Source: Acidobacteriaceae bacterium
Lineage (GTDB): Bacteria > Acidobacteriota > Terriglobia > Terriglobales > Acidobacteriaceae
Assembly: GCA_003131315.1 (NCBI GenBank)
Contig: PKUV01000169.1
Span: 278 to 59,663, forward strand
DNA length: 59,386 bases
Reading direction: 5' to 3'
The notes under the pieces were generated by a model. That model saw only the letters and a list, made by a program, of their open reading frames with translations. It made no database searches and was not told where the DNA came from. This document shows, piece after piece, positions 1 through 59,386 of the stretch (position 1 is its first letter; every line of letters starts with the position of its first letter). Position numbers and translations under genes: made by a program.

Positions 1-3
1 CCG

Positions 4-1071
4 CTACATCTTCCCCTTCAGTTGCTCCGGCGCCACCAACACCTCCGCCGTCATCCCCGGCACATACGCGCCCTTCGAATTCTCCAGCCTCACCTTCAAC
101 CCAATCGTCCGTATATCCCTCTTCCGACGCCCCACATCCCGCTGCGTCGCGAAATCCGCTTCCGCCGCCTTATAGAAAACTTTTCCAGGAACCACCGTGC
201 CTCCCGGCAGCCGCACCCGCAGCGTGTCCCCAATTCCAATATGATCGGAATCCGTCTCCGGAATCGCCGCCAACGCCCACGTGTCGCTGAAATCCACCAC
301 CGTCACGATCGCCTGCCCCGCGCTCACCACTTCGCCTTCGCGCGCTGCCCGTACCAGCACCGTCCCCGTCACCGGCGCATAAATCTTCGTGTATCCCAGA
401 CGCACTTCCGATTCCTTCAACAGTGCCACCGCGTTATCCACCTGCGCCCGCGTCGATTCCACCGTACTCTGCGCCGCCGTCGCCTGCTTCGTGCGCGCGA
501 TCGCCGAATCCAAATCCGCCTGCCCCGCCGTCACCTGATCCTTCAGCGCCTGCACGCTCGCCTCTTGCGCCTTCAGATTCATCTCCGCCTGCACCCGGTC
601 CTGATCCGATGCCACTCCCGCCTGCGCCAATCCAATGGTCCGCCGGCTGTCGCTCTCGACCCGCGTCAAAGTCGCTTCCGCCTGTGCCAGTTGCGCCCGC
701 GCCGCCGCCAGCCGCGCCTGCGAATTCGCCACATCTCCCGTCGTCGACCCTTTCGTCGATTGCCGCGTGTATTCGCTCTCGCTGACCTTCGACCGCAAAC
801 TGGCAATCGTCGCCGCCGCCCCACGCTCCTCCGCCTCCAACTCCGACGGATCCAGCAACGCGATCAGATCCCCTTGCTTAACCTGCGTCCCTTCCTCCAC
901 CAGCAGCTTCAGAATCCGCCCCTGAATCTGCGGACTCACCACGATCTGGTTCGCATCCACCGTCCCCACCAGCACCAGGTCTTTCCCTGCCGGCGTGGAA
1001 AAAAAGTAGTACCCCGAAGCAATCGTCAGAATGATCGCCAGCACAATCAAAAATTTATTCCGCGCACTCAT
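4..1071 (-). CDS. HlyD/EmrA-type periplasmic adaptor of an efflux system
   Basis: This 355-residue membrane-fusion protein would link an inner-membrane exporter to the outer membrane. One membrane helix lies at about residues 8-24. The first half of a biotinyl-lipoyl-like domain follows at about 35-72, then a long Ala/Gln-rich coiled-coil hairpin at about 75-215. The second lipoyl half is marked by the GTVLVRAAREGEVV stretch, and a beta-barrel domain runs to the end. I chose the ATG at 1071 over the preceding GTG because GGGAGA lies a normal distance upstream. The TetR gene precedes it on the same strand after a 155-bp gap, suggesting a self-regulated efflux operon. The transporter itself is probably beyond the left edge of the window. 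The substrate is unknown. Confidence 0.85.
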   Translation of the reverse strand: MSARNKFLIVLAIILTIASGYYFFSTPAGKDLVLVGTVDANQIVVSPQIQGRILKLLVEEGTQVKQGDLIALLDPSELEAEERGAAATIASLRSKVSESEYTRQSTKGSTTGDVANSQARLAAARAQLAQAEATLTRVESDSRRTIGLAQAGVASDQDRVQAEMNLKAQEASVQALKDQVTAGQADLDSAIARTKQATAAQSTVESTRAQVDNAVALLKESEVRLGYTKIYAPVTGTVLVRAAREGEVVSAGQAIVTVVDFSDTWALAAIPETDSDHIGIGDTLRVRLPGGTVVPGKVFYKAAEADFATQRDVGRRKRDIRTIGLKVRLENSKGAYVPGMTAEVLVAPEQLKGKM

Positions 1072-1138
1072 CACAAATCTCCCTTGTAGCTAGGCTCTCG
1101 TCGGAAAGCTCGTAGCTCTTAGCTTTCATCCCGAGACA

Positions 1139-1196
1139 AAAAAGCCAAAAGCCAAAAGCCAAAAGCTAAAAGCTAAAAGCTAAAAGCTAAAAGCCT
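1139..1196. repeat. AAAAGCC/AAAAGCT tandem heptamer-octamer repeat
   Basis: About seven tandem copies of an AAAAGCCA or AAAAGCTA unit lie between the adaptor and TetR genes. Related AGCTCTTAGC/AGCCAAAAGC fragments recur at 3277-3330 and 39330-39360, so this is one member of a scattered low-complexity family. No function can be read from it. Confidence 0.7.
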
Positions 1197-1226
1197 TTCT
1201 CCGCGTCCTCGGTGTCTCGGCGGTGA

Positions 1227-1880
1227 TCAAACAAACAACGCCGCCGAAATAAAATCCAGAACAAACGCCCGCCGCTCCCGTATCCGCTCCACCGACAGCG
1301 GATCCACCTTCATCAGCGTCTTCATCAGCGGCGCCGCGCTGAAATAAAAAATAATCACCCCCACAACCGACGGTACAAAATCCATCGCATTCACCGCCCG
1401 GAATTCCCCCGCCTCCATCCCCTCCCGCAACACATCGGCCAGCTTCTCGAAGATCGGACGGAAATATTCCTGCGCAACGCGCCGCATATGTGCGCTGCCT
1501 TTCGTGCCCGACTGCATCCACTCCGCCTGCACCACCCGCGGAAACCGCGGATTCGCCGCGATGTAATCGAAATACGCCCCCAGATATTCCAGCATCTTCT
1601 GTCGCGGCGGCAGTTTGCTTTCGAGCACCGGCACGACCCGCGCCCGCAGCCCGCTGAACACTTGGTCCAGCACCGCTTCGTACAATGCATCCTTGTCCTT
1701 GAAGTAGTAATAAAGCAGCGCCTTGTTGACGTGCGCCGCCTGAGCGATCGCATCCGTTCGAGCCCCCGCAATCCCATGCTCGGCAAATTCCGCCACCGCC
1801 GCCTTCAAGATCGCCGCCCGGCTCTCCTCCGGCTGCCCCCGAGTCCCCAACCGGCGACTTGTACCGGCAGATGTCTTCAT
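1227..1880 (-). CDS. TetR/AcrR family transcriptional repressor
   Basis: This 217-residue protein has a typical TetR helix-turn-helix at about residues 15-62, including the segment ending ALLYYYFKDKDALYEAVL, which is diagnostic of the family. The remainder is the variable helical ligand-binding and dimerisation domain. It lies upstream of the HlyD-type adaptor on the same strand, so it probably represses its own efflux operon. A TAAC-N6-GTTA imperfect palindrome just upstream of the start could be its operator. The ligand is unknown. Confidence 0.88.
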   Translation of the reverse strand: MKTSAGTSRRLGTRGQPEESRAAILKAAVAEFAEHGIAGARTDAIAQAAHVNKALLYYYFKDKDALYEAVLDQVFSGLRARVVPVLESKLPPRQKMLEYLGAYFDYIAANPRFPRVVQAEWMQSGTKGSAHMRRVAQEYFRPIFEKLADVLREGMEAGEFRAVNAMDFVPSVVGVIIFYFSAAPLMKTLMKVDPLSVERIRERRAFVLDFISAALFV

Positions 1881-2308
1881 ATAATTAACCAGTTAGTTAG
1901 ATTGTAGCACCACAACCTCGGCACGAACACCCACCACGGAGGCACGGAGAAGAAACGAGAAAAACCCAAGTTCCTTTTTTTGGTTTTCCTCCGCGGCTCG
2001 GTGCCTCCGTGGTGGGTGCTGCCTTTGCTGCTAGCGACAGGCAGCGCGAAGCCCGGCAGCGCCGTTCCCATTCCAGGAATCGCCCCACCCAAATTCCCAC
2101 TTTTTTCTTGACTTCCCCCCTCCACCGCGCCCAACCTTTTCTCATAATCCGGAAGCTGATAATGGCAATCATTCGTATTACTTTATAATAAGTCCCTTGT
2201 TTTCAAGATTTTGTCCGTAACTCCTTCCGGATCATAAATTTACCTCATAGTCTCCCGCTAACCCCATGATTCCAATAGATCACCAGGGGAGGGGGGAAGG
2301 AGCCTTTC
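1881..2308. other. intergenic region with an inverted repeat
   Basis: This 428-bp gap separates the TetR gene from the C/H-rich gene. An 18-bp inverted repeat (arms near 1929-1946 and 2009-2026, reading CACCACGGAGGCAC and its complement) frames a G/A-rich core. It belongs to the scattered CGGAG/CCTCCG repeat class of this window. The part from about 2170 to 2300 is AT-rich and may hold promoters for both flanking genes, but no convincing -35/-10 pair stands out. Confidence 0.5.
1886..1899. promoter_or_regulatory. possible TetR operator
   Basis: An imperfect palindrome with TAAC and GTTA arms lies 6 bp upstream of the TetR start codon, in an AT-rich stretch that could overlap the promoter. 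Position and symmetry fit autorepression, but only one site is visible and the symmetry is partial. Confidence 0.25.
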
Positions 2309-2713
2309 ATGCGTGTAACCGACGGTCGTTATCCCTACAACATCGCTCGTTGCCGGCACATCAAGGTCAACGGAACCCAGTGCGGCTCGCCCGCACTCAG
2401 AAATCTTTGCCTCTGCTACTTCCATCACCTGTCGCAGCGCACCAACACTGAACTCAACGCCAACCTAGCCCGCCGCGGTTCCCCGGGTTCCATCAGCCTG
2501 CCCATCCTCGAAGACGCCAACTCCATCCAGTTCGCTCTCATGCAGGTCATGCGTCTCCTCTTGACCGGAGAGATCGAGCACAAAACCGCTGCCCTCCTCC
2601 TCTACACCCTGCAAACCGCGTCTCACAATCTGTCCCGCACCGAATTCAATCCCCCCTCCGCAGGAGGTCGTCATCGACCGCTCCGGCGTAGCCGACACCA
2701 ACCTCGGCGATGA
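2309..2713 (+). CDS. C/H-rich putative zinc-binding protein, 3' part frameshifted
   Basis: The N-terminal part is a small C/H-rich motif (C-x9-C, then further Cys and a YFHH), plausibly zinc-binding, followed by a helical stretch with the segment EDANSIQFALMQVMRLL. I recognise this as a common acidobacterial family of unknown function. The frame as given ends at residue 134 in an Arg-rich tail that looks artificial. After the C6 run at 2651-2656 the neighbouring frame reads on with PPQEVVIDRSGVAD and a strongly acidic Glu/Asp tail, open to a stop at 3111-3113. One C fewer would join the two. This is either a sequencing error or a true frameshift. The extended frame would overlap the convergent sulfur-carrier gene by about 200 bp. 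Confidence 0.6.
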   Translation: MRVTDGRYPYNIARCRHIKVNGTQCGSPALRNLCLCYFHHLSQRTNTELNANLARRGSPGSISLPILEDANSIQFALMQVMRLLLTGEIEHKTAALLLYTLQTASHNLSRTEFNPPSAGGRHRPLRRSRHQPRR

Positions 2714-2913
2714 TGCCTGGTACAAACAGGAATTTCAGGAAGAACTCGACGCAGAAGAAGCAGAAGACGGCGAAGAAGAAGACAACGAAGAAGAGAACGA
2801 CGACAACAACGAAGACGACAGAAAACAAGCAAAACAAGCCAAGCAAGCCAAAGACGGCGACTCCCGGGACTCCGTAAACCTCAAAGCCGCCGCCGAAACT
2901 TCTACCGAATCTT

Positions 2914-3195
2914 CTACTGCAAACCGCCCGCGATCGAAGGCACCAGCAGTACCTCGTCGCCGTCCTGGAACGAATACGAAGCGCCCCCCAGGAAGCGAAT
3001 ATCTTCCTCATTCACATAGATATTCAGGAACCGCCGCGTCTCCCCCGCTTCATCCCGCAAATGGGGCTTCAAGTCGGGGAACTGCTGGTCGAGCTCCGAG
3101 AACAGCTCACTGAGATTCGCAGCCGAGCACACAACGCGCGGCGTCCCAGAAGTAAGCCGCCGCAAAGCCGTAGGAATTTGAACTGTGATGCTCAT
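2914..3195 (-). CDS. CysO-like MoaD/ThiS-family sulfur-carrier protein with GGLQ tail
   Basis: This 93-residue ubiquitin-fold protein closely resembles mycobacterial CysO, also 93 residues, sharing the pattern RFLNIYVNEEDIRFLGG and the late DGDEVLLVPSIAGG. Family members are adenylated and thiocarboxylated at a C-terminal Gly-Gly and then donate sulfur to a PLP enzyme. Here Leu-Gln follows the Gly-Gly, so a protease would first have to remove two residues, as JAMM proteases do for other carriers with masked tails. I chose the ATG at 3195 because GGGAGG lies 8 nt upstream; an in-frame upstream start would add seven residues. It lies 122 bp downstream of the threonine-synthase-like gene on the same strand, behind a SAM-I riboswitch. 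No E1-like activator or JAMM gene is in the window. Confidence 0.85.
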   Translation of the reverse strand: MSITVQIPTALRRLTSGTPRVVCSAANLSELFSELDQQFPDLKPHLRDEAGETRRFLNIYVNEEDIRFLGGASYSFQDGDEVLLVPSIAGGLQ

Positions 3196-3317
3196 AGAAA
3201 AAACCTCCCGGGCCAAAAGCCCGTAACAAAAATGAAAATCAAGTCATGCGCGTAAGCCATGACGGAAAGGTTCAGCGAAAAGCTAAGAGCCAAAAGCTAA
3301 CAGCGAATAGCGAACGA

Positions 3318-4598
3318 CTAACGACTAACGACCGCCGCCACCGTCTCCGCAACGGCCGCCGGCAAACTAGCCGCCTTCGCCGCCAAATAAGCTTCAAACT
3401 CGGCAAGCTTCGGAGCGATCGGAGTTTCGGCTTGATACTTGTCCGCCAGCACGTCGGTGGTTTTGAGTCCGTTGCCCGTAATGCAGAGCACGGTCGTTTC
3501 ATCGGGCAGAATGCGGTCCTGCTGGATCAGCTTGCGCGCGGTTCCAACCGTTACGCCGCCCGCTGTCTCGGTGAAGATGCCCTCGGTCTCCGCCAGCGAT
3601 TGGATGGCACTGACAACTTCGTGATCCGAAATGTCTTCAGCCCATCCACCGCTTTTGGTGATGGCCTTCAACGCGTAATGTCCATCGGCCGGATTGCCGA
3701 TCGCCAGCGACCGCGCAATCGTCTTCGGACGCTGTGGTTCAATCTCGCTGCAGTACTGCTTGATCGCTGTGGAAATCGGCGAGCATCCAGTCGCTTGCGC
3801 GCCAAAAAACTTTACCGGTTTGGGATCGACCAGTCCCAGGAGAATCAGTTCATCAAACGCTTTTTTGATTTTCGTGATCAGCGATCCGCCCGCCATCGGC
3901 ACCACCACGTTATCGGGCAATTGCCAGCCCAGTTGCTCGGCGATTTCATAGCCCACCGTCTTCGAGCCTTCGGCGTAATACGGACGAAGATTGACATTCA
4001 CGAATCCCCACCGATGTTCGTCGGCGATCTGCGAGCACAGGCGATTGACATGGTCGTAGCTGCCGTTGATGCGCACCAGCTCCGCGCCAAACACTTGCGT
4101 GCCGAGAATCTTCGCAGGCTCAAGATCCGAAGGAATAAAAATCCACGCCTTCAACCCTTCGCGAGCCGCTTGCGCCGCCACCGAATTTGCCAGATTGCCG
4201 GTCGACGAGCACGCCACCGTATCGAACCCGAAGCTGCGCGCATTCGCCAGTGCGACCGCAACCACGCGGTCTTTGAAGCTCAATGTTGGCAGGCACACCG
4301 CGTCATTCTTAACGAAGAGCCGCCGCGATCCGATTTTGTCGCCGAGCCGCGGCGCGCCGACCAGCGGGGTATATCCAACAGGGAGGGAGGGCTGAAACCC
4401 CGCCGGCAGCGGCAGCAACTCGCGATAGCGCCACATGTTCGGCGCGCGCGAGGCAAACAGTTCGCGCGAAATGCGCGAGCGAATCGAATCGTAGTCGTAG
4501 GTAATTTCGAGCGGCGAGAAACAGTCTTCGCAGATGCTGCGCGGCTGGTTGCCCCAGGTCTTGCCGCATTCGCGGCAGCGGAGTTCGTAGGTGCTCAT
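3318..4598 (-). CDS. threonine-synthase-like PLP enzyme under SAM riboswitch control
   Basis: This 426-residue fold-type II PLP enzyme matches the threonine synthase family, which converts O-phosphohomoserine to threonine. A four-Cys zinc ribbon (CRECGK and CEDC) lies at residues 8-28. The PLP-binding lysine is in LSFKDR near residue 109, the Asn-bearing SSTGNLANSVAAQA loop follows, and the phosphate-binding turn PMAGGSL is near residue 227. The last 40 residues are Ala-rich. The gene is preceded by a SAM-I riboswitch and followed by a CysO-like carrier. CysM, the partner of CysO, is a related PLP enzyme. From the context I infer that it may use a carrier thiocarboxylate to make homocysteine or a related thiol from O-phosphohomoserine. 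Ordinary threonine synthesis, repressed by SAM at the shared branch point, is the alternative. Confidence 0.85.
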   Translation of the reverse strand: MSTYELRCRECGKTWGNQPRSICEDCFSPLEITYDYDSIRSRISRELFASRAPNMWRYRELLPLPAGFQPSLPVGYTPLVGAPRLGDKIGSRRLFVKNDAVCLPTLSFKDRVVAVALANARSFGFDTVACSSTGNLANSVAAQAAREGLKAWIFIPSDLEPAKILGTQVFGAELVRINGSYDHVNRLCSQIADEHRWGFVNVNLRPYYAEGSKTVGYEIAEQLGWQLPDNVVVPMAGGSLITKIKKAFDELILLGLVDPKPVKFFGAQATGCSPISTAIKQYCSEIEPQRPKTIARSLAIGNPADGHYALKAITKSGGWAEDISDHEVVSAIQSLAETEGIFTETAGGVTVGTARKLIQQDRILPDETTVLCITGNGLKTTDVLADKYQAETPIAPKLAEFEAYLAAKAASLPAAVAETVAAVVSR

Positions 4599-4657
4599 CC
4601 TGCAACTTCTTTCCGTGACTGCGGGACGAGCCGGGAAAAATTCCCCAGTTACGACAA

Positions 4658-4686
4658 AACCCCTTTCCCAAATTGGAAAAGAGGTT
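4658..4686 (-). terminator. hairpin of the SAM riboswitch expression platform
   Basis: On the minus strand a 12-bp stem (AACCTCTTTTCC pairing with GGGAAAGGGGTT, two G-U pairs) encloses a 5-nt loop and is followed by TTGT. It sits between the aptamer and the PLP enzyme start, where a regulated transcription terminator is expected. The U tract is short, so termination may be weak. Confidence 0.6.
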
Positions 4687-4719
4687 CGGGAGATGCGAAC
4701 AATTCGCTTCCACCCCGAA

Positions 4720-4820
4720 TCTCATGGTCCCCGTTGCCGGGCGAGAGTTGGCACCTGACGATCAACAGATCCGGTTGCCGTGGCGTCCTAGGGCTCGTCC
4801 CTCAGCCACTCTTCATGAAA
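4720..4820 (-). promoter_or_regulatory. SAM-I (S-box) riboswitch
   Basis: Read on the minus strand, this stretch carries the S-box core in order: GAGTGGCTGAGGGACGAGCCC, then GGCAACC, then GGTGCCAA. The outer P1 helix closes exactly (TTTCATG with CATGAGA, one G-U pair). A terminator-like hairpin lies 34 nt downstream, and the PLP-enzyme start codon is 121 nt beyond the aptamer. SAM-I aptamers bind S-adenosylmethionine and usually switch off methionine and sulfur genes when SAM is plentiful. The sequence and pairing are seen directly; the off-switch logic is inferred from the family. Confidence 0.9.
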
Positions 4821-4951
4821 TTCCAGCTCGCCCAAAATAGAGCGAACTTGGAGTCAGATACTACAACCGACCAATCGGCCTGTCAAGCGCGATTTCGCTG
4901 CCGGATTGCACCGCCGAGACGCCGAGCTCGCCGAGAAATTCTCTTAGGATT

Positions 4952-5059
4952 GTTATCCTTCTTAAGCGCGCCATTCTTCTTACGCTTGTCATTCCGCTTA
5001 AGCTTGCAATTCTTCTTACTCTCGCCATTCCGCTTAAGCTCGTCGTTCCTCTTAAAGTA
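4952..5059. repeat. six tandem 18-bp repeats
   Basis: Six contiguous, degenerate 18-bp units with consensus GYCATTCYKCTTAAGCTY lie between the PLP enzyme and D-Ala-D-Ala ligase genes. Most units keep CTTAAG or CTTAC in the same place. The array runs directly into a GTCATCCCGAGCGAAGCGAG element (5061-5080), a widespread type of bacterial intergenic repeat. No spacers or repeat-spacer structure are present, so it is not CRISPR. Confidence 0.8.
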
Positions 5060-5129
5060 TTGTCATCCCGAGCGAAGCGAGGGATCTGCAGTTCTCCGCG
5101 CTCTCGGCGTCTCGGCGGTGAATCGCCCT

Positions 5130-6353
5130 TCAGCGACTGTACTGATTCCGTTTTTTGTCTTCGTGACGCTCGATGCCGAGCTGGATCAGCCGATCAATCA
5201 ACTCGGAATACGCCACTCCCGTTGCCGCCCACAGCTTCGGATACATGCTGATCGCGGTGAAGCCAGGCATGGTGTTGATCTCGTTGACGAAGATCCTGCG
5301 CGACTTTGGGTCCATCAGAAAATCGACGCGCGCCAGGCCCGTGCAATCGACCGCTTGAAACGCCGCAATCGCCAGCCTCTGCACCGTTTTCATTTCCGCT
5401 TTCGTGATCTTCGCGGGGATCACCCCTTCGGAGCCTTGCACCAGATACTTCGCGTCGTAGTCGTAGAACTCTTTACAGGGAACGATTTCTCCCGCAACCG
5501 ACGCTTTGGGGTCGTCGTTGCCGAGCACCGCGCACTCGATCTCGCGCGCCCTGTTCTTCTTTCCGCCGACGCCTTCCTCAATCACGATCTTGCGATCGAA
5601 CTTTGCCGCTTCCGCGATGGCAGGACCGAGTTCCTTGCGATCGTGCGCCTTCGAGATTCCCACCGACGACCCAAGGTTCGCGGGCTTCACGAAGACTGGA
5701 TACTTCAGCTTGCTCTCCACCAGTTTCTGCACTTTCTTCGGCACTTCCTTCGACTCGGGCTCGAATTGGCTGCGCAACACGGTCACGTGCTTCACGATGG
5801 GCAATTCGGCAGCGCGGAACAAAGCCTTCATGACGTCTTTATCCATGCCCGCGGAAGAGCCGAGCACGCCGGCGCCGACGTAGGCGATGTCGGCCAATTC
5901 GAGCAGACCTTGAATCGTTCCGTCTTCACCGAAGGTTCCGTGCAGCACGGGGAAGATGACATCCACGTTAATCGCGCGATCCGAAGCGCGCCGCAGATTC
6001 GCATCGGTCTGAAAGGGCGCGAGTCCAGCTTCGCGCCGCGCAGGTTCCGGAGGAACGACCACCGACTCGCCTCGAGCCAGCACCGCAGCCCCCGGAGTCG
6101 CCTCCGGATCGCCCGCCCGAAGTTGTGTGGCGCGGGCACAATCGCCCGCGGCGTCTTCGTCTTTGCCCTTGCTCTTCAGCAAACGTTCGGCGTGTTCCGC
6201 CGTGAGCCAGCGGCCGTCTTTCGTGATGCCAATGGGAACTACTTCGTATTTCGTTTTATCAATTGCATTCAGAACGGACGCCGCCGACAGCAACGACACT
6301 TCATGCTCGCCGCTGCGTCCGCCAAAGAGGATGCCAACCCGGATCTTTGCCAT
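5130..6353 (-). CDS. ddl: D-alanine-D-alanine ligase
   Basis: This 407-residue ATP-grasp enzyme joins two D-alanines for peptidoglycan precursors. The N-terminus has the typical GGRSGEHEVSLLSA motif at residues 11-24. The central part has the LHGTFGEDGTIQGLLE substrate loop and KPANLGSSVGISK, and the C-terminal catalytic end has DFLMDPKSRRIFVNEINTMPGFT. Residues of about 67-105 form an insertion rich in Ala, Gly and Arg, part of which is encoded by a palindromic repeat (GCGGGC...GCCCGC at 6132-6149) that stays in frame. The start is the ATG before KIRVGILFGG; no strong ribosome-binding site is visible. Confidence 0.93.
   Translation of the reverse strand: MAKIRVGILFGGRSGEHEVSLLSAASVLNAIDKTKYEVVPIGITKDGRWLTAEHAERLLKSKGKDEDAAGDCARATQLRAGDPEATPGAAVLARGESVVVPPEPARREAGLAPFQTDANLRRASDRAINVDVIFPVLHGTFGEDGTIQGLLELADIAYVGAGVLGSSAGMDKDVMKALFRAAELPIVKHVTVLRSQFEPESKEVPKKVQKLVESKLKYPVFVKPANLGSSVGISKAHDRKELGPAIAEAAKFDRKIVIEEGVGGKKNRAREIECAVLGNDDPKASVAGEIVPCKEFYDYDAKYLVQGSEGVIPAKITKAEMKTVQRLAIAAFQAVDCTGLARVDFLMDPKSRRIFVNEINTMPGFTAISMYPKLWAATGVAYSELIDRLIQLGIERHEDKKRNQYSR
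6132..6149. repeat. palindromic repeat inside ddl coding sequence
   Basis: A GCGGGC-ACAATC-GCCCGC hairpin preceded by GTGTGGC lies in frame within ddl. The same arrangement in reverse, with CGCGGGCAAGAGTGCCCGCG followed by CCACAC, is intergenic at 18368-18393. It appears to be a repeat element tolerated as a peptide insertion. Confidence 0.6.
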
Positions 6354-6514
6354 GCCATTTCAGTCTGGCGCTCGGCGTGTTTCCCGTCAATCGCAGCTTT
6401 GGTTCCGGGTGCGCGGATCGCACCGCCGAGACGCCGAGTTCGCCGAGAAAAGTTTCTGCGCCCCTGTGGTGAAAGTCAGGTCCGGAGCGGTGCGCAAGCG
6501 ACACCTTTCACAAA

Positions 6515-6593
6515 TTGTCATCCTGAGCGAAGCGAAGGATCTGTGTATTTGCCTGCGCCATGCATAGGTCTTTCGCTTCGCTCAAGATGACAA
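6515..6593. repeat. inverted repeat of the GAGCGAAGCGAA type
   Basis: Two arms of about 22 bp (TTGTCATCCTGAGCGAAGCG and its near complement) flank a 35-bp centre between ddl and the small secreted protein gene. The same arm type is at 5060-5087. A CGCCGAGACGCCGAG fragment at about 6423 also lies in this gap. Confidence 0.7.
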
Positions 6594-6633
6594 ACAAAGT
6601 TATGTCGCGAATTTGCGGGACACGGCCTCTAGC

Positions 6634-7092
6634 TTATTCCCGGCTTCGCAGCGCCATCGCCGTGTCCACGGAGCGATGCGGCGAGTCATTGAGTTCATCC
6701 TCGATGTGCTTCTGCATGAGTTCCCATTCCGAGCGCAGCGTCATTTCCTTGATGGCAAACTTGGATTCGTGGCGAGCGTCATCCACGCGGACCGCCAATT
6801 CTTTGTTCTGGAAACGGAAATCGATGATTTCCGCGAGCGGCACCAGTTGATTGGAAGACTTGCCCACGATGAGAAACACGACCTTATCGGTCACCAGGGT
6901 GTATTCCGGGCAAGCTCCCTCGTTCGCCGAGGCTTGCGGCGGGCCGAACGTGGTCATGAAGCCTCGGTGCATGAGCGCGCAGTCGCCCATGCGCATACGA
7001 ACCACGGTTCCATGTTGATAGATACCGATCGGCGCGGCGAAAGCAAACGAAATGCCGCTCAATACAAGCGCCAATAGCAAGGTGAATTTCAT
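6634..7092 (-). CDS. small exported protein of unknown function
   Basis: This 152-residue protein starts at MKFTLLL, where GGAGACTT lies just upstream; a longer in-frame reading adds 32 residues without a signal sequence. Residues 1-19 form a signal peptide ending near FAFAAP. The mature part has two cysteines (GDCALM and GACPEY) that could form a disulfide, and a charged C-terminal half. I do not recognise a domain. It follows the VWFA gene by 10 bp on the same strand and is surely co-transcribed with it. Confidence 0.7.
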   Translation of the reverse strand: MKFTLLLALVLSGISFAFAAPIGIYQHGTVVRMRMGDCALMHRGFMTTFGPPQASANEGACPEYTLVTDKVVFLIVGKSSNQLVPLAEIIDFRFQNKELAVRVDDARHESKFAIKEMTLRSEWELMQKHIEDELNDSPHRSVDTAMALRSRE

Positions 7093-7102
7093 AAGTCTCC
7101 AA

Positions 7103-8068
7103 TCAGCGAACGCTGGGTTCGTAGTAGTAACCGTTTCGGCTATGGAATGTGAGGTTGAGGTTATGGGTTGGCAAAAGGCGAAGAGCATGAAATCCAGCCC
7201 GGTGGCTGGGCAGGTCGTAGGTCACCACGTAGGAGGCGCGCAGATCCTCCAGCACAGCGTTCAGCACTGTGGCGGCGCCATCGTTCGGGGAGGAGCGCAG
7301 GAAGAAATAGCGCCCACCGGTAGCATCCGAAACTTGCCGCAGGAACGTGCTGCCCGACGTTTGGTTCTCGGAAGTCCCCATATCGACGGAATAGATCAGG
7401 GCGCCACCGGCCACGACCGCCTCCAGCGCCTCGCGCGGAGAATGCAGGCTGATGGTGTCGTTGCCGTCGGAGAACAAAATAATGACAGGCCGGGCCCCGG
7501 CGCGGCGATGATGCGAGATGAAATTGGCTCCAAATATCAGCGCGTCGAACAGCGGCGTTGTGCCGCTGCTCTTCACCGCCAGGAGCCTGCTCACGGAGTC
7601 GGAAGCACGGCAACCGCTCGAGCAGAGGATGGCGGGCCGCATCCCGCCAAACGTCCCCCCAAAAGACAGAACGGCGATGTTGTCGTCGGGGATCGATTGC
7701 TCCCGCGCAACCAGTTGCAGCACAGCGCCCATGGCAACTCGAAAGCGCGGCGCGACCGATTCGCTCAGGTCGACCAGCGCAACCACGTCGAGCGAGGTTT
7801 CATCCGAATGTGTGAAGCTCCGAAAATTGCGGACCACAAGTTCGCCGTCGACGACCGCAAAGTCCGACTTCGTCAGGGTTGCGGCCGGATGATTGTTCTC
7901 GTCGGTGGCGAAGAATGTAACCCGGACTTCAGAGACAGTGCTGCGATACGTGAGCAGGCCTGAGGAATCGTTCGTGTCGTCGGCAGCGGAAGCGTAAGTC
8001 AAGGCAAATAGAGCCATGAGTACGGAGAGAGCCAGGAGTGCGGACCGAGTGTGCCAATGCGCTAACAT
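7103..8068 (-). CDS. exported VWFA-domain protein of acidobacterial type
   Basis: This 321-residue protein has a signal peptide (residues 1-28, cleavage near ASA). An N-terminal beta segment follows, containing VRVTFFATDENNHPAATLTKSDFAVVDG, which is the usual lead-in to acidobacterial VWFA proteins. The von Willebrand A domain has the metal-binding MIDAS motif DLSES near residue 100, the Thr-bearing SSGTTPLFDAL, and FSDGNDT. Such domains bind proteins through a divalent metal. The partner is unknown. The small exported gene 6634-7092 follows after 10 bp. Confidence 0.85.
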   Translation of the reverse strand: MLAHWHTRSALLALSVLMALFALTYASAADDTNDSSGLLTYRSTVSEVRVTFFATDENNHPAATLTKSDFAVVDGELVVRNFRSFTHSDETSLDVVALVDLSESVAPRFRVAMGAVLQLVAREQSIPDDNIAVLSFGGTFGGMRPAILCSSGCRASDSVSRLLAVKSSGTTPLFDALIFGANFISHHRRAGARPVIILFSDGNDTISLHSPREALEAVVAGGALIYSVDMGTSENQTSGSTFLRQVSDATGGRYFFLRSSPNDGAATVLNAVLEDLRASYVVTYDLPSHRAGFHALRLLPTHNLNLTFHSRNGYYYEPSVR

Positions 8069-8762
8069 CGCTGTCTATCAGCACCATCGGCGGACGACGG
8101 AACACTCCCCAATTACCGAAGTTACTCTTGGAGGTGACCATGCCGTGAGTACGCTTGGAGTTGACCAGGAGGTGGGTAAAGCCGGTGGAACAGGCTGCTG
8201 AAAACTCAAACTCCGCTCCAAAATAGGGAAGGGCACGAGTCTACTCGTGTCGCTATGCCGCTGGAAATGTGCTCGCGCTGTAGCGCCTGCGGTCTGATCT
8301 TTACGCCCTCGATTAGTTTTTCGCAGCCGGCTGAAGCCGTTCACAGCTTGCTTCCAATTTTCGTCGTACAGGGCAGCTTACGAAACGGGAAGAGAGGTGT
8401 TGTCCAGACGGACGTAAACAAATGGTCGAAAGATCGCACGTGGTAGAAAGATCGACGGTTCCGGTCGAGGCTGAGGGCGAAAACTTTGGGCGGTTCTCGC
8501 TGCGAAAAGCGTTTCTTTCGGTTGGTTCAGAATGACAAATGTAAATTCAGGAGGGCTCGCTTGACACGGTGGTGAAACAGGTGTGAAATTGGCGATGTTT
8601 CGAAGGCCGGTGCCAGCCCTTCCCCCGTGGCACTCGGACCCAGAAGCTCTTGTCGAAGAAACCCATCAGCGGGATTGAAGGCCGCTTGAAATTTTTCTGG
8701 CCGCTTATATCTTCTGCTGATGGATTTATGAGGAAAGAGCCTCACATCTCACAGGAGTGGCT
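8069..8762. other. 694-bp intergenic region
   Basis: No convincing gene was found between these two divergent genes. A 63-codon reading frame at 8255-8446 with a few cysteines lacks a ribosome-binding site and any recognisable pattern. A short GGGAAGGGCACGAG...CTCGTG repeat fragment is near 8226. A candidate promoter lies at 8561-8589. Confidence 0.5.
8561..8589 (+). promoter_or_regulatory. candidate sigma-70-type promoter
   Basis: A perfect TTGACA -35 box (8561-8566) is followed after 17 bp by TGAAAT (8584-8589), matching TATAAT at four of six positions. It would give a leader of about 170 nt before the Asn/Gly-rich protein gene at 8763. Confidence 0.3.
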
Positions 8763-10496
8763 ATGAATTCGAGCAACCGAGGAAAGAACGCCCTGCCGAA
8801 ATGGTCCGTATTGCTGGTTCTTCTCACCGTAACCGCAGTTGCTTCGGCGCAGAATAAAAAGAGTGCGTCTGCTCCTGCACCCCACGCATCCGCTCCGAGC
8901 AGACCGGCTCCGAGCGCGCAGCACGCACCAGCGCAGCGCCCGGGCGGGAACAATGGCGCCCAGCGGCCCGGGGCATCGGGCGGCGCGAACAATCGTGGGC
9001 CTGGTGGAGCAAACTCGAACAACCGTGGGCAAGCGGGCGCGAACAACCGCGGACCTGGCGGCGCGAACTCGAACAACCGTGGGCAAGCGGGCGCGAACAA
9101 CCGCGGACCTGGCGGAGCAAACGCGAACAATCGTGGGCAAACGGGCGCCAACAATCGCGGGGGCGCGAACAATGCGAACAATCGCGGGGGCGCGAACAAT
9201 GCGAACAATCGCGGGGCTGGCGGAGCCAATCGGCATCAGCCGGCAGGAAGCAAGACCGTTGCCATGAAGAATGGCGGGAGCGCGACTTTCCGTAAGAATG
9301 GCCAGGTTCGTTCGATCCAAACTCATGGCATGACGATCAACCACGGAATGCACGGCGGGCGGCGAATTGAGAGCATGCACAACGGACGCCGGGTGGTGAG
9401 CATGGGAAGACACGGGGGATACAGCCAGCGCGCCTACTATCGCCATGGCGGCCGGGAGTATTCCCAGCGAACCTACTATAGGGGCGGACACTACTATGCG
9501 TATGGGTATCGCAACTACTACTATGGAGGCCGTCCATATTACGGTTACGCTCCCTCCTACTACTATGGTCCCGCATACTACGGATGGGCTTACAATCCAT
9601 GGCCCGCACCGGTTTATTACGGATGGGGTTGGGGCGGGGCGCCGTGGTATGGCTACTACGGTCCTTACTTCGCGCCGTATCCGGTATATCCGACGGCTGC
9701 ATTTTGGCTGACGGATTATTTGATTGCGGCGAACCTGCAAGCTGCCTATGCGGCGCAGCAGGAGGCGGCCGCCGGAGGCGATAACAACGGGGAAGTCATC
9801 CCACCGGCGATTCAAAATGCGTCGGCAGATGAAGTCGCTTCGTTGTGGACGACGGATCCGCTGATTGCCGCGAACCTCGAGGCTGCCTATGGTGCATACA
9901 TGTTGGGCGGGGGAGCACCGGCAGCGGCCGCGAAGGGCAATGCAACACAACTCAGTCCTGAGGTAAAGCAGGCGATTGCCGACGAGATGAAGAGCGAGAT
10001 CGCGGGGGAAAAGGATGCGGCGGCAAGTGGTCAGAAGGATACTCCGAGCGGGGACCAAGTGCCGGCGGCGCTCGATCCCAAAATCCGCATTTTCGTGGTA
10101 TCCAGCGACGAGGATCTGACGACGTCGGATGGCGTGGAATGCGCGCTTACAGCTGGCGATGTGGTCTACCGCACCGGCGACAAACCGGACGATGACAACA
10201 TGGTCGACGCAACCGTAAAGAGCAGCAAGAAAGATGAGTGTGCCGTCGGCGTTACCGTCGGAATAGCCGTCGACGACCTGCAGGAGATGCACAATCAACT
10301 GCGGATACAGATGGATGCTGGGCTTAAGGAGTTGGCCGACAAGCAGGGTAAGAACGGCCTACCGGCCGCTCCCGATACTAAAACCCAGGCTGGTGAAGTC
10401 CCACCACCTTCGCCAGACACGAGCGTAAGCAGCGATCTGGAACAGCAGCAAAAGGATGCTGACCAGGCAGAAGCGGAAGCCAAGCAGCCGAACTGA
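8763..10496 (+). CDS. exported Asn/Gly/Arg-repeat and Tyr-rich protein
   Basis: This 577-residue protein starts at the ATG at 8763, 5 nt after AGGAG. Residues 1-31 are a signal peptide. A low-complexity region at about 75-160 repeats GGANSNNRGQAGANNRGP units. A short conserved-looking segment follows (KTVAMKNGGSATFRKNG). Next comes a Tyr/Gly-rich stretch of about 100 residues with YYGGRPYYGY-like units. Two similar segments, WLTDYLIAANLQAAYAA and LWTTDPLIAANLEAAYGAY, then occur about 50 residues apart. The C-terminal 150 residues are charged and contain IRIFVVSSDEDL. I do not recognise the family. The composition suggests a surface or extracellular-matrix protein. Confidence 0.75.
   Translation: MNSSNRGKNALPKWSVLLVLLTVTAVASAQNKKSASAPAPHASAPSRPAPSAQHAPAQRPGGNNGAQRPGASGGANNRGPGGANSNNRGQAGANNRGPGGANSNNRGQAGANNRGPGGANANNRGQTGANNRGGANNANNRGGANNANNRGAGGANRHQPAGSKTVAMKNGGSATFRKNGQVRSIQTHGMTINHGMHGGRRIESMHNGRRVVSMGRHGGYSQRAYYRHGGREYSQRTYYRGGHYYAYGYRNYYYGGRPYYGYAPSYYYGPAYYGWAYNPWPAPVYYGWGWGGAPWYGYYGPYFAPYPVYPTAAFWLTDYLIAANLQAAYAAQQEAAAGGDNNGEVIPPAIQNASADEVASLWTTDPLIAANLEAAYGAYMLGGGAPAAAAKGNATQLSPEVKQAIADEMKSEIAGEKDAAASGQKDTPSGDQVPAALDPKIRIFVVSSDEDLTTSDGVECALTAGDVVYRTGDKPDDDNMVDATVKSSKKDECAVGVTVGIAVDDLQEMHNQLRIQMDAGLKELADKQGKNGLPAAPDTKTQAGEVPPPSPDTSVSSDLEQQQKDADQAEAEAKQPN
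8986..9225 (+). repeat. tandem repeats encoding Asn-Arg-Gly-rich units
   Basis: DNA repeats of roughly 54 bp (two near-identical copies at about 8995-9110) and then shorter 24-27-bp units encode GANNRGP/GANSNNRGQ/GGANNANNR blocks. Copies are nearly identical at the DNA level, so the region may expand and contract. Confidence 0.8.
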
Positions 10497-10663
10497 AGGC
10501 TAAGCAACGAGTGAGACGCGGGAGCGCCGTGCATGCTTCGCGGCGGCGCTGCCCGTTTCTCGCAGCAAACGTTTTTGCAGCAAAAGCCAAAAGAGAGAAC
10601 TACAAGAGGACGCTCCTGCCCGGTGAGGAATAGGAGCAGCAGCTTGACGGGAGGAAGGTTGCA

Positions 10664-11485
10664 ATGCGACAGAGAATCGAGATGGCCGTCCTGGTTGTCG
10701 CTTTGATTGTTGTAGGGATCACGCCCTGCCTGGTGGTTGCGCAAGGCGCTCCGGCGGTTCCGCTGGAAGACCAGCTCAAAGCGCAATATACGCTGGTGAA
10801 GATGGGTTCGGACACGAGCGGCGCTGCCGTAGTGGAGGCGGGCACCATCCTGGACATCAAGAAGGGCGGAATTCTCAGCGTACCTTACGGGGACGCGAGC
10901 ATTGCCACGCGCTACCAGGACGGAGCGGTGCACTCTCCCAGCGCCTTGATGATGGGGGCAAGAGGTGGCCTCATGGGAAAATTTGGGAAGCAGCAAACGA
11001 CCCGATTGTTCCAGGTGGGCGAAAAAGTGTATCCCTCGAAGATCGCCGTCAATCTGCCGAAAGACCAGGTTATCTTGAGCGTCATCGCTTGCGATTCCTG
11101 CAACAACGTCAGTCCGACTACGTTCTACAAGGCCGACGTGGTTTTCCAGTTTGCTAAGGGATCGCTGGCGACTACCAACCCGTCACAGGTAGAAGATACG
11201 ATCGCCGGACTCCTCGCCATCGAAGACAGCGGCGGCGATCAGGGCGGCGGACAGCAGGGCGGCAACGATCAGCAAGGGAACAACCAGGGTGGAGGTGGAG
11301 GACAAGCGCAACAACAAGGGCCCCCGCCAGAACCTCAGCAGATTGAAAAAGGGCAAACGCCCGATCAAGTGAAAGCCGCGCTCGGCCAGCCGGACAAGAT
11401 CGTCAATTTAGGTCCCAAGCAAATTTATGTTTACAAGGACCTCAAGGTTACGTTTCTCAACGGGAAAGTGTCCGATGTGCAGTGA
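10664..11485 (+). CDS. exported protein with C-terminal BamE/SmpA-like segment
   Basis: This 273-residue protein begins after GGGAGGAAGG. Residues 1-27 form a signal peptide. The central part (about 35-180) has no recognised domain but holds a CDSCNN motif. A Gly/Gln/Asn-rich linker occupies about 185-220. The last 50 residues, IEKGQTPDQVKAALGQPDKI then YVYKDLKVTFLNGKV, match the small SmpA/OmlA (BamE-like) fold, which in other proteins binds outer-membrane partners. It lies 167 bp downstream of the Asn/Gly-rich gene on the same strand and may be part of one envelope unit. Confidence 0.72.
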   Translation: MRQRIEMAVLVVALIVVGITPCLVVAQGAPAVPLEDQLKAQYTLVKMGSDTSGAAVVEAGTILDIKKGGILSVPYGDASIATRYQDGAVHSPSALMMGARGGLMGKFGKQQTTRLFQVGEKVYPSKIAVNLPKDQVILSVIACDSCNNVSPTTFYKADVVFQFAKGSLATTNPSQVEDTIAGLLAIEDSGGDQGGGQQGGNDQQGNNQGGGGGQAQQQGPPPEPQQIEKGQTPDQVKAALGQPDKIVNLGPKQIYVYKDLKVTFLNGKVSDVQ

Positions 11486-11547
11486 GCGGGAGTGAGTTAG
11501 AGATGGGCGACCCTCCGCGGCCAGAGAAGCCGCTGAAAAACAAGAGA

Positions 11548-11727
11548 TTCGTATCAGGGCATGCCTTCAGGCATGCCGTAAGTGGCGCAGAATGATTGGC
11601 GCCTTCAGGCGCTGTAAGGCACGAATAGAGTTTCAGCAGGAAGTTTCGGACGTCGACTCTCAGCCCCTAAAGTGGCGTCTGATTTCGAAGAACTTACGGC
11701 ATCGCTAAAGCGATGCCCTGATACGAA
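11548..11727. repeat. 180-bp palindromic element with terminal inverted repeats (family A)
   Basis: The ends read TTCGTATCAGGGCAT...ATGCCGTAAG and CTTACGGCAT...CCCTGATACGAA, each end itself being a hairpin around CTTCAG or CTAAAG. A second hairpin (GGCGCCTTCAGGCGC) lies inside. Another full copy is at 49730-49948 and partial copies are at 22950-23079 and 47701-47770. No protein is encoded. Confidence 0.8.
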
Positions 11728-11749
11728 GCCCTGGTTATTCCGCAGCCTG

Positions 11750-12694
11750 CTAGAGGATTTTCTTCCCGAAGGCCGAGAGTGCCAGCTCGACGGCCAAGTC
11801 GGCGGTCTGGTTGTGCTCGTCGATGACAGGATTCACTTCCACAATTTCGAAGCTCAGCATGCGTCCATGGTCAGAGATGATTTCCATGGCGAGATGCGCT
11901 TCGCGATACGTCGCGCCGCCCCACACCGGAGTGCCGACGCCGGGCGCGTCTTCGGGATCGATCCAATCCATGTCGAGCGAGACGTGATAGCCGGCGGTGC
12001 CGCGTCCGGCCATGCGGAGGGCTTCCTCCATGACGGCGCGCATGCCGCGTTCGTCGATGTCGCGCATGGTGAAGACTTCGACGCCGGATTTGCGGATGTT
12101 TTCTTTTTCAAAGTTGTCGACGTCGCGGATGCCGACGAGCACGCAATTTTCCGGCTGCACTTTGGGTGAGAAGTCGTAGATCTTGCCGAGTTCGATGGGA
12201 GGAAGGCCCATGAGCGCGGCGAGCGGCATGCCGTGGACGTTGCCGCTGGGCGAAGAGTCGGGCGTGTTCATGTCGGTGTGAGCGTCGATCCAGAGAAGGC
12301 CGATTTTCTGGTTCTTGCGGCGGTAGAACTCGGCCACCCCTGACACCGTACCCACCGCGACGGAGTGATCTCCGCCGAGGATGAGAGGAACTTTGCCGGC
12401 TTCGAGCGTCTTCAATACCAAATCGGCGCTCTTGGTGCAGGTGGCGGTGATTTCCTTGAGGTATTTGGAATTTGCGGCGCCTTCTTTTTTCTGCTCGGGG
12501 ATGGCGACAGAGATGTTGCCGGCGTCCTCGACAATGTGACCGATGGCTTCGAGGCGGGCTTCGAGTCCGGCGACGCGCACGGCGGAAGGACCCATGTCAA
12601 CGCCGCGGCGGGATTGGCCGAGGTCAAGAGGAACGCCGATCACGCGGATCTGGCGCGGGGTGATGCTGCTGTACGTCGTGCTTCGTTGAGGCAT
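11750..12694 (-). CDS. rocF: arginase
   Basis: This 314-residue ureohydrolase hydrolyses arginine to ornithine and urea using two manganese ions. The metal ligands are visible in GGDHS (near residue 113), DAHTDMN (near 139) and SLDMDWIDP (near 235), and the substrate loop SGNVHGMP is present. Family identity to arginase rather than agmatinase rests on GVPLDLGQSRRGVDMGP at the start. The N-terminus is a few residues longer than usual; the ATG of MPQRS is taken. It stands alone on the minus strand downstream of AsnRS, separated by a small AGTTCTC tandem repeat. Confidence 0.93.
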   Translation of the reverse strand: MPQRSTTYSSITPRQIRVIGVPLDLGQSRRGVDMGPSAVRVAGLEARLEAIGHIVEDAGNISVAIPEQKKEGAANSKYLKEITATCTKSADLVLKTLEAGKVPLILGGDHSVAVGTVSGVAEFYRRKNQKIGLLWIDAHTDMNTPDSSPSGNVHGMPLAALMGLPPIELGKIYDFSPKVQPENCVLVGIRDVDNFEKENIRKSGVEVFTMRDIDERGMRAVMEEALRMAGRGTAGYHVSLDMDWIDPEDAPGVGTPVWGGATYREAHLAMEIISDHGRMLSFEIVEVNPVIDEHNQTADLAVELALSAFGKKIL

Positions 12695-12697
12695 AGG

Positions 12698-12790
12698 TCA
12701 GTTCTCAGTTCTCAGTTCTCAGTTCTCAGTTAGACCAGTTCGCACTATCGAAGACTTACTGAGAACTGGCAACTGAAAGCTGACAACTAA
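12698..12790. repeat. AGTTCTC tandem repeat and relic
   Basis: Four AGTTCTC units (12702-12731) and a partly complementary CTGAGAACTGGCAACTGAAA stretch fill the gap between arginase and AsnRS. The type resembles the AGCTGAAAGCC repeats at about 57712. Confidence 0.6.
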
Positions 12791-12791
12791 A

Positions 12792-14117
12792 CTACGGGTA
12801 CAGACGATGGAGCATGCGCGGGAAGGGGATGGTCTCGCGCACGTGCTCTAAGCCGCAGATCCAGGCTACGGCTCGCTCGACGCCCATGCCGAAGCCGGAG
12901 TGGGGGACGCTGCCGTACTTGCGGAGATCAAGATACCACTTGAACGCTTCTTCGGGCAGATTGTGCTCATGAATGCGCTGGAGGAGCAAGTCGTGAGAGG
13001 CCATGCGCTGCGATCCGCCGATGATTTCGCCGTAGCCTTCGGGGGCTAACACGTCCACGCAGAGGGCGAGTTCGGGGTGCTGGGGATCGGGTTCCATGTA
13101 GAAAGCCTTCACGCTGGCCGGGTAGCGATGGACCATGACGGGCCGGTCATACAGCGATGAGAGATAAGTTTCGTCGGGTGAGCCGAGGTCTCCGCCCCAC
13201 TCGAATTTGTTTTCGAGCACGCCCTGCGAGTGGCCTTCCTGCAATTTCGTGACGGCTTCGTCGTAGGTGATTCGCGGGAAGGGCGCGTCGATTTTCTCGA
13301 GCTTCGCTAGGTCGCGGCCGATGGTTTCGAGGTCGGGGCGGCGGCGCTCCAGGCAGCGTTTTACGAGGAAAGTCAGCAAGCCTTCGGCGAGTTCCATCAG
13401 GTCGTCGAGCGTGCCGTAGGCGATTTCAGGTTCGACCATCCAGAATTCGGTGAGGTGGCGGCGGGTCTTGGATTTTTCGGCGCGGAAGGTTGGACCGAAC
13501 GAGTAGACCTTGCCGAGCGCCATGGCGGTGGCTTCGATGTAGAGCTGGCCGGACTGAGTGAGGTAGGCCTGTTCGTCGAAGTAATCCACGGGGAAGAGCG
13601 TGGAGGTTCCTTCGCAGGCGGCGGGCGTGAGGATGGGCGGGTCGGTCAGAGTGAATCCGTTGGTGTCGAAGAAATCGCGGGCGGCGCGAATGATTTCGGC
13701 GCGCACGCGCAGGATGGAGGCCTGGCGCTGGGAGCGCAGCCAAAGATGGCGGTGCTCCATTAAGAAGTCGACGCCGTGGTCTTTGGGAGTGATGGGGTAG
13801 GGATCGCTCTCTGGGACGCGCTGCACGACCTGGATGTTGGCGACGTCGAGTTCATAGCCGCCGGGGGCGCGCTTATCGGCACGAACCTTGCCTTCGACGA
13901 TGACGCTCGATTCCTGGGTGAGGCCTTTGATGGCTTCGAAGACTTCGGGCGGGACGGCGTTCTTCGGGACTACGCCCTGGATGACGCCCGAGCCGTCGCG
14001 AAATTGGGGGAAGAGGAGCTTGCCGCTTTCGCGGAGGTTGTAGAGCCATCCGCGGATGGTGACGGACTGGCCTTCGTGGGCGCCGATTTGTGCGATGGTG
14101 CTGATGGGTGAGGACAT
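12792..14117 (-). CDS. asnS: asparaginyl-tRNA synthetase
   Basis: This 441-residue class IIb synthetase charges tRNA-Asn. An OB-fold anticodon-binding domain covers about residues 1-110 ([24 protein letters not shown]). The catalytic domain has motif 2 ([21 protein letters not shown]) near residue 212 and motif 3 ([16 protein letters not shown]) near residue 416. The length is normal for AsnRS, and the sequence between motifs fits AsnRS better than AspRS. A family B repeat element lies directly upstream. Confidence 0.95.
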
Positions 14118-14132
14118 AAAGTCAAAACCTTG

Positions 14133-14301
14133 AACCGCAGAGGGCGCTGCGGGCGCAGAGAAAAAAATAGCTAAAAACCTTTTCGAACTCGGCGGCTTAG
14201 GAACATTTTCAGCTTAGACCCTTCCACCACAGGGGGCACAGGGGCACACAGGGGAAAACCATTTACACAAAAACTCTGCGAGCTCTCCGTACTCTGCGGT
14301 T
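14133..14301. repeat. 169-bp element with AACCGCAGAG terminal inverted repeats (family B)
   Basis: It begins AACCGCAGAG and ends CTCTGCGGTT. Inside are a GAACTCGGCGGCTTAGG segment and an ACCACAGGGGGCACAGGGGC segment. A second full-length copy with the same order of blocks lies at 19595-19759. Single blocks are scattered at 1197, 4911, 5095, 6419, 16925, 47138 and 57669. Confidence 0.8.
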
Positions 14302-14307
14302 AAATTC

Positions 14308-15129
14308 TCACGAATCTTCCAGCTTTTGGAAGGTTGCGCTCACTTCTTCGCTGGGGCTCTTTTTCTCTTCGCCGTCGATTTCCAGCAACAGGGGCGGCTT
14401 TTGCGGTGCGGTGCGCAGCAATTCCATGGTCTGTTTCCAGTCAATCGATCCGTTGCCTGGCCAGAGGTGCGAGTCTTTGTCCTTGTTGTTGTCGTGCACG
14501 TGGGTCGAGCAGATGTGGTTCTTCAGGGTGGCGAAGGCTTCGGGAATGCCGTCCATCATGTGGGCGTGGCCGCAATCGAAGCAGACGCCGATGTCGTCGA
14601 AGTGCATGGTTCGGATGAACTCGACGAGGCGCTCGGGCGTGGAAAGTTCGTTGGGAATATTTTCAACGAGCACTCTGACGCCGAGCGGTTTGGCGAAGGC
14701 GCGCAGGTGCTCGACGGAGGTCATAGCGTTTTCGAATTTCTTTTCGTCGAAGGCTTCGTTGGGATTGCCGATGTGCTGGACGAGAAAGCGGAACGGGATG
14801 TGCTCGGCGATTTCGAGTGCGCGTTTGATCTCGTCCATGGCATCGATGCGGCCGGCGCGGTCGGTGGAGGCGATGTTGACGGGCGGCGAACCGGTGCGTC
14901 CCCACTCGTAGTCGGAGTACAAAGGCGCGTGGACGGAATTGAGTGGAATGCCGGTGGAGCGGAACCAGTCGGCAATTTCCCGGACATGCTGCTTGCGATT
15001 GGCGTAGTCGAAGTGCTGGCGGGCGGCGAAGATTTCAATCGACTGGGCTCCCGCCTTGACGAGCTCGTCGAGCAAGCCCGGATGGAGCCGTTCCTTTACA
15101 TAGACGTACGTCGATACGGCCCTCAGCAT
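14308..15129 (-). CDS. sugar-phosphate isomerase/epimerase family TIM barrel
   Basis: This 273-residue protein has the xylose-isomerase-like TIM barrel shared by endonuclease IV and sugar isomerases. Likely metal ligands are visible in LVENIPNE (Glu), CFDCGHAHM (Asp and His), STHVHDN (His) and LLLEIDGEE (Glu). No DNA-repair-specific feature stands out, so an isomerase or epimerase is more likely; the substrate is unknown. Its ATG overlaps the stop codon of the gamma-glutamyltransferase gene in TGATG, so the two are translationally coupled. Confidence 0.82.
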   Translation of the reverse strand: MLRAVSTYVYVKERLHPGLLDELVKAGAQSIEIFAARQHFDYANRKQHVREIADWFRSTGIPLNSVHAPLYSDYEWGRTGSPPVNIASTDRAGRIDAMDEIKRALEIAEHIPFRFLVQHIGNPNEAFDEKKFENAMTSVEHLRAFAKPLGVRVLVENIPNELSTPERLVEFIRTMHFDDIGVCFDCGHAHMMDGIPEAFATLKNHICSTHVHDNNKDKDSHLWPGNGSIDWKQTMELLRTAPQKPPLLLEIDGEEKKSPSEEVSATFQKLEDS

Positions 15130-16868
15130 CAGTAACCTACCGCCTTCCCGTTGTTACGTCCATCGCTGGCGCCGAGACGCTCGCCGGTTTTTGGGTCAAC
15201 CATGATGCACTCGCCATCTCCCCAGAAATGCCGGACGTCCAGCTTGTGTCCTTTGGAACGCAGACCATTCATTGTATCGGGAGAGAGGCGGTCTTCGACG
15301 AGAATCTGATCGGGGAGCCACTGATGATGAAACCTTGGCGCGTTGACGGCTTCCTCGATATCGAGCGAGAAATCCACGATGCCGATGAGGACGTTGGCGA
15401 CGGTGGTGATGATGGTGGGGCCGCCGGGCGAGCCGAGAACCAGAAAGAGCTTGCCGTCTTTGAGTACGATGGTCGGCGTCATGGCGGAGAGCGGGCGCTT
15501 GCCCGGGCCGATGGCGTTGGCGGGGCCCTGGATGAGTCCGTAGACGTTGGGGACGCCTTGTTTGGCGGCGAAGTCGTCCATTTCGTCGTTGAGCAGGAAG
15601 CCCAGGCCTTCGGCGGTGACGCGGGAGCCGAAGGAGTCGTTGAGCGTGGTGGTTACCGCGACGGCGTTGCCTTCGGCATCGACTACGGAATAGTGAGTGG
15701 TGTTCTCAGGCTCGCGAATGGCGGTGGGGCGCGACTGGGCTACGCGCTCGAGTTCATTGAAGATCGACGGGCGTTTCAGGTCCTTGCTCGCGCTGGCGTG
15801 ATTAGGGTCGATGGAGTCGCGCCATGCGGCGGCGTACTTTTTGTCGATGAGCTGCGCGACGGGGACTTTGGCGAAGTCGGGATCGCCCATGAATTCGGCG
15901 CGATCATAGAAGGCGCGACGGAACGCTTCGGCTTCAAAGTGGATGGCGTCGGCGGAGCGGTTGCCGAATTTCGCGAGGTCGAAGCCTTCAAGGATATTGA
16001 GGATTTCGACGAGCGCGACTCCGCCGGAAGATGGCGGCGGAGCGCTGATGATGTCGTATCCGCGATAGGAGCCGCGAATGGGCTCGCGCTCTTTGACTTC
16101 GTAGGCGGCGAGGTCTTCGGCGGTGATCAGGCCTCCGCCTTTGTGGATGGCTGCGGCCAGTTCGCGGGCCATGGCGCCGTGGTAGAAGTCGTCGGGATTC
16201 TTGGCGATACGTTCCAGTGTGTGGGCGAGTTCGGGCTGCTTGAGTAGTTCGCCGGGCTGGTAGTAATTCCCGTCGCGCAGGAAAACGCGTTTGGATTCGG
16301 GAAACTGCGCGAGGTATTCATCCTTTTGCAGATCTTGCGCGTCTTCGAAGGCGAGCGGGAAGCCGTCGCGGGCGAGCTTGACGGCGGGAGCGATCACTTT
16401 TTCGAGCGACAACTTGCCGTATTGTTTTTCCGCGTAAACCAGGCCGGCTACGGAGCCGGGGACGCCGATGGATTTGTATCCGATGATGCTGGAATCTTTG
16501 CTGGACTCTGGGATGACGTTGCCTTGGGCGTCGAGATACATGTTTTCGGTGGCAGCGGCGGGAGCTTTTTCGCGAAAGTCGATGAAGTGAATTTTCCCGT
16601 TGGCGTTGCGGAGAAGAAGGAAGCCGCCGCCGCCGAGATTTCCGGCCTGGGGATGGACGACGGCGAGCGCGAAGCCGGTGGCGACGGCGGCATCAACCGC
16701 ATTGCCTCCGGCGCGCAGCATTTCTACGCCAGCGCGAGAGGCGAGCTCGTGGACGCTGGCGACGATGGCATGCGGGGCGTGCGTGGGGCGCAGAGGCGCA
16801 GCCGCGACGTTGGCAGCGAGTAGCGCACACAGACTGCAGAGGATCAGAAGACTACGTTGAATGCGCAT
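15129..16868 (-). CDS. ggt: gamma-glutamyltransferase (glutathione hydrolase)
   Basis: This 579-residue precursor has a signal peptide (residues 1-23) and should act in the periplasm, cleaving gamma-glutamyl bonds of glutathione and related peptides. It is made as one chain that cuts itself before a Thr; the nucleophile here is Thr391 in NTTHYSVVDAEGNAV. The substrate-binding PPSSGG and GSPGGPTIITTV motifs are present. Length and architecture are normal. The downstream TIM-barrel gene overlaps its stop codon by one base, suggesting a shared pathway, for example amino-acid or sulfur recycling. Confidence 0.93.
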   Translation of the reverse strand: MRIQRSLLILCSLCALLAANVAAAPLRPTHAPHAIVASVHELASRAGVEMLRAGGNAVDAAVATGFALAVVHPQAGNLGGGGFLLLRNANGKIHFIDFREKAPAAATENMYLDAQGNVIPESSKDSSIIGYKSIGVPGSVAGLVYAEKQYGKLSLEKVIAPAVKLARDGFPLAFEDAQDLQKDEYLAQFPESKRVFLRDGNYYQPGELLKQPELAHTLERIAKNPDDFYHGAMARELAAAIHKGGGLITAEDLAAYEVKEREPIRGSYRGYDIISAPPPSSGGVALVEILNILEGFDLAKFGNRSADAIHFEAEAFRRAFYDRAEFMGDPDFAKVPVAQLIDKKYAAAWRDSIDPNHASASKDLKRPSIFNELERVAQSRPTAIREPENTTHYSVVDAEGNAVAVTTTLNDSFGSRVTAEGLGFLLNDEMDDFAAKQGVPNVYGLIQGPANAIGPGKRPLSAMTPTIVLKDGKLFLVLGSPGGPTIITTVANVLIGIVDFSLDIEEAVNAPRFHHQWLPDQILVEDRLSPDTMNGLRSKGHKLDVRHFWGDGECIMVDPKTGERLGASDGRNNGKAVGY

Positions 16869-17000
16869 GGATTGGGGCGGCGAAACTACGAGGCTAGCCC
16901 AGCGGGTTGCGGGGAGTCAAACCGGTTCACCGCCGAGACGCGGAGGACGCCGAGAAAAGCTTTAACCACAGGGGGCACAGAGGGGCACAGGGGAACCCGC

Positions 17001-17375
17001 TTACTTGTTGTCGCGCTTGCTTGGCGTTTTTCTGCGCGTGGCTTTCTTCTTTGGCGCTTTTGCTACGACCAGGTCGTACGACTGGCGAATCAGGGTTTCG
17101 AGTTCCGTGGAGGGCAGGACGTTGGAGTTTTCGAGAAGAATCCATTTATAGCGGCCGACGTACGGGGCTTGGGAGATACCTTCGATTTCGAGGAGTTCGT
17201 GGAATTGTTCCGGAGTGCATTTGAAGGTGATGGGGGTGAGTTTGCCTTGAGAGAGGTCCACGATAGCGAATATCTTGCCGCGCACCTTGAGGCAGAGGTT
17301 TTCGCCCCACTGAAGCTTCTCGGTGGCGTCGGGGAGAGAAAGGCAGAGTTTGCGGATCCAGTCGACGTCGGGCAT
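17001..17375 (-). CDS. MmcQ/YjbR family protein
   Basis: This 124-residue protein fits the MmcQ/YjbR double-wing fold (LSLPDATEKLQWGENLCLKVRGKIFAIVDL, then YKWILLE). These proteins are often called DNA-binding, but their role is poorly known. The last 20 residues are Lys/Arg-rich (KKKATRRKTPSKR), which could help bind nucleic acid. It lies 24 bp downstream of an exported-protein gene on the same strand. Confidence 0.83.
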   Translation of the reverse strand: MPDVDWIRKLCLSLPDATEKLQWGENLCLKVRGKIFAIVDLSQGKLTPITFKCTPEQFHELLEIEGISQAPYVGRYKWILLENSNVLPSTELETLIRQSYDLVVAKAPKKKATRRKTPSKRDNK

Positions 17376-17398
17376 GTGGGTTTGGCCAAGCGATAAAA

Positions 17399-18166
17399 CT
17401 AATTTCCCCAGTCAAATTTGGCTGATGGGGAGCAGTCGGTGCCTACGGCTCTAATGCTTGTGGTGCCTTTGTTGTGCCCAGTAACGAACGGCATGAGAGC
17501 AAACTGTAGGTTTCCGTCGCCATCGGTCTTCGTCTTCACCGTGTGCTTTTCATCATAGGATTGACCATCGAAAGCCACCTCCGTGTTGGCCGGAAATCCG
17601 TTTCCGGTGAAATAGGCCAATTCGAATCGCGGCATTAGACGTTCGACGCTCAAGGTGCAGCCCTTGTCTTTGGCCAAGATTGGGTCGGGCACAATCACAA
17701 TCGCTACCCTGGAGTCGTCAGCTACCAATGCGAGGCGATACGGTTCGCCCTTGGCAGCGTTAAGGTCAAAATCGACAGGGTCATCTTTCCTCGAAGAATC
17801 ACCGCACTGCTCCGGCGTTCTTCCAGCGCACATCACGACCCCGCCTTTCCCGAGGCTGACACCTTGCATGATCGGGGATGGTTTTGTTTGTCCAACCGGC
17901 CAGCTCATAACTGTGTAGAGTTTGTCGGCCGGTAATCCTGAAACATACAGGTAGTACTTCACCGCCGGTCCGTGCCGTTCCACTTCTTTCGCTCGAACGG
18001 AAGCGCCGGGACTGGATAGCTTCGTCTTCCAAGCGACATGTCCCTTCACAAGAGCTTGGCTCATCTCAGCAGCGCGTGCTTCCACATCGGTTTGGCCATA
18101 GGCGAAAGTTGTGGAGCACAAGAGCACGAGTGCTATGTTTGCAGCCGCGGGGAGGGATGTTTTCAT
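17399..18166 (-). CDS. exported protein of unknown function
   Basis: This 255-residue protein has a signal peptide (residues 1-24, ending FAYGQ). The mature part is beta-rich and has four cysteines (CAGRTPEQCGD, GCTLS and GTDCSP), suggesting disulfides in the periplasm. The N-terminal half carries KYYLYVSGLPADKLYTV and the C-terminal half looks like a domain with FTGNGFPANTEVAFDGQSY. I do not recognise the family. Confidence 0.7.
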   Translation of the reverse strand: MKTSLPAAANIALVLLCSTTFAYGQTDVEARAAEMSQALVKGHVAWKTKLSSPGASVRAKEVERHGPAVKYYLYVSGLPADKLYTVMSWPVGQTKPSPIMQGVSLGKGGVVMCAGRTPEQCGDSSRKDDPVDFDLNAAKGEPYRLALVADDSRVAIVIVPDPILAKDKGCTLSVERLMPRFELAYFTGNGFPANTEVAFDGQSYDEKHTVKTKTDGDGNLQFALMPFVTGHNKGTTSIRAVGTDCSPSAKFDWGN

Positions 18167-18367
18167 CAGAGCTTCCTTCTTAACTTCGACTGTGTAACTT
18201 GAGTTACTGGTCCGCCAAACATTCTGCCACCAATCTTCAAGTAAAGGGGCAGTTTTCTTGGCTGCTACGGCCAGAATTCTTCAGCGCTGCTCTCGAACGG
18301 AATCTTCGGAGTCATAAACGGACAAGCAAAAGGCAAGCGGACCCACCCGCGCTCCACCGAAAAACAA

Positions 18368-18393
18368 GTGCACGCGGGCAAGAGTGCCCGCGC
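18368..18393. repeat. CGCGGGC/GCCCGCG palindrome
   Basis: This is an intergenic hairpin, CGCGGGCAAGAGTGCCCGCG followed by CCACAC, upstream of the exported-protein gene and beside the HtrA stop. It is the same type as the one found in frame in ddl (6132-6149). Confidence 0.55.
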
Positions 18394-18401
18394 CACACAA
18401 A

Positions 18402-19541
18402 CTACACTTGGTCTCTAGCCTCGCCCAGCACCACCGCTACTTCCAGCTGTTTCTTCCCCCGGAAGATGGTTACCTTCACGGTGTCCCCCGCGCGGTGCTT
18501 GTTCATGATCTGGGCGAGGGTCTGCTGGCTTTCGATTTTTTCTCCGTCGATGGCGACGATGAGATCTCCACCGATCATGATGGGAATATTGCCGAGGTAG
18601 GCTCGATCGGAGCCGCCGCGCAATCCGGCGCGATCGGCGGAGCCTCCGGGAACGGCCTGCACGATGAGGAGCCCGTAGTCGGCGGCCAGGCCCAGTTCGC
18701 TGGCGACTTCGGGATCGATGGGGATGGTGCGAACGCTGAGCGCGGGACGGCGCACGCGTCCGAGCGTGACCAGATCGTTGAGCACGGCCTTGGCGGTGTT
18801 GATGGGGATGGCGAAGCCGATGCCGGCGCTCTGTCCCACGCTGGAAGCGATCATGGTGTTGATGCCGATGACTTCGCCGTGCCAGTTAAGCAGCGGGCCG
18901 CCGGAGTTGCCGGGGTTGATGGCGGCGTCGGTCTGGATGGCTTCTTCGATGACCATGCCGTCGGGCTCCTGCACCTGGCGGATGGAACTGACGATGCCAC
19001 GCGTGAGCGTTCCGGCTAGGCCGAAGGGATTGCCGATCGCGTAGACTTTCTGGCCGACTTGCAGATTGGTCGAGTCGCCGAGGGTCATTGGCTGCAGGTC
19101 GGGAGCTTTGATCTGGACAATGGCCAAGTCATGGGACTTGTCGGTGCCGACTATGGTGGCGCGATATTTCTTGCGGTTGTGGAGCGTGACTTCGACCTGG
19201 CGCGCATCGGCGATGACGTGATAGTTGGTGAGGATGTGTCCTTCTTTGTCGATGACGAAACCGGAGCCCTGGCCTTCCTGCGGGACCAGGCCGTAGAAGA
19301 AGTCGAAGGTCATGACGCGCGAGGTGATGTTGACGACGGCTCCGATGTTTTTGCGGTAGACGCTGATGTTGTTCTGCTCTTCGGCGTCGAACGCTTCGCT
19401 GCCGGCGGCTTCGGTGATTTCAACGTGCTGCGGACGGCTGATCCAGTTGGCGGGATGGAGACGTCCGTTGCGGTAGGTGGTGAAGTAAAAGAAGGTGGAC
19501 GCCAGAACAATTGCGAAAACAAAAGGACGCAAGAATCTCAT
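18402..19541 (-). CDS. HtrA/DegP-type PDZ serine protease
   Basis: This 379-residue membrane-anchored protease has one N-terminal helix (residues 5-21) and would face the periplasm, degrading or guarding misfolded envelope proteins. The triad is visible: His108 in LTNYHVIADA, Asp138 in SHDLAIVQI and Ser213 in GNSGGPL. A single PDZ domain covers about residues 285-375. One PDZ and an uncleaved anchor make it DegS-like in layout. A family B repeat element separates it from the hydantoinase gene. Confidence 0.92.
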   Translation of the reverse strand: MRFLRPFVFAIVLASTFFYFTTYRNGRLHPANWISRPQHVEITEAAGSEAFDAEEQNNISVYRKNIGAVVNITSRVMTFDFFYGLVPQEGQGSGFVIDKEGHILTNYHVIADARQVEVTLHNRKKYRATIVGTDKSHDLAIVQIKAPDLQPMTLGDSTNLQVGQKVYAIGNPFGLAGTLTRGIVSSIRQVQEPDGMVIEEAIQTDAAINPGNSGGPLLNWHGEVIGINTMIASSVGQSAGIGFAIPINTAKAVLNDLVTLGRVRRPALSVRTIPIDPEVASELGLAADYGLLIVQAVPGGSADRAGLRGGSDRAYLGNIPIMIGGDLIVAIDGEKIESQQTLAQIMNKHRAGDTVKVTIFRGKKQLEVAVVLGEARDQV

Positions 19542-19594
19542 CGTCGATGCTCCCAGAAAGTGATGCAGTTTGAATTCTAGCGAAAAAGGCCTTT

Positions 19595-19759
19595 TACCGC
19601 AGAGGACGCGGAGTGCGCGGAGAAAAGATACTCAAAAATCTCTTCGAGACTCGGCGGTTTAGGGATACTCCAGCTTAAGCCCTTTCACCACAGGGGGCAC
19701 AGGGGAACACAGGGGGAACAGTTACAAAAAACTCTGCGCGCTCAGCGTTCTCTGCGGTT
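19595..19759. repeat. 165-bp element with CCGCAGAG terminal inverted repeats (family B)
   Basis: This is the second full copy of the element at 14133-14301, with the same block order: ACCGCAGAGGACGCGGAG, GAGACTCGGCGGTTTAGGG, CACCACAGGGGGCACAGG and finally TCTGCGGTT. It ends at the last base of the hydantoinase B stop codon. Confidence 0.8.
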
Positions 19760-21438
19760 CAGGTTGGATTTGATCTGCCCCAGCCACCGCCGCCTGGGGA
19801 TTCTATGCGGACTCTTTCTCCTGAACGCAGGCGGACGCTGGTCTTGCCGGGGAGTTCTTCCGCAGAACCGTCACGCCGGATGATCAGGGTGCGGCCGGGA
19901 GCGCCGTCGGCTCCGCCGGCCAGGCCGTAGGGTCCGCGGGAACGGCGGTCGGCGAGCAGAGTGACCTGGGCGTCGGTTAAGACTTCGATTTCGCGGACGA
20001 TTCCGTCGCCACCGGTGTGGAGGCCTGCACCTCCACTTTTGGAGCGAAGAGAATACTGCCGGAGGCGAATCGGGTAGGCATATTCGAGGGCCTCGGCGGG
20101 GGTGTTGAGGGAGTTGGTCATGTGAGTGTGGACGCCGGAGACTCCGTCTTTGGTAGAGCGCGCGCCCATGCCACCGGCGATGGTTTCGTAATAGGCAAAG
20201 GGCTCGCCGGAGCGAGGATCGATGCCGCCGATGGTGAGGTTGTTCATGGTGCCGGAGGCGGCGGCGGGGATGCGGTCGGGAATCGCCTGCGCCAGCGCTT
20301 TCAGAAGTACGTCGACAATGCGCTGCGAAGTCTCAACGTTGCCGCCAGCGACGGCGGCGGGAGGCTTGGCGTTGACCACGGTCCCCGATGGAGCGATGAC
20401 ACGGATGGGGCGCAGCAGGCCGGAGGTGGCCGGCACGTCTTCGCGCAGCAGGCAGCGGAAGACGTAGAAGCAGGCTGAGTAGGTGATCGCCTCGACCGCG
20501 TTGATTGCGCCCTGGACTTGCGGGTCGCTGCCGGTGAAGTCGATGGTGACGTTGGCGGGAGAGTGCTTGCGACGAGACGCGGCAAGCCGCGTCTCTACGG
20601 CGGATCTCTTGGCGGCTGAAGGCTTGACTTGGATGGTCACGGCGATGCGCACGGGTCTGTCTTCGACGCCATCGTCATCGAGGAAGTCCTCGGCGTGGTA
20701 GCGGCCGGGCGGAATGGTTCGCAGGAAGGCTCGCATCATCTCTTCAGAATAGACGAGCAGATCGGCGGCGGCCTTCTTGGCGCGGGCGATTCCATAGCGG
20801 GCGCAGGTTTCGCGGAGACGCTGCGCTCCGGTCTGGCAGGCGGCAATCTGAGCGCCGAGGTCGCCTTCGCGTTCTTCGGGCGTGCGCACGTTATTGAGCA
20901 GGAGGGCCAACACATCGGCGACGATGTTTCCGCCGCGCATGATTTTGACGGGCGGGATGCGGAGGCCTTCCTGGTAGATTTCGCGGCACGGACCCATGGA
21001 GCCGGGATAAGTTCCGCCGACATCGGCGTGATGAGCGCGGGAAGCGACGTAGAAGTCGGGTGTCGTGTGGCGGCGGGGCAAAGCCCCGTCCCCACACTCG
21101 ACTTTGCCCGGTTGGGAAAGGTACACCGGCATGACCAGTGTGATATCGGGAAGGTGCGTGCCGCCGCGGAAGGGGTCGTTGAGCATGACGACGTCGCCGG
21201 GTTCGAGAGCGCACTGTTCCACAGCCGCGGCGACGGACATCGGCATGGAGCCCAAATGCACCGGCATGTGATCGCCCATGGCGATGACCTGGCCTTCGGA
21301 ATCGAAGACGGCGCAGGAGTAGTCGCGGCGCTCTTTGATATTGGGGGAGAAAGAAGTGCGGCACAGTGCGGCTCCCATTTCTTCGGCGATGGAGTGGTAG
21401 AGGTTCTTGAAGACCTCGAGTTCGACAGGATCACGCAT
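19759..21438 (-). CDS. hydantoinase B / oxoprolinase beta-type subunit
   Basis: This 559-residue protein matches the HyuB family, subunit of ATP-dependent N-methylhydantoinases and 5-oxoprolinase-like enzymes. Typical segments are DPVELEVFKNLYHSIAEEMG at the start, VMLNDPFRGGTHLPDIT, RAHHADVGG, and the C-terminal GGAPGRTLI-like stretch. I start at the ATG before RDPVEL; an upstream extension is repeat-like and implausible. No HyuA partner is adjacent. Two palindromic repeats lie in frame: one at 20574-20595 encodes AVETRLAASRRKH, and one at 21073-21087 encodes part of VECGDGALPRRHTT. Both sit in loops of the family alignment as I recall it. Confidence 0.88.
   Translation of the reverse strand: MRDPVELEVFKNLYHSIAEEMGAALCRTSFSPNIKERRDYSCAVFDSEGQVIAMGDHMPVHLGSMPMSVAAAVEQCALEPGDVVMLNDPFRGGTHLPDITLVMPVYLSQPGKVECGDGALPRRHTTPDFYVASRAHHADVGGTYPGSMGPCREIYQEGLRIPPVKIMRGGNIVADVLALLLNNVRTPEEREGDLGAQIAACQTGAQRLRETCARYGIARAKKAAADLLVYSEEMMRAFLRTIPPGRYHAEDFLDDDGVEDRPVRIAVTIQVKPSAAKRSAVETRLAASRRKHSPANVTIDFTGSDPQVQGAINAVEAITYSACFYVFRCLLREDVPATSGLLRPIRVIAPSGTVVNAKPPAAVAGGNVETSQRIVDVLLKALAQAIPDRIPAAASGTMNNLTIGGIDPRSGEPFAYYETIAGGMGARSTKDGVSGVHTHMTNSLNTPAEALEYAYPIRLRQYSLRSKSGGAGLHTGGDGIVREIEVLTDAQVTLLADRRSRGPYGLAGGADGAPGRTLIIRRDGSAEELPGKTSVRLRSGERVRIESPGGGGWGRSNPT
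20574..20595. repeat. GAGACGCGGC palindrome in coding sequence
   Basis: A near-perfect GAGACGCGGCAAGCCGCGTCTC hairpin lies in frame inside the hydantoinase B gene and adds about a dozen residues between two family-conserved segments. Confidence 0.6.
21073..21087. repeat. GGGGCAAAGCCCC palindrome in coding sequence
   Basis: A CGGGGCAAAGCCCCG hairpin flanked by GTGTGG and CCACAC lies in frame inside the hydantoinase B gene. The same element type is intergenic at 35323-35398 after kdpC. Confidence 0.6.
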
Positions 21439-21441
21439 AAA

Positions 21442-21551
21442 ATTTTGCAATTTGGCAATTTTGTAATTTGGTAATTTGCAACCGAGACTGCGGCCAATGC
21501 TTATGCTCTGCCTCAAATTACCAAATTACAGATTACACAATTACCAAATCC
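21442..21551. repeat. AATTTGGTAATTTG inverted repeat in a divergent promoter region
   Basis: AT-rich units reading AATTTGGCAATTTTGTAATT and their approximate complement (AAATTACCAAATTACAGATT) lie on either side of about 21500, between the divergent hydantoinase B and SppA genes. They could hold promoters or be another decayed intergenic repeat. Confidence 0.5.
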
Positions 21552-21575
21552 TCGCGGTGCTACACTGCTTTGGTT

Positions 21576-22484
21576 ATGGCGGAAGGGCGTTCGCGGATCT
21601 GGCTATGGTTTCTGGTGGGCGGCGGGCTGTTTGCGCTGTTCGTGGTGGCCGTGTTTACGCTGGTGTATCTGAGTTTTGGCGGCCGGGATGAAGAATCGTT
21701 TTCCGGCTTCGGCTCCAAGATTGCGGTGGTTGAGCTCGATGGCGTAATTTTCTCGCCCAAGCAGGTCGTCCCACAGCTTAAGAAGTTTGCCGACGACGAT
21801 TCCGTCAAGGCCATCATCATTCATGTGAATTCGCCCGGAGGCGGCGTGGCCGCGTCGGAGGAGATCTATCGCGAGGTGAAGCGTATTCGGGACGAAAAAA
21901 AGAAACGGATTGTGGCTTCGATTGAGACGGTGGGCGCGAGTGGGGCGTATTACGTGGCGTCGGCGACCAACAAGATTTATGCGGACAAGGGCAGCGTGGT
22001 GGGATCGATCGGCGTGATTGCCGAGTGGGTGAACTACGGGGAGCTTCTGCACTGGGCGAAGCTGAACGCGATCACGATGAAGGCGGGAGAATTCAAAGAC
22101 ACGGGCAGTCCGACGCGCGAAATGACGCCTGCGGAACGCGAATACATGCAGGGCTTGATTGACAACATGCATACGCAGTTCATCCAGGCGGTGGCCGCCG
22201 GGAGGCATGCGAAGGAAGAAGACATCCGCGCAATCGCGAACGGGAAAGTCTGGACCGGCGAGCAGGCATATTCGCTGAAACTGGTGGATCAGATCGCAGA
22301 TTTCGAAGGCGCGGTGAAGGATACGGCTCGGGCGGTGAATATCTCGGGCGAACCGACACTGGTCTGGCCGCCGAAACAGAGGCGGTCAGGGTTGGATCTG
22401 CTGTTTGGCGATGTTTCCGATTATTTGCCCACACGGGAGAAGCTATTGGAGCAGCAGGTAGGCTTTTACTACCTGTGGAAATAG
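21576..22484 (+). CDS. sppA: signal peptide peptidase SppA
   Basis: This 302-residue membrane protease degrades leftover signal peptides. One N-terminal helix spans about residues 8-30. The S49 Ser/Lys dyad is visible as Ser122 in VGASGAYYVAS and Lys174 in AGEFKDTGSPTREM. The length fits the short single-domain SppA form. I use the ATG before AEGRSR; upstream in-frame sequence is repeat-derived. Confidence 0.92.
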   Translation: MAEGRSRIWLWFLVGGGLFALFVVAVFTLVYLSFGGRDEESFSGFGSKIAVVELDGVIFSPKQVVPQLKKFADDDSVKAIIIHVNSPGGGVAASEEIYREVKRIRDEKKKRIVASIETVGASGAYYVASATNKIYADKGSVVGSIGVIAEWVNYGELLHWAKLNAITMKAGEFKDTGSPTREMTPAEREYMQGLIDNMHTQFIQAVAAGRHAKEEDIRAIANGKVWTGEQAYSLKLVDQIADFEGAVKDTARAVNISGEPTLVWPPKQRRSGLDLLFGDVSDYLPTREKLLEQQVGFYYLWK

Positions 22485-22613
22485 GTGCCCGCTTCTCCAC
22501 TTGCACAGAACCCCTTAAATTTGAGAAGGTTATAGGCAGCAGCGGGGGCGGCAAAGCCCTCGGGCACACGGATCCCTACAAGGGAACTGGCCCCAAAGGG
22601 AGCAAAGAAGCTT

Positions 22614-22946
22614 ATGACGAAGGCTGACCTGATCGAAGAAGTTTCCCGGCTGGCGGAGCTCACCCGCAAAGACAGCGAAGTGATTGTGGACACGATCTTT
22701 GACAGCGTGGTGCGCTCGCTGCGAGTAGGCGACAAAATCGAAATACGCGGGTTTGGGAGCTTCCGCACGCGCCAGCGCAAGCCGCGCGTGGGCCGGAACC
22801 CGAAAACGGGCGACCGGGTGGAAGTTCCGGCAAAGAAGATCCCGTTCTTCAAGCCCAGCAAGGAATTGAAAGATCTGGTGAACAACAGTGCGACAGCGGA
22901 AGTTGTTCCGGCAGCGCCGCCGCCCGCGCCAACCAGCACGCACTAG
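22614..22946 (+). CDS. HU/IHF-family DNA-binding protein
   Basis: This 110-residue nucleoid protein binds and bends DNA as a dimer. The pattern MTKADLIEEVSRLAELTRKD and the DNA-binding beta arm RKPRVGRNPKTGDRVEVPAKK with the intercalating RNPKTG tip are diagnostic. It carries a 15-residue Pro/Ala tail not found in HU proper. The family A repeat begins 4 bp after the stop codon and may serve as its terminator. Confidence 0.93.
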   Translation: MTKADLIEEVSRLAELTRKDSEVIVDTIFDSVVRSLRVGDKIEIRGFGSFRTRQRKPRVGRNPKTGDRVEVPAKKIPFFKPSKELKDLVNNSATAEVVPAAPPPAPTSTH

Positions 22947-22949
22947 ATG

Positions 22950-23079
22950 GGCTGCGGAAGAAGTCAATTTTTCGCCGCGCAGCCCCTAAAGGGGCCATCG
23001 ATAACAGGCGGCTTTCGGCATCGCTGAAGCGATGCCCTGATACGAAACCACACTTCTTCACCAGACTTCTTCCGCAGCC
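22950..23079. repeat. 130-bp family A element (variant) with outer inverted repeats
   Basis: The outer arms GGCTGCGGAAGAAGT and ACTTCTTCCGCAGCC (15 bp, perfect) enclose CAGCCCCTAAAGGGGC and the right-end block CGGCATCGCTGAAGCGATGCC plus CTGATACGAA. It starts directly after the HU stop codon. Confidence 0.8.
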
Positions 23080-23115
23080 TGTGAGGTCGCGCCCTTCGCA
23101 AAACCTGCGTTTCCC

Positions 23116-23190
23116 AGTTCACAAATACAGAGCTCACACAATACAAAGCTCACGACTACAAAGTTCACGAATACAGTTCACGAACACACG
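23116..23190. repeat. degenerate AGTTCACGAATAC tandem repeat
   Basis: About five units of 14-17 bp, such as AAGTTCACGAATAC and AAGCTCACGACTACA, lie between the family A element and the binding-protein gene. No function is evident. Confidence 0.55.
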
Positions 23191-23216
23191 CAAGACTCGG
23201 GTTCCAGCAATTCCGG

Positions 23217-24137
23217 TTAGCGGGATGCGGCACGCGCGCGCGCCGACTGTGCGAGGACTTCGACGGTGGGGAAGGATTTGGCGGTCGTGAATGTGCGCTC
23301 CGGCGGCAGCGCGCTGGTGGCAATCGATTTCACCATCATCTCAATCGCCAGATCTGCATTCGGCGGAACGAAAATTGTGGCGGTCAGCAGATTGCGGCGC
23401 ACCCACTCTTGCCCAGTCTTGGGAAGTCCATCGCAACCGAGAAACGGCATCTTCTGCCAGTGCTCAAGCAGTTCGCGGCATTCTTCGAAGGCTTTGCGGG
23501 CTCCCATGGCCATGGAATCGTCCTGCGCGCAGACGGCTTCAATCTGTGCCTGGCGCGAGGTGGAAAGACGAAGAAACGAGCTGACCGTTTTGTAGGCGCT
23601 GGCTTCGGTCCAATGGGCCTTCAGGACGCGAAGTTGCACGCCGTCGGACTTGGTTTCGAGCAACCCGGTGTAGCGTTGTTTGGCGGCCGAACTCTCAGAG
23701 GGACCTTGAATGTAGAGAACGATTCCGCCACCGGGCAGCAGGGCGCCGAGCTGCTGTCCCTGGATCCGGCCAATCTCTTCGTGGTTCGAGGTGATGGCAA
23801 ATGCGGGCACATGGGAAAGGCGGCGGAGTTCGGCAATGTAGTCGGCGTCGCGATTCAGCAGCACCACTCCAATTCCAGCGTTGGCGGCGGCGCGGGCAAC
23901 CTGAGGATGCGCGGTGGACCCCGCCGGTTCGAAGATGATGGCGTCGGGCCGCGGAGCGGTAGTGGACTGGATGCTGGACAGCAGTTGCTGACTCTGCACG
24001 ATGCCGTCGTTGCGAGCATAGACGATCTCGAGGTCAACGCCCAGTTTGCGGGCTGCCTGCTGGGCAGTGGAGGTCTGCTCAATCTGGTAATCGTTGTCGT
24101 CGTTGGTCAGCGAGAGCAGAAAGCGCAGCTTTTTCAT
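23217..24137 (-). CDS. sugar-binding-protein-like protein without signal peptide
   Basis: This 306-residue protein has the periplasmic-binding-protein fold of ribose/galactose type (FLLSLTNDDNDYQIEQ at the start, PDAIIFEPAGS, GIGVVLLNRDAD, VCAQDDSMAMGARKA and FLGCDGLPKTGQEWV). Such proteins usually bind sugars outside the membrane. Here the binding fold begins at residue 5 after MKKL, so no export signal is present, and no transporter genes are nearby. It may be a cytoplasmic sensor or bind a ligand inside the cell. An ATG 27 bp upstream is possible but adds no signal peptide. Confidence 0.8.
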   Translation of the reverse strand: MKKLRFLLSLTNDDNDYQIEQTSTAQQAARKLGVDLEIVYARNDGIVQSQQLLSSIQSTTAPRPDAIIFEPAGSTAHPQVARAAANAGIGVVLLNRDADYIAELRRLSHVPAFAITSNHEEIGRIQGQQLGALLPGGGIVLYIQGPSESSAAKQRYTGLLETKSDGVQLRVLKAHWTEASAYKTVSSFLRLSTSRQAQIEAVCAQDDSMAMGARKAFEECRELLEHWQKMPFLGCDGLPKTGQEWVRRNLLTATIFVPPNADLAIEMMVKSIATSALPPERTFTTAKSFPTVEVLAQSARARAASR

Positions 24138-24331
24138 ACCGGTGAATGCTTCTGGCGCAATCATACCCTGATGCTGCCGTGGGCGATGACACTGTCGTGG
24201 ATGACGCATGACGGTGGTAACCAGCTTTGCGTGCGTCTGCCAGCCTTCGCGGGCAGAGCCCGCCCTGAGCGAAGTCGAAGGGAGTGCCCGCGCTACAGCT
24301 TTGCGGTGAATGTGTAAGATATGGGAAGCGG

Positions 24332-24407
24332 GGGCCCGTAGCTCAACGGTTAGAGCAGCAGACTCATAATCTGTTGGTTCCTGGTTCGAATCCAGGCGGG
24401 CCCACCA
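24332..24407 (+). tRNA. tRNA with CAU anticodon (Met or Ile2)
   Basis: This is a complete cloverleaf of 76 nt with encoded CCA. The acceptor stem GGGCCCG/CGGGCCC is perfect. The D arm TAGCTCAACGGTTAGAGC, the anticodon stem-loop CAGA-CTCATAA-TCTG and the T arm CTGG-TTCGAAT-CCAG are all normal. The CAU anticodon fits elongator Met or the lysidine-modified Ile2 tRNA. The variable region and anticodon stem resemble Ile2 (ileX type) to my eye, but this cannot be settled by reading. Confidence 0.93.
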
Positions 24408-24411
24408 AACC
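24388..24411 (+). repeat. left copy of a tRNA-end direct repeat (att-like)
   Basis: The last 20 nt of the tRNA gene plus 4 nt downstream (from GAATCCAGG through CCACCAAACC) recur exactly at 25576-25599. This is the usual footprint of site-specific integration into a tRNA 3' end. Confidence 0.7.
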
Positions 24412-24600
24412 TGAATGATCATTAGCCTGCTACAAACCCCTTGACGGGGGTTCGTGAGTGACATTGCCTGTTTACGACAACAATCCTGTCCTACGCATTT
24501 CCGCACTCGACAGAGCTCAAAACAGCTTCAGAAATGCTTAGTTTTGGGTGACGAGTTGATGACGAGTTTCCTGCCGAAAGCGGGAGCCAGCTGGCCGGCT

Positions 24601-25278
24601 CTACGCTTTCGTGGTAACGGACAGGGGTCGACTTTGCAGGAAGCCGGTGATCAGTGCGCTATTTATTTGCAAGCCACCGTTGTAGCGGACAAAGCCCTTC
24701 TTCCTGAACCCATTCATAAATTTACTTATCCTTGCGCGGGTGGTACCAACCATCTCCGCCAGGGTTGCTTGGCTCACCTTCAGGGGGCACTCCGGCTTTG
24801 ATTCCTCCATTATGTGCCCCAGCAGCAACAGAACCCGAGCCAGTCGCCTTTCGCTGAAATTGAAGAATTGATCTACCAGGTCTTCCTCGATTCGAATAAT
24901 ACGGGAAAGCAGATATGCAACAAACAGCGCTGCAAACTGCGGGTCTCGCTTGAGCGTGCGAACCGTGCTCTCCTTTCGCAGTCGAGTGATGTTGGACTGC
25001 CCAATTGATCTCGCCGTGCAAATCCGCAGAGATTGCCCTCCCAGACAGCCTTCGCCAAAAAAGCTACCTCGCTGCAGGAAGGCGATCACAGCCTTTTTGC
25101 GACGCGTGGAGACCACCGTGAGCTTCACCGTCCCGCTCTGGATGTAGAAGACAGCATCAGCTGTATCCCCTTGCGAAAAGACGACCTCTTTGTCTCGGTA
25201 ATTCCGAACAGTCATCCCAGCGCCGAATTTTTTGCGGAGAACTGTGGAACTGAAACCGAGAGTACGTTTACTCGCCAT
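24601..25278 (-). CDS. Crp/Fnr-family transcriptional regulator
   Basis: This 225-residue regulator has a cyclic-nucleotide-binding-like jelly roll (about residues 15-130, with VVFSQGDTADAVFYIQSGTVKL) and a C-terminal winged helix-turn-helix (about 155-215, with SQATLAEMVGTTRARISKFMNGFRKKG). No Fnr-type cysteine cluster is visible, and the ligand is unknown. It is the only gene in the 1.2-kb segment bounded by the tRNA-end repeat, so it was probably acquired or left with that segment. Confidence 0.88.
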   Translation of the reverse strand: MASKRTLGFSSTVLRKKFGAGMTVRNYRDKEVVFSQGDTADAVFYIQSGTVKLTVVSTRRKKAVIAFLQRGSFFGEGCLGGQSLRICTARSIGQSNITRLRKESTVRTLKRDPQFAALFVAYLLSRIIRIEEDLVDQFFNFSERRLARVLLLLGHIMEESKPECPLKVSQATLAEMVGTTRARISKFMNGFRKKGFVRYNGGLQINSALITGFLQSRPLSVTTKA

Positions 25279-25607
25279 CCCTATCTCCTTGGCACAATCA
25301 ATTCAAGTGGGAATATGGTTTCGTTCTCGCGACGTTGAAGCAGCGAGACTCGGCGAACGCGCGCAATCGTCGGCATTGGCGAACTCTGACTCAGGTTCTG
25401 CCTTCGCTTATGGAATGGCTTGACTTATTCGCGTCGTGAGAGCCTTGGAGTCCATGTCCAGTAATAGAGGACAACAATCGTACCGCTCAGGAATCTGACT
25501 CGGATGGTCAATACAGCTCATACAAAATTGCACACAGTAACTAAATGGTAATCTCGGGCAAACTGCTCTGGACCAGAATCCAGGCGGGCCCACCAAACCC
25601 TCCGCCC
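25279..25607. other. intergenic region upstream of the Crp/Fnr gene
   Basis: This 329-bp stretch has a less GC-rich composition than the surroundings and no convincing gene. It must hold the promoter of the Crp/Fnr gene on the minus strand. The right copy of the tRNA-end repeat is at its right end, 9 bp before the kinase stop codon. Confidence 0.5.
25576..25599 (+). repeat. right copy of the tRNA-end direct repeat (att-like)
   Basis: An exact 24-bp copy of 24388-24411, not attached to any tRNA body, so it is a duplicated tRNA 3' end rather than a second tRNA gene. Confidence 0.7.
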
Positions 25608-27044
25608 TCATCCCACCGGCAAGCTGAAGTAAAAAACCGACCCGTGCCCTAACTGGCTGGTGACGCCGAGGTGGCCGCCGTGGGCTTCTACTATCGCTTT
25701 GCAGATCGCCAGTCCCATGCCGGTTCCGTGGACTTGCACGCGCTGGTTTCGTCCGCGGTAAAATTTTTCGAAGACGAGGGACTGCTCAAAATCGTCGATG
25801 CCTGGACCGCGATCGGCAATGCTGATGTTGAGCGTCTGGTCCTTGCCTTCGGCGGTGATGCGGATCGGAGCATCGGCGGGTGAATATTTGGCGGCGTTCT
25901 CGAGCAGGTGCACCAGCACTTCCTTGATGTGAGCGGAGTCCATGCGCGCGGTGGGAAGGCCGGCGGGGATTCTGACTTCCACGGGATGCTGTACCAGGAG
26001 TTGCTTCAGTTCTTCGAGCGCTTCCTCGACCACGCTGCCGATGGGCGCGGATTCGAAGCGAAATTCCACTTTATTGGCATCCAACTGGGCCATTTCGGCG
26101 GCTTCTCCGATCAGCCGGTTCAGCCGGTCGCTTTCCTCGTTGATGATGGTCAACAGTTCCTGTCTCTCCTCCGGCGAATGATTCGGGCTGCCGAGAAGCG
26201 AGGTCACCGACGCTTTGATGGCGGTGAGCGGAGTGCGAAACTCATGGGTGACCGAATCGAGCAGGACGGAGCGCAATTGCTCGCTTTCGCGGGCGGCCTC
26301 AGCGCGGCTGAGTTTTTCGACGGCGCCCGCGCGCTCGATGGCGATGGCCACCAGGCTGCCGATGGCCTCCAGTGTTTGCCGCGAAAGCACCGCACCGGAG
26401 ATGCCCATGCAGCCCACCACGCGCATGCCCATGCGCAGCGGCATAAAGGCTAGTTGATGGACAGCGTCGATTCGCGGTTCGCCGCGCAAGCAGATCAATT
26501 GGAGATCGCGCGATTCCAATCCGTCGATGGTGGGGCCAGAGCGATAAACGTCGCTACGACTGGACAACCAAACCGCCGCTGACCGGATGCCGAATGACTC
26601 TACGATGTAGCGGGGAATCAGGTTCAACAGCTCGGCCGGGCTGTCGCTCGAAAGCAGCAACTGGCTGAATGCGTAGAGGCGTTCCAGTTCCTGCCGGCGC
26701 TCGACGGCAGAGCGCGCGCCGCGCCGGGCGCGCTCCGACAGTTGGCTGGCCGTTACCGCGGTGACCAGGAAGGCGAAGAGTGCGATCCAGTTCTGCGGGT
26801 CGGCGATGGTAAAGGTGCCGAGCGGAGGCAGAAAAAAGTAATTGAAAGCGAGGGTGGCGATCACCGACATGAAAACGGCGTGCCGCAAGCCCCAGAAAGC
26901 GGAAATCCCGAGGACGCCCAGCAAGTAAGCCAGCGCCAGCGTGGTCGGATTTAGATGGAGCCAGTGGTAGCCGACGAGCGTGATTCCGGCTACAGACAGC
27001 GCCGCGATCAGGTATCCGGATCCGGATCTGGCCGCAGCTTTCAC
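25608..27044 (-). CDS. KdpD C-terminal half as a separate histidine kinase
   Basis: This 478-residue membrane kinase matches the rear half of KdpD. Four helices of the DUF4118 type lie at about residues 8-105. A GAF-like segment follows at about 120-235. The HisKA domain has the phospho-acceptor His267 in SVTHEFRTPLTAIKAS, and the HATPase domain has ENAAKYSP, DRGPGIDD and GTGMGLAICKAIVEAHGG. It lacks the KdpD sensor and USP part, which is encoded by the divergent gene at 27221. Together they would sense K+ limitation and phosphorylate KdpE. Confidence 0.9.
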   Translation of the reverse strand: MKAAARSGSGYLIAALSVAGITLVGYHWLHLNPTTLALAYLLGVLGISAFWGLRHAVFMSVIATLAFNYFFLPPLGTFTIADPQNWIALFAFLVTAVTASQLSERARRGARSAVERRQELERLYAFSQLLLSSDSPAELLNLIPRYIVESFGIRSAAVWLSSRSDVYRSGPTIDGLESRDLQLICLRGEPRIDAVHQLAFMPLRMGMRVVGCMGISGAVLSRQTLEAIGSLVAIAIERAGAVEKLSRAEAARESEQLRSVLLDSVTHEFRTPLTAIKASVTSLLGSPNHSPEERQELLTIINEESDRLNRLIGEAAEMAQLDANKVEFRFESAPIGSVVEEALEELKQLLVQHPVEVRIPAGLPTARMDSAHIKEVLVHLLENAAKYSPADAPIRITAEGKDQTLNISIADRGPGIDDFEQSLVFEKFYRGRNQRVQVHGTGMGLAICKAIVEAHGGHLGVTSQLGHGSVFYFSLPVG

Positions 27045-27063
27045 GAGGCGATTGTAACAAGAT

Positions 27064-27174
27064 AAGGTTTCAAGGTTTCAGAGTTTCAAGGTTTCAAGGA
27101 TAGGGGCAGTGGTGAATGCTCGCAGGTAACTTTAGACCTTGAAACTCTGAAACCTTGAAACCTTGAAACCTTTT
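27064..27174. repeat. long inverted repeat between the two KdpD halves
   Basis: A 26-bp exact inverted repeat built of GGTTTCAAGGTTTCAGAG units (arms 27066-27091 and 27137-27162), extended by further GTTTCAAGG copies, occupies the divergent promoter region. Confidence 0.8.
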
Positions 27175-27220
27175 TCAACACACATCGACAAAGTTGGATG
27201 TCTCAACGACAATAATCGCG

Positions 27221-28345
27221 ATGCCTAAGACCCCCGATCAGTGGCTGGAGGAATGTTCGCCGACGAAGAAGGGAGGCAGGTTCAAGCTCTTTCTTGGATA
27301 TGCACCCGGCGTGGGCAAGACCCACACCATGCTGACCGAGGCGATCCGGCGCCACACCCGCGGCGAAGATGTGGTGATCGGAGTTGTGGAAACCCACGGA
27401 CGGAAAGCGGTGGCGGAACTGGTCACGAATCTGGAAGTCGTGCCGCGCAAAACGATCGAGTATAAGGGCGCGATCTTCGAAGAGATGGACGTGGACGCCA
27501 TTCTCGCGCGCAAGCCTCGCGTCGCGCTGGTGGACGAACTGGCGCACACCAATATCGAGGGCAGCAAGCATCCCAAGCGCTATGAAGACGTGCTGGAACT
27601 GCTGGATGCGGGGATCGACGTTCTCTCCACCATGAACATCCAGCATCTGGAGAGCGTGACCCCGACGGTGCAGGGAGTCACCGGGATCCATGTACGGGAA
27701 ACGGTCCCGGACTGGGTGCTGCAAAGAGTCAACGAAGTGGTGATGATCGATCTGACTCCGGAGGCGCTGCAGAACCGGATGCGGCGCGGCGACGTGTATC
27801 CGCAGGAACGCGTGGGGCGGGCGCTGGAAAACTTTTTCCGCGAGACGAACTTGATCGCTTTGCGAGAGCTGGCATTGCGCCAAGTGGCCCAGGCGGTGGA
27901 TCAAAGCCTGGAACAGCACCGCGGAGAGCAAGAGAAAGATCGAGGAGCGGTCGCCATCCGCGAAAGCATTGCGGTATGCATCAGCTCGAACCCGGCGGCG
28001 CAGTATCTGGTTGCCCGCGGGGCGCGCATGGCACAGGCCATGAATGCCGAGCTCTTTGTTGTCTATACCGACCTGGGGCAGGACACCAGCGAAGCGAATC
28101 AGCGAACCCTGAACGCGAACGTGCGCTTCGCGGAAAACGTTGGGGCATCGGTGGTGCGACTGAAGGGAAAGAGCGTGGCCGAGGCGGTCGCGGAATTCGT
28201 CAACGAGAAACACATCACGCAAGTTGTTTTCGGACGCTCCGCGACGCGGGGCTGGAAACGATATTTCTATCTTTCGGCGATCCATCAGTTTTTGCGCGAC
28301 GCCCCAGCGGTGGACGTACACATCGTGACGCAGGAACCCGGCTAA
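27221..28345 (+). CDS. KdpD N-terminal sensor half (KdpD and USP domains)
   Basis: This 374-residue protein matches the front half of KdpD. A KdpD domain at about residues 20-230 has a Walker A motif in GYAPGVGKTHTML and the DELAHTNIEGSKHPKRYEDV stretch. A universal-stress-protein-like domain follows at about 245-370 (IRESIAVCISSNPAAQYLVARGARMA, VFGRSATRGWKRYF). It stops before the membrane and kinase parts, which are encoded divergently. A TTG 27 bp upstream is another possible start. KdpE follows after 23 bp. Confidence 0.9.
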   Translation: MPKTPDQWLEECSPTKKGGRFKLFLGYAPGVGKTHTMLTEAIRRHTRGEDVVIGVVETHGRKAVAELVTNLEVVPRKTIEYKGAIFEEMDVDAILARKPRVALVDELAHTNIEGSKHPKRYEDVLELLDAGIDVLSTMNIQHLESVTPTVQGVTGIHVRETVPDWVLQRVNEVVMIDLTPEALQNRMRRGDVYPQERVGRALENFFRETNLIALRELALRQVAQAVDQSLEQHRGEQEKDRGAVAIRESIAVCISSNPAAQYLVARGARMAQAMNAELFVVYTDLGQDTSEANQRTLNANVRFAENVGASVVRLKGKSVAEAVAEFVNEKHITQVVFGRSATRGWKRYFYLSAIHQFLRDAPAVDVHIVTQEPG

Positions 28346-28368
28346 TTGGGCATCTTGGAGCATAAACT

Positions 28369-29058
28369 TTGGAGCATAAACACATCTTGGTGGTGGACGA
28401 CGAATCCCAGATCACGCGGGTGCTGCGGACTTCTCTTTCCAGCCACGGATATGACATTCGCGTTGCCAACGACGGCGAGACTGCACTGGAGATCATGAAA
28501 GACTGGTCGCCGGATCTGGTCATCACCGATCTGGCAATGCCCAACATGGACGGACTGGAGTTGTGCCGACGGCTGCGGGCGAAGACGCAAATTCCGATCA
28601 TCGTGCTCTCGGTGCGGGGTGAGGAGCGGACCAAGGTCAAGGCGCTGGATGCGGGCGCGGATGACTACGTGACCAAGCCGTTCGGTATGGAGGAACTCCT
28701 GGCGCGCGTCCGCGCCAATCTTCGCCGCGTGCGGACGCAAGAGTCGGAACTGGAGCCGATAGAAGCGGGCGACTTCAAGATCGATCCCGGATCCCGCACC
28801 GTTTTTGTAAAGGACCGCGCGGTCCACCTCACGCCGAAAGAATTTGACTTGCTCGCATATATGGCCCGCCACGCCGGCAAAGTGGTAACGCATCGCGCCT
28901 TGCTGGGCGCGGTCTGGGGTGGTGAAAGCACAGAACAGGTCGAATACCTGCGCGTGTTCGTTGCGCAACTGCGCAAGAAGCTTGAGCCCTCGCCAAATTC
29001 CCCTCGCTACATTGTGACCGATCCCTGGGTGGGATATCGCTTCGAGCCGGGCGACTGA
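28369..29058 (+). CDS. kdpE: KdpE-type response regulator
   Basis: This 229-residue OmpR-family regulator has a receiver domain (VVDDE at the start, phospho-acceptor Asp54 in LVITDLAMPNMDG, Lys in YVTKPFGMEELLARV) and a C-terminal winged helix with VHLTPKEFDLLAYMARHAGKVVTH. The start is a TTG, 8 nt after GGAG; the 13-bp TTGGAGCATAAAC around it is duplicated in tandem with a 14-bp period. It should activate the kdp transport genes when K+ is scarce. Confidence 0.92.
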   Translation: MEHKHILVVDDESQITRVLRTSLSSHGYDIRVANDGETALEIMKDWSPDLVITDLAMPNMDGLELCRRLRAKTQIPIIVLSVRGEERTKVKALDAGADDYVTKPFGMEELLARVRANLRRVRTQESELEPIEAGDFKIDPGSRTVFVKDRAVHLTPKEFDLLAYMARHAGKVVTHRALLGAVWGGESTEQVEYLRVFVAQLRKKLEPSPNSPRYIVTDPWVGYRFEPGD

Positions 29059-29179
29059 TTTCCGGCCTCCTCACTAAGCCTGCGTCATCTTTCCTGTCGT
29101 CGGTGGGTCCCGCTGGACGAGAAAGGGCGCCCGTCCCTCTATCCGTGTCGAAATCTGGCGTGGGCGCTTCTTTATGACT

Positions 29180-29197
29180 TCCTTACGAACTCCTTAC
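29180..29197 (+). promoter_or_regulatory. candidate KdpE binding site
   Basis: Two TCCTTAC units lie 11 bp apart (29180-29186 and 29191-29197), one helical turn, in an AT-rich stretch upstream of the first small transport-operon gene. OmpR-family regulators bind such spaced direct repeats. Confidence 0.35.
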
Positions 29198-29261
29198 TCC
29201 GCTTTTATGGCGCCCCGAATTTAATCGAGATGGCACGGAAGCCGCCTCCGAGCGGACCGGA

Positions 29262-29414
29262 ATGATTCATTTCTTGCTCATTGTGTGCGCGCTCGCTGAG
29301 GGCTTTTTGTTGTGGTTCCTGGTGGCGCTGATCCGGGAGAGCCGATACCTCGCGCGACGCACGGGGAAGGCCGATCGCACGCGACGCGGACCGGTGAGCC
29401 GGATGAAGAACTGA
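29262..29414 (+). CDS. 50-residue membrane microprotein
   Basis: This small reading frame runs from an ATG to a TGA that lies 5 bp before the porin start, so it fits the operon closely. One hydrophobic helix (residues 2-23, FLLIVCALAEGFLLWFLVAL) is followed by a basic tail rich in Arg and Lys. I do not recognise it; its ribosome-binding site is weak. Confidence 0.5.
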   Translation: MIHFLLIVCALAEGFLLWFLVALIRESRYLARRTGKADRTRRGPVSRMKN

Positions 29415-29419
29415 TCCCT

Positions 29420-30625
29420 ATGAATATTGGAACGACTCAAGACGAGAATGCAGGAAAGGCAATAGGAAAGCGCACGGTGCTGATGGTGCTGGGCGCGTTG
29501 CTGTTCACGCTTCCACTGCATGGGCAGCAGATTTCTGCCGCGCCTTCGGCCCCAGGTCCGCTCTCTACGCCTTCGATCACGGGCCCGCTTCAGGCTTCCG
29601 CCCCCGTCATTTTTGATGGCGGACCTTTGGGCAAGCTCGACTTGGACGGAATTGTCAGCGGGATGGGCCTGTGGCAGGGAAATCACATTCCCGGTGATAA
29701 CCCTACGCAACCGGCTCTGAGTAATGGCCAGGTCTTCATTCAGAAGACCACCGGCTGGTGGCAGTTCTACGTCCAGGCGGGTGCCTATAACATTCTGGCC
29801 CTTGGGACGCCGTTTCTCTCCACAGAAAAGGCGATCACCAACCTCTACGGCCCGGTGCCGGTCGCTTACCTGAAGCTAGCGTCGGGAAAGAACACCTCCA
29901 TTCTGGTCGGTGCGCTGCCTACATTAATGGGCGCTGAGTACACCTTCGACTTCGAAAACATGAACATCGAGCGCGGCCTGTTGTGGAACCAGGAAAACGC
30001 CGTGAATCGCGGAATCCAGGTGAATCAGACCTTAGGTAAATTCACCGCCTCGATGAGTTGGAACGACGGCTACTATTCCAACCGTTACTCGTGGCTGAGC
30101 GGCTCCTTAACTTATACCAACGGGCCCCATGGCTTGGCGTTCGTCGGTATGGGGAACCTCGGGCAGACAGTCTTTCAAACTCTGGCCACACCTGTGCAAA
30201 ACAACGGCAGTATGTATGCCCTGATATATACTTACACAAAAGGGAACTGGATCGTTCAACCATACTTTCAATTCGGCAACGTGCCGACCAATCGGAAAAT
30301 CGGTGTGGTGCAGGGAGCGTCGACCCGAGGCGGTGCGGTGTTAGTGAATCACACCTTCAAACACGGGTTCTCGCTCTCGGGGCGCGGGGAATACGTCGCA
30401 AGCACGGGGAGTGCCGCTGAACAAGCCGTCAATCTGTTGTTCGGTCCGGGCAGCGCGGGCTGGTCGATCACGCTGACACCCACTTTTCAATACCAGCGCT
30501 TCTTCACTCGCGGGGACCTTTCCTTTGTTCGGGCGACCAGTTACACGCCGGGTGACGTCTTCGGTCCCACGGGCATGAACCAAAACCAGCCCCGTGGTGT
30601 AATTGAAGTGGGCTTCCTGTTTTAA
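29420..30625 (+). CDS. outer-membrane beta-barrel protein of the kdp operon
   Basis: This 401-residue protein has a signal peptide (about residues 16-37, ending LPLHGQQ) and alternating amphipathic strands to a C-terminal Phe (VIEVGFLF), as in outer-membrane barrels. The region with QFYVQAGAYNILALGTP and FENMNIERGLLWNQENAVNRG fits the porin-2/OmpL-like barrel type. Position directly before the Kdp genes suggests it lets K+ or other solutes through the outer membrane. The start is the ATG before NIGTTQ. Confidence 0.8.
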   Translation: MNIGTTQDENAGKAIGKRTVLMVLGALLFTLPLHGQQISAAPSAPGPLSTPSITGPLQASAPVIFDGGPLGKLDLDGIVSGMGLWQGNHIPGDNPTQPALSNGQVFIQKTTGWWQFYVQAGAYNILALGTPFLSTEKAITNLYGPVPVAYLKLASGKNTSILVGALPTLMGAEYTFDFENMNIERGLLWNQENAVNRGIQVNQTLGKFTASMSWNDGYYSNRYSWLSGSLTYTNGPHGLAFVGMGNLGQTVFQTLATPVQNNGSMYALIYTYTKGNWIVQPYFQFGNVPTNRKIGVVQGASTRGGAVLVNHTFKHGFSLSGRGEYVASTGSAAEQAVNLLFGPGSAGWSITLTPTFQYQRFFTRGDLSFVRATSYTPGDVFGPTGMNQNQPRGVIEVGFLF

Positions 30626-30677
30626 GGTCAATTGCAGCGGTTTCGTGGATATGGAGTGATTATTGGGGAGGGCGATC

Positions 30678-30764
30678 ATGCAGGACATTGTGTGGACAGC
30701 AGTTACAATCGCGTTCTTTGTGATTGCAATTACTTACGTGCGATTTTGCGAGCGCATGAAGTGA
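30678..30764 (+). CDS. 28-residue membrane microprotein upstream of kdpF
   Basis: This tiny frame begins after GGGGAGGG and ends 10 bp before kdpF. It is almost one hydrophobic helix followed by YVRFCERMK. Such small helical proteins occur next to kdpF in related loci, to my memory, and may be an accessory Kdp subunit. Confidence 0.6.
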   Translation: MQDIVWTAVTIAFFVIAITYVRFCERMK

Positions 30765-30774
30765 GGAGAACGAA

Positions 30775-30864
30775 ATGAACTTGGAATCGATCATCATGCT
30801 GATTGTGAGCGCAGGTTTGATGGTTTACCTGCTGTATGCGTTGCTGAGACCGGAGAAATTCTGA
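30775..30864 (+). CDS. kdpF: KdpF small subunit
   Basis: This 29-residue single-helix peptide ([21 protein letters not shown]) has the KdpF pattern and sits directly before kdpA, one base apart, with GGAG upstream. KdpF stabilises the Kdp complex in the membrane. Confidence 0.88.
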
Positions 30865-30865
30865 A

Positions 30866-32665
30866 ATGACAACCAATGGCTGGATACAGATCGGCGTATT
30901 TCTAGCTCTGATTCTGGCGATCACTAAGCCGCTCGGCGCGTACATGGCAAAAGTGTTCAGCCGTGAGCGCACTTTTCTCGACCCCGTGGTCCGCCCGATC
31001 GAGCGGTTGCTCTATCGTGTGACCGAAGTCGATGAAAAGCACGAGATGCGCTGGACGGAATACGCTTTCGCCATGCTGCTGTTCAGCGGCGCCACCATGC
31101 TGCTGCTTTATCTGATTGAGCGCGCGCAGCATTTGCTACCCTGGTGGAATCCGCAGAAGTTTGCTGCCGTGCCTCCAGCACTGGCCTTTAACACTGCCGC
31201 GTCCTTCACGACAAACACCAATTGGCAGAACTATCCGGGTGAGGCCACCATGAGCTATCTCACGCAAATGGCTGGCCTGGCCTACCACAACTTTGCGTCG
31301 GCGGCGGTGGGGATCGCGCTGGCGGTCGCGTTTATTCGCGGCATCGCGCGCAAGGAGAAGGAGACCATCGGAAATTTCTGGGTCGATATGACCCGCTCCA
31401 CCCTGTGGGTGCTGCTGCCCGCCTGCATCGTCTATGCCCTGGTCCTGGTTTCGCAAGGAGTCGTGCAAAATCTCAAGCCCTATGACACCGCGAAGCTGAT
31501 CGAACCGCAACAGGTCCAGAAGATTGGAACGGACGGCAAGCCGATGGTTGGGCCGGATGGCAAGGCGGTGATGGACACCGTGACCGACCAGACCATCGCC
31601 CAAGGGCCGGTTGCTTCTCAAGAGGCGATCAAGATGCTGGGCACGAACGGCGGCGGATTCTTCAATGCCAACAGTTCCCATCCCTTTGAGAATCCCACAC
31701 CACTTAGCAACCTTCTGCAGATGCTTTCCATCTTCGCGATCCCGGCAGGCCTTACTTATACCCTGGGCCGAATGACAGGGTCGCAGCGTCACGGCTGGGC
31801 GGTCTGGGCGGCAATGGCGATTCTGTTTATATGCGGTGTTACGACGGCTTACTGGGCCGAGGCCAGAGGCAATCCTCTGCTGCACGGCGTTGACCAGCAC
31901 GCCACCGCGATGCAGCCGGGCGGCAACATGGAAGGCAAGGAAGTGCGCTTTGGCATCGCTAACTCCGCGTTGTTCGCCACCGTCACCACCGACGCGAGTT
32001 GTGGCGCCATCAACGGCCAACACGATTCGTTTACTCCGCTGGGCGGACTGGTGCCGCTGGTCAACATCATGCTCAGCGAGACCGTGTTTGGAGGAGTGGG
32101 CGCCGGCCTGTACGGCATCCTGATCTATGTGGTGCTGTCGGTGTTCATTGCCGGGCTCATGGTCGGGCGAACGCCAGAGTATCTGGGTAAGAAGATTGAA
32201 GCCTACGACGTGAAGATGGCGATGCTGGTCACGCTGGTTTTCCCGCTGATCATTCTGGTGCTCACGGCCATTTCATCGGTCAAGGGATTTGGCACATCGA
32301 GCATCAGCAATGCGGGTCCACACGGCCTGACCCAAATCCTCTACGCGTTCACGTCCCAGGCAGGGAACAACGGTTCCGCGTTCGCCGGATTGAACGGTAA
32401 CACGCTTTGGTACAACACCGCGGGCGGGCTCACGATGCTGGTGGGACGATTCTTCATGATCATTCCCATGCTAGCGATTGCCGGCAACCTGGCGAAGAAA
32501 AAAACCGTGCCCGCTTCGGCGGGTACGTTCCCGGTGACTACGCCCCTGTTTTCCGTTCTGCTGGTGTCGGTGATTGTGATCGTGGGAGCGCTGACATTCT
32601 TCCCGGCCCTTAGTTTGGGGCCCGTACTTGAACACCTGCAGATGATGGCAGGGAAAACTTTCTGA
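30866..32665 (+). CDS. kdpA: potassium-transporting ATPase subunit KdpA
   Basis: This 599-residue channel-like subunit binds and passes K+ through the Kdp pump. About ten hydrophobic helices are visible. Selectivity-filter regions include [35 protein letters not shown], and [15 protein letters not shown]. It is about 40 residues longer than the enterobacterial protein, with an inserted charged loop ([19 protein letters not shown]). The kdpB start follows 8 bp after. Confidence 0.95.
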
Positions 32666-32673
32666 GGCGGCGC

Positions 32674-34701
<2,028 letters not shown>

Positions 34702-34719
34702 GGAAGAGCTGGTATAGAA

Positions 34720-35301
34720 ATGAAGAAAAATCTGATCACAGCGGTACTCATGACGATCGCGACGACGGTTCTGTTGGGGATTCTGTATCCCCTGCTGGTG
34801 ACCGGACTCGCGCAGCTGATCTTCCCCAAGCAGGCCAACGGCCAGCTAATCAAGGGGAAGGACGGAGTGGTAGTTGGCTCTCGCCTGATCGGACAGCCAT
34901 TTTCGGGGCCGGGATACTTTCATTCGCGGCCATCCGCCGCGGGCGCCGCAGGCTATGATGCCAGTGCCTCCAGCGGCTCGAACCTGGGCCCGACCAACGC
35001 GCAGTTGATTGCCCGCGTCAATGGAGACGTTGCCAAGTTGCAAGCCGAGAATCCCGGTACCCCCATCCCTGTAGATCTGGTGACGACATCGGGTTCAGGA
35101 CTGGATCCGGATATCTCGCCCGCGGCGGCGGAGTTCCAGATTCGGCGTGTGGCTTCGGAACGCAAGATTCAGGAAGCTGAAGTCGCACGCCTGGTTCGTG
35201 AGAACTCCGAGAACCGGCAATGGGGATTCCTGGGCGAGCCGCGCGTTCACGTACTCGAACTGAATATTGCGCTCGATGCGCGGTACGGGCGAGTGCGCTA
35301 G
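34720..35301 (+). CDS. kdpC: potassium-transporting ATPase subunit KdpC
   Basis: This 193-residue subunit has one N-terminal helix (residues 5-27) and a soluble periplasmic-side domain with FHSRPSAAG, SGSNLGPTN, PVDLVTTSGSGLDPDISPAAA and WGFLGEPRVHVLELN, all typical of KdpC. It assists assembly and ATP use by KdpB. It ends the operon. Confidence 0.95.
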   Translation: MKKNLITAVLMTIATTVLLGILYPLLVTGLAQLIFPKQANGQLIKGKDGVVVGSRLIGQPFSGPGYFHSRPSAAGAAGYDASASSGSNLGPTNAQLIARVNGDVAKLQAENPGTPIPVDLVTTSGSGLDPDISPAAAEFQIRRVASERKIQEAEVARLVRENSENRQWGFLGEPRVHVLELNIALDARYGRVR

Positions 35302-35322
35302 GAGCTCCGAAATCCTTCGATT

Positions 35323-35398
35323 ACCGTGTGGAAGCGGGGCTACGCCCCGCTTGGACGGGGCAAAGCCCCGTCCCCACACAAGCCCGTCCCCACACAAG
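35323..35398. repeat. compound GGGGC/GCCCC palindrome after kdpC
   Basis: Two adjacent hairpins, CGGGGCTACGCCCCG and CGGGGCAAAGCCCCG, are bounded by GTGTGG and CCACAC, with the last block repeated in part. The second hairpin is the type found in frame in the hydantoinase B gene. It may also end kdp transcription. Confidence 0.7.
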
Positions 35399-35466
35399 AA
35401 AGCTCAGGACCCCGGGCGGACGAAGCCCGGCAACAGCCTGCGGTCACACCAACTCTGCATCCGGCT

Positions 35467-36363
35467 CTAGCGCGGCGAATAAATCACTCGCAGTGCGCCG
35501 GCGGCAACTGAAATCTCGGCGGGCGTCGCGCACACAAACTCTCCGTCAGCGTAGATCTCAAGCGGAGTCTCGGTCTGCACGTGGACTCGCTCGGCCCGCG
35601 AGTACTCAACTTCGGGCAGGAGGAGATGACGCCCGAAGTACACCGTCGGAAACATGCTGAGCAGTTTGAGCGGGCTCAACTTGTTGATCCGGCAGATGTC
35701 GAGCTTGCCATCGGCAAAATCTGCTTCCGGCGCGATGCGCATGCCGTCGCCATAGAACTGCGTGTTGGCGAATGCGGCGAGCAAGGTGAGCTTTTCGGCT
35801 TCGGCGGGATCGTTGTCATTGAACTGCTTGCCATTGACCTGCTTGCCATTGAACTGCGTGAGCCGCATGGAAAAAGCCGGGAACTTGAGCAGCGCCGGCA
35901 ACAGCGCCAGAGCATAGCCGCCGTGTCCGCGCAACCAGCGCGGCATCCGATTGGCGCGCCGAGTGGCGGCAGAGTCCAGACCGCACCCGGCGACGCAGCA
36001 GAAATAGTGGGTGCGCGCGGGCGAAGCGGATGGAACGATGACCCCGAGATCAATTGCCTGCGCTTGAATTTTCCCCGATTCGAAATCACGCCAGACGCGC
36101 AATGAGTCGCGCATCGAGCGCAGTTTCAGCGCGCGGGCAAAATCATTTCCACTGCCTGCAGGGACGATCAGCACGGGAAGCTGGAGACGCACCAGCGCTG
36201 GAAGATGACGATGAATGGTCCCGTCCCCACCAAAAATGAGGATGGCGTCGGCATCGTTGGAAGAGGCGGGCAGTCCCTGCTGCCACTTGGTTGGAGAGCC
36301 GGCTTGAAACGGCTTCAAGTCTGCCGGCGAGGTTCCCAACCCGAAGATGACAGCGGCGCGCAT
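35467..36363 (-). CDS. diacylglycerol/lipid kinase family protein
   Basis: This 298-residue protein has the catalytic fold of diacylglycerol and sphingosine kinases. The nucleotide-binding motif ILIFGGDGTIHRHLPAL lies near residue 45 and PAGSGNDFARAL near 72. The C-terminal half carries GDGMRIAPEADFADGKLD. Residues of about 168-183 contain a FNGKQVNGKQFND stretch encoded by three near-identical 15-bp units, a local micro-duplication. The lipid substrate is unknown. Confidence 0.87.
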   Translation of the reverse strand: MRAAVIFGLGTSPADLKPFQAGSPTKWQQGLPASSNDADAILIFGGDGTIHRHLPALVRLQLPVLIVPAGSGNDFARALKLRSMRDSLRVWRDFESGKIQAQAIDLGVIVPSASPARTHYFCCVAGCGLDSAATRRANRMPRWLRGHGGYALALLPALLKFPAFSMRLTQFNGKQVNGKQFNDNDPAEAEKLTLLAAFANTQFYGDGMRIAPEADFADGKLDICRINKLSPLKLLSMFPTVYFGRHLLLPEVEYSRAERVHVQTETPLEIYADGEFVCATPAEISVAAGALRVIYSPR

Positions 36364-36431
36364 GCGTTCAGCGTTAAATGTTCAGCATTAGAACACACGC
36401 GCCGCCGCGAAACGATTGGCAAACGCGGAAA

Positions 36432-38084
36432 CTATTTCGGCAGGCACTTCTCCATGAAGTCCACCAGATCTTTTTTCATCTTGTTGTGTTCGGCGCGATC
36501 GATGTACACCATGTGCCCCGAGTTGTAGGTGGCGTACGAAACATTCTGACGGAACTGCGCGTCGAGGTTCAGGTGATCCATGGTCCAGTTCGCCGCGGCG
36601 AAAGGTGTGGCTAGGTCGTAGTAGCCTTCCATCACCAGAATCTTCATATACGGATTCTTGATCATGGCCGACCGCAACCCGCCCGCCGTGCTGGGAAAGC
36701 CTTCCACGGCGTTGCCCCACTCCCACTTCTGGAAACCGGTATCGTCGTAGGCGAAAACCTTGTAGGGCATGTCGGACTTGTAGTTCAGGTCTGTGCGCAG
36801 GTAGTTGTTGAACGCCGATGTGTAAGGCGGCAGAATGGCGGCGCTCGTCGGATCATAGAAACGATCATCATCCGGATCCGGGCTGCTGAAGCGGCCATCG
36901 AGGCGGCCGCTGCGCAGTTTCCGATCGAGCAGCAGTTCGTGAGTGAAGGTGGGAACGTCAATGCGCAGGTTATGCGCTTCGATCACTTCCGGGCGCAGCC
37001 CGATGTAGCGCGACAGTTGTTCGACAATCTGGCGGTGTTCTTCCGGCGTCATGGCGTCGCCTTTGCCCAGAGCTAGCGCGTAGTCGTTGGTCGACCAGCG
37101 CACAACTTCTTCACGCGTTTTTGCCATATCCTGGGTGAGATCGGCGGACAGCTTGTGGTGGTAGCCGGCAATCATGTTGAAAGTGGGCACCAACAGAAAA
37201 TAAGGCAGATCGTTCGATTTGTTCCATTCGAGCGTCTGGAAATCCACGGCCATCGAGAGCAGGGTCACGCCGTTGAAAGCGATGCCATGATCGGCTAAGT
37301 ACCCGGCGATGCCGGCGGCGCGCGTCGTTCCGTAGCTTTCCCCCAGCAGGAAGAGCGGAGAGCTCCAACGATCGTAGCGGGAGATGTAGAGGCGGATGAA
37401 TTCTCCGAAGGCTTGTACGTCGCCTTTTACGCCCAGAAACTTTTTGGCAAGTTCGGCGGTCGCGGCCCGCGAGTAACCGGTGGCCATGGCATCCACCATG
37501 ACGATGTCACTGCGATCGAGCAGCGTGTCGGGATTGTCTTCCAGACGATAGGGTGCTGCCGGCATAAAGCCGTTCGGCTGAAGCACCACGCGCTTGGGTC
37601 CGAGCGCGCCCATGTGCAGCCACACCGAGGCGGAGCCGGGGCCGCCGTTGAACGAGAACGTCAGGGGACGCTTTGCGGCTTCCTGTCCGTCGAGCGTGTA
37701 GGCGACGAAAAACATTTCGGCTTCCGTCTTGCCGTCGCCGCGCTTGAGGGGAAGTCTCCCGGTCGTCGCCGTGTAATTGAGAGTCTTGCCGTTCAGCGTG
37801 ATCTGGTGATGCGTGATTACGGGCGGGACTTCCGCCACGTCGTAATGTTCTTCCTTATCGGCGGCTTCGCTTGAGTCGGCTTTGGGCGGCTCTGCGGGCT
37901 TGCCGCTTTCCGCGGACTTATCCGGAGTTGCGGCGCTCGCGGGCGTTGGTTCTTTCTTGCCTTTATCTTTCCTGGACGCGGCCGACTTCGCGCTCTCGGG
38001 CGTCGTGTCCTGTGATTGATCTTGCTGCGCCACCGCAAACGGAATCGTCAACACGGCGAAAAAAAGAAGTACCAGAATTCTCAT
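36432..38084 (-). CDS. exported S10-family serine carboxypeptidase
   Basis: This 550-residue peptidase starts at the ATG before RILVLLFF, which begins a signal peptide ending FAVAQQ. A charged Ala/Pro/Lys linker covers about residues 25-75. The alpha/beta hydrolase domain has the nucleophile Ser250 in LLGESYGTTRAAG, Asp in EGYYDLATPF and His in NSGHMVYID. It should release C-terminal residues from peptides outside the cytoplasm. Confidence 0.88.
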   Translation of the reverse strand: MRILVLLFFAVLTIPFAVAQQDQSQDTTPESAKSAASRKDKGKKEPTPASAATPDKSAESGKPAEPPKADSSEAADKEEHYDVAEVPPVITHHQITLNGKTLNYTATTGRLPLKRGDGKTEAEMFFVAYTLDGQEAAKRPLTFSFNGGPGSASVWLHMGALGPKRVVLQPNGFMPAAPYRLEDNPDTLLDRSDIVMVDAMATGYSRAATAELAKKFLGVKGDVQAFGEFIRLYISRYDRWSSPLFLLGESYGTTRAAGIAGYLADHGIAFNGVTLLSMAVDFQTLEWNKSNDLPYFLLVPTFNMIAGYHHKLSADLTQDMAKTREEVVRWSTNDYALALGKGDAMTPEEHRQIVEQLSRYIGLRPEVIEAHNLRIDVPTFTHELLLDRKLRSGRLDGRFSSPDPDDDRFYDPTSAAILPPYTSAFNNYLRTDLNYKSDMPYKVFAYDDTGFQKWEWGNAVEGFPSTAGGLRSAMIKNPYMKILVMEGYYDLATPFAAANWTMDHLNLDAQFRQNVSYATYNSGHMVYIDRAEHNKMKKDLVDFMEKCLPK

Positions 38085-38273
38085 GCATGGCTCCGGGGAA
38101 AAGAATTGGACCAGCATTATAGCGCCTTCGCATATCACGCTTGGAAAAGCCTCGTTCCATCCCGTCCCGCCGGAGGCAACTCCAGACGTGCTAGAATTTG
38201 TTGCGTCTGAAACGCTTCCCCCGGCTCGGTGGCGCACCAGATCTCTCCACCCTGGCAATGACGGACTGAAAAC

Positions 38274-39326
38274 GTGGCCCAGAACCCCAACGCCCAAAGC
38301 GACTCCATCACCTACGCCGATGCCGGTGTCAGCATTGATCGTGGCAACCGCACCAAGCAGCGCATCAAGTATCTGGCCCACAAAACCTTTACCAAGGGAG
38401 TGCTGAGCGAAATTGGCGGATTCGGGGGGTTGTTCTCGGTCGATAAGAAGTATTTGGATCCGGTGCTGGTCTCGAGCGTGGATGGTGTAGGCACCAAATT
38501 AAAAGTGGCCTTCGAAATGAAAATGCACCACACCGTCGGCGCCGACCTGGTGAATCACTGCGTGAACGACATCGCGGTGCAGGGTGCGGTGCCGTTGTTT
38601 TTTATGGACTACCTGGCCACTGGCAGGCTGGAGCTGGAAGTCGCGGAAAAAGTTGTTGGCGGCCTCGCCGAAGCCTGCAAGCATAACGGCTGCGCCCTGA
38701 TCGGCGGCGAGACCGCCGAAATGCCGGGGTTTTATCCTGAAGGCGAGTACGATCTTGCCGGATTCATTGTCGGAGTGGTCGAGCGCGACCGCATCATCAG
38801 CGGCAAAGATGTGCAGGTGGGAGATTGCGTCCTCGGCTTGCCCTCCAACGGCCTGCACACCAACGGATACTCGCTGGCCCGCAAACTGCTCTTTGAAATC
38901 GCGGGCTATTCTCTCGAAACCTTTGTCAGCGAGATCAAGAACAAGGTGGGCAACGAACTCATGCGCACCCATCGCAGCTACTGGTCGATCATTCGGAAGA
39001 TGATCGCGGGCGAGTGTGTCGCGGCGCTGGCGCACATTACGGGCGGCGGCATCACCGAAAATCTGCCACGAGTGCTGCCCAAAGGCACGTCGGCCGTGAT
39101 CGAACTCGGCACCTGGCCGGTTCTGCCCATCTTTGAACATCTGCAGAAACTCGGCAACGTCGCGGAGGAAGAAATGCTCCGCACCTTCAACATGGGCCTC
39201 GGTATGCTGATCGTGGTTCCCGCCAAGAAATTCAAGAAAGCGCAGACACTGCTGGAGCGCGCTGGAGAAAAATTTTACAGCGTCGGCCGCATCGTCAAGG
39301 GCGATCGCAAGGTGATGTTCAGCTAG
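38274..39326 (+). CDS. purM: phosphoribosylformylglycinamidine cyclo-ligase
   Basis: This 350-residue enzyme makes aminoimidazole ribonucleotide in purine synthesis. The family is clear from SITYADAGVSID, VLVSSVDGVGTKLKVAFE, CVNDIAVQGAVPLFFMDYLATG and GGETAEMPGFY. The start is a GTG (V/M-AQNPNAQSDS). purN follows about 100 bp downstream on the same strand. Confidence 0.95.
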   Translation: MAQNPNAQSDSITYADAGVSIDRGNRTKQRIKYLAHKTFTKGVLSEIGGFGGLFSVDKKYLDPVLVSSVDGVGTKLKVAFEMKMHHTVGADLVNHCVNDIAVQGAVPLFFMDYLATGRLELEVAEKVVGGLAEACKHNGCALIGGETAEMPGFYPEGEYDLAGFIVGVVERDRIISGKDVQVGDCVLGLPSNGLHTNGYSLARKLLFEIAGYSLETFVSEIKNKVGNELMRTHRSYWSIIRKMIAGECVAALAHITGGGITENLPRVLPKGTSAVIELGTWPVLPIFEHLQKLGNVAEEEMLRTFNMGLGMLIVVPAKKFKKAQTLLERAGEKFYSVGRIVKGDRKVMFS

Positions 39327-39423
39327 GAACAGGCTCTTGGCTTTTAGCTCTTAGCCTCAGGTTTTTACCGCTCTTCGATTTTCTCCGTACCTTTTTGCCT
39401 CCGTGGTGAATAATGTTGTCCTA

Positions 39424-40032
39424 ATGAAGAATCTCGGCATTCTCCTCTCCGGACGGGGCTCCAATTTTGTGGCCATCGCCGACAGCGTTGCGGCTGGCAG
39501 GATACCCAATGCCCGCATTGCCGTCGTAATTTCGAACCTTGCCGATGCACCCGGTCTTGAAACCGCCCACCAGCGAGGCCTCAACGCGCTTGTCATTTCA
39601 TCAAAAGGTAAGCCACGCGAGGAGCACGACCGCGAAGTTGCGGCTGCACTCCTGGACAACAAAGTCGATCTCATCTGCCTCGCCGGTTACATGCGCCTGC
39701 TCTCGCCCTGGTTCGTGCGGCAGTTTCCGGCGAAAATTCTCAACATCCATCCGTCCTTGCTACCCGCGTTTCCCGGTCTGGAAGCGCAGCAGCAGGCCTT
39801 CGCCTATGGTGTGAGAGTGTCAGGCTGCACGGTGCATCTGGTGGATGAGGAACTCGATCACGGCGCCATCATCGTGCAGAAAACCGTACCCGTGCTGGAC
39901 TCCGACGACGAGCACACGCTTGCTGCACGCATTCTTGACCAGGAACACATCGCATACACCGAAGCGATCGGGATTGTGCTGGAAGGTAAATTTGAGATCG
40001 CCGGCAGGCGGATGGTGAAAGGTCAGAGGTGA
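39424..40032 (+). CDS. purN: phosphoribosylglycinamide formyltransferase
   Basis: This 202-residue enzyme transfers a formyl group from 10-formyltetrahydrofolate to GAR, the third purine step. Visible motifs are ILLSGRGSNF at the start, the catalytic stretch KILNIHPSLLPAFPG with the conserved His, and GCTVHLVDEELDHGAIIVQKTV. Its stop codon lies inside the left arm of a long palindrome shared with the convergent gene. Confidence 0.94.
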   Translation: MKNLGILLSGRGSNFVAIADSVAAGRIPNARIAVVISNLADAPGLETAHQRGLNALVISSKGKPREEHDREVAAALLDNKVDLICLAGYMRLLSPWFVRQFPAKILNIHPSLLPAFPGLEAQQQAFAYGVRVSGCTVHLVDEELDHGAIIVQKTVPVLDSDDEHTLAARILDQEHIAYTEAIGIVLEGKFEIAGRRMVKGQR

Positions 40033-40109
40033 GAGGTCAGATTGCAGAGGTAAAACCCAAATTCAGCACGCATGGGTTTTCACCTCTGCAATCTGACCTC
40101 TCACCTCTG
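40024..40109. terminator. long palindrome between convergent genes, probable two-way terminator
   Basis: Arms of about 36 bp (40024-40059 and 40073-40109, one base bulged, reading CAGAGGTGAGAGGTCAGATT onward) form a near-perfect hairpin with a 13-nt loop, covering the purN stop and ending 6 bp before the convergent stop. The AAAA and TTTT tracts are near the loop, so a classic U tail is missing. Confidence 0.6.
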
Positions 40110-40114
40110 CAATC

Positions 40115-40693
40115 CTACATAATGAGTTCGTTGCTCATCCGCGCGATCGGGTGCTGCATCTCCTCAAGCTCGTTCCTCACCAGGTTCAATCCGTGTACGC
40201 ACTGCTCAAATCTTTGGGAAAGTTGCGCGAACAGCGGCGCCACCTTAGCGTATTCGAAGTGCTCGAACTTCGAGACGATGTAGTAACTTTCTTTCCCAGC
40301 TTTCACCCAATCCACGAAATTCTCGACCCGCTGGCGGCGCAAGCGATAATGGTTGATGCTCTCCGGAAACATGCCGGCGTAGAACAGCGTAAAGTCGCCA
40401 ATGTGCTTGCGGACCTGGCGCTCACGGTCGAACGAGGGCGCCGGGCCGTAGATTGGGTCCGACTCGATCAGCATCTCGCCCACATCGTTCAACGGCTTCC
40501 CCGCCGCATTGCGGATTTTCAACAACTGCTCCGCATCGCAAAATTCCGACAACAGATGCGCGACGTAGCCCACAATTTGCGGATCGCGAATTCCAATCTC
40601 CTCGGCATAATGACGGCCGACCAGTTCACGAAACAGTTGCTGCAGCGGATGTGTCTCCGGAATTTCCATGGCCCCACTTCCCTCCCAAACCAT
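40115..40693 (-). CDS. conserved protein of unknown function
   Basis: This 192-residue, mainly helical soluble protein starts at the ATG before VWEGSG, 4 nt after AGGAGG. It carries HPLQQLFRELVGRHYAEEIGIRDPQIVGYVAHLL and DPIYGPAPSFDRERQVRKHIGDFTL. I remember similar proteins in acidobacterial genomes without a known role. It is convergent with purN. Confidence 0.7.
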   Translation of the reverse strand: MVWEGSGAMEIPETHPLQQLFRELVGRHYAEEIGIRDPQIVGYVAHLLSEFCDAEQLLKIRNAAGKPLNDVGEMLIESDPIYGPAPSFDRERQVRKHIGDFTLFYAGMFPESINHYRLRRQRVENFVDWVKAGKESYYIVSKFEHFEYAKVAPLFAQLSQRFEQCVHGLNLVRNELEEMQHPIARMSNELIM

Positions 40694-40929
40694 ACTCCCT
40701 CCTGTTCCCATCGGAACAAGACGTCGTGCGGATTACATACCGTGAATCCTGATCTAACGCAAGTGACCATTGAGCCACTTAGTGTGGTTAGAAGCCCGTG
40801 CGGGACGCGACGTTTCAGGGGCGTTTGTTGGCAGCCAAAGGAGGCGGCTGCTAATTCCGCATCGCGCGGATCGAAAACGGGGTCCACTGAATCTATTCAC
40901 ATTAAGAAGAACAGGAAAACGGAGGCGGA

Positions 40930-41325
40930 GTGGAGCGTATCAACATTTCAAGCGGAACGCCGTGGGAACCGGTTGTCGGTTACTCTCGTGCGGTTCGCGT
41001 AGGGGCGTATGTCCACGTTGCGGGTACAACCGCAACTGGAGCCGACGGCAAAATCGTCGGCGCGGGCGATGCGTATGCGCAGGCGGTTCAGACCCTCAAG
41101 AACATTGAACGCGCGCTGGAGCGGGCCGGAGCTTCACTGAAAGATGTAGTTCGCACGCGCGTGTTCCTCACCAACATTGCGGATTGGGAAAAAGTAGGAA
41201 AAGCCCACGGAGAGTTTTTCCGCGACATTCGTCCCGCGAGCACCATGATGGCGATCACGGCCCTGGTCTCTCCAGAGATGCTGCTGGAAATCGAAGCGGA
41301 AGCGATCGTGCCCGACGGAAAGTAA
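40930..41325 (+). CDS. RidA/YjgF-family deaminase
   Basis: This 131-residue protein matches the Rid family, which hydrolyses reactive enamine/imine intermediates. The pattern [37 protein letters not shown] and the conserved Arg in VRTRVFLTN fit. The start is a GTG after GGAGGC. It is not flanked by obvious pathway genes. Confidence 0.9.
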
Positions 41326-41330
41326 ATGGA

Positions 41331-41367
41331 ATGGCGGAAGCCGGAAAGAGAGCCGGGCTTCCGCCAT
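41331..41367 (+). terminator. intrinsic terminator after the RidA gene
   Basis: A strong stem (ATGGCGGAAGCC with GGCTTCCGCCAT) closes a G/A-rich loop 6 bp after the RidA stop and is followed by CATTTT. It also serves as the end of the convergent gene region. Confidence 0.7.
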
Positions 41368-41391
41368 CATTTTGGCTGAAAGCGTGAACCG

Positions 41392-41868
41392 CTAACGGCC
41401 GCGGCCCTTCTTGCGCGCAACTTTTTTCGGCGCCGCTTTCCTGGCTGGCTTCTTCGGCGCTTTCTTCTTCGCCATTTTTTTCGGGGCCGGCTTTTTGGCG
41501 ACTTTCTTTGCCGCCTTTTTCTTAGCCGGCGCCTTCTTGGCTGGAGCTTTCTTGGCTGGAGCTTTCTTGGCTGGAGCTTTCTTGGCCGGCGCCTCCTTGA
41601 CTGGAGCTTTCTTGGCAGGTGCCTTCTTTCTCGGAGGCCCGCTCTGGCTGCCGCCACCACCCGATGGAGTTACGGGCGCAGGTGCTCGCACAGGTTCCCG
41701 TGCAGGCGCCACGGGAATCTCGTCGTCTTCCTCCACGACAACGGGTTCTTCTTCCTCTTCTTCCTCTTCTTCCAAGTCCTCTTCCAGCGATTCGCCATAG
41801 GCGCCGCTGTCGCTGAACTCATCCGTCTCATCGTCCCGACCGTACAGAGTCGGATCATCGAAGCCCAT
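41392..41868 (-). CDS. acidic-basic two-part protein with Lys-Ala-Pro repeats
   Basis: This 158-residue protein starts 2 nt after AGGAGGAG. Residues 1-50 are very acidic with a run of nine Glu. A Pro/Gly linker follows, and the last 80 residues repeat KKAPA units and end in a Lys/Arg-rich tail. The basic half resembles bacterial histone H1-like proteins that bind DNA. The acidic half could block or tune that binding. Confidence 0.75.
   Translation of the reverse strand: MGFDDPTLYGRDDETDEFSDSGAYGESLEEDLEEEEEEEEEPVVVEEDDEIPVAPAREPVRAPAPVTPSGGGGSQSGPPRKKAPAKKAPVKEAPAKKAPAKKAPAKKAPAKKAPAKKKAAKKVAKKPAPKKMAKKKAPKKPARKAAPKKVARKKGRGR
41525..41630 (-). repeat. 15-bp tandem repeat encoding KKAPA units
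   Basis: Units reading CTTGGCTGGAGCTTT on the plus strand occur in tandem, at least three of them identical, within the basic-tail gene. Copy number may vary between strains. Confidence 0.75.
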
Positions 41869-42114
41869 ATCTCCTCCTAAGTATTTGCGGTCACCCGCAC
41901 GCATCCGCGCACGGGGCCTGGGAATTAGGACAACCGGCTGCGAAACTGCACTGCTTCTGCGTAACGGCGGGTGATTATAGCACGGGCAGTTTCACGGGCA
42001 GTATCGTGCATTCTCACCCGATTTGCGAGGAAAATTATAAGGAAAATTATGAGGAGGGGAAAAATCCCGCAAGCCCCGGCGAATCAAAAGCGAAAGCAGG
42101 GAATTGCGCCTGCC

Positions 42115-43221
42115 CTATTCATACGCCAGCGCGTCAATGGGATCCTTCTGCGCCGCCTTGAACGCCGGATACAGCGCGCCGGCAATCGCGCCCGCGGTCG
42201 CAATCAGGGTTGCGCGGACGATCCAACCGCCGTCCACCACCACCTGCAGCAGCGGGAACTTGTGTGCCAGCGCCGCCCGGGCCGCCAGACTCACCACGAT
42301 GCCCAGCACGATGCCACCCAGCGCCAGCAGCACCGTCTCCCGCAGCACCACATTCACGATGTACAGCTTCGACGCTCCCATCGACTTCAGAATGCCGATT
42401 TCGCGCGTCCGCTCCATCACCGCCGTGTACATGGCCTGGAAAATTACGATGAATCCGATGACCACCGAAATACCGACCACTACATTGATGAAAGTTGAAA
42501 GCCCCGGATAATTGCTGGTGGTCATCATGGCCAGGTAGGATGCCATCGAATTCGACACGTAACGCTCCATGCCCGGCACGCTCTTGATCTCATCGACAAC
42601 CGCGTCCGCGTTCGCCGGGTCGTCGAGCTTGAGATAGAAGACCGTGGCCTTGTCCTTAGCGCCGATCAGGTCCTGCAGAGTGTTCAGCGGAACAAATTTG
42701 CGCCCGCCCTTGCCTCGTTCCACGATCCCGGATATGCGGAATTTGTTGTTCAGAATCTCAATCGTGTCGCCCACCCTGGCGTGCTTGGACTTGGCAAAAA
42801 GATCGTCGACCAGCACGTCGTTTGGCCCCTGAAATGGACCGCCCTCCAAATAGCGGAAGCCCGCCGACATGCTTTCATAGCTGGGCAAGTCGATTCCCGC
42901 AATGATCTCGAGCGTGCCAGCCGAACTGATTTGCGTGATCACCGGGGCCACACTCTTCACATGGGGCAGCTTTGCCAGCACGCCTCCAATCTTGATCGGC
43001 ATGGGCGCACCCGTCAGCCCGGCGATGAACGAAGACCCCGGCGGCAGCACCAGCACGTCGGCCCCGATGCCGGCCGTTCGGGTGCGGTTGTCCTGCAGCA
43101 TTCCGAGTGAGAGGCCCACGATCAGCAGGATCAGCGTGACTTCGAGGGCCACGGCCACGACGCTGATCAGCGAGCGCAGCGGCCGATGCACCAAGTTCCC
43201 GACGATCATGCGATTCATCAT
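42115..43221 (-). CDS. FtsX/MacB-type ABC transporter permease without ATPase
   Basis: This 368-residue permease has one N-terminal helix, a periplasmic MacB-type domain (about residues 40-240) and three C-terminal helices, with REIGILKSMGASKLYIVNVVLRETVLLALGG typical of the FtsX family. No ATPase gene is next to it. It follows the lipoprotein gene by 15 bp, so the two are surely co-transcribed. Family members drive lipoprotein release, macrolide export or cell-wall hydrolases. Confidence 0.87.
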   Translation of the reverse strand: MMNRMIVGNLVHRPLRSLISVVAVALEVTLILLIVGLSLGMLQDNRTRTAGIGADVLVLPPGSSFIAGLTGAPMPIKIGGVLAKLPHVKSVAPVITQISSAGTLEIIAGIDLPSYESMSAGFRYLEGGPFQGPNDVLVDDLFAKSKHARVGDTIEILNNKFRISGIVERGKGGRKFVPLNTLQDLIGAKDKATVFYLKLDDPANADAVVDEIKSVPGMERYVSNSMASYLAMMTTSNYPGLSTFINVVVGISVVIGFIVIFQAMYTAVMERTREIGILKSMGASKLYIVNVVLRETVLLALGGIVLGIVVSLAARAALAHKFPLLQVVVDGGWIVRATLIATAGAIAGALYPAFKAAQKDPIDALAYE

Positions 43222-43236
43222 GGCTTTTCCGGAGAA

Positions 43237-44169
43237 CTACTTGCCTTTGCCATCCGACGTTTTCGCCGCGCTGGAATTGGACTGATCGAGGTGCACCACA
43301 TCAGCCCCAGGTGGCTGCTCCAGCGCAAACTGGTCGTCGGTCAGCGCCTTATTGATTTCCAGTTTGACCATGCTCAGGGTGATGTCGTAATTCTCCCGCG
43401 GCCGTTCGATCACAATCGTATTCGGGAACGTAGTCCCCGCGTAGTCTTTGTAATCCTGGTAGTGTGCGTCGGTCGCGACGTTTCCCTGCTGGTCATAGAT
43501 CCTTTGCCGGTGCGGTAGCAGGTCCGATCGGCTGAACTCGATCTTGCGCGATAGATACCAGCCATGGGGACCCTGGCGGATAACCAGCAGTTTGTAATTG
43601 GGCTGTTCGACCCGATGCTTCTTCGAGTCCAGTACGATTTCATAGCCGGGTTCAAGCACCGCAATCTCGTCCCGGCCGACTTCTGGTATCAGCAGCGCGT
43701 CGTAAATGTACTGCGGCCGCATGTTCTCCAGCCGCTTGTCGGGCCGGTAGTTGTCGGCATTGTTCAAGCCCACGACGAACTTATTCCTCGGAGGGATCCA
43801 GAGCTTGAATTCCTGCCCGTCGCTCACCATATCGAAGGCCGTGTTCCGCACCACCGGCAGCAGGCCCTTCATGCGCAGCATGGACGGCTTGCGCGCCAGC
43901 ACGTAGCCGCGAATCTCTTTGTAATCGGTAATCCGGCCGTTTTTCAGGTCTTCCGCCGAAGCGTCAATATCCACGGTCGCCTGCATGGACTGAATCTTGG
44001 CGGCCTGCGTGTTGACGTATTCGATCAGTTCCTGCTGGGTCGCGGTCTTCAGCGGCCGGTCGGAGAACTGACGTTCCAGAGTCCGTGTCCGGAACAGACA
44101 CCCGCTCAGCGGAAATGTAGCCGCCGTCAGAAATAGAAGCAAAAACAGGCGTAGATGAGGGCGATACAT
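43237..44169 (-). CDS. outer-membrane lipoprotein, LolB/DUF4292-like
   Basis: This 310-residue protein begins at the ATG before YRPHLRL and has a lipoprotein signal with lipobox LSGC near residue 23. The mature part has a LolA/LolB-like beta pattern (IQSMQATVDIDASAEDLKNGRITDYKEIRGYVLARKPSMLRMKGL is shared in style by DUF4292 proteins). It may carry lipids or lipoproteins. It lies between mltG and the permease gene on the same strand. Confidence 0.72.
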   Translation of the reverse strand: MYRPHLRLFLLLFLTAATFPLSGCLFRTRTLERQFSDRPLKTATQQELIEYVNTQAAKIQSMQATVDIDASAEDLKNGRITDYKEIRGYVLARKPSMLRMKGLLPVVRNTAFDMVSDGQEFKLWIPPRNKFVVGLNNADNYRPDKRLENMRPQYIYDALLIPEVGRDEIAVLEPGYEIVLDSKKHRVEQPNYKLLVIRQGPHGWYLSRKIEFSRSDLLPHRQRIYDQQGNVATDAHYQDYKDYAGTTFPNTIVIERPRENYDITLSMVKLEINKALTDDQFALEQPPGADVVHLDQSNSSAAKTSDGKGK

Positions 44170-44243
44170 TCCTATGTCATTACCCGGGAAGATTCTTGCC
44201 ACATGGTGATCTGATTAGTATAAGGCAGCAGAGGGTTTAGCGC

Positions 44244-45224
44244 TTATCGCAGGCCCAGCGAATGGCGATAGGCCATCACGTTCCGATTGTGCTCTTCGAG
44301 GCTGCGGGCGAAGCGGTGGTGCCCGTTGCCATTGCTAACAAAATAAAGGAAGTTCGTGCTCTCGGGGTGCAGGGCCGCTTCCAGCGCGCTTCTCCCCGGA
44401 TTGCCGATGGGTCCCGGTGGCAACCCTGGGAAACGATAAGTGTTATAGGGCGAGTTCACCGCCAGGTCAGCGTGATGGAGGCTTCCCTGGTACGTGCCGG
44501 TCAGCAACTCCGCGTAGATCACGCTCGGATCGGCATCGAGCGCCACCCTTTGGGCCAAGCGGTTGTAGTAGACGCTGGCCACACGCGGCCGTTCCTCCGG
44601 AGCCGCCGTCTCTTTTTCCACGATCGATGCCATGGTCACAACCCTGGGTATGTCGGAATTCAACCCGATCTGTTGCGCCACCTGCCGGAACTGATGGACC
44701 ATCGCCGCCGCCATTTCCTCCAGGCTCTCGGTCCGCGTGAACTGGTAAGTGTTGGGGAAGAGATATCCCTCGAGCGACTTGGCCTCGGGCGCGAGATCCG
44801 AGATCAGATGGGTCTGGGTTTCGGCAACATGCAGAAAATCGGCCGCCGACCCGAGTCCCCCGTCCTCCATCGCCTGGGCGATGTCGAACATCGTGTAACC
44901 CTCGGGAATCGTGACCACGTGAAAGTAGATATCCCCGCGCGCGATCCGCTCGTAAACCTGGGGAAGCGTCGCCTCCCGCTCGAAACGATACTCGCCCGCC
45001 TTCAAGGATGGCTTGGGGTGCAACTCGTGCCAGAGCCGGAAAGCGAGTTCGCTGCGGATCACCCCCGCCTTTTTCAACTCCGCCGCAATCCTCCGCGTCG
45101 AATACCCGGAATGCAGCAGCAAAGAAGTATTGGCTGGGGGCGTAATCGGGACATAGACCTGCCAAGCCACCCAGCCGCCAACGGCGAGAGCGACAATCAA
45201 GAAAAGTTTGATGAGCGCGCGCAA
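44244..45224 (-). CDS. mltG: endolytic murein transglycosylase MltG
   Basis: This 326-residue membrane-anchored enzyme cuts nascent glycan strands. One helix lies at residues 5-22. A LysM-like segment follows, and the catalytic domain contains LEGYLFPNTYQF, the catalytic-Glu region MASIVEKETAAPEERPRVASVYYNRL and the end segment LPPGPIGNPGRSALEAALHP. RuvX, a common neighbour of MltG, lies 2 kb away. Confidence 0.94.
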   Translation of the reverse strand: MRALIKLFLIVALAVGGWVAWQVYVPITPPANTSLLLHSGYSTRRIAAELKKAGVIRSELAFRLWHELHPKPSLKAGEYRFEREATLPQVYERIARGDIYFHVVTIPEGYTMFDIAQAMEDGGLGSAADFLHVAETQTHLISDLAPEAKSLEGYLFPNTYQFTRTESLEEMAAAMVHQFRQVAQQIGLNSDIPRVVTMASIVEKETAAPEERPRVASVYYNRLAQRVALDADPSVIYAELLTGTYQGSLHHADLAVNSPYNTYRFPGLPPGPIGNPGRSALEAALHPESTNFLYFVSNGNGHHRFARSLEEHNRNVMAYRHSLGLR

Positions 45225-45329
45225 GGTTACAGTGTAGAGGCCTTTTCAGAATGCCACAAAGTGGCCGGAATTCAGCTTCGATAACTTGGGTAATGTTCGT
45301 GATCCGCGACCGCGCAGTATTCTTTACGT

Positions 45330-45956
45330 ATGATCGCGACACGACTCGGCACGTTTCTCCTGCTGGCGGCCCTCGCAACTGCTCAGCAAACGGCGCCCTC
45401 CAAATCAGCAAAATCCAGCATCCCCGAGCCTAAGCTCCCGGTGATCGACTATGGCGCCTGTCCGGGCGAGGTTCCCCACTGGAAAATCGAACGGAACGAC
45501 CGAATGTATTCCTCGTTTCGCGACAAGCGCACGATGGTAGGCACGCTGAAGGCCGGAGAGGAAGTAACCACTCTCACAGGCGTAAACGTAATCGGTGAGC
45601 CAGATCGAGCTTTGATCAAGCAAAGCGGTGCGAAGTCCCTGGCGCAGGTGAAGGGCGTGTCGCTCAAGCCTGGCGACGCGGTTCTTCGCTACGGTTTCAA
45701 TTCTGACGGAACCTACGAACTCTGGGCCAAGGGAGTCTGGTTCACGCATGACGATGAGGTGATCGCGGAGAAAGGGGACATATGCGGCTTTGGCGACAAG
45801 GATCAGTGCACCATCGTGATCATCAAGGACGGGGTCAGAGAATGGTGGGTCGAGGTGAAAACCAGCAGTGGTCGCACTGGCTGGGTGCTCGCCGGTAAAT
45901 CCACGCGCGGCGCGCTTTGGGGCAATATCAATTTCGGCGAACTGTGCGGCGACTGA
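45330..45956 (+). CDS. exported protein of unknown function
   Basis: This 208-residue protein has a signal peptide (residues 1-18) and a mature part with KPGDAVLRYGFNSDGTYELWAKG and a closing GRTGWVLAGKSTRGALWG that recalls SH3-like cell-wall-binding ends. Four cysteines could form disulfides. The family is not recognised. Confidence 0.7.
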   Translation: MIATRLGTFLLLAALATAQQTAPSKSAKSSIPEPKLPVIDYGACPGEVPHWKIERNDRMYSSFRDKRTMVGTLKAGEEVTTLTGVNVIGEPDRALIKQSGAKSLAQVKGVSLKPGDAVLRYGFNSDGTYELWAKGVWFTHDDEVIAEKGDICGFGDKDQCTIVIIKDGVREWWVEVKTSSGRTGWVLAGKSTRGALWGNINFGELCGD

Positions 45957-45981
45957 AACATCACTTCAGCGAGACTCGCCC

Positions 45982-47046
45982 TCACTCGCCCAGCCAATCC
46001 GCATAAGGTTTCATCGACTCGACGTGGTCGAAGACAATCTTGATCGCGCCCGTGATTGGAATGGCGAGCACCAGTCCGATTGCGCCCCAGACCGCTCCCC
46101 AGAACAGCAGCGCGATCGTGACCGCCAGCGGATTGATTTTCAGCCGGCTCCCCAGCAGCTTCGGATAGAGAACATTCAGAGCGAAAAGATGCAGTCCGAC
46201 CACGCAAAACACCACCACCACCAGGTCTCCGGCCTCCAGTTGTCCCAGGCCGACCAGGATCGGCGGACCCATCGCCAGCACAATTCCCAGGTATGGAACC
46301 AGGCTCAGAAAGCCGCTGAGAAAGCCGACGAAATAGAAGAACGGAACGTGCAGCAAACCGAAAATCGCCACACTCACGCCCGAAATCAGCAGTCCGATCA
46401 GCAGGTTCCCCACAATGAAACTCTGCAACATTTTCCCGATCAACCCCAGCGTCACGAATGCCGTGTTCCGGTGATGCATAGGAAACAGCATCACGGTGGC
46501 TGATCGCGCGTGGCTCTGCCAGGTCAGCAGAAAGTAGGCCAGGAACGGAATGAACGACGCCGCCAGCAGGATGTCGGTCAAAGTACCGGCTCCGTGCGTG
46601 AGCACCTCGGACCAGCTTTTCACCTGCCGCACCGGCACAACATTCGAGGGCTCGGGCTCGCCGACCGCCTCGCCCGTCTTCTCGATCTTTTCCGCCTGCT
46701 GCCGGAATGGCTGCAGGATGGACCGGATCTTCTGCGAATACTTCGGAACGTTGTCCGCGAAAATGAGGGCTTGGTTGTACGACGCAGCGGTGATGCCATA
46801 GACCACCGCCAGCAGCACAACCACGCTGATCAGCGCCGCCAGGGCTCTCGGAAGGTGCAAATACTCCAGCGCCTGCACCACCGGAGAGAGCATAAAGCTC
46901 AGCAGAATGGCAAAAAACAGCACCGCCAGCACCGATTCGCCGTAATACGCGAACATAACGATCAGGGCCATGCCCAGCAGCGTCAGCGACCAGTGATGCC
47001 CGCTTCGTGTGTCAGTGTTCTCCATACCGTGTTCTCGCTCACCCAA
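45982..47046 (-). CDS. AI-2E family (PerM-like) membrane protein
   Basis: This 354-residue protein has about seven to eight membrane helices and the family pattern FVGFLSGFLSLVPYLGIVLAMGPPILVGL and LNVLYPKLLGSRLKINPLAV. Members export small molecules or sodium, in a few cases the AI-2 signal; the substrate here cannot be stated. A downstream in-frame Met (MENTDTRSG) is an alternative start. Confidence 0.88.
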   Translation of the reverse strand: MGEREHGMENTDTRSGHHWSLTLLGMALIVMFAYYGESVLAVLFFAILLSFMLSPVVQALEYLHLPRALAALISVVVLLAVVYGITAASYNQALIFADNVPKYSQKIRSILQPFRQQAEKIEKTGEAVGEPEPSNVVPVRQVKSWSEVLTHGAGTLTDILLAASFIPFLAYFLLTWQSHARSATVMLFPMHHRNTAFVTLGLIGKMLQSFIVGNLLIGLLISGVSVAIFGLLHVPFFYFVGFLSGFLSLVPYLGIVLAMGPPILVGLGQLEAGDLVVVVFCVVGLHLFALNVLYPKLLGSRLKINPLAVTIALLFWGAVWGAIGLVLAIPITGAIKIVFDHVESMKPYADWLGE

Positions 47047-47137
47047 GCTACGGCTGACAATTCTGCCTTACTGCCGCCAGAATTGCACCACCGGAATTGC
47101 GGTTAGACCATGTTCGCGAAGGCCGTATCAAGGGTTC

Positions 47138-47212
47138 CTCTGTGAACCCCTGTGTCCCCTGTGGTTTCAGCTTTTCCCAATCAACCACAGAGAACACAGA
47201 GGGACGCGGGGC
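47138..47212. repeat. CCTGTGTCCCCTGTGG inverted repeat
   Basis: The arm CCTCTGTGAACCCCTGTGTC and an inverted ACCACAGAGAACACAGAGGG arm flank a short centre before the ruvX start. It is a block of the family B repeat. Confidence 0.6.
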
Positions 47213-47235
47213 TTTCCGCAATCTACAATCGAGAG

Positions 47236-47679
47236 ATGGATGCACCCGGGACGCCTACCCTCAGCCGCATCATGGCCCTCGATGTCGGCTCGAAAAGAAT
47301 CGGAGTCGCCGTCTCCGACCCGCTGGGCATCACCGCTCAGGGGTTGGATACGATCCAGCGTCAGAACAAACGTCGTGATCTGGAGGCCTTGGGACGAGTG
47401 CTGGCGAAATACGAAGTCCGGGAGATTGTGGTCGGCCTGCCCCTGCGCTTAAGCGGCGCGGAAGGGATTCAATCGGAAAAGATGCGCCGTTTCGCCGACG
47501 ATCTGCACGCTCACTTCGGCTTGACCGTCCATCTATGGGACGAGCGTTGGACGTCAACCGAAGCCAATCGCCTGCTGCGCGAAACCGATCTTTCTATCAA
47601 GAAGCGGGGGCAAGCGGTCGACCGCATGGCCGCCATCTTAATTCTTCAATCCTGGATGGAAGCCCAAACCGCTCGCTAA
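47236..47679 (+). CDS. ruvX: RuvX/YqgF Holliday-junction resolvase-like nuclease
   Basis: This 147-residue RNase-H-fold protein has the key Asp in IMALDVGSKRIGVAVSDPLG, a Glu-bearing VREIVVGLPLRLSG and DERWTSTEANRLLRE. It acts in rRNA processing or junction resolution. The ATG at 47236 is chosen because upstream sequence is repeat-derived. Confidence 0.92.
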   Translation: MDAPGTPTLSRIMALDVGSKRIGVAVSDPLGITAQGLDTIQRQNKRRDLEALGRVLAKYEVREIVVGLPLRLSGAEGIQSEKMRRFADDLHAHFGLTVHLWDERWTSTEANRLLRETDLSIKKRGQAVDRMAAILILQSWMEAQTAR

Positions 47680-47700
47680 CGGCCCGTGGTACAAGTACGG

Positions 47701-47770
47701 TTCGTATCGGGGCATCGCTTCAGCGATGCCGTAAGTGTGCGTTATGAAAGCGCCTTCAGGCGCTGAGGCG
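47701..47770. repeat. partial family A element after ruvX
   Basis: The left-end block TTCGTATCGGGGCATCGC plus CAGCGATGCCGTAAG, and the GCGCCTTCAGGCGC hairpin, are present; the right end is missing. It lies between convergent ruvX and the CarD gene and may end transcription. Confidence 0.75.
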
Positions 47771-47790
47771 GGAGAGCTCGCTGAGCGCGA

Positions 47791-48321
47791 TCAAGAGGCA
47801 AGTTCAGAAATTTCGGGAAAGCGCAGATTACACTTCGTCAGAGCCTTGGTGAGCGCCTGTTCAATCAGGCCCTCCTCGCAGTTCCGCGAGATGGCAATTT
47901 CGCTGACCAGTAAATACCGGGCGCGCTCCAGCATCTTCTTTTCGCGGAAGGAAAGCGACTTGCCCTGTCCGAGGATCAGCAGGCTCTTCAGCACCGCAGC
48001 CACGTCCGAGAGCGACCCGGTGCGCATGCGATCGGAATTCTCCTTAAACCGGTCTTTCCAGTCGGCCGCGTTAATGCATTCGCCCGAGGAGAGGTAATCC
48101 ACGATCTTCTGCACCTCGCCATTGCGCACCACTGGACGCATCCCCACGCTGTCGACGTTGGCGAACGGCACCATGACCTTCAAACTGCTTGCTGCGATTT
48201 TCAACAGGTAGAATTTTTCGACTGTGGTGCCCATGTTCCGGCTGCTGATTTGTTCAATAATTCCGACGCCGTGGTTAGGGTAAACGACCCTGTCGCCGAT
48301 GTGGAAAACGCTGCCGTTCAT
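47791..48321 (-). CDS. CarD-family RNA-polymerase-binding regulator
   Basis: This 176-residue protein has an N-terminal Tudor-like RNA-polymerase-interaction domain (FHIGDRVVYPNHGVGIIEQI) and a helical C-terminal DNA-binding domain. CarD proteins bind the RNA polymerase beta subunit and stabilise open promoter complexes, often at rRNA promoters. It diverges from greA. Confidence 0.92.
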   Translation of the reverse strand: MNGSVFHIGDRVVYPNHGVGIIEQISSRNMGTTVEKFYLLKIAASSLKVMVPFANVDSVGMRPVVRNGEVQKIVDYLSSGECINAADWKDRFKENSDRMRTGSLSDVAAVLKSLLILGQGKSLSFREKKMLERARYLLVSEIAISRNCEEGLIEQALTKALTKCNLRFPEISELAS

Positions 48322-48553
48322 GGAGGGGCCCTCGCCCGAGGGTGCGGAGAACGCTTCTAGTCTAGCCGAGCGCCGCTCCTAAGGCAATCGAGAAGCGGTG
48401 CTCGCTGGCCCCACACGGCCATCGACCCTCACTGTTTCCGCCAGTCCAGTCCTAAGTCATTTCGGTTGAGTGGGTTGGGCCTGAGTAGGTTGGACCGGGG
48501 CGTTGGGCGTGAATCGGAACCACAGTGCCAGTTACCCATGGCCGAGGGTTATA

Positions 48554-49063
48554 ATGCCCAAAGCGATGACGGAACAGATTAAAAAGAAGCTTCACGAAGA
48601 ACTGAACACGCTCGAGCATGAGCTGGCCTTTGATATCCCCAGAGAGCTCAAGAAGGCCGCCGCCCTGGGCGACCTCAGCGAGAACGCCGAGTATCACACG
48701 GCCAAGCAGCGCCAGGAGTACCTGAAAGCGCGCGTCCGTCAACTCGGTCAGCGCCTGGCCGACCTGTCGCTGATCAACATGAACAATATCCCCAAGGATA
48801 AAGTTGGCCTCGGCTCGACCGTGACGATCTACGACGGCACCAAAGGTGAAGAAGTGGAATACAAGCTGGTGATGAGCGAAGAGTCCGACGTGGCCGCGGG
48901 CAAAATCTCAACGACTTCGCCCATCGGGCGCGCCCTGCTCAACAAAAAGGTTGGCGACAGCGCCATGGTCGTAACGCCCGGCGGAAGCCGCGAAATGGAA
49001 ATCCTGAAGCTCTCCACGATGCACGATCTCGCCCAAGCCAAGCTGGAAGCGGAAGCGGAATGA
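48554..49063 (+). CDS. greA: transcription elongation factor GreA
   Basis: This 169-residue factor rescues stalled RNA polymerase by stimulating transcript cleavage. The coiled-coil finger with the tip acidic pair is seen in GDLSENAEYHTAKQRQEYLKARV, and the C-terminal FKBP-like domain in KVGLGSTVTIYDG and SPIGRALLNKKVGD. The start could be ATG at 48554 or the one 12 bp later. Confidence 0.94.
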   Translation: MPKAMTEQIKKKLHEELNTLEHELAFDIPRELKKAAALGDLSENAEYHTAKQRQEYLKARVRQLGQRLADLSLINMNNIPKDKVGLGSTVTIYDGTKGEEVEYKLVMSEESDVAAGKISTTSPIGRALLNKKVGDSAMVVTPGGSREMEILKLSTMHDLAQAKLEAEAE

Positions 49064-49102
49064 GCGGCACTGTTATGGGGGGCACTACATGAGGGGCACT
49101 GC

Positions 49103-49729
49103 ATGAGCTGGACCAGCGGAGTCGGACGCGCCTGCGGCGTTCTACTCGACGCCATCGTGCGCCTGCTCGCTCTCTCGCGCATCAATCCCAACGTTCTGAC
49201 CCTGATGGGACTGGTGGTCAACACCTACGCCGCGTTTTTATTTGGATATGCCAACGGCGACAATCAGCGCCGCATGTTTTTCTATGCCGGGCTGGTCATC
49301 ATCGGATCGGGGTTCTTCGACCTGGTGGATGGCCGCGTCGCCCGCGCCTCGAACCAGGTTACCCGCTTCGGAGGTTTTTTCGATTCCATCGTCGACCGCT
49401 ACAGCGATGCGTCGCTGTTCTTCGGGTTGCTGGTTTTCTACGCTCGTGGCAACCGATTCTTCTACGTCGTGCTGACCGCGCTGGCCATGATCAGCGCCAT
49501 CATGGTGAGTTATGCCCGCGCCCGCGCCGAGTCGCTCATCGGCGCCTGCCGCGTCGGTTTCATGGAACGCCCCGAGCGTCTGGTGCTCATGATCATCGGC
49601 GCTCTGTTCAACGTCATGGCCCCGGCGCTCTGGGTGATTGGCGTGCTCTCCACCATCACCGTAATCCACCGCGTCATCTACACCTGGCAGCGGACAACGG
49701 AAATGGACACCCCCGCCCGCGCCGCCTGA
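49103..49729 (+). CDS. CDP-alcohol phosphatidyltransferase
   Basis: This 208-residue membrane enzyme has the exact family motif DG-x2-AR-x8-G-x3-D-x3-D in DGRVARASNQVTRFGGFFD and onward. It makes a phospholipid by joining an alcohol headgroup to CDP-diacylglycerol. The headgroup cannot be read from sequence. It follows greA by 39 bp, with GGCACT/GCATGAG micro-repeats between them. Confidence 0.9.
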   Translation: MSWTSGVGRACGVLLDAIVRLLALSRINPNVLTLMGLVVNTYAAFLFGYANGDNQRRMFFYAGLVIIGSGFFDLVDGRVARASNQVTRFGGFFDSIVDRYSDASLFFGLLVFYARGNRFFYVVLTALAMISAIMVSYARARAESLIGACRVGFMERPERLVLMIIGALFNVMAPALWVIGVLSTITVIHRVIYTWQRTTEMDTPARAA

Positions 49730-49948
49730 TACGTATCAGGTCATCGCTTTAGCGATGCCGCCGACACACGCAGAAGGGAAGCGCCTTCAGGCGCTGGGGT
49801 TGCAATCCGATTCCCTGGTGACGGCAGGGGGACGGATTATCCGTATTCGTCGGCACATCCAGAAGTTGATCTGGATCCGCCGCAGCGCCTAAAGGCGCTT
49901 TTAGAAAGTTCTGCTTTCGGCATCGCTAAAGCGATGCCCTGATACGAA
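49730..49948. repeat. 219-bp palindromic element (family A)
   Basis: The ends are TACGTATCAGG...GCGATGCCG and CGGCATCGC...CCTGATACGAA. Internal hairpins are GCGCCTTCAGGCGC and GCGCCTAAAGGCGC. It begins immediately after the phosphatidyltransferase stop codon. Confidence 0.8.
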
Positions 49949-50006
49949 TCACACTTTCTCCGCAGCCTGCTAAACTATTGCCCGCAACTCCCTGCAAGGA
50001 CTGAAA

Positions 50007-50924
50007 GTGCCAACAAATCCTGTTCTCGTCGTACACGGCGGTGCCTGGGCCATTCCCGACGACATGGTCGAGGCGCACCTAAACGGTGTGCGCAATGCCG
50101 CCGCCGCCGGATGGCGCGTGCTCGAGCGCGGCGGCTCCGCTCTCGACGCGGTCGAAGAAGCCGTGGTCGTTCTCGAAGACGACGAAACCTTCGACGCTGG
50201 CCGCGGCAGTTTCCTGAACCGCGACGGCAAGGTGCAACTCGACGCTTTCATCATGGACGGTTCGACCCTCCGCGGCGGGGGTGTCGGCTGCGTCGAGCGT
50301 CTGCGCCACCCGGTTCGCGCCGCCCGGAAAATTCTGAGCGACAGCCCGCACGTTTATTTCGTCGCCGAAGGCGCCGAGCGCTTTGCCGCCGAGCACGGCA
50401 TTGCTCTTTGCCGCAACGAAGATCTCGTCATCCCCAGGGAAGTCGAGCGCTTGCGCGAATACCAGGCGCAGGCCTCAAACCACGGCAATGATCTGTTCGC
50501 GCCCACCATTTCGCACGACACCGTCGGAGCCGTTGCGCTCGACCGCGATGGCAACATCGCGGCCTCAACCTCGACCGGCGGCACGCTCAACAAAGCTCCC
50601 GGCCGCCTCGGCGACTCTTCTCTGATCGGCTGCGGTTGCTATGCCGATAATCTCAGCGCGGCCGCTTCCACCACCGGATGGGGCGAACCCATCATGAAGC
50701 TGGTGCTGGCGAAGTGGGCGGCGGATCGCGTCGAATCCGGCAGTCTGCCCGAGTGGGTCGCGAAGGAAGCGATGAACTATCTGAAGCAGCGCCTCAACGG
50801 CCACGGTGGAATCATTCTGCTGGATGCTCAGGGCCGCTTCGGAATTGCCCACAACACCCCGCGCATGGCCTGGGCGCTTCAAACGGTACAAAAGCAAGAA
50901 GCCGGAATTACGCGTAACGGTTGA
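50007..50924 (+). CDS. isoaspartyl peptidase/L-asparaginase
   Basis: This 305-residue Ntn-hydrolase precursor cuts itself before Thr172 in SHDTVGAVALD, which becomes the catalytic N-terminus of the beta chain. The start VVHGGAWAIP and the substrate loop STGGTLNKAPGRLGDSSLIG are typical. It removes isoaspartyl residues from peptides and hydrolyses asparagine. The start is a GTG. Confidence 0.93.
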   Translation: MPTNPVLVVHGGAWAIPDDMVEAHLNGVRNAAAAGWRVLERGGSALDAVEEAVVVLEDDETFDAGRGSFLNRDGKVQLDAFIMDGSTLRGGGVGCVERLRHPVRAARKILSDSPHVYFVAEGAERFAAEHGIALCRNEDLVIPREVERLREYQAQASNHGNDLFAPTISHDTVGAVALDRDGNIAASTSTGGTLNKAPGRLGDSSLIGCGCYADNLSAAASTTGWGEPIMKLVLAKWAADRVESGSLPEWVAKEAMNYLKQRLNGHGGIILLDAQGRFGIAHNTPRMAWALQTVQKQEAGITRNG

Positions 50925-51378
50925 ATGTGGAACTCGCGTAGAGACAGGCTACGGGAACAACTCGAAGCTATCTCCTAAATTGTTTTGGGAAGGGCACGGC
51001 TTCAGCCGTGCCGCCCAGAGCCAATAAAGACGCGGGCTTTAGCCCCTGAGGGCCCTTCCGTTTGCGCCATCCGTGCCCTATCGGAGGATTTCCAGTCGAA
51101 CGGCGTAAGGAGCCCACCTCGGGCGCTAAAGCGCTGAAATATTTCCGATGACTTACGGCACGACTGAAGTCGCGCCCTTCCCGAAGCTCGCTCAATCGGA
51201 GTTTTTCGGCGCCTGTCAAAGTGCGCGCCGAGAGACCTGTGCGTAAGTTTTCACAAATCCATAATCCCTCCTTAACATTGCTGGTTTATTTATTCGTTAT
51301 TCCCACCTCACGCTTTCACGCAATTAGACCGTCTTGGCTTAGGTGCTTACAACCGAAACGATCCTGGAGGATCACCGT
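50925..51378. other. intergenic region containing another palindromic element
   Basis: This 454-bp gap carries a 196-bp element at 50987-51182. The rest has an AT-rich stretch (51250-51300) that may be the promoter of the phosphoesterase gene. No gene was seen. Confidence 0.6.
50987..51182. repeat. 196-bp palindromic element with GGGAAGGGC ends
   Basis: The ends read GGGAAGGGCACGGCTTCAGC and its partner CTGAAGTCGCGCCCTTCCC; internal GGGCTTTAGCCCC and GCGCTAAAGCGC hairpins are present. The layout parallels family A, although the terminal sequences differ. Confidence 0.75.
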
Positions 51379-54222
51379 ATGAAGATCACGAGTTTCCTTC
51401 GCGGAGCAGGTTTCGCGGCCATTCTGGCCGTGACCAGCTATGCGTCCGCTCAAGTAGTTCTACCGACGGGTGCAACCATTACACCGAGCGCAGCTCCTGG
51501 GTCGGTGTTTCAACCCTTGACGGTTGCTTTGCCGGACTATCCCAACTATGAGCCGGACAGTGCCCAGACTACCTCCGTGAGCCCGGATGGCAAGACCTTG
51601 CTGATCCTGACCAGCGGTTTCAACTTGAACCTGGATGCGAACGGCAGCTACCAGCCGCAGGATTCCAGCGAGTACGTGTTCGTGTATGACATTTCCTCTC
51701 CCAAAGTGCCGGTCCAGAAGCAGGTCGTGCTGGTGCCGGATGCCTTCAGCGGCTTGGTCTGGAGTCCGGACGGCACCAAGTTCTACGTGGCCGGCGGCGT
51801 GGACGACAACGTTCACACTTACGCCCAGAGCAATGGCCAGTGGGTGGAAGCCGATACGCCGGTCTCCCTCAAACACAAGGGCGATTTGATGAATCAGGAG
51901 ACTTTCGTCGGTCCGACCGCCGCAGGCGTAGGCATTACCGCCGACGGCAGCACCGTGATCGTGGCCAACTATGAAACCGACTCGATCACATTAGTAGATG
52001 TTGTTCATGGTGCCGTACTCGCCGAGTACGATCTGCGTCCGGGCAGAATCAATCCCGCGCAGTCCGGCGTCGCGGGCGGCGAATTCCCGTTTGGCGTCGT
52101 GGTCGCGGGCAGCAACACAATTTACGTCTCCAGCACCCGCGATCGCGAGATCGTTGTGCTCAACCTCAACGCTGGCGTGCTCACTGTAACCAACCGCATC
52201 CCGGTCAACGGCAACCCGACGAAGATGATTCTGAACAAGGCCCAGACCCAGCTCTACGTAGCTGTGGCCAACGCCGACGCTCTGGTCGTCATCGGCACCA
52301 GTTCCAATACTGTGGTCAGTGAGGTGAACGTCAGCGCCCCGGTGGGCATTTTGGGCAACGGCAAGAACGTGCCCAAGGGCAGCAATCCCAACAGCGTCGC
52401 CCTCTCGCCAGACGAGAAGACCGCGTATCTGACGAATGGCGGCACCAACGATGTAGCTGTGGTCAGCTTGTCGGGCAAGAAGCCGGTTGTCACCGGATTG
52501 ATCCCGACGGGATGGCAGCCGAACTCTGTCAGCATCAGCCCCGACAATTCCACCCTCTACGTCGTGAACGGCAAGAGCCTCAACGGGCCGAATCCATTGA
52601 ACTGCCGCTACATCGGTTCTAATAACGGCGGCAATTATGGTTCGAACTGCCAGAACCCCTCGGCGCAGAACGGCTCCGGCAATCAATATGCCTGGCAGAA
52701 CATGAATGCCAGTCTTCTCACCTTGCCCGTGCCCAGCGCGACCGATCTCTCGCAGTTGACCGGACTGGTGGCGCAGAACAACGGCTTCAATCTGCAACTG
52801 ACCCAGCAAGACATCTCCACGATGCTCTTCCTGAAACAGCACATCCAGCACGTCATCTACATCGTGAAGGAAAACCGCACCTACGACCAGATACTGGGCG
52901 ACTTGACGAACGGCTCTAACGGCGATCCAACGCTCACCCAGTTCCCGTCGTTCGTTACGCCGAACTTCCACAACCTCGCCACCAACTTCGTAACTCTGGA
53001 CAACTTCTACGACAGCGGTATCGTCAGCATGGATGGCTGGCAGTGGTCCACCGCCGCTCGCGCGCTTGACCTCAACGAGAAAAGCGTTGTCGTCAACTAC
53101 GGCAAGGGCGGCGCTAACTACGACAGCGAAGGCACGGCGCGCAACATCAACGTCGCGGTTGTGGGCGTCGCCGCCCGCAAGGCGTGGCAACCGCTCTATC
53201 CGAACGATCCCGATCTGTTGCCGGGCACGCGCAACGAAGTGGCCGCCGACAGTGAAGATGGAAAAGAAGGCTTGGGTTACATCTGGGATTCAGCCCTCGC
53301 CGCCGGTCTCTCCATCCGCAACTACGGATTCTTCCTGGACAATGGCGCGAGTGGGGGAATCGATCCCTACCTGACCGAACCTTGCTCCGCCAAACCGCCG
53401 ATTCAGGTTGCCTTCCCGGCACACCCGGCGCTGCTCAAGAAGACCGACTACTGTTTCCGCGGTTGGGACCAGTCTTTTCCGGACTTCTTCCGCTACAAGG
53501 AGTGGGCGCGGGAATTCAACAACTACACGAAACACAACAATTTCCCGGCTCTCGAAACACTTCGCCTGGAGCATGACCATTTCGGCAACTTCGGCAGCGC
53601 CTCTTTCGGCGTGAACACGCCGGAAACACAGATTGCCGACAACGACTATGCGGTGGGCCTGGTGGTCGACAAGATCGCCCACAGTCCCTACGCCAACAGC
53701 ACTCTCATTTTCGTGATTGAAGACGACCCGCAGGATGGCGCCGACCACGTCAGCGGCAACCGCAGCGTCGGCTTCGTCATCGGTCCCTACGTGAAGCACA
53801 ACGCGGTAGTTTCCACTCACTACGCAACCGTCAACATGCTCCGGACGATCGAAGAAGTCCTGGACTTGTCCAAATTGAGCGTGCATGACTCGGGCGTGCC
53901 GCCAATGACGGACGCTTTTGACACCAATCAGGCGACCTGGACCTATTCCGCAGTCCCGGCGCCGATCCTCTACACCACCACGCTCCCCATCCTCAACAAA
54001 TACGTCCAGAACAATGCTGCGCTCCCACATCCCACGCACGACGCAGCTTGGTGGGAAGCGAAAACCAAGGGCTTCGACTTCAGCCAGGAAGACCAGAACG
54101 ACCCCGACAAGTTCAACCGGATCGTCTGGGAAGGCATGATGGGAGGCAAGCCCTATCCGACGACTCGCGCGAAGGCTGGGACGCCTCAGCCGGAGACAGT
54201 CAGCAAGACCGGCTCGGAATAG
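51379..54222 (+). CDS. secreted beta-propeller and phosphoesterase protein
   Basis: This 947-residue protein starts 8 nt after GGAGG and has a signal peptide (residues 1-24). A YncE-like beta-propeller spans about residues 60-430 with repeated units such as SVSPDGKTLLIL, AVANADALVVIGTSSN and SISPDNSTLYVVNG. The C-terminal half, from about 490, is a phosphoesterase domain of the alkaline-phosphatase superfamily (HVIYIVKENRTYDQILGDL, NFYDSGIVSMDGWQWS, HDHFGN and FVIEDDPQDGADHV). It probably cleaves phosphate esters outside the cell. A TonB-dependent receptor follows. Confidence 0.87.
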   Translation: MKITSFLRGAGFAAILAVTSYASAQVVLPTGATITPSAAPGSVFQPLTVALPDYPNYEPDSAQTTSVSPDGKTLLILTSGFNLNLDANGSYQPQDSSEYVFVYDISSPKVPVQKQVVLVPDAFSGLVWSPDGTKFYVAGGVDDNVHTYAQSNGQWVEADTPVSLKHKGDLMNQETFVGPTAAGVGITADGSTVIVANYETDSITLVDVVHGAVLAEYDLRPGRINPAQSGVAGGEFPFGVVVAGSNTIYVSSTRDREIVVLNLNAGVLTVTNRIPVNGNPTKMILNKAQTQLYVAVANADALVVIGTSSNTVVSEVNVSAPVGILGNGKNVPKGSNPNSVALSPDEKTAYLTNGGTNDVAVVSLSGKKPVVTGLIPTGWQPNSVSISPDNSTLYVVNGKSLNGPNPLNCRYIGSNNGGNYGSNCQNPSAQNGSGNQYAWQNMNASLLTLPVPSATDLSQLTGLVAQNNGFNLQLTQQDISTMLFLKQHIQHVIYIVKENRTYDQILGDLTNGSNGDPTLTQFPSFVTPNFHNLATNFVTLDNFYDSGIVSMDGWQWSTAARALDLNEKSVVVNYGKGGANYDSEGTARNINVAVVGVAARKAWQPLYPNDPDLLPGTRNEVAADSEDGKEGLGYIWDSALAAGLSIRNYGFFLDNGASGGIDPYLTEPCSAKPPIQVAFPAHPALLKKTDYCFRGWDQSFPDFFRYKEWAREFNNYTKHNNFPALETLRLEHDHFGNFGSASFGVNTPETQIADNDYAVGLVVDKIAHSPYANSTLIFVIEDDPQDGADHVSGNRSVGFVIGPYVKHNAVVSTHYATVNMLRTIEEVLDLSKLSVHDSGVPPMTDAFDTNQATWTYSAVPAPILYTTTLPILNKYVQNNAALPHPTHDAAWWEAKTKGFDFSQEDQNDPDKFNRIVWEGMMGGKPYPTTRAKAGTPQPETVSKTGSE

Positions 54223-54249
54223 ACCCCGAGCCGCAGTAAAGCAAGTATT

Positions 54250-54281
54250 CCGGCTGTCCGCTTACTAACGCGGGCAGCCGG
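54250..54281 (+). terminator. terminator hairpin after the phosphoesterase gene
   Basis: A 12-bp stem (CCGGCTGTCCGC with GCGGGCAGCCGG, one G-U pair) with an 8-nt loop lies 28 bp after the stop codon, but the following U tract is weak (GAGTATCTTT). Confidence 0.5.
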
Positions 54282-54341
54282 GAGTATCTTTAAATTCAAG
54301 CGGCTGTCTCAACCGGAAGCAGCCGAGCGTGGGATTCGGCA

Positions 54342-57300
54342 ATGAAAAAGTTTGGTTATATCCTGGTTCTCCTCTTCGGTACGCTTTTAGCTAAATCGCA
54401 TTCCCAGAGTGTGGTGACGACTGGAGTTGTGCGCGGCGTGGCCAGGGACAGCTCGGGTGCCGTGGTTCCGGGCGCCACCGTTGTTCTTTCCGCTCGCAGC
54501 ACCGGCCAGTCTTCGACGCGGAAAACCAACGATGCGGGGATTTTTGTATTCCCCTCTCAGCCCGTCGGCACCTATAGCCTGGAAGTGACAGCTGCCGGAT
54601 TCCGCAAGGGAGTCGTGGAAGCCATCGCTGTACAGGTCGGGCAGCCGACAGCTGTGAACGTCACCCTCCAGCCTGGAGCGAGCAGCGAGTCGATTACGGT
54701 AAACGGCGAATCCCCCCTTCTGCGGACGGAAGACTCCAATCAGAGTTCGGTCGTGAATCGCGAACTTCTTGATGGTCTGCCCCTCAGCGGAAGGCGATTC
54801 CTCGATTTCGCCTTGCTCGTTCCCAATGCCAGCCCCGACGGCCAGAACGGCCTGGTCAGCTTTGCCGGTGAACAAGGCGGCGAGGATACGGGTTACGCCA
54901 ACGCCAACGGCGCAAATTCATTCACCGTCGACGGCGCCAGCGCCACCAGCAACTACTTCGGCAACGCGCGCGGCGGCGAGAAAGTCCCGTACATCTTTGG
55001 CGAGAATGCCATCGAGGAGTTCCAGGTTGCCGTGTCCCCGTATCGAGCGGATTACGGCGGAGCAGCATCTGGCTTTCTGAATGTGGTGACGCGCTCCGGC
55101 AGCGACGCTGTCCACGGCGGCGGGTTCTACTACAACCGCAATTCTGGAACCGGCGCCAACGACGCCATCGACAAGGAATACGGCTTTTCGCGCCCGGTCG
55201 ACATTCTGCAGCAGTTCGGCGGAAGCCTCGGAGGTCCGATCGTTTCTCACCGCGCCTGGTACTTTGTCGATTACGAGCAGCAGCGCCGGAAGGATCCCAT
55301 CACCGCGATCAATCCCGGTTTCACGGGCCTGGACGAGACAAGTTTCGGCGTTCCCGCCGGCACGCAGCTTCCAGCGCCCAGCTCATCGTTCCCCGTTCCC
55401 AGCAGCCTGTCACAGCCGGATCCGACCAAACGCGTTTATCTGCAGGACGTGGCGAACACGCTGAACGCAATTCAATCGAATCTTGGAGTTCAATCCCGCT
55501 TCGGCAATGACTGGGCGCTGTTTTCCAAGATCGACTACCGCGATTCGAAAGACGACCGCTTCTACCTCAGCCTCAACTGGAACCGCTTCGATGCCCCCAA
55601 CGGCTTCATCCTCGGCAGCCAGACCGCGCTTTTCGGCAAGAGCACGCTGGCCAACGCCTTCGTGCGCGACTACCACGCCAGCACCGGCTGGAGTCACGCT
55701 TATGGCAGCAATCTGCTCAACGAATTGCACGCCAGCTTCTCGCGCGACGACCAGTATTCCACTCCGACTGGAATAGTCAATCCCATTCTTCCAACCGTGT
55801 TGCTGACCGGTGGAAGCAACTTCCAATTGGGCAACGCTGGCTTTGCCGGCGGACGCACCGACGAAGCCATATGGCAGTTCTCCGACCACGTCAGCTATCT
55901 GCGAGGTAAGCACACCTTTAAGTTCGGAGTCGAATTCACGCGCACTCACCTCACCGACCTCGCTTTCGGCGGCTTTGATCCCGACGCGCAACAGCAGAAT
56001 GGCACCTTCCGCGGTACCTACAGTTTCTCAAGTCTCCCGTACTTCGCCATCGGGAGATACGACAACTTCTTTCAGAGCACGGGCCAGCCCAAGTTTTCTT
56101 TCAATGTCCCTTATCTCGGCTTCTATTTTCACGATACCTACCAGGTTCGTCCGCGTCTCACGCTCGATTTAGGCGTGCGCGAGGATTTCCAGGTCTATCC
56201 GCAGCCCAAAGAGAATCCGGCATTTCCGTTGACCGGCCAATTTCCCAACCAATATCGGCGCATCGCACCGCGCTTCGGATTCGCCTGGCAGCCACTGGAC
56301 AAGACCGTGGTCCGCGGCGGATTCGGGATGTTCTACGAGAATTTCAACGGCCTGAATTACCGCAATTCGGTGGTCTCCAACGGACTGCTGTCGCAGCAGG
56401 CCTCGGTATCCCTTGGTTATGATTCGAGCCTGGCCCCCAACCAGCAGCAGGCAACCTTCCCCAACCAGATCTCGGATCCTTCACTATTCTCGGCGTCCGA
56501 CATCTCGCTGGTGGACCCCCATTTCCGTTTCCCCTACATACTGCAGGGAAGTTTGCAGATCGAGCGGGAGATCCTGCCAGATACCGTCGTGACCATCGGA
56601 ACCACCTGGACGCATGGGGTCCACTTGGCCTCTTCGAGTGCCTACGACATGAACTTGAACCGGCCCACGGGCACGACAACCTATACTCTCTGCCCGGCCG
56701 GAACGACGGACGTGAACCAATGCGCTGGTGGTAAGTCGGCCGTGCTTCCAAATCTCGACTCAGGCCTCCTGAAAAAGAATGAGGGGCGACTTACCTCAGC
56801 GTTTCAACAAATCAACGCGCTGATCTCCCCCGGCATCAACAACTACAATTCGCTGTTCATCCAGGGCCAAAGACGCTTCCGCCATGGACTGGCTTTTCAG
56901 ACTGCCTATACGTTTTCCAAGAACATTATGTCGCAAGGCGTGGATTTTAATAACCAGTTTGACTTCAGCAACACCCACGCGCCGTACCTGCTGGATCAAC
57001 GCCATCGCCTCTCCATCGCCGCGGTCTACGAACCAGGCTTGGGAGCCAATTTGCACGATGGGTTTTTGCGGGCAGCCCTGTCAGATTGGACCATCAGCAC
57101 GGTGATGCAGTTCGCCTCCGGTCGCCCCTATGCGGCGCTGATCGATGTTTCTTGCGCTGTCAATACCCTCAACCCAGACGGTTCTTGTCCAGCCACTGCT
57201 CTTCAGACCGCGATCAACAACACCGCCGCCCTGCAGGCCACCGCCAATTCCGCTCTTGGCATCAACGCCGGCAGCCCGAGTCCCTTTACCGGCTTGGACT

Positions 57301-57608
57301 CTTTCTACGGTCCCTGGACCGAGCAGATCGATCTTGGACTTACGCGAAGGTTCAACCTAACGGAACGCCATGCGCTCACCTTGCAGGCGCAGGTGTTCAA
57401 CGTGATGAATCACGCGAACTACTACGTCCAGAACGGCACGGGAGCGATTCCCATCCAATACAGCCCGATCGGGAGTACCTGCGGCGACGGAGCGACCCCA
57501 AACCAGCAGTGCTATCTCGTCTCCACCCCAGGCTTTGGGACACTGCAGACCATCAACGCACTGAATGGACCGCGCGTAATACAGTTCTCGCTCAAGTGGA
57601 CGTTCTGA
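54342..57608 (+). CDS. TonB-dependent receptor with carboxypeptidase-regulatory-like domain
   Basis: This 1088-residue outer-membrane transporter has a signal peptide (residues 1-22), a carboxypeptidase-regulatory-like beta domain (about 27-110, GVVRGVARDSSGAVVPGATV), a plug (about 120-235) and a large beta-barrel ending in an aromatic residue (FSLKWTF). This architecture is common and heavily expanded in Acidobacteriota. It probably takes up oligosaccharides or peptides; the ligand is unknown. It could work with the phosphoesterase just upstream. Confidence 0.9.
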   Translation: MKKFGYILVLLFGTLLAKSHSQSVVTTGVVRGVARDSSGAVVPGATVVLSARSTGQSSTRKTNDAGIFVFPSQPVGTYSLEVTAAGFRKGVVEAIAVQVGQPTAVNVTLQPGASSESITVNGESPLLRTEDSNQSSVVNRELLDGLPLSGRRFLDFALLVPNASPDGQNGLVSFAGEQGGEDTGYANANGANSFTVDGASATSNYFGNARGGEKVPYIFGENAIEEFQVAVSPYRADYGGAASGFLNVVTRSGSDAVHGGGFYYNRNSGTGANDAIDKEYGFSRPVDILQQFGGSLGGPIVSHRAWYFVDYEQQRRKDPITAINPGFTGLDETSFGVPAGTQLPAPSSSFPVPSSLSQPDPTKRVYLQDVANTLNAIQSNLGVQSRFGNDWALFSKIDYRDSKDDRFYLSLNWNRFDAPNGFILGSQTALFGKSTLANAFVRDYHASTGWSHAYGSNLLNELHASFSRDDQYSTPTGIVNPILPTVLLTGGSNFQLGNAGFAGGRTDEAIWQFSDHVSYLRGKHTFKFGVEFTRTHLTDLAFGGFDPDAQQQNGTFRGTYSFSSLPYFAIGRYDNFFQSTGQPKFSFNVPYLGFYFHDTYQVRPRLTLDLGVREDFQVYPQPKENPAFPLTGQFPNQYRRIAPRFGFAWQPLDKTVVRGGFGMFYENFNGLNYRNSVVSNGLLSQQASVSLGYDSSLAPNQQQATFPNQISDPSLFSASDISLVDPHFRFPYILQGSLQIEREILPDTVVTIGTTWTHGVHLASSSAYDMNLNRPTGTTTYTLCPAGTTDVNQCAGGKSAVLPNLDSGLLKKNEGRLTSAFQQINALISPGINNYNSLFIQGQRRFRHGLAFQTAYTFSKNIMSQGVDFNNQFDFSNTHAPYLLDQRHRLSIAAVYEPGLGANLHDGFLRAALSDWTISTVMQFASGRPYAALIDVSCAVNTLNPDGSCPATALQTAINNTAALQATANSALGINAGSPSPFTGLDSFYGPWTEQIDLGLTRRFNLTERHALTLQAQVFNVMNHANYYVQNGTGAIPIQYSPIGSTCGDGATPNQQCYLVSTPGFGTLQTINALNGPRVIQFSLKWTF

Positions 57609-57755
57609 ATTGCAGAGTCCAGAAGCAAGACGGCATAAGCGAACTGCATAAGTAAGGTATTCCCCCGTGCCCCTCTGTGTCCCCTGTGGTCAGGCTTTTA
57701 CATTTCGCTGAGAGCTGAAAGCCGAGAACCGTCAACCCGAAACGGAGAACTAGTT

Positions 57756-59207
57756 CTAGAAGTCCAAATGAAACCGCAAACTCGGCACCAGCACCGACCC
57801 TCGGTCGCGGTTGTAGCCAGGATTGCTTACGTGCTGCAAGTCGAACGCGGTGTAGATGCCCCGCCAGACATGCACGTTATAGTAAGTCTCGAGGATGTTT
57901 TCGCGCCCGTAATTGAGTCCGCCATCGCCCAGCAAAAAGCCCATTCCGCCCAGCCGCAGATAATTCTGGTGGTCTTTCTTGATTGCGTTGGTCACCACCA
58001 CCACGCCGATCTTGTCGAGCCTGCGCTTCCAGCGCTCTCCGGCAAGATCGCCTCCCGCCTGCAGGGTCTGGTCCACTTCGGTGTAAGCGAAGGATTCGTG
58101 CTGGCCTTCGTTCCATCCGAAGCGGGAGAAAGCGCGGGCATTCTTGCTGACCTGCTGCATCAGATTCACGTCGAACCCATACTTGATCGTGGTGCGCTCC
58201 GGGTGGTCGGTAATGATAGGCCGCGTTGTCTTACCGGCCAGGTAATTGGCGACGGCGTCCCGGTACACGCCCATGTTGGCGTGGTTAACGAATGTCAGAA
58301 GACGGAGGCTGGTATTCCGTTTCCCGGCGACACTGGGATGCAATTCCAGTTCGAAATTCTCTCCCCGCGCTTTGCGCAGGTTCCACTGCAGGTCAATGCC
58401 ATTGGCGATTTTCGGCATCAGCGCCTCGGCGAACCGGAAAGCCCAGTTGCGCTCGTGGTATTCGGCGAGCAACCCCATCGTGTATCCGCGCGTGTCCGCG
58501 GCATAGTCGTAGGCGCCATTGTCGTCCACCGTCCAGTTCATGAACTGCAAGTGGCTGTCGGTGCCGGCGTCGTTGATGTCAAGGAAGTCGTTCATCCCCA
58601 TCTTGCCGAAGCGAAGCTCGATCCGCCGCACCGGGACCTTCGTCGCCAGGTACCAGGGAGTGCGTTCCTCCTCCACCGTCTCGTCACTCAAAGGAATAAT
58701 CTGACGAATCATCCCGCGCGCAATGTAGGGCACGGGTCCGAGCATAGGGTTGCGCACCACGTCGAGGTCGGTGAAGCCGGCGAGCCCGAAAGCGTCGCTG
58801 ATGCCGCCGCCATCGGCCATCTCGAAGTGCATGAAAATCTCGGTGGTGCTGGTGATCTGCACTCCGGTATAGAGCGTACCGATATTCGAAGTGGCATGCT
58901 CGGCCCCCGTCCGAAAACTGTTCGGGCCGCTGTACTTGGCATCGAACGACGGATGCCACTGCATGATGATGTTGTCTTGTCCGGAAACCCACCACCGCGA
59001 GGTCTGAGAGTGCGGGAACATGGTGAGCACGGGATCATCCGGAGCACCTTCCGATGCCGGTGACGCCGTATCGCCTGCCCCCTGCGCCCAACTGCTGGTT
59101 GAAAACGCAAGCAGCAATGCGAGGCCGAAGAGAACAGCAAGCCACTTCGTCGCGCCCCCGGTATGTGGAATGTTGGTGTAGGACTGGCGGCTTATTCTCA
59201 CGATCAC
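57756..59207 (-). CDS. OprB-like carbohydrate porin
   Basis: This 483-residue outer-membrane protein has a signal peptide (cleavage near SSWAQG) and a strand-rich barrel ending LRFHLDF. The N-terminal region (HSQTSRWWVSGQDNIIMQWHPSF) and FGKMGMNDFLDINDAGTDSH fit the OprB carbohydrate-selective porin family. A few Met alternatives exist for the start. It is convergent with the TonB-dependent receptor. Confidence 0.8.
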   Translation of the reverse strand: MIVRISRQSYTNIPHTGGATKWLAVLFGLALLLAFSTSSWAQGAGDTASPASEGAPDDPVLTMFPHSQTSRWWVSGQDNIIMQWHPSFDAKYSGPNSFRTGAEHATSNIGTLYTGVQITSTTEIFMHFEMADGGGISDAFGLAGFTDLDVVRNPMLGPVPYIARGMIRQIIPLSDETVEEERTPWYLATKVPVRRIELRFGKMGMNDFLDINDAGTDSHLQFMNWTVDDNGAYDYAADTRGYTMGLLAEYHERNWAFRFAEALMPKIANGIDLQWNLRKARGENFELELHPSVAGKRNTSLRLLTFVNHANMGVYRDAVANYLAGKTTRPIITDHPERTTIKYGFDVNLMQQVSKNARAFSRFGWNEGQHESFAYTEVDQTLQAGGDLAGERWKRRLDKIGVVVVTNAIKKDHQNYLRLGGMGFLLGDGGLNYGRENILETYYNVHVWRGIYTAFDLQHVSNPGYNRDRGSVLVPSLRFHLDF

Positions 59208-59319
59208 AATTTTCCGTAATTGGAGTTATACCTGAAGTGATCGCTTGCTCGCCGCGCGCTGGGTGAGAGAGGCTGCGCATAATCGGACTGGTGCCGAAGA
59301 ACCTTCCAGAAACTAAAAA

Positions 59320-59350
59320 AGGACAGCCCGGAGCCCCCCAAGGCCGTCCT
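59320..59350 (-). terminator. intrinsic terminator of a gene beyond the right edge
   Basis: On the minus strand a 9-bp stem (AGGACGGCC with GGCTGTCCT, one G-U pair) is followed by a T6 run. It would end a leftward gene lying outside the window. No gene or other structure was seen from 59208 to 59315. Confidence 0.65.
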
Positions 59351-59386
59351 GATAAACCCTCCCGGTTAGAGCATTTTCATATTTAG

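Follow-up and report, generated by a model that had tools for sequence, protein, structure and literature searches.

The window analysed here is a 59,386-nucleotide stretch of contig PKUV01000169.1 (assembly GCA_003131315.1) from an Acidobacteriaceae bacterium with a genome of 6.0 Mb (G000; 99.7% complete, 2.4% contamination, 194 contigs). On its minus strand it carries, in this order, a sigma-70-like promoter, a SAM-I aptamer, antiterminator- and terminator-type hairpins, a PLP enzyme (MetM-type, below MetM), and a ThiS/MoaD-family carrier (below MetO):

4858..4886, minus strand: sigma-70-like promoter, TTGACA-17-TAGTAT, just upstream of the aptamer (consensus scan)
4719..4821, minus strand: SAM-I (S box) riboswitch aptamer (RF00162)
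4681..4723, minus strand: antiterminator-type stem (minimum-energy fold of a transcript ending ahead of the 3' arm of the terminator)
4656..4686, minus strand: intrinsic terminator hairpin with T tract, hairpin 4683..4660 (fold and terminator scan)
3318..4598, minus strand: MetM-type PLP enzyme, threonine synthase-like, 426 aa (PF00291, TIGR00260)
2914..3195, minus strand: MetO/CysO-like sulfur carrier, 93 aa (PF02597, CysO 3dwg_C, alignments of relatives)

RF00162 matched the aptamer over the full length of the model (71.2 bits against a gathering threshold of 44.4; E 1.1e-14), and P1 folds with 8 pairs, which confirms the full SAM-I aptamer with a matched P1 helix named in the original prediction. 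This was the single RF00162 match found in the genome; the same search gave matches in 3 of 14 control genomes. The prediction had placed a terminator behind the aptamer, and a terminator with a T tract is present, but the aptamer reaches to 4821, and between the two there is an antiterminator-type stem. In that stem GAGAUUCGGG, made up of P1's 3' strand plus the bases following it, pairs with CCCGAACCUC with one mismatch; CCCGAACCUC extends into the start of the terminator's 5' arm, and the terminator itself uses CCUCUUUUCC. We folded nine leaders (that of the window, L040, and L100–L106). All nine have a stem of differing sequence at the antiterminator position, similar terminator hairpins are present in L040 and L100–L106, and in four of the nine full-length folds (L102, L103, L104, and L106) the P1 3' strand pairs with the terminator's 5' arm through the outer bases of the stem. 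Judged from these folds, the P1 3' strand and the terminator are predicted to compete through the antiterminator, and the leader is modelled as the usual off-switch by termination, with SAM as its predicted ligand. Scans over 2850..5130 are weak when taken alone, both for promoters (1 found versus 0.7 expected from shuffles) and for terminators (6 terminator-like sites versus 3.2 expected). With a crude terminator finder, 29 of 44 riboswitch leaders gave a hit; at least those of L163 and L179 look spurious, and the Granulicella-like group (L041–L043, L109–L111, L117, and L120) gave none. Alignment A2 does not bring the antiterminator arms of different subclades into register.

The carrier gene starts 122 nt past the metM stop, and we infer that the two genes are transcribed together. 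ATG 3195 is the more likely start codon than the listed TTG 3216 because it fits the alignments of relatives and has GGGAGG 8 nt upstream. The protein belongs to the ThiS/MoaD family (PF02597, 48.7 bits) with CysO closest, and its nearest solved relatives are Mycobacterium tuberculosis CysO (3dwg_C, E 3.7e-18) and a ThiS/MoaD family protein (4n6e_B, E 1.5e-16); the resemblance to the mycobacterial carrier that had been proposed therefore holds. Its C terminus reads ...SIAGGLQ. The GG itself is present and conserved, but the protein ends in GGLQ rather than exactly at GG, so a processing step would be needed; E1 action requires prior removal of the residues after GG.

Relatives of MetM were taken from a genome scan as the best 80 of 588, so counts that include them describe the nearest ones. 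These 80 span Acidobacteriota, Nitrospirota, Nitrospinota, Planctomycetota, Cyanobacteriota, Omnitrophota, Armatimonadota, Myxococcota, Mariprofundaceae, and others, and 34 of the 80 loci, some of which end short upstream, have SAM-I upstream of MetM. Nonomuraea gerenzanensis (Actinomycetota), whose MetM is 54% identical to the window enzyme and served as a stand-in for the Streptomyces albulus MetM sequence, has the same order of SAM-I, MetM, and carrier. With the 19 acidobacterial MetM loci of the survey described below, which may overlap in organism with the best 80 of 588, this gave 100 loci. The carrier adjoins MetM (same strand, downstream within 1 kb) in 79 of them, and the pairing of enzyme and carrier genes is thus kept in relatives, as predicted. 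Among these 79 adjacent carriers (loci including the best 80 of 588), GG is the exact end of 27 and is followed by a tail of 1–14 residues in 46; the other ends are an 80-residue extra stretch (4), a 33-residue extension (1), and an unreadable one (1). Outside the cyanobacteria and Nonomuraea, 51 of 69 adjacent carriers, again from loci including the best 80 of 588, have a tail or extra domain. The seven best-scoring named relatives (L100–L106) carry the two-residue tails SR, AC, AK, WS, AE, AK, and AR, and without them their carriers are 72–84% identical to that of the window (L104 over 57 residues only). Because the tails differ while the remaining protein is so similar, the tail sequence seems to be unconstrained.

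We then surveyed 60 Acidobacteriota genomes, evenly drawn, at least 90% complete, and including the source genome. MetM orthologues were separated from other proteins at a border that we set (identity to the window enzyme of at least 48%, next match 38%, nothing between) and were found in 19 of the 60 genomes. None of these 19 genomes has MetX or MetA, versus 20 of the 41 others (p 8e-5, kinship ignored). MetX was counted from 145 bits; the 500-bit cut-off of TIGR01392 was reached by none of the 60 genomes and none of the 14 controls. When only MetX matches above 250 bits were accepted, 17 of the 41 genomes without MetM had MetX or MetA (p 5e-4, kinship ignored). One protein (G020, 149.5 bits) was dropped from MetX as a hydrolase, and with it kept in the count would be 21 of 41; a MetX fragment of 63 bits at a contig end (G016) is outside these exclusion counts. 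We also considered whether a MetX might be hidden in the MetM genomes. Partial TIGR01392 matches of 79–118 bits occur in six of the 19 (G049, G055, G044, G057, G038, and G027), seven have only matches below 30 bits, and six have none. The six partial-match proteins were left out of MetX because PRK06489 or PRK07581 fits them best (four are over the PRK06489 cut-off) and because they have, by eye, a secretion-signal-like start; a hidden MetX was rejected. By the first count of the 60 genomes, 20 have neither MetM nor MetX/MetA, so other routes or losses exist.

A CysO/MetO-like carrier is encoded somewhere in all 19 MetM genomes, versus 7 of the 41 others, and a JAMM match above 60 bits in 17 of 19 versus 9 of 41. 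SAM-I riboswitches occurred in 10 of the 19 MetM genomes and in 13 of the 41 others, which is not different (p 0.16, kinship ignored) in a survey whose stricter filters may lose weak matches. Their positions do differ: of 28 riboswitches in the 60 genomes, 10 are followed by MetM (at a distance of up to 0.4 kb in nine cases and of 2.3 kb in G018), 4 by MetX (one of them the contig-end fragment of G016), 3 by MetA, and 11 by none of these. In the source organism's family, five of six genomes have SAM-I and MetM; in the sixth (G007), MetX was found but no SAM-I match. The three-part unit that had been expected across Acidobacteriota is accordingly conserved in part, since SAM-I precedes MetM in 10 of the 19 genomes, but with these strict filters none was detected upstream of MetM in the other 9, and MetO is not adjacent to MetM at 10 of the 19 loci.

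In the source genome, neither MetX (TIGR01392) nor MetA (PF04204) gave a match at E 0.001, and neither of the two full-length PF01053 enzymes reaches the MetY cut-off (TIGR01326). Of the genes whose absence was to be checked (metA, metX, metY, and metB), the first two thus gave no match and metY none over its cut-off. One of the PF01053 enzymes, on contig C128, is of the cystathionine gamma-synthase family. Four ThiS-family proteins are encoded: the window carrier, a short ThiS-like protein (C58), what looks by eye like a MoaD–MoaE fusion (C153), and a second CysO-like carrier ending SIAGGC (C88). Directly after this second carrier lies a MoeZ-like E1 with a rhodanese domain, and the same contig holds the sole JAMM match of the genome (PF14464, 86.9 bits), with its HxHP...SxxD motif intact (HSHPDHPAQWSPTD). 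Upstream of this JAMM/carrier/E1 set is a cysM remnant with a deletion and a frame change. It is likely, from this gene content, that the trimming protease and the E1 for the window carrier are encoded there, beside the decayed cysM.

These elements can be compared with known systems. In Streptomyces, metO is said to lie downstream of metM and the MetO thiocarboxylate is reportedly the sulfur donor. Passages of an article on a Microcystis homologue (PMC12172450) cite Hasebe et al. 2024 (AEM 90:e01247-24) for Streptomyces MetM as a homocysteine synthase acting on O-phosphohomoserine, place a SAM riboswitch upstream of S. albulus metM, and draw a comparison between S. albulus metO and a putative sulfur-carrier gene next to the Microcystis homologue. 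The route itself is thus already published and not new, and the acidobacterial unit is a predicted further example of it. Common to both are the threonine-synthase-like enzyme, the CysO-like carrier gene, the upstream SAM riboswitch, and the missing acylhomoserine route. Unlike in Streptomyces, the host here is an acidobacterium and the carrier has a two-residue tail after GG; a transcription terminator is the predicted expression platform. In the actinomycete Nonomuraea, by contrast, 13 nt separate the end of the aptamer from the start codon. In the M. tuberculosis CysM/CysO/Mec/MoeZ system, the carrier CysO serves the PLP partner CysM and the product is cysteine. The source genome likewise encodes a carrier homologous to CysO and E1-rhodanese and JAMM homologues, but the PLP partner here is ThrC-like, the proposed product is homocysteine rather than cysteine, and the C88 cysM is a remnant. 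PMC3227635 deals with MoeZR in cysteine biosynthesis. The Wolinella HcyS/HcyD/MetY system resembles our proposal in its protein-thiocarboxylate-dependent methionine synthesis and in a carrier with one or more residues after GG, but here no MetX or MetA match and no MetY above its cut-off was found, and the carrier's proposed partner is not a MetY. The residue after GG of Wolinella succinogenes HcyS is reportedly removed by a JAMM protease, and the PLP enzyme is said to be a MetY that acts on O-acetylhomoserine. Passages of PMC5764234 cite Krishnamoorthy and Begley 2011 for this Wolinella methionine route. Among the papers within reach of our literature search, which did not include the text of Hasebe et al. 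2024, no report of a MetM/MetO/SAM-I unit in Acidobacteriota was found.

We consider it highly probable that the acidobacterial MetM/MetO unit makes homocysteine under feedback control by the SAM-I riboswitch, and we propose that the PLP enzyme is an O-phosphohomoserine:protein-thiocarboxylate homocysteine synthase. MetO would be synthesized with its Leu-Gln tail and then trimmed of it by a JAMM protease whose gene lies elsewhere; a MoeZ-type E1 with a rhodanese domain would adenylate the exposed Gly-Gly and convert it to the thiocarboxylate. MetM would draw O-phosphohomoserine from the threonine branch, eliminate phosphate on PLP, and add the sulfur of the carrier, so forming homocysteine, one step ahead of methionine. 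When methionine and SAM are plentiful, the aptamer would close P1, the terminator would be freed, and transcription would stop before metM. The O-phosphohomoserine-to-homocysteine reading in the original prediction gains support from this context: none of the contrary findings it had named turned up where they could be computed, and it matches the Streptomyces MetM as reported in the passages above.

The two full-length PF01053 enzymes, on C71 and C128 (11 further partial matches score at most 31 bits), could instead provide the main route by plant-like transsulfuration from O-phosphohomoserine, with the C128 enzyme acting together with a C71 lyase and MetM/MetO secondary. The C128 enzyme is encoded near ilvE and a thrC, and its solved relatives include cystathionine gamma-synthase chain 1i41 (313 bits), which we take to be the tobacco (plant) enzyme; from such similarity, a second homocysteine route from O-phosphohomoserine through this enzyme is possible. 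However, it scores similarly with several lyase and synthase families and is below the cut-offs of all 25 NCBIfam families listed; the C71 enzyme adjoins a cysteine-synthase-like gene, a pattern as in reverse transsulfuration; and the only SAM riboswitch found in the genome precedes MetM. We therefore regard transsulfuration as an unlikely main route.

Next, MetM might simply be a threonine synthase of the ordinary kind that perhaps has a side activity as threonine deaminase, while the carrier has another partner and the riboswitch limits the drain on O-phosphohomoserine. The enzyme is of threonine synthase type, as first described, with 221 bits to PF00291 and 270 bits to TIGR00260 (thrC), over the cut-off of 167.1. 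MetM shares with threonine synthases (TIGR00260, PRK08197) the fold family, the proposed substrate O-phosphohomoserine, and an N-terminal four-cysteine motif, which is invariant across the 19 acidobacterial MetM rows. PMC12172450 reports that the Microcystis homologue, which shares 51.6% identity with S. albulus MetM, works in vitro as both a threonine synthase and a threonine deaminase and does not appear fully MetM-like in cells. Furthermore, two of the 19 MetM genomes (G013 and G027) have no ThrC-like match besides MetM at E 1e-40. Against this, the other 17 do have one, and the source genome has two more ThrC-like genes (C128, 273.6 bits with TIGR00260 and over the thrC cut-off; C45, 566.8 bits with PRK08197 and over its cut-off), so that the organism can probably make threonine without the copy in the window. 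A tree of 113 rows, made by a quick method and with some long branches, has a branch of support 100 that separates all 100 MetM rows (the 19, the best 80 of 588, and Nonomuraea) from the 13 ThrC-like rows; the window enzyme does not group with ThrC, and Nonomuraea (L180) and ten cyanobacteria lie inside the MetM side. MetM is also set apart by its riboswitch, which was found before none of 62 ThrC-like genes in the 60 genomes, and by its carrier partner, with the MetX/MetA exclusion and the full co-occurrence with the carrier pointing the same way. On the tree, the ThrC-like paralogues, and the riboswitch, we rejected an ordinary ThrC, which we regard as very improbable. The least probable reading is a homocysteine synthase that uses free sulfide in the cell, with the carrier accessory or serving cysteine: the carrier is absent within 1 kb downstream at 21 of the 100 MetM loci (including the best 80 of 588), but it is present somewhere in every MetM genome surveyed, and its adjacency recurs across many phyla among loci that include the best 80 of 588.

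If MetM makes homocysteine as proposed, there are consequences for annotation. MetM passes the TIGR00260 cut-off, and therefore annotation pipelines would name it threonine synthase; where this happens, genomes without MetX/MetA risk being wrongly called methionine auxotrophs. Within one phylum, MetM, MetX, and MetA appear to have been exchanged behind the same riboswitch, a clean example of the regulator being kept and the controlled enzyme replaced; this exchange would also offer a simple genomic marker for the route. Specialists may be surprised that the riboswitch stays at the pathway entry and that a capped carrier occurs with an activating set beside a decayed cysM.

This last arrangement bears on how the MetM carrier would be charged. 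The 15 MetM genomes whose carrier is tailed or E1-fused all have a JAMM match above 60 bits, versus two of the remaining four (p 0.035, kinship ignored), and three of the 15 also hold a GG-ended carrier; we take the link between carrier tail and JAMM as suggestive only. Synechococcus elongatus has a PF14464 match, so the link may fail for cyanobacteria. Because JAMM, the E1-rhodanese, and a second carrier survive beside the decayed cysM, a former cysteine system may now serve methionine in trans. One view, which we hold tentatively and with some doubt, is that the MetM carrier is mostly capped and is cut by JAMM before charging, that the set formerly used for cysteine serves methionine in trans, and that SAM control acts only at MetM/MetO. 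In some other Acidobacteriota, the carrier is fused to its own E1. The C88 cysM remnant matches the cysM of relatives from the same family at best with E 3e-14; in the four relatives compared (L223, L228, L229, and L231) about 300 codons align there, and this aligned part is free of stops in all but L223, which has one.

The source genome carries a remnant of cysM on C88, the contig that also encodes a JAMM protease, a second CysO-like carrier and a MoeZ-like E1.

C88, L031:6558-6929: cysM remnant, preceding the JAMM, CysO-like carrier and MoeZ-like E1 genes

The three genes that follow the remnant look intact, and the carrier ends in GGC. In relatives of the same family, cysM matches across ~300 codons at the corresponding place.

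Among the relatives, we also observed a MoeZ-type E1 with a rhodanese domain that is joined to a CysO-like carrier via an internal Gly-Gly (L187, L190, L192, L196-L201 and L208), in frames of ~480-570 aa whose E1 and rhodanese parts were identified by eye from the C88 protein. Such a carrier–E1 fusion is the sole carrier match at E 1e-5 in four surveyed genomes (G013, G023, G027 and G045), all of which have MetM. At four other loci (L127, L128, L151 and L168), MetO has an additional 80 residues beyond its Gly-Gly, an extension which, by eye, is reminiscent of NIL domains.

In another acidobacterium (G001, locus L247), a SAM-I riboswitch is followed by a single frame in which a MetX-like domain, exceeding the PRK08775 cut-off, runs on into the beginning of a domain resembling cystathionine gamma-synthase. 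Neither MetM nor MetX/MetA was counted in 20 of the 60 Acidobacteriota genomes (each at least 90% complete), including G016, where one contig end holds a fragment of MetX; these 20 would either use another homocysteine route or be auxotrophs.

Within the window, a frame converges on metO.

2309-3000, plus strand: 134-aa frame, convergent with metO

Pfam and NCBIfam searches with this frame returned no match. Near a C run at 2651-2656, its reading seems to continue in a different, acidic repeat-rich frame; either a break in the frame or a slip in sequencing may account for this. Repeat arrays also lie in intergenic gaps of the window.

1140-1195: short intergenic repeat array, with units 7 and 14 bp long (AAAAGCC and similar)
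3273-3332: short repeat array in the gap separating metM from metO, likewise with units 7 and 14 bp long (AAAAGCC and similar)
4960-5055: tandem repeat with units of 18/36 bp (CTTAAGCTCGCCATTCTTCTTACGCTCGCCATTCCG), in the stretch that separates ddl from the metM promoter
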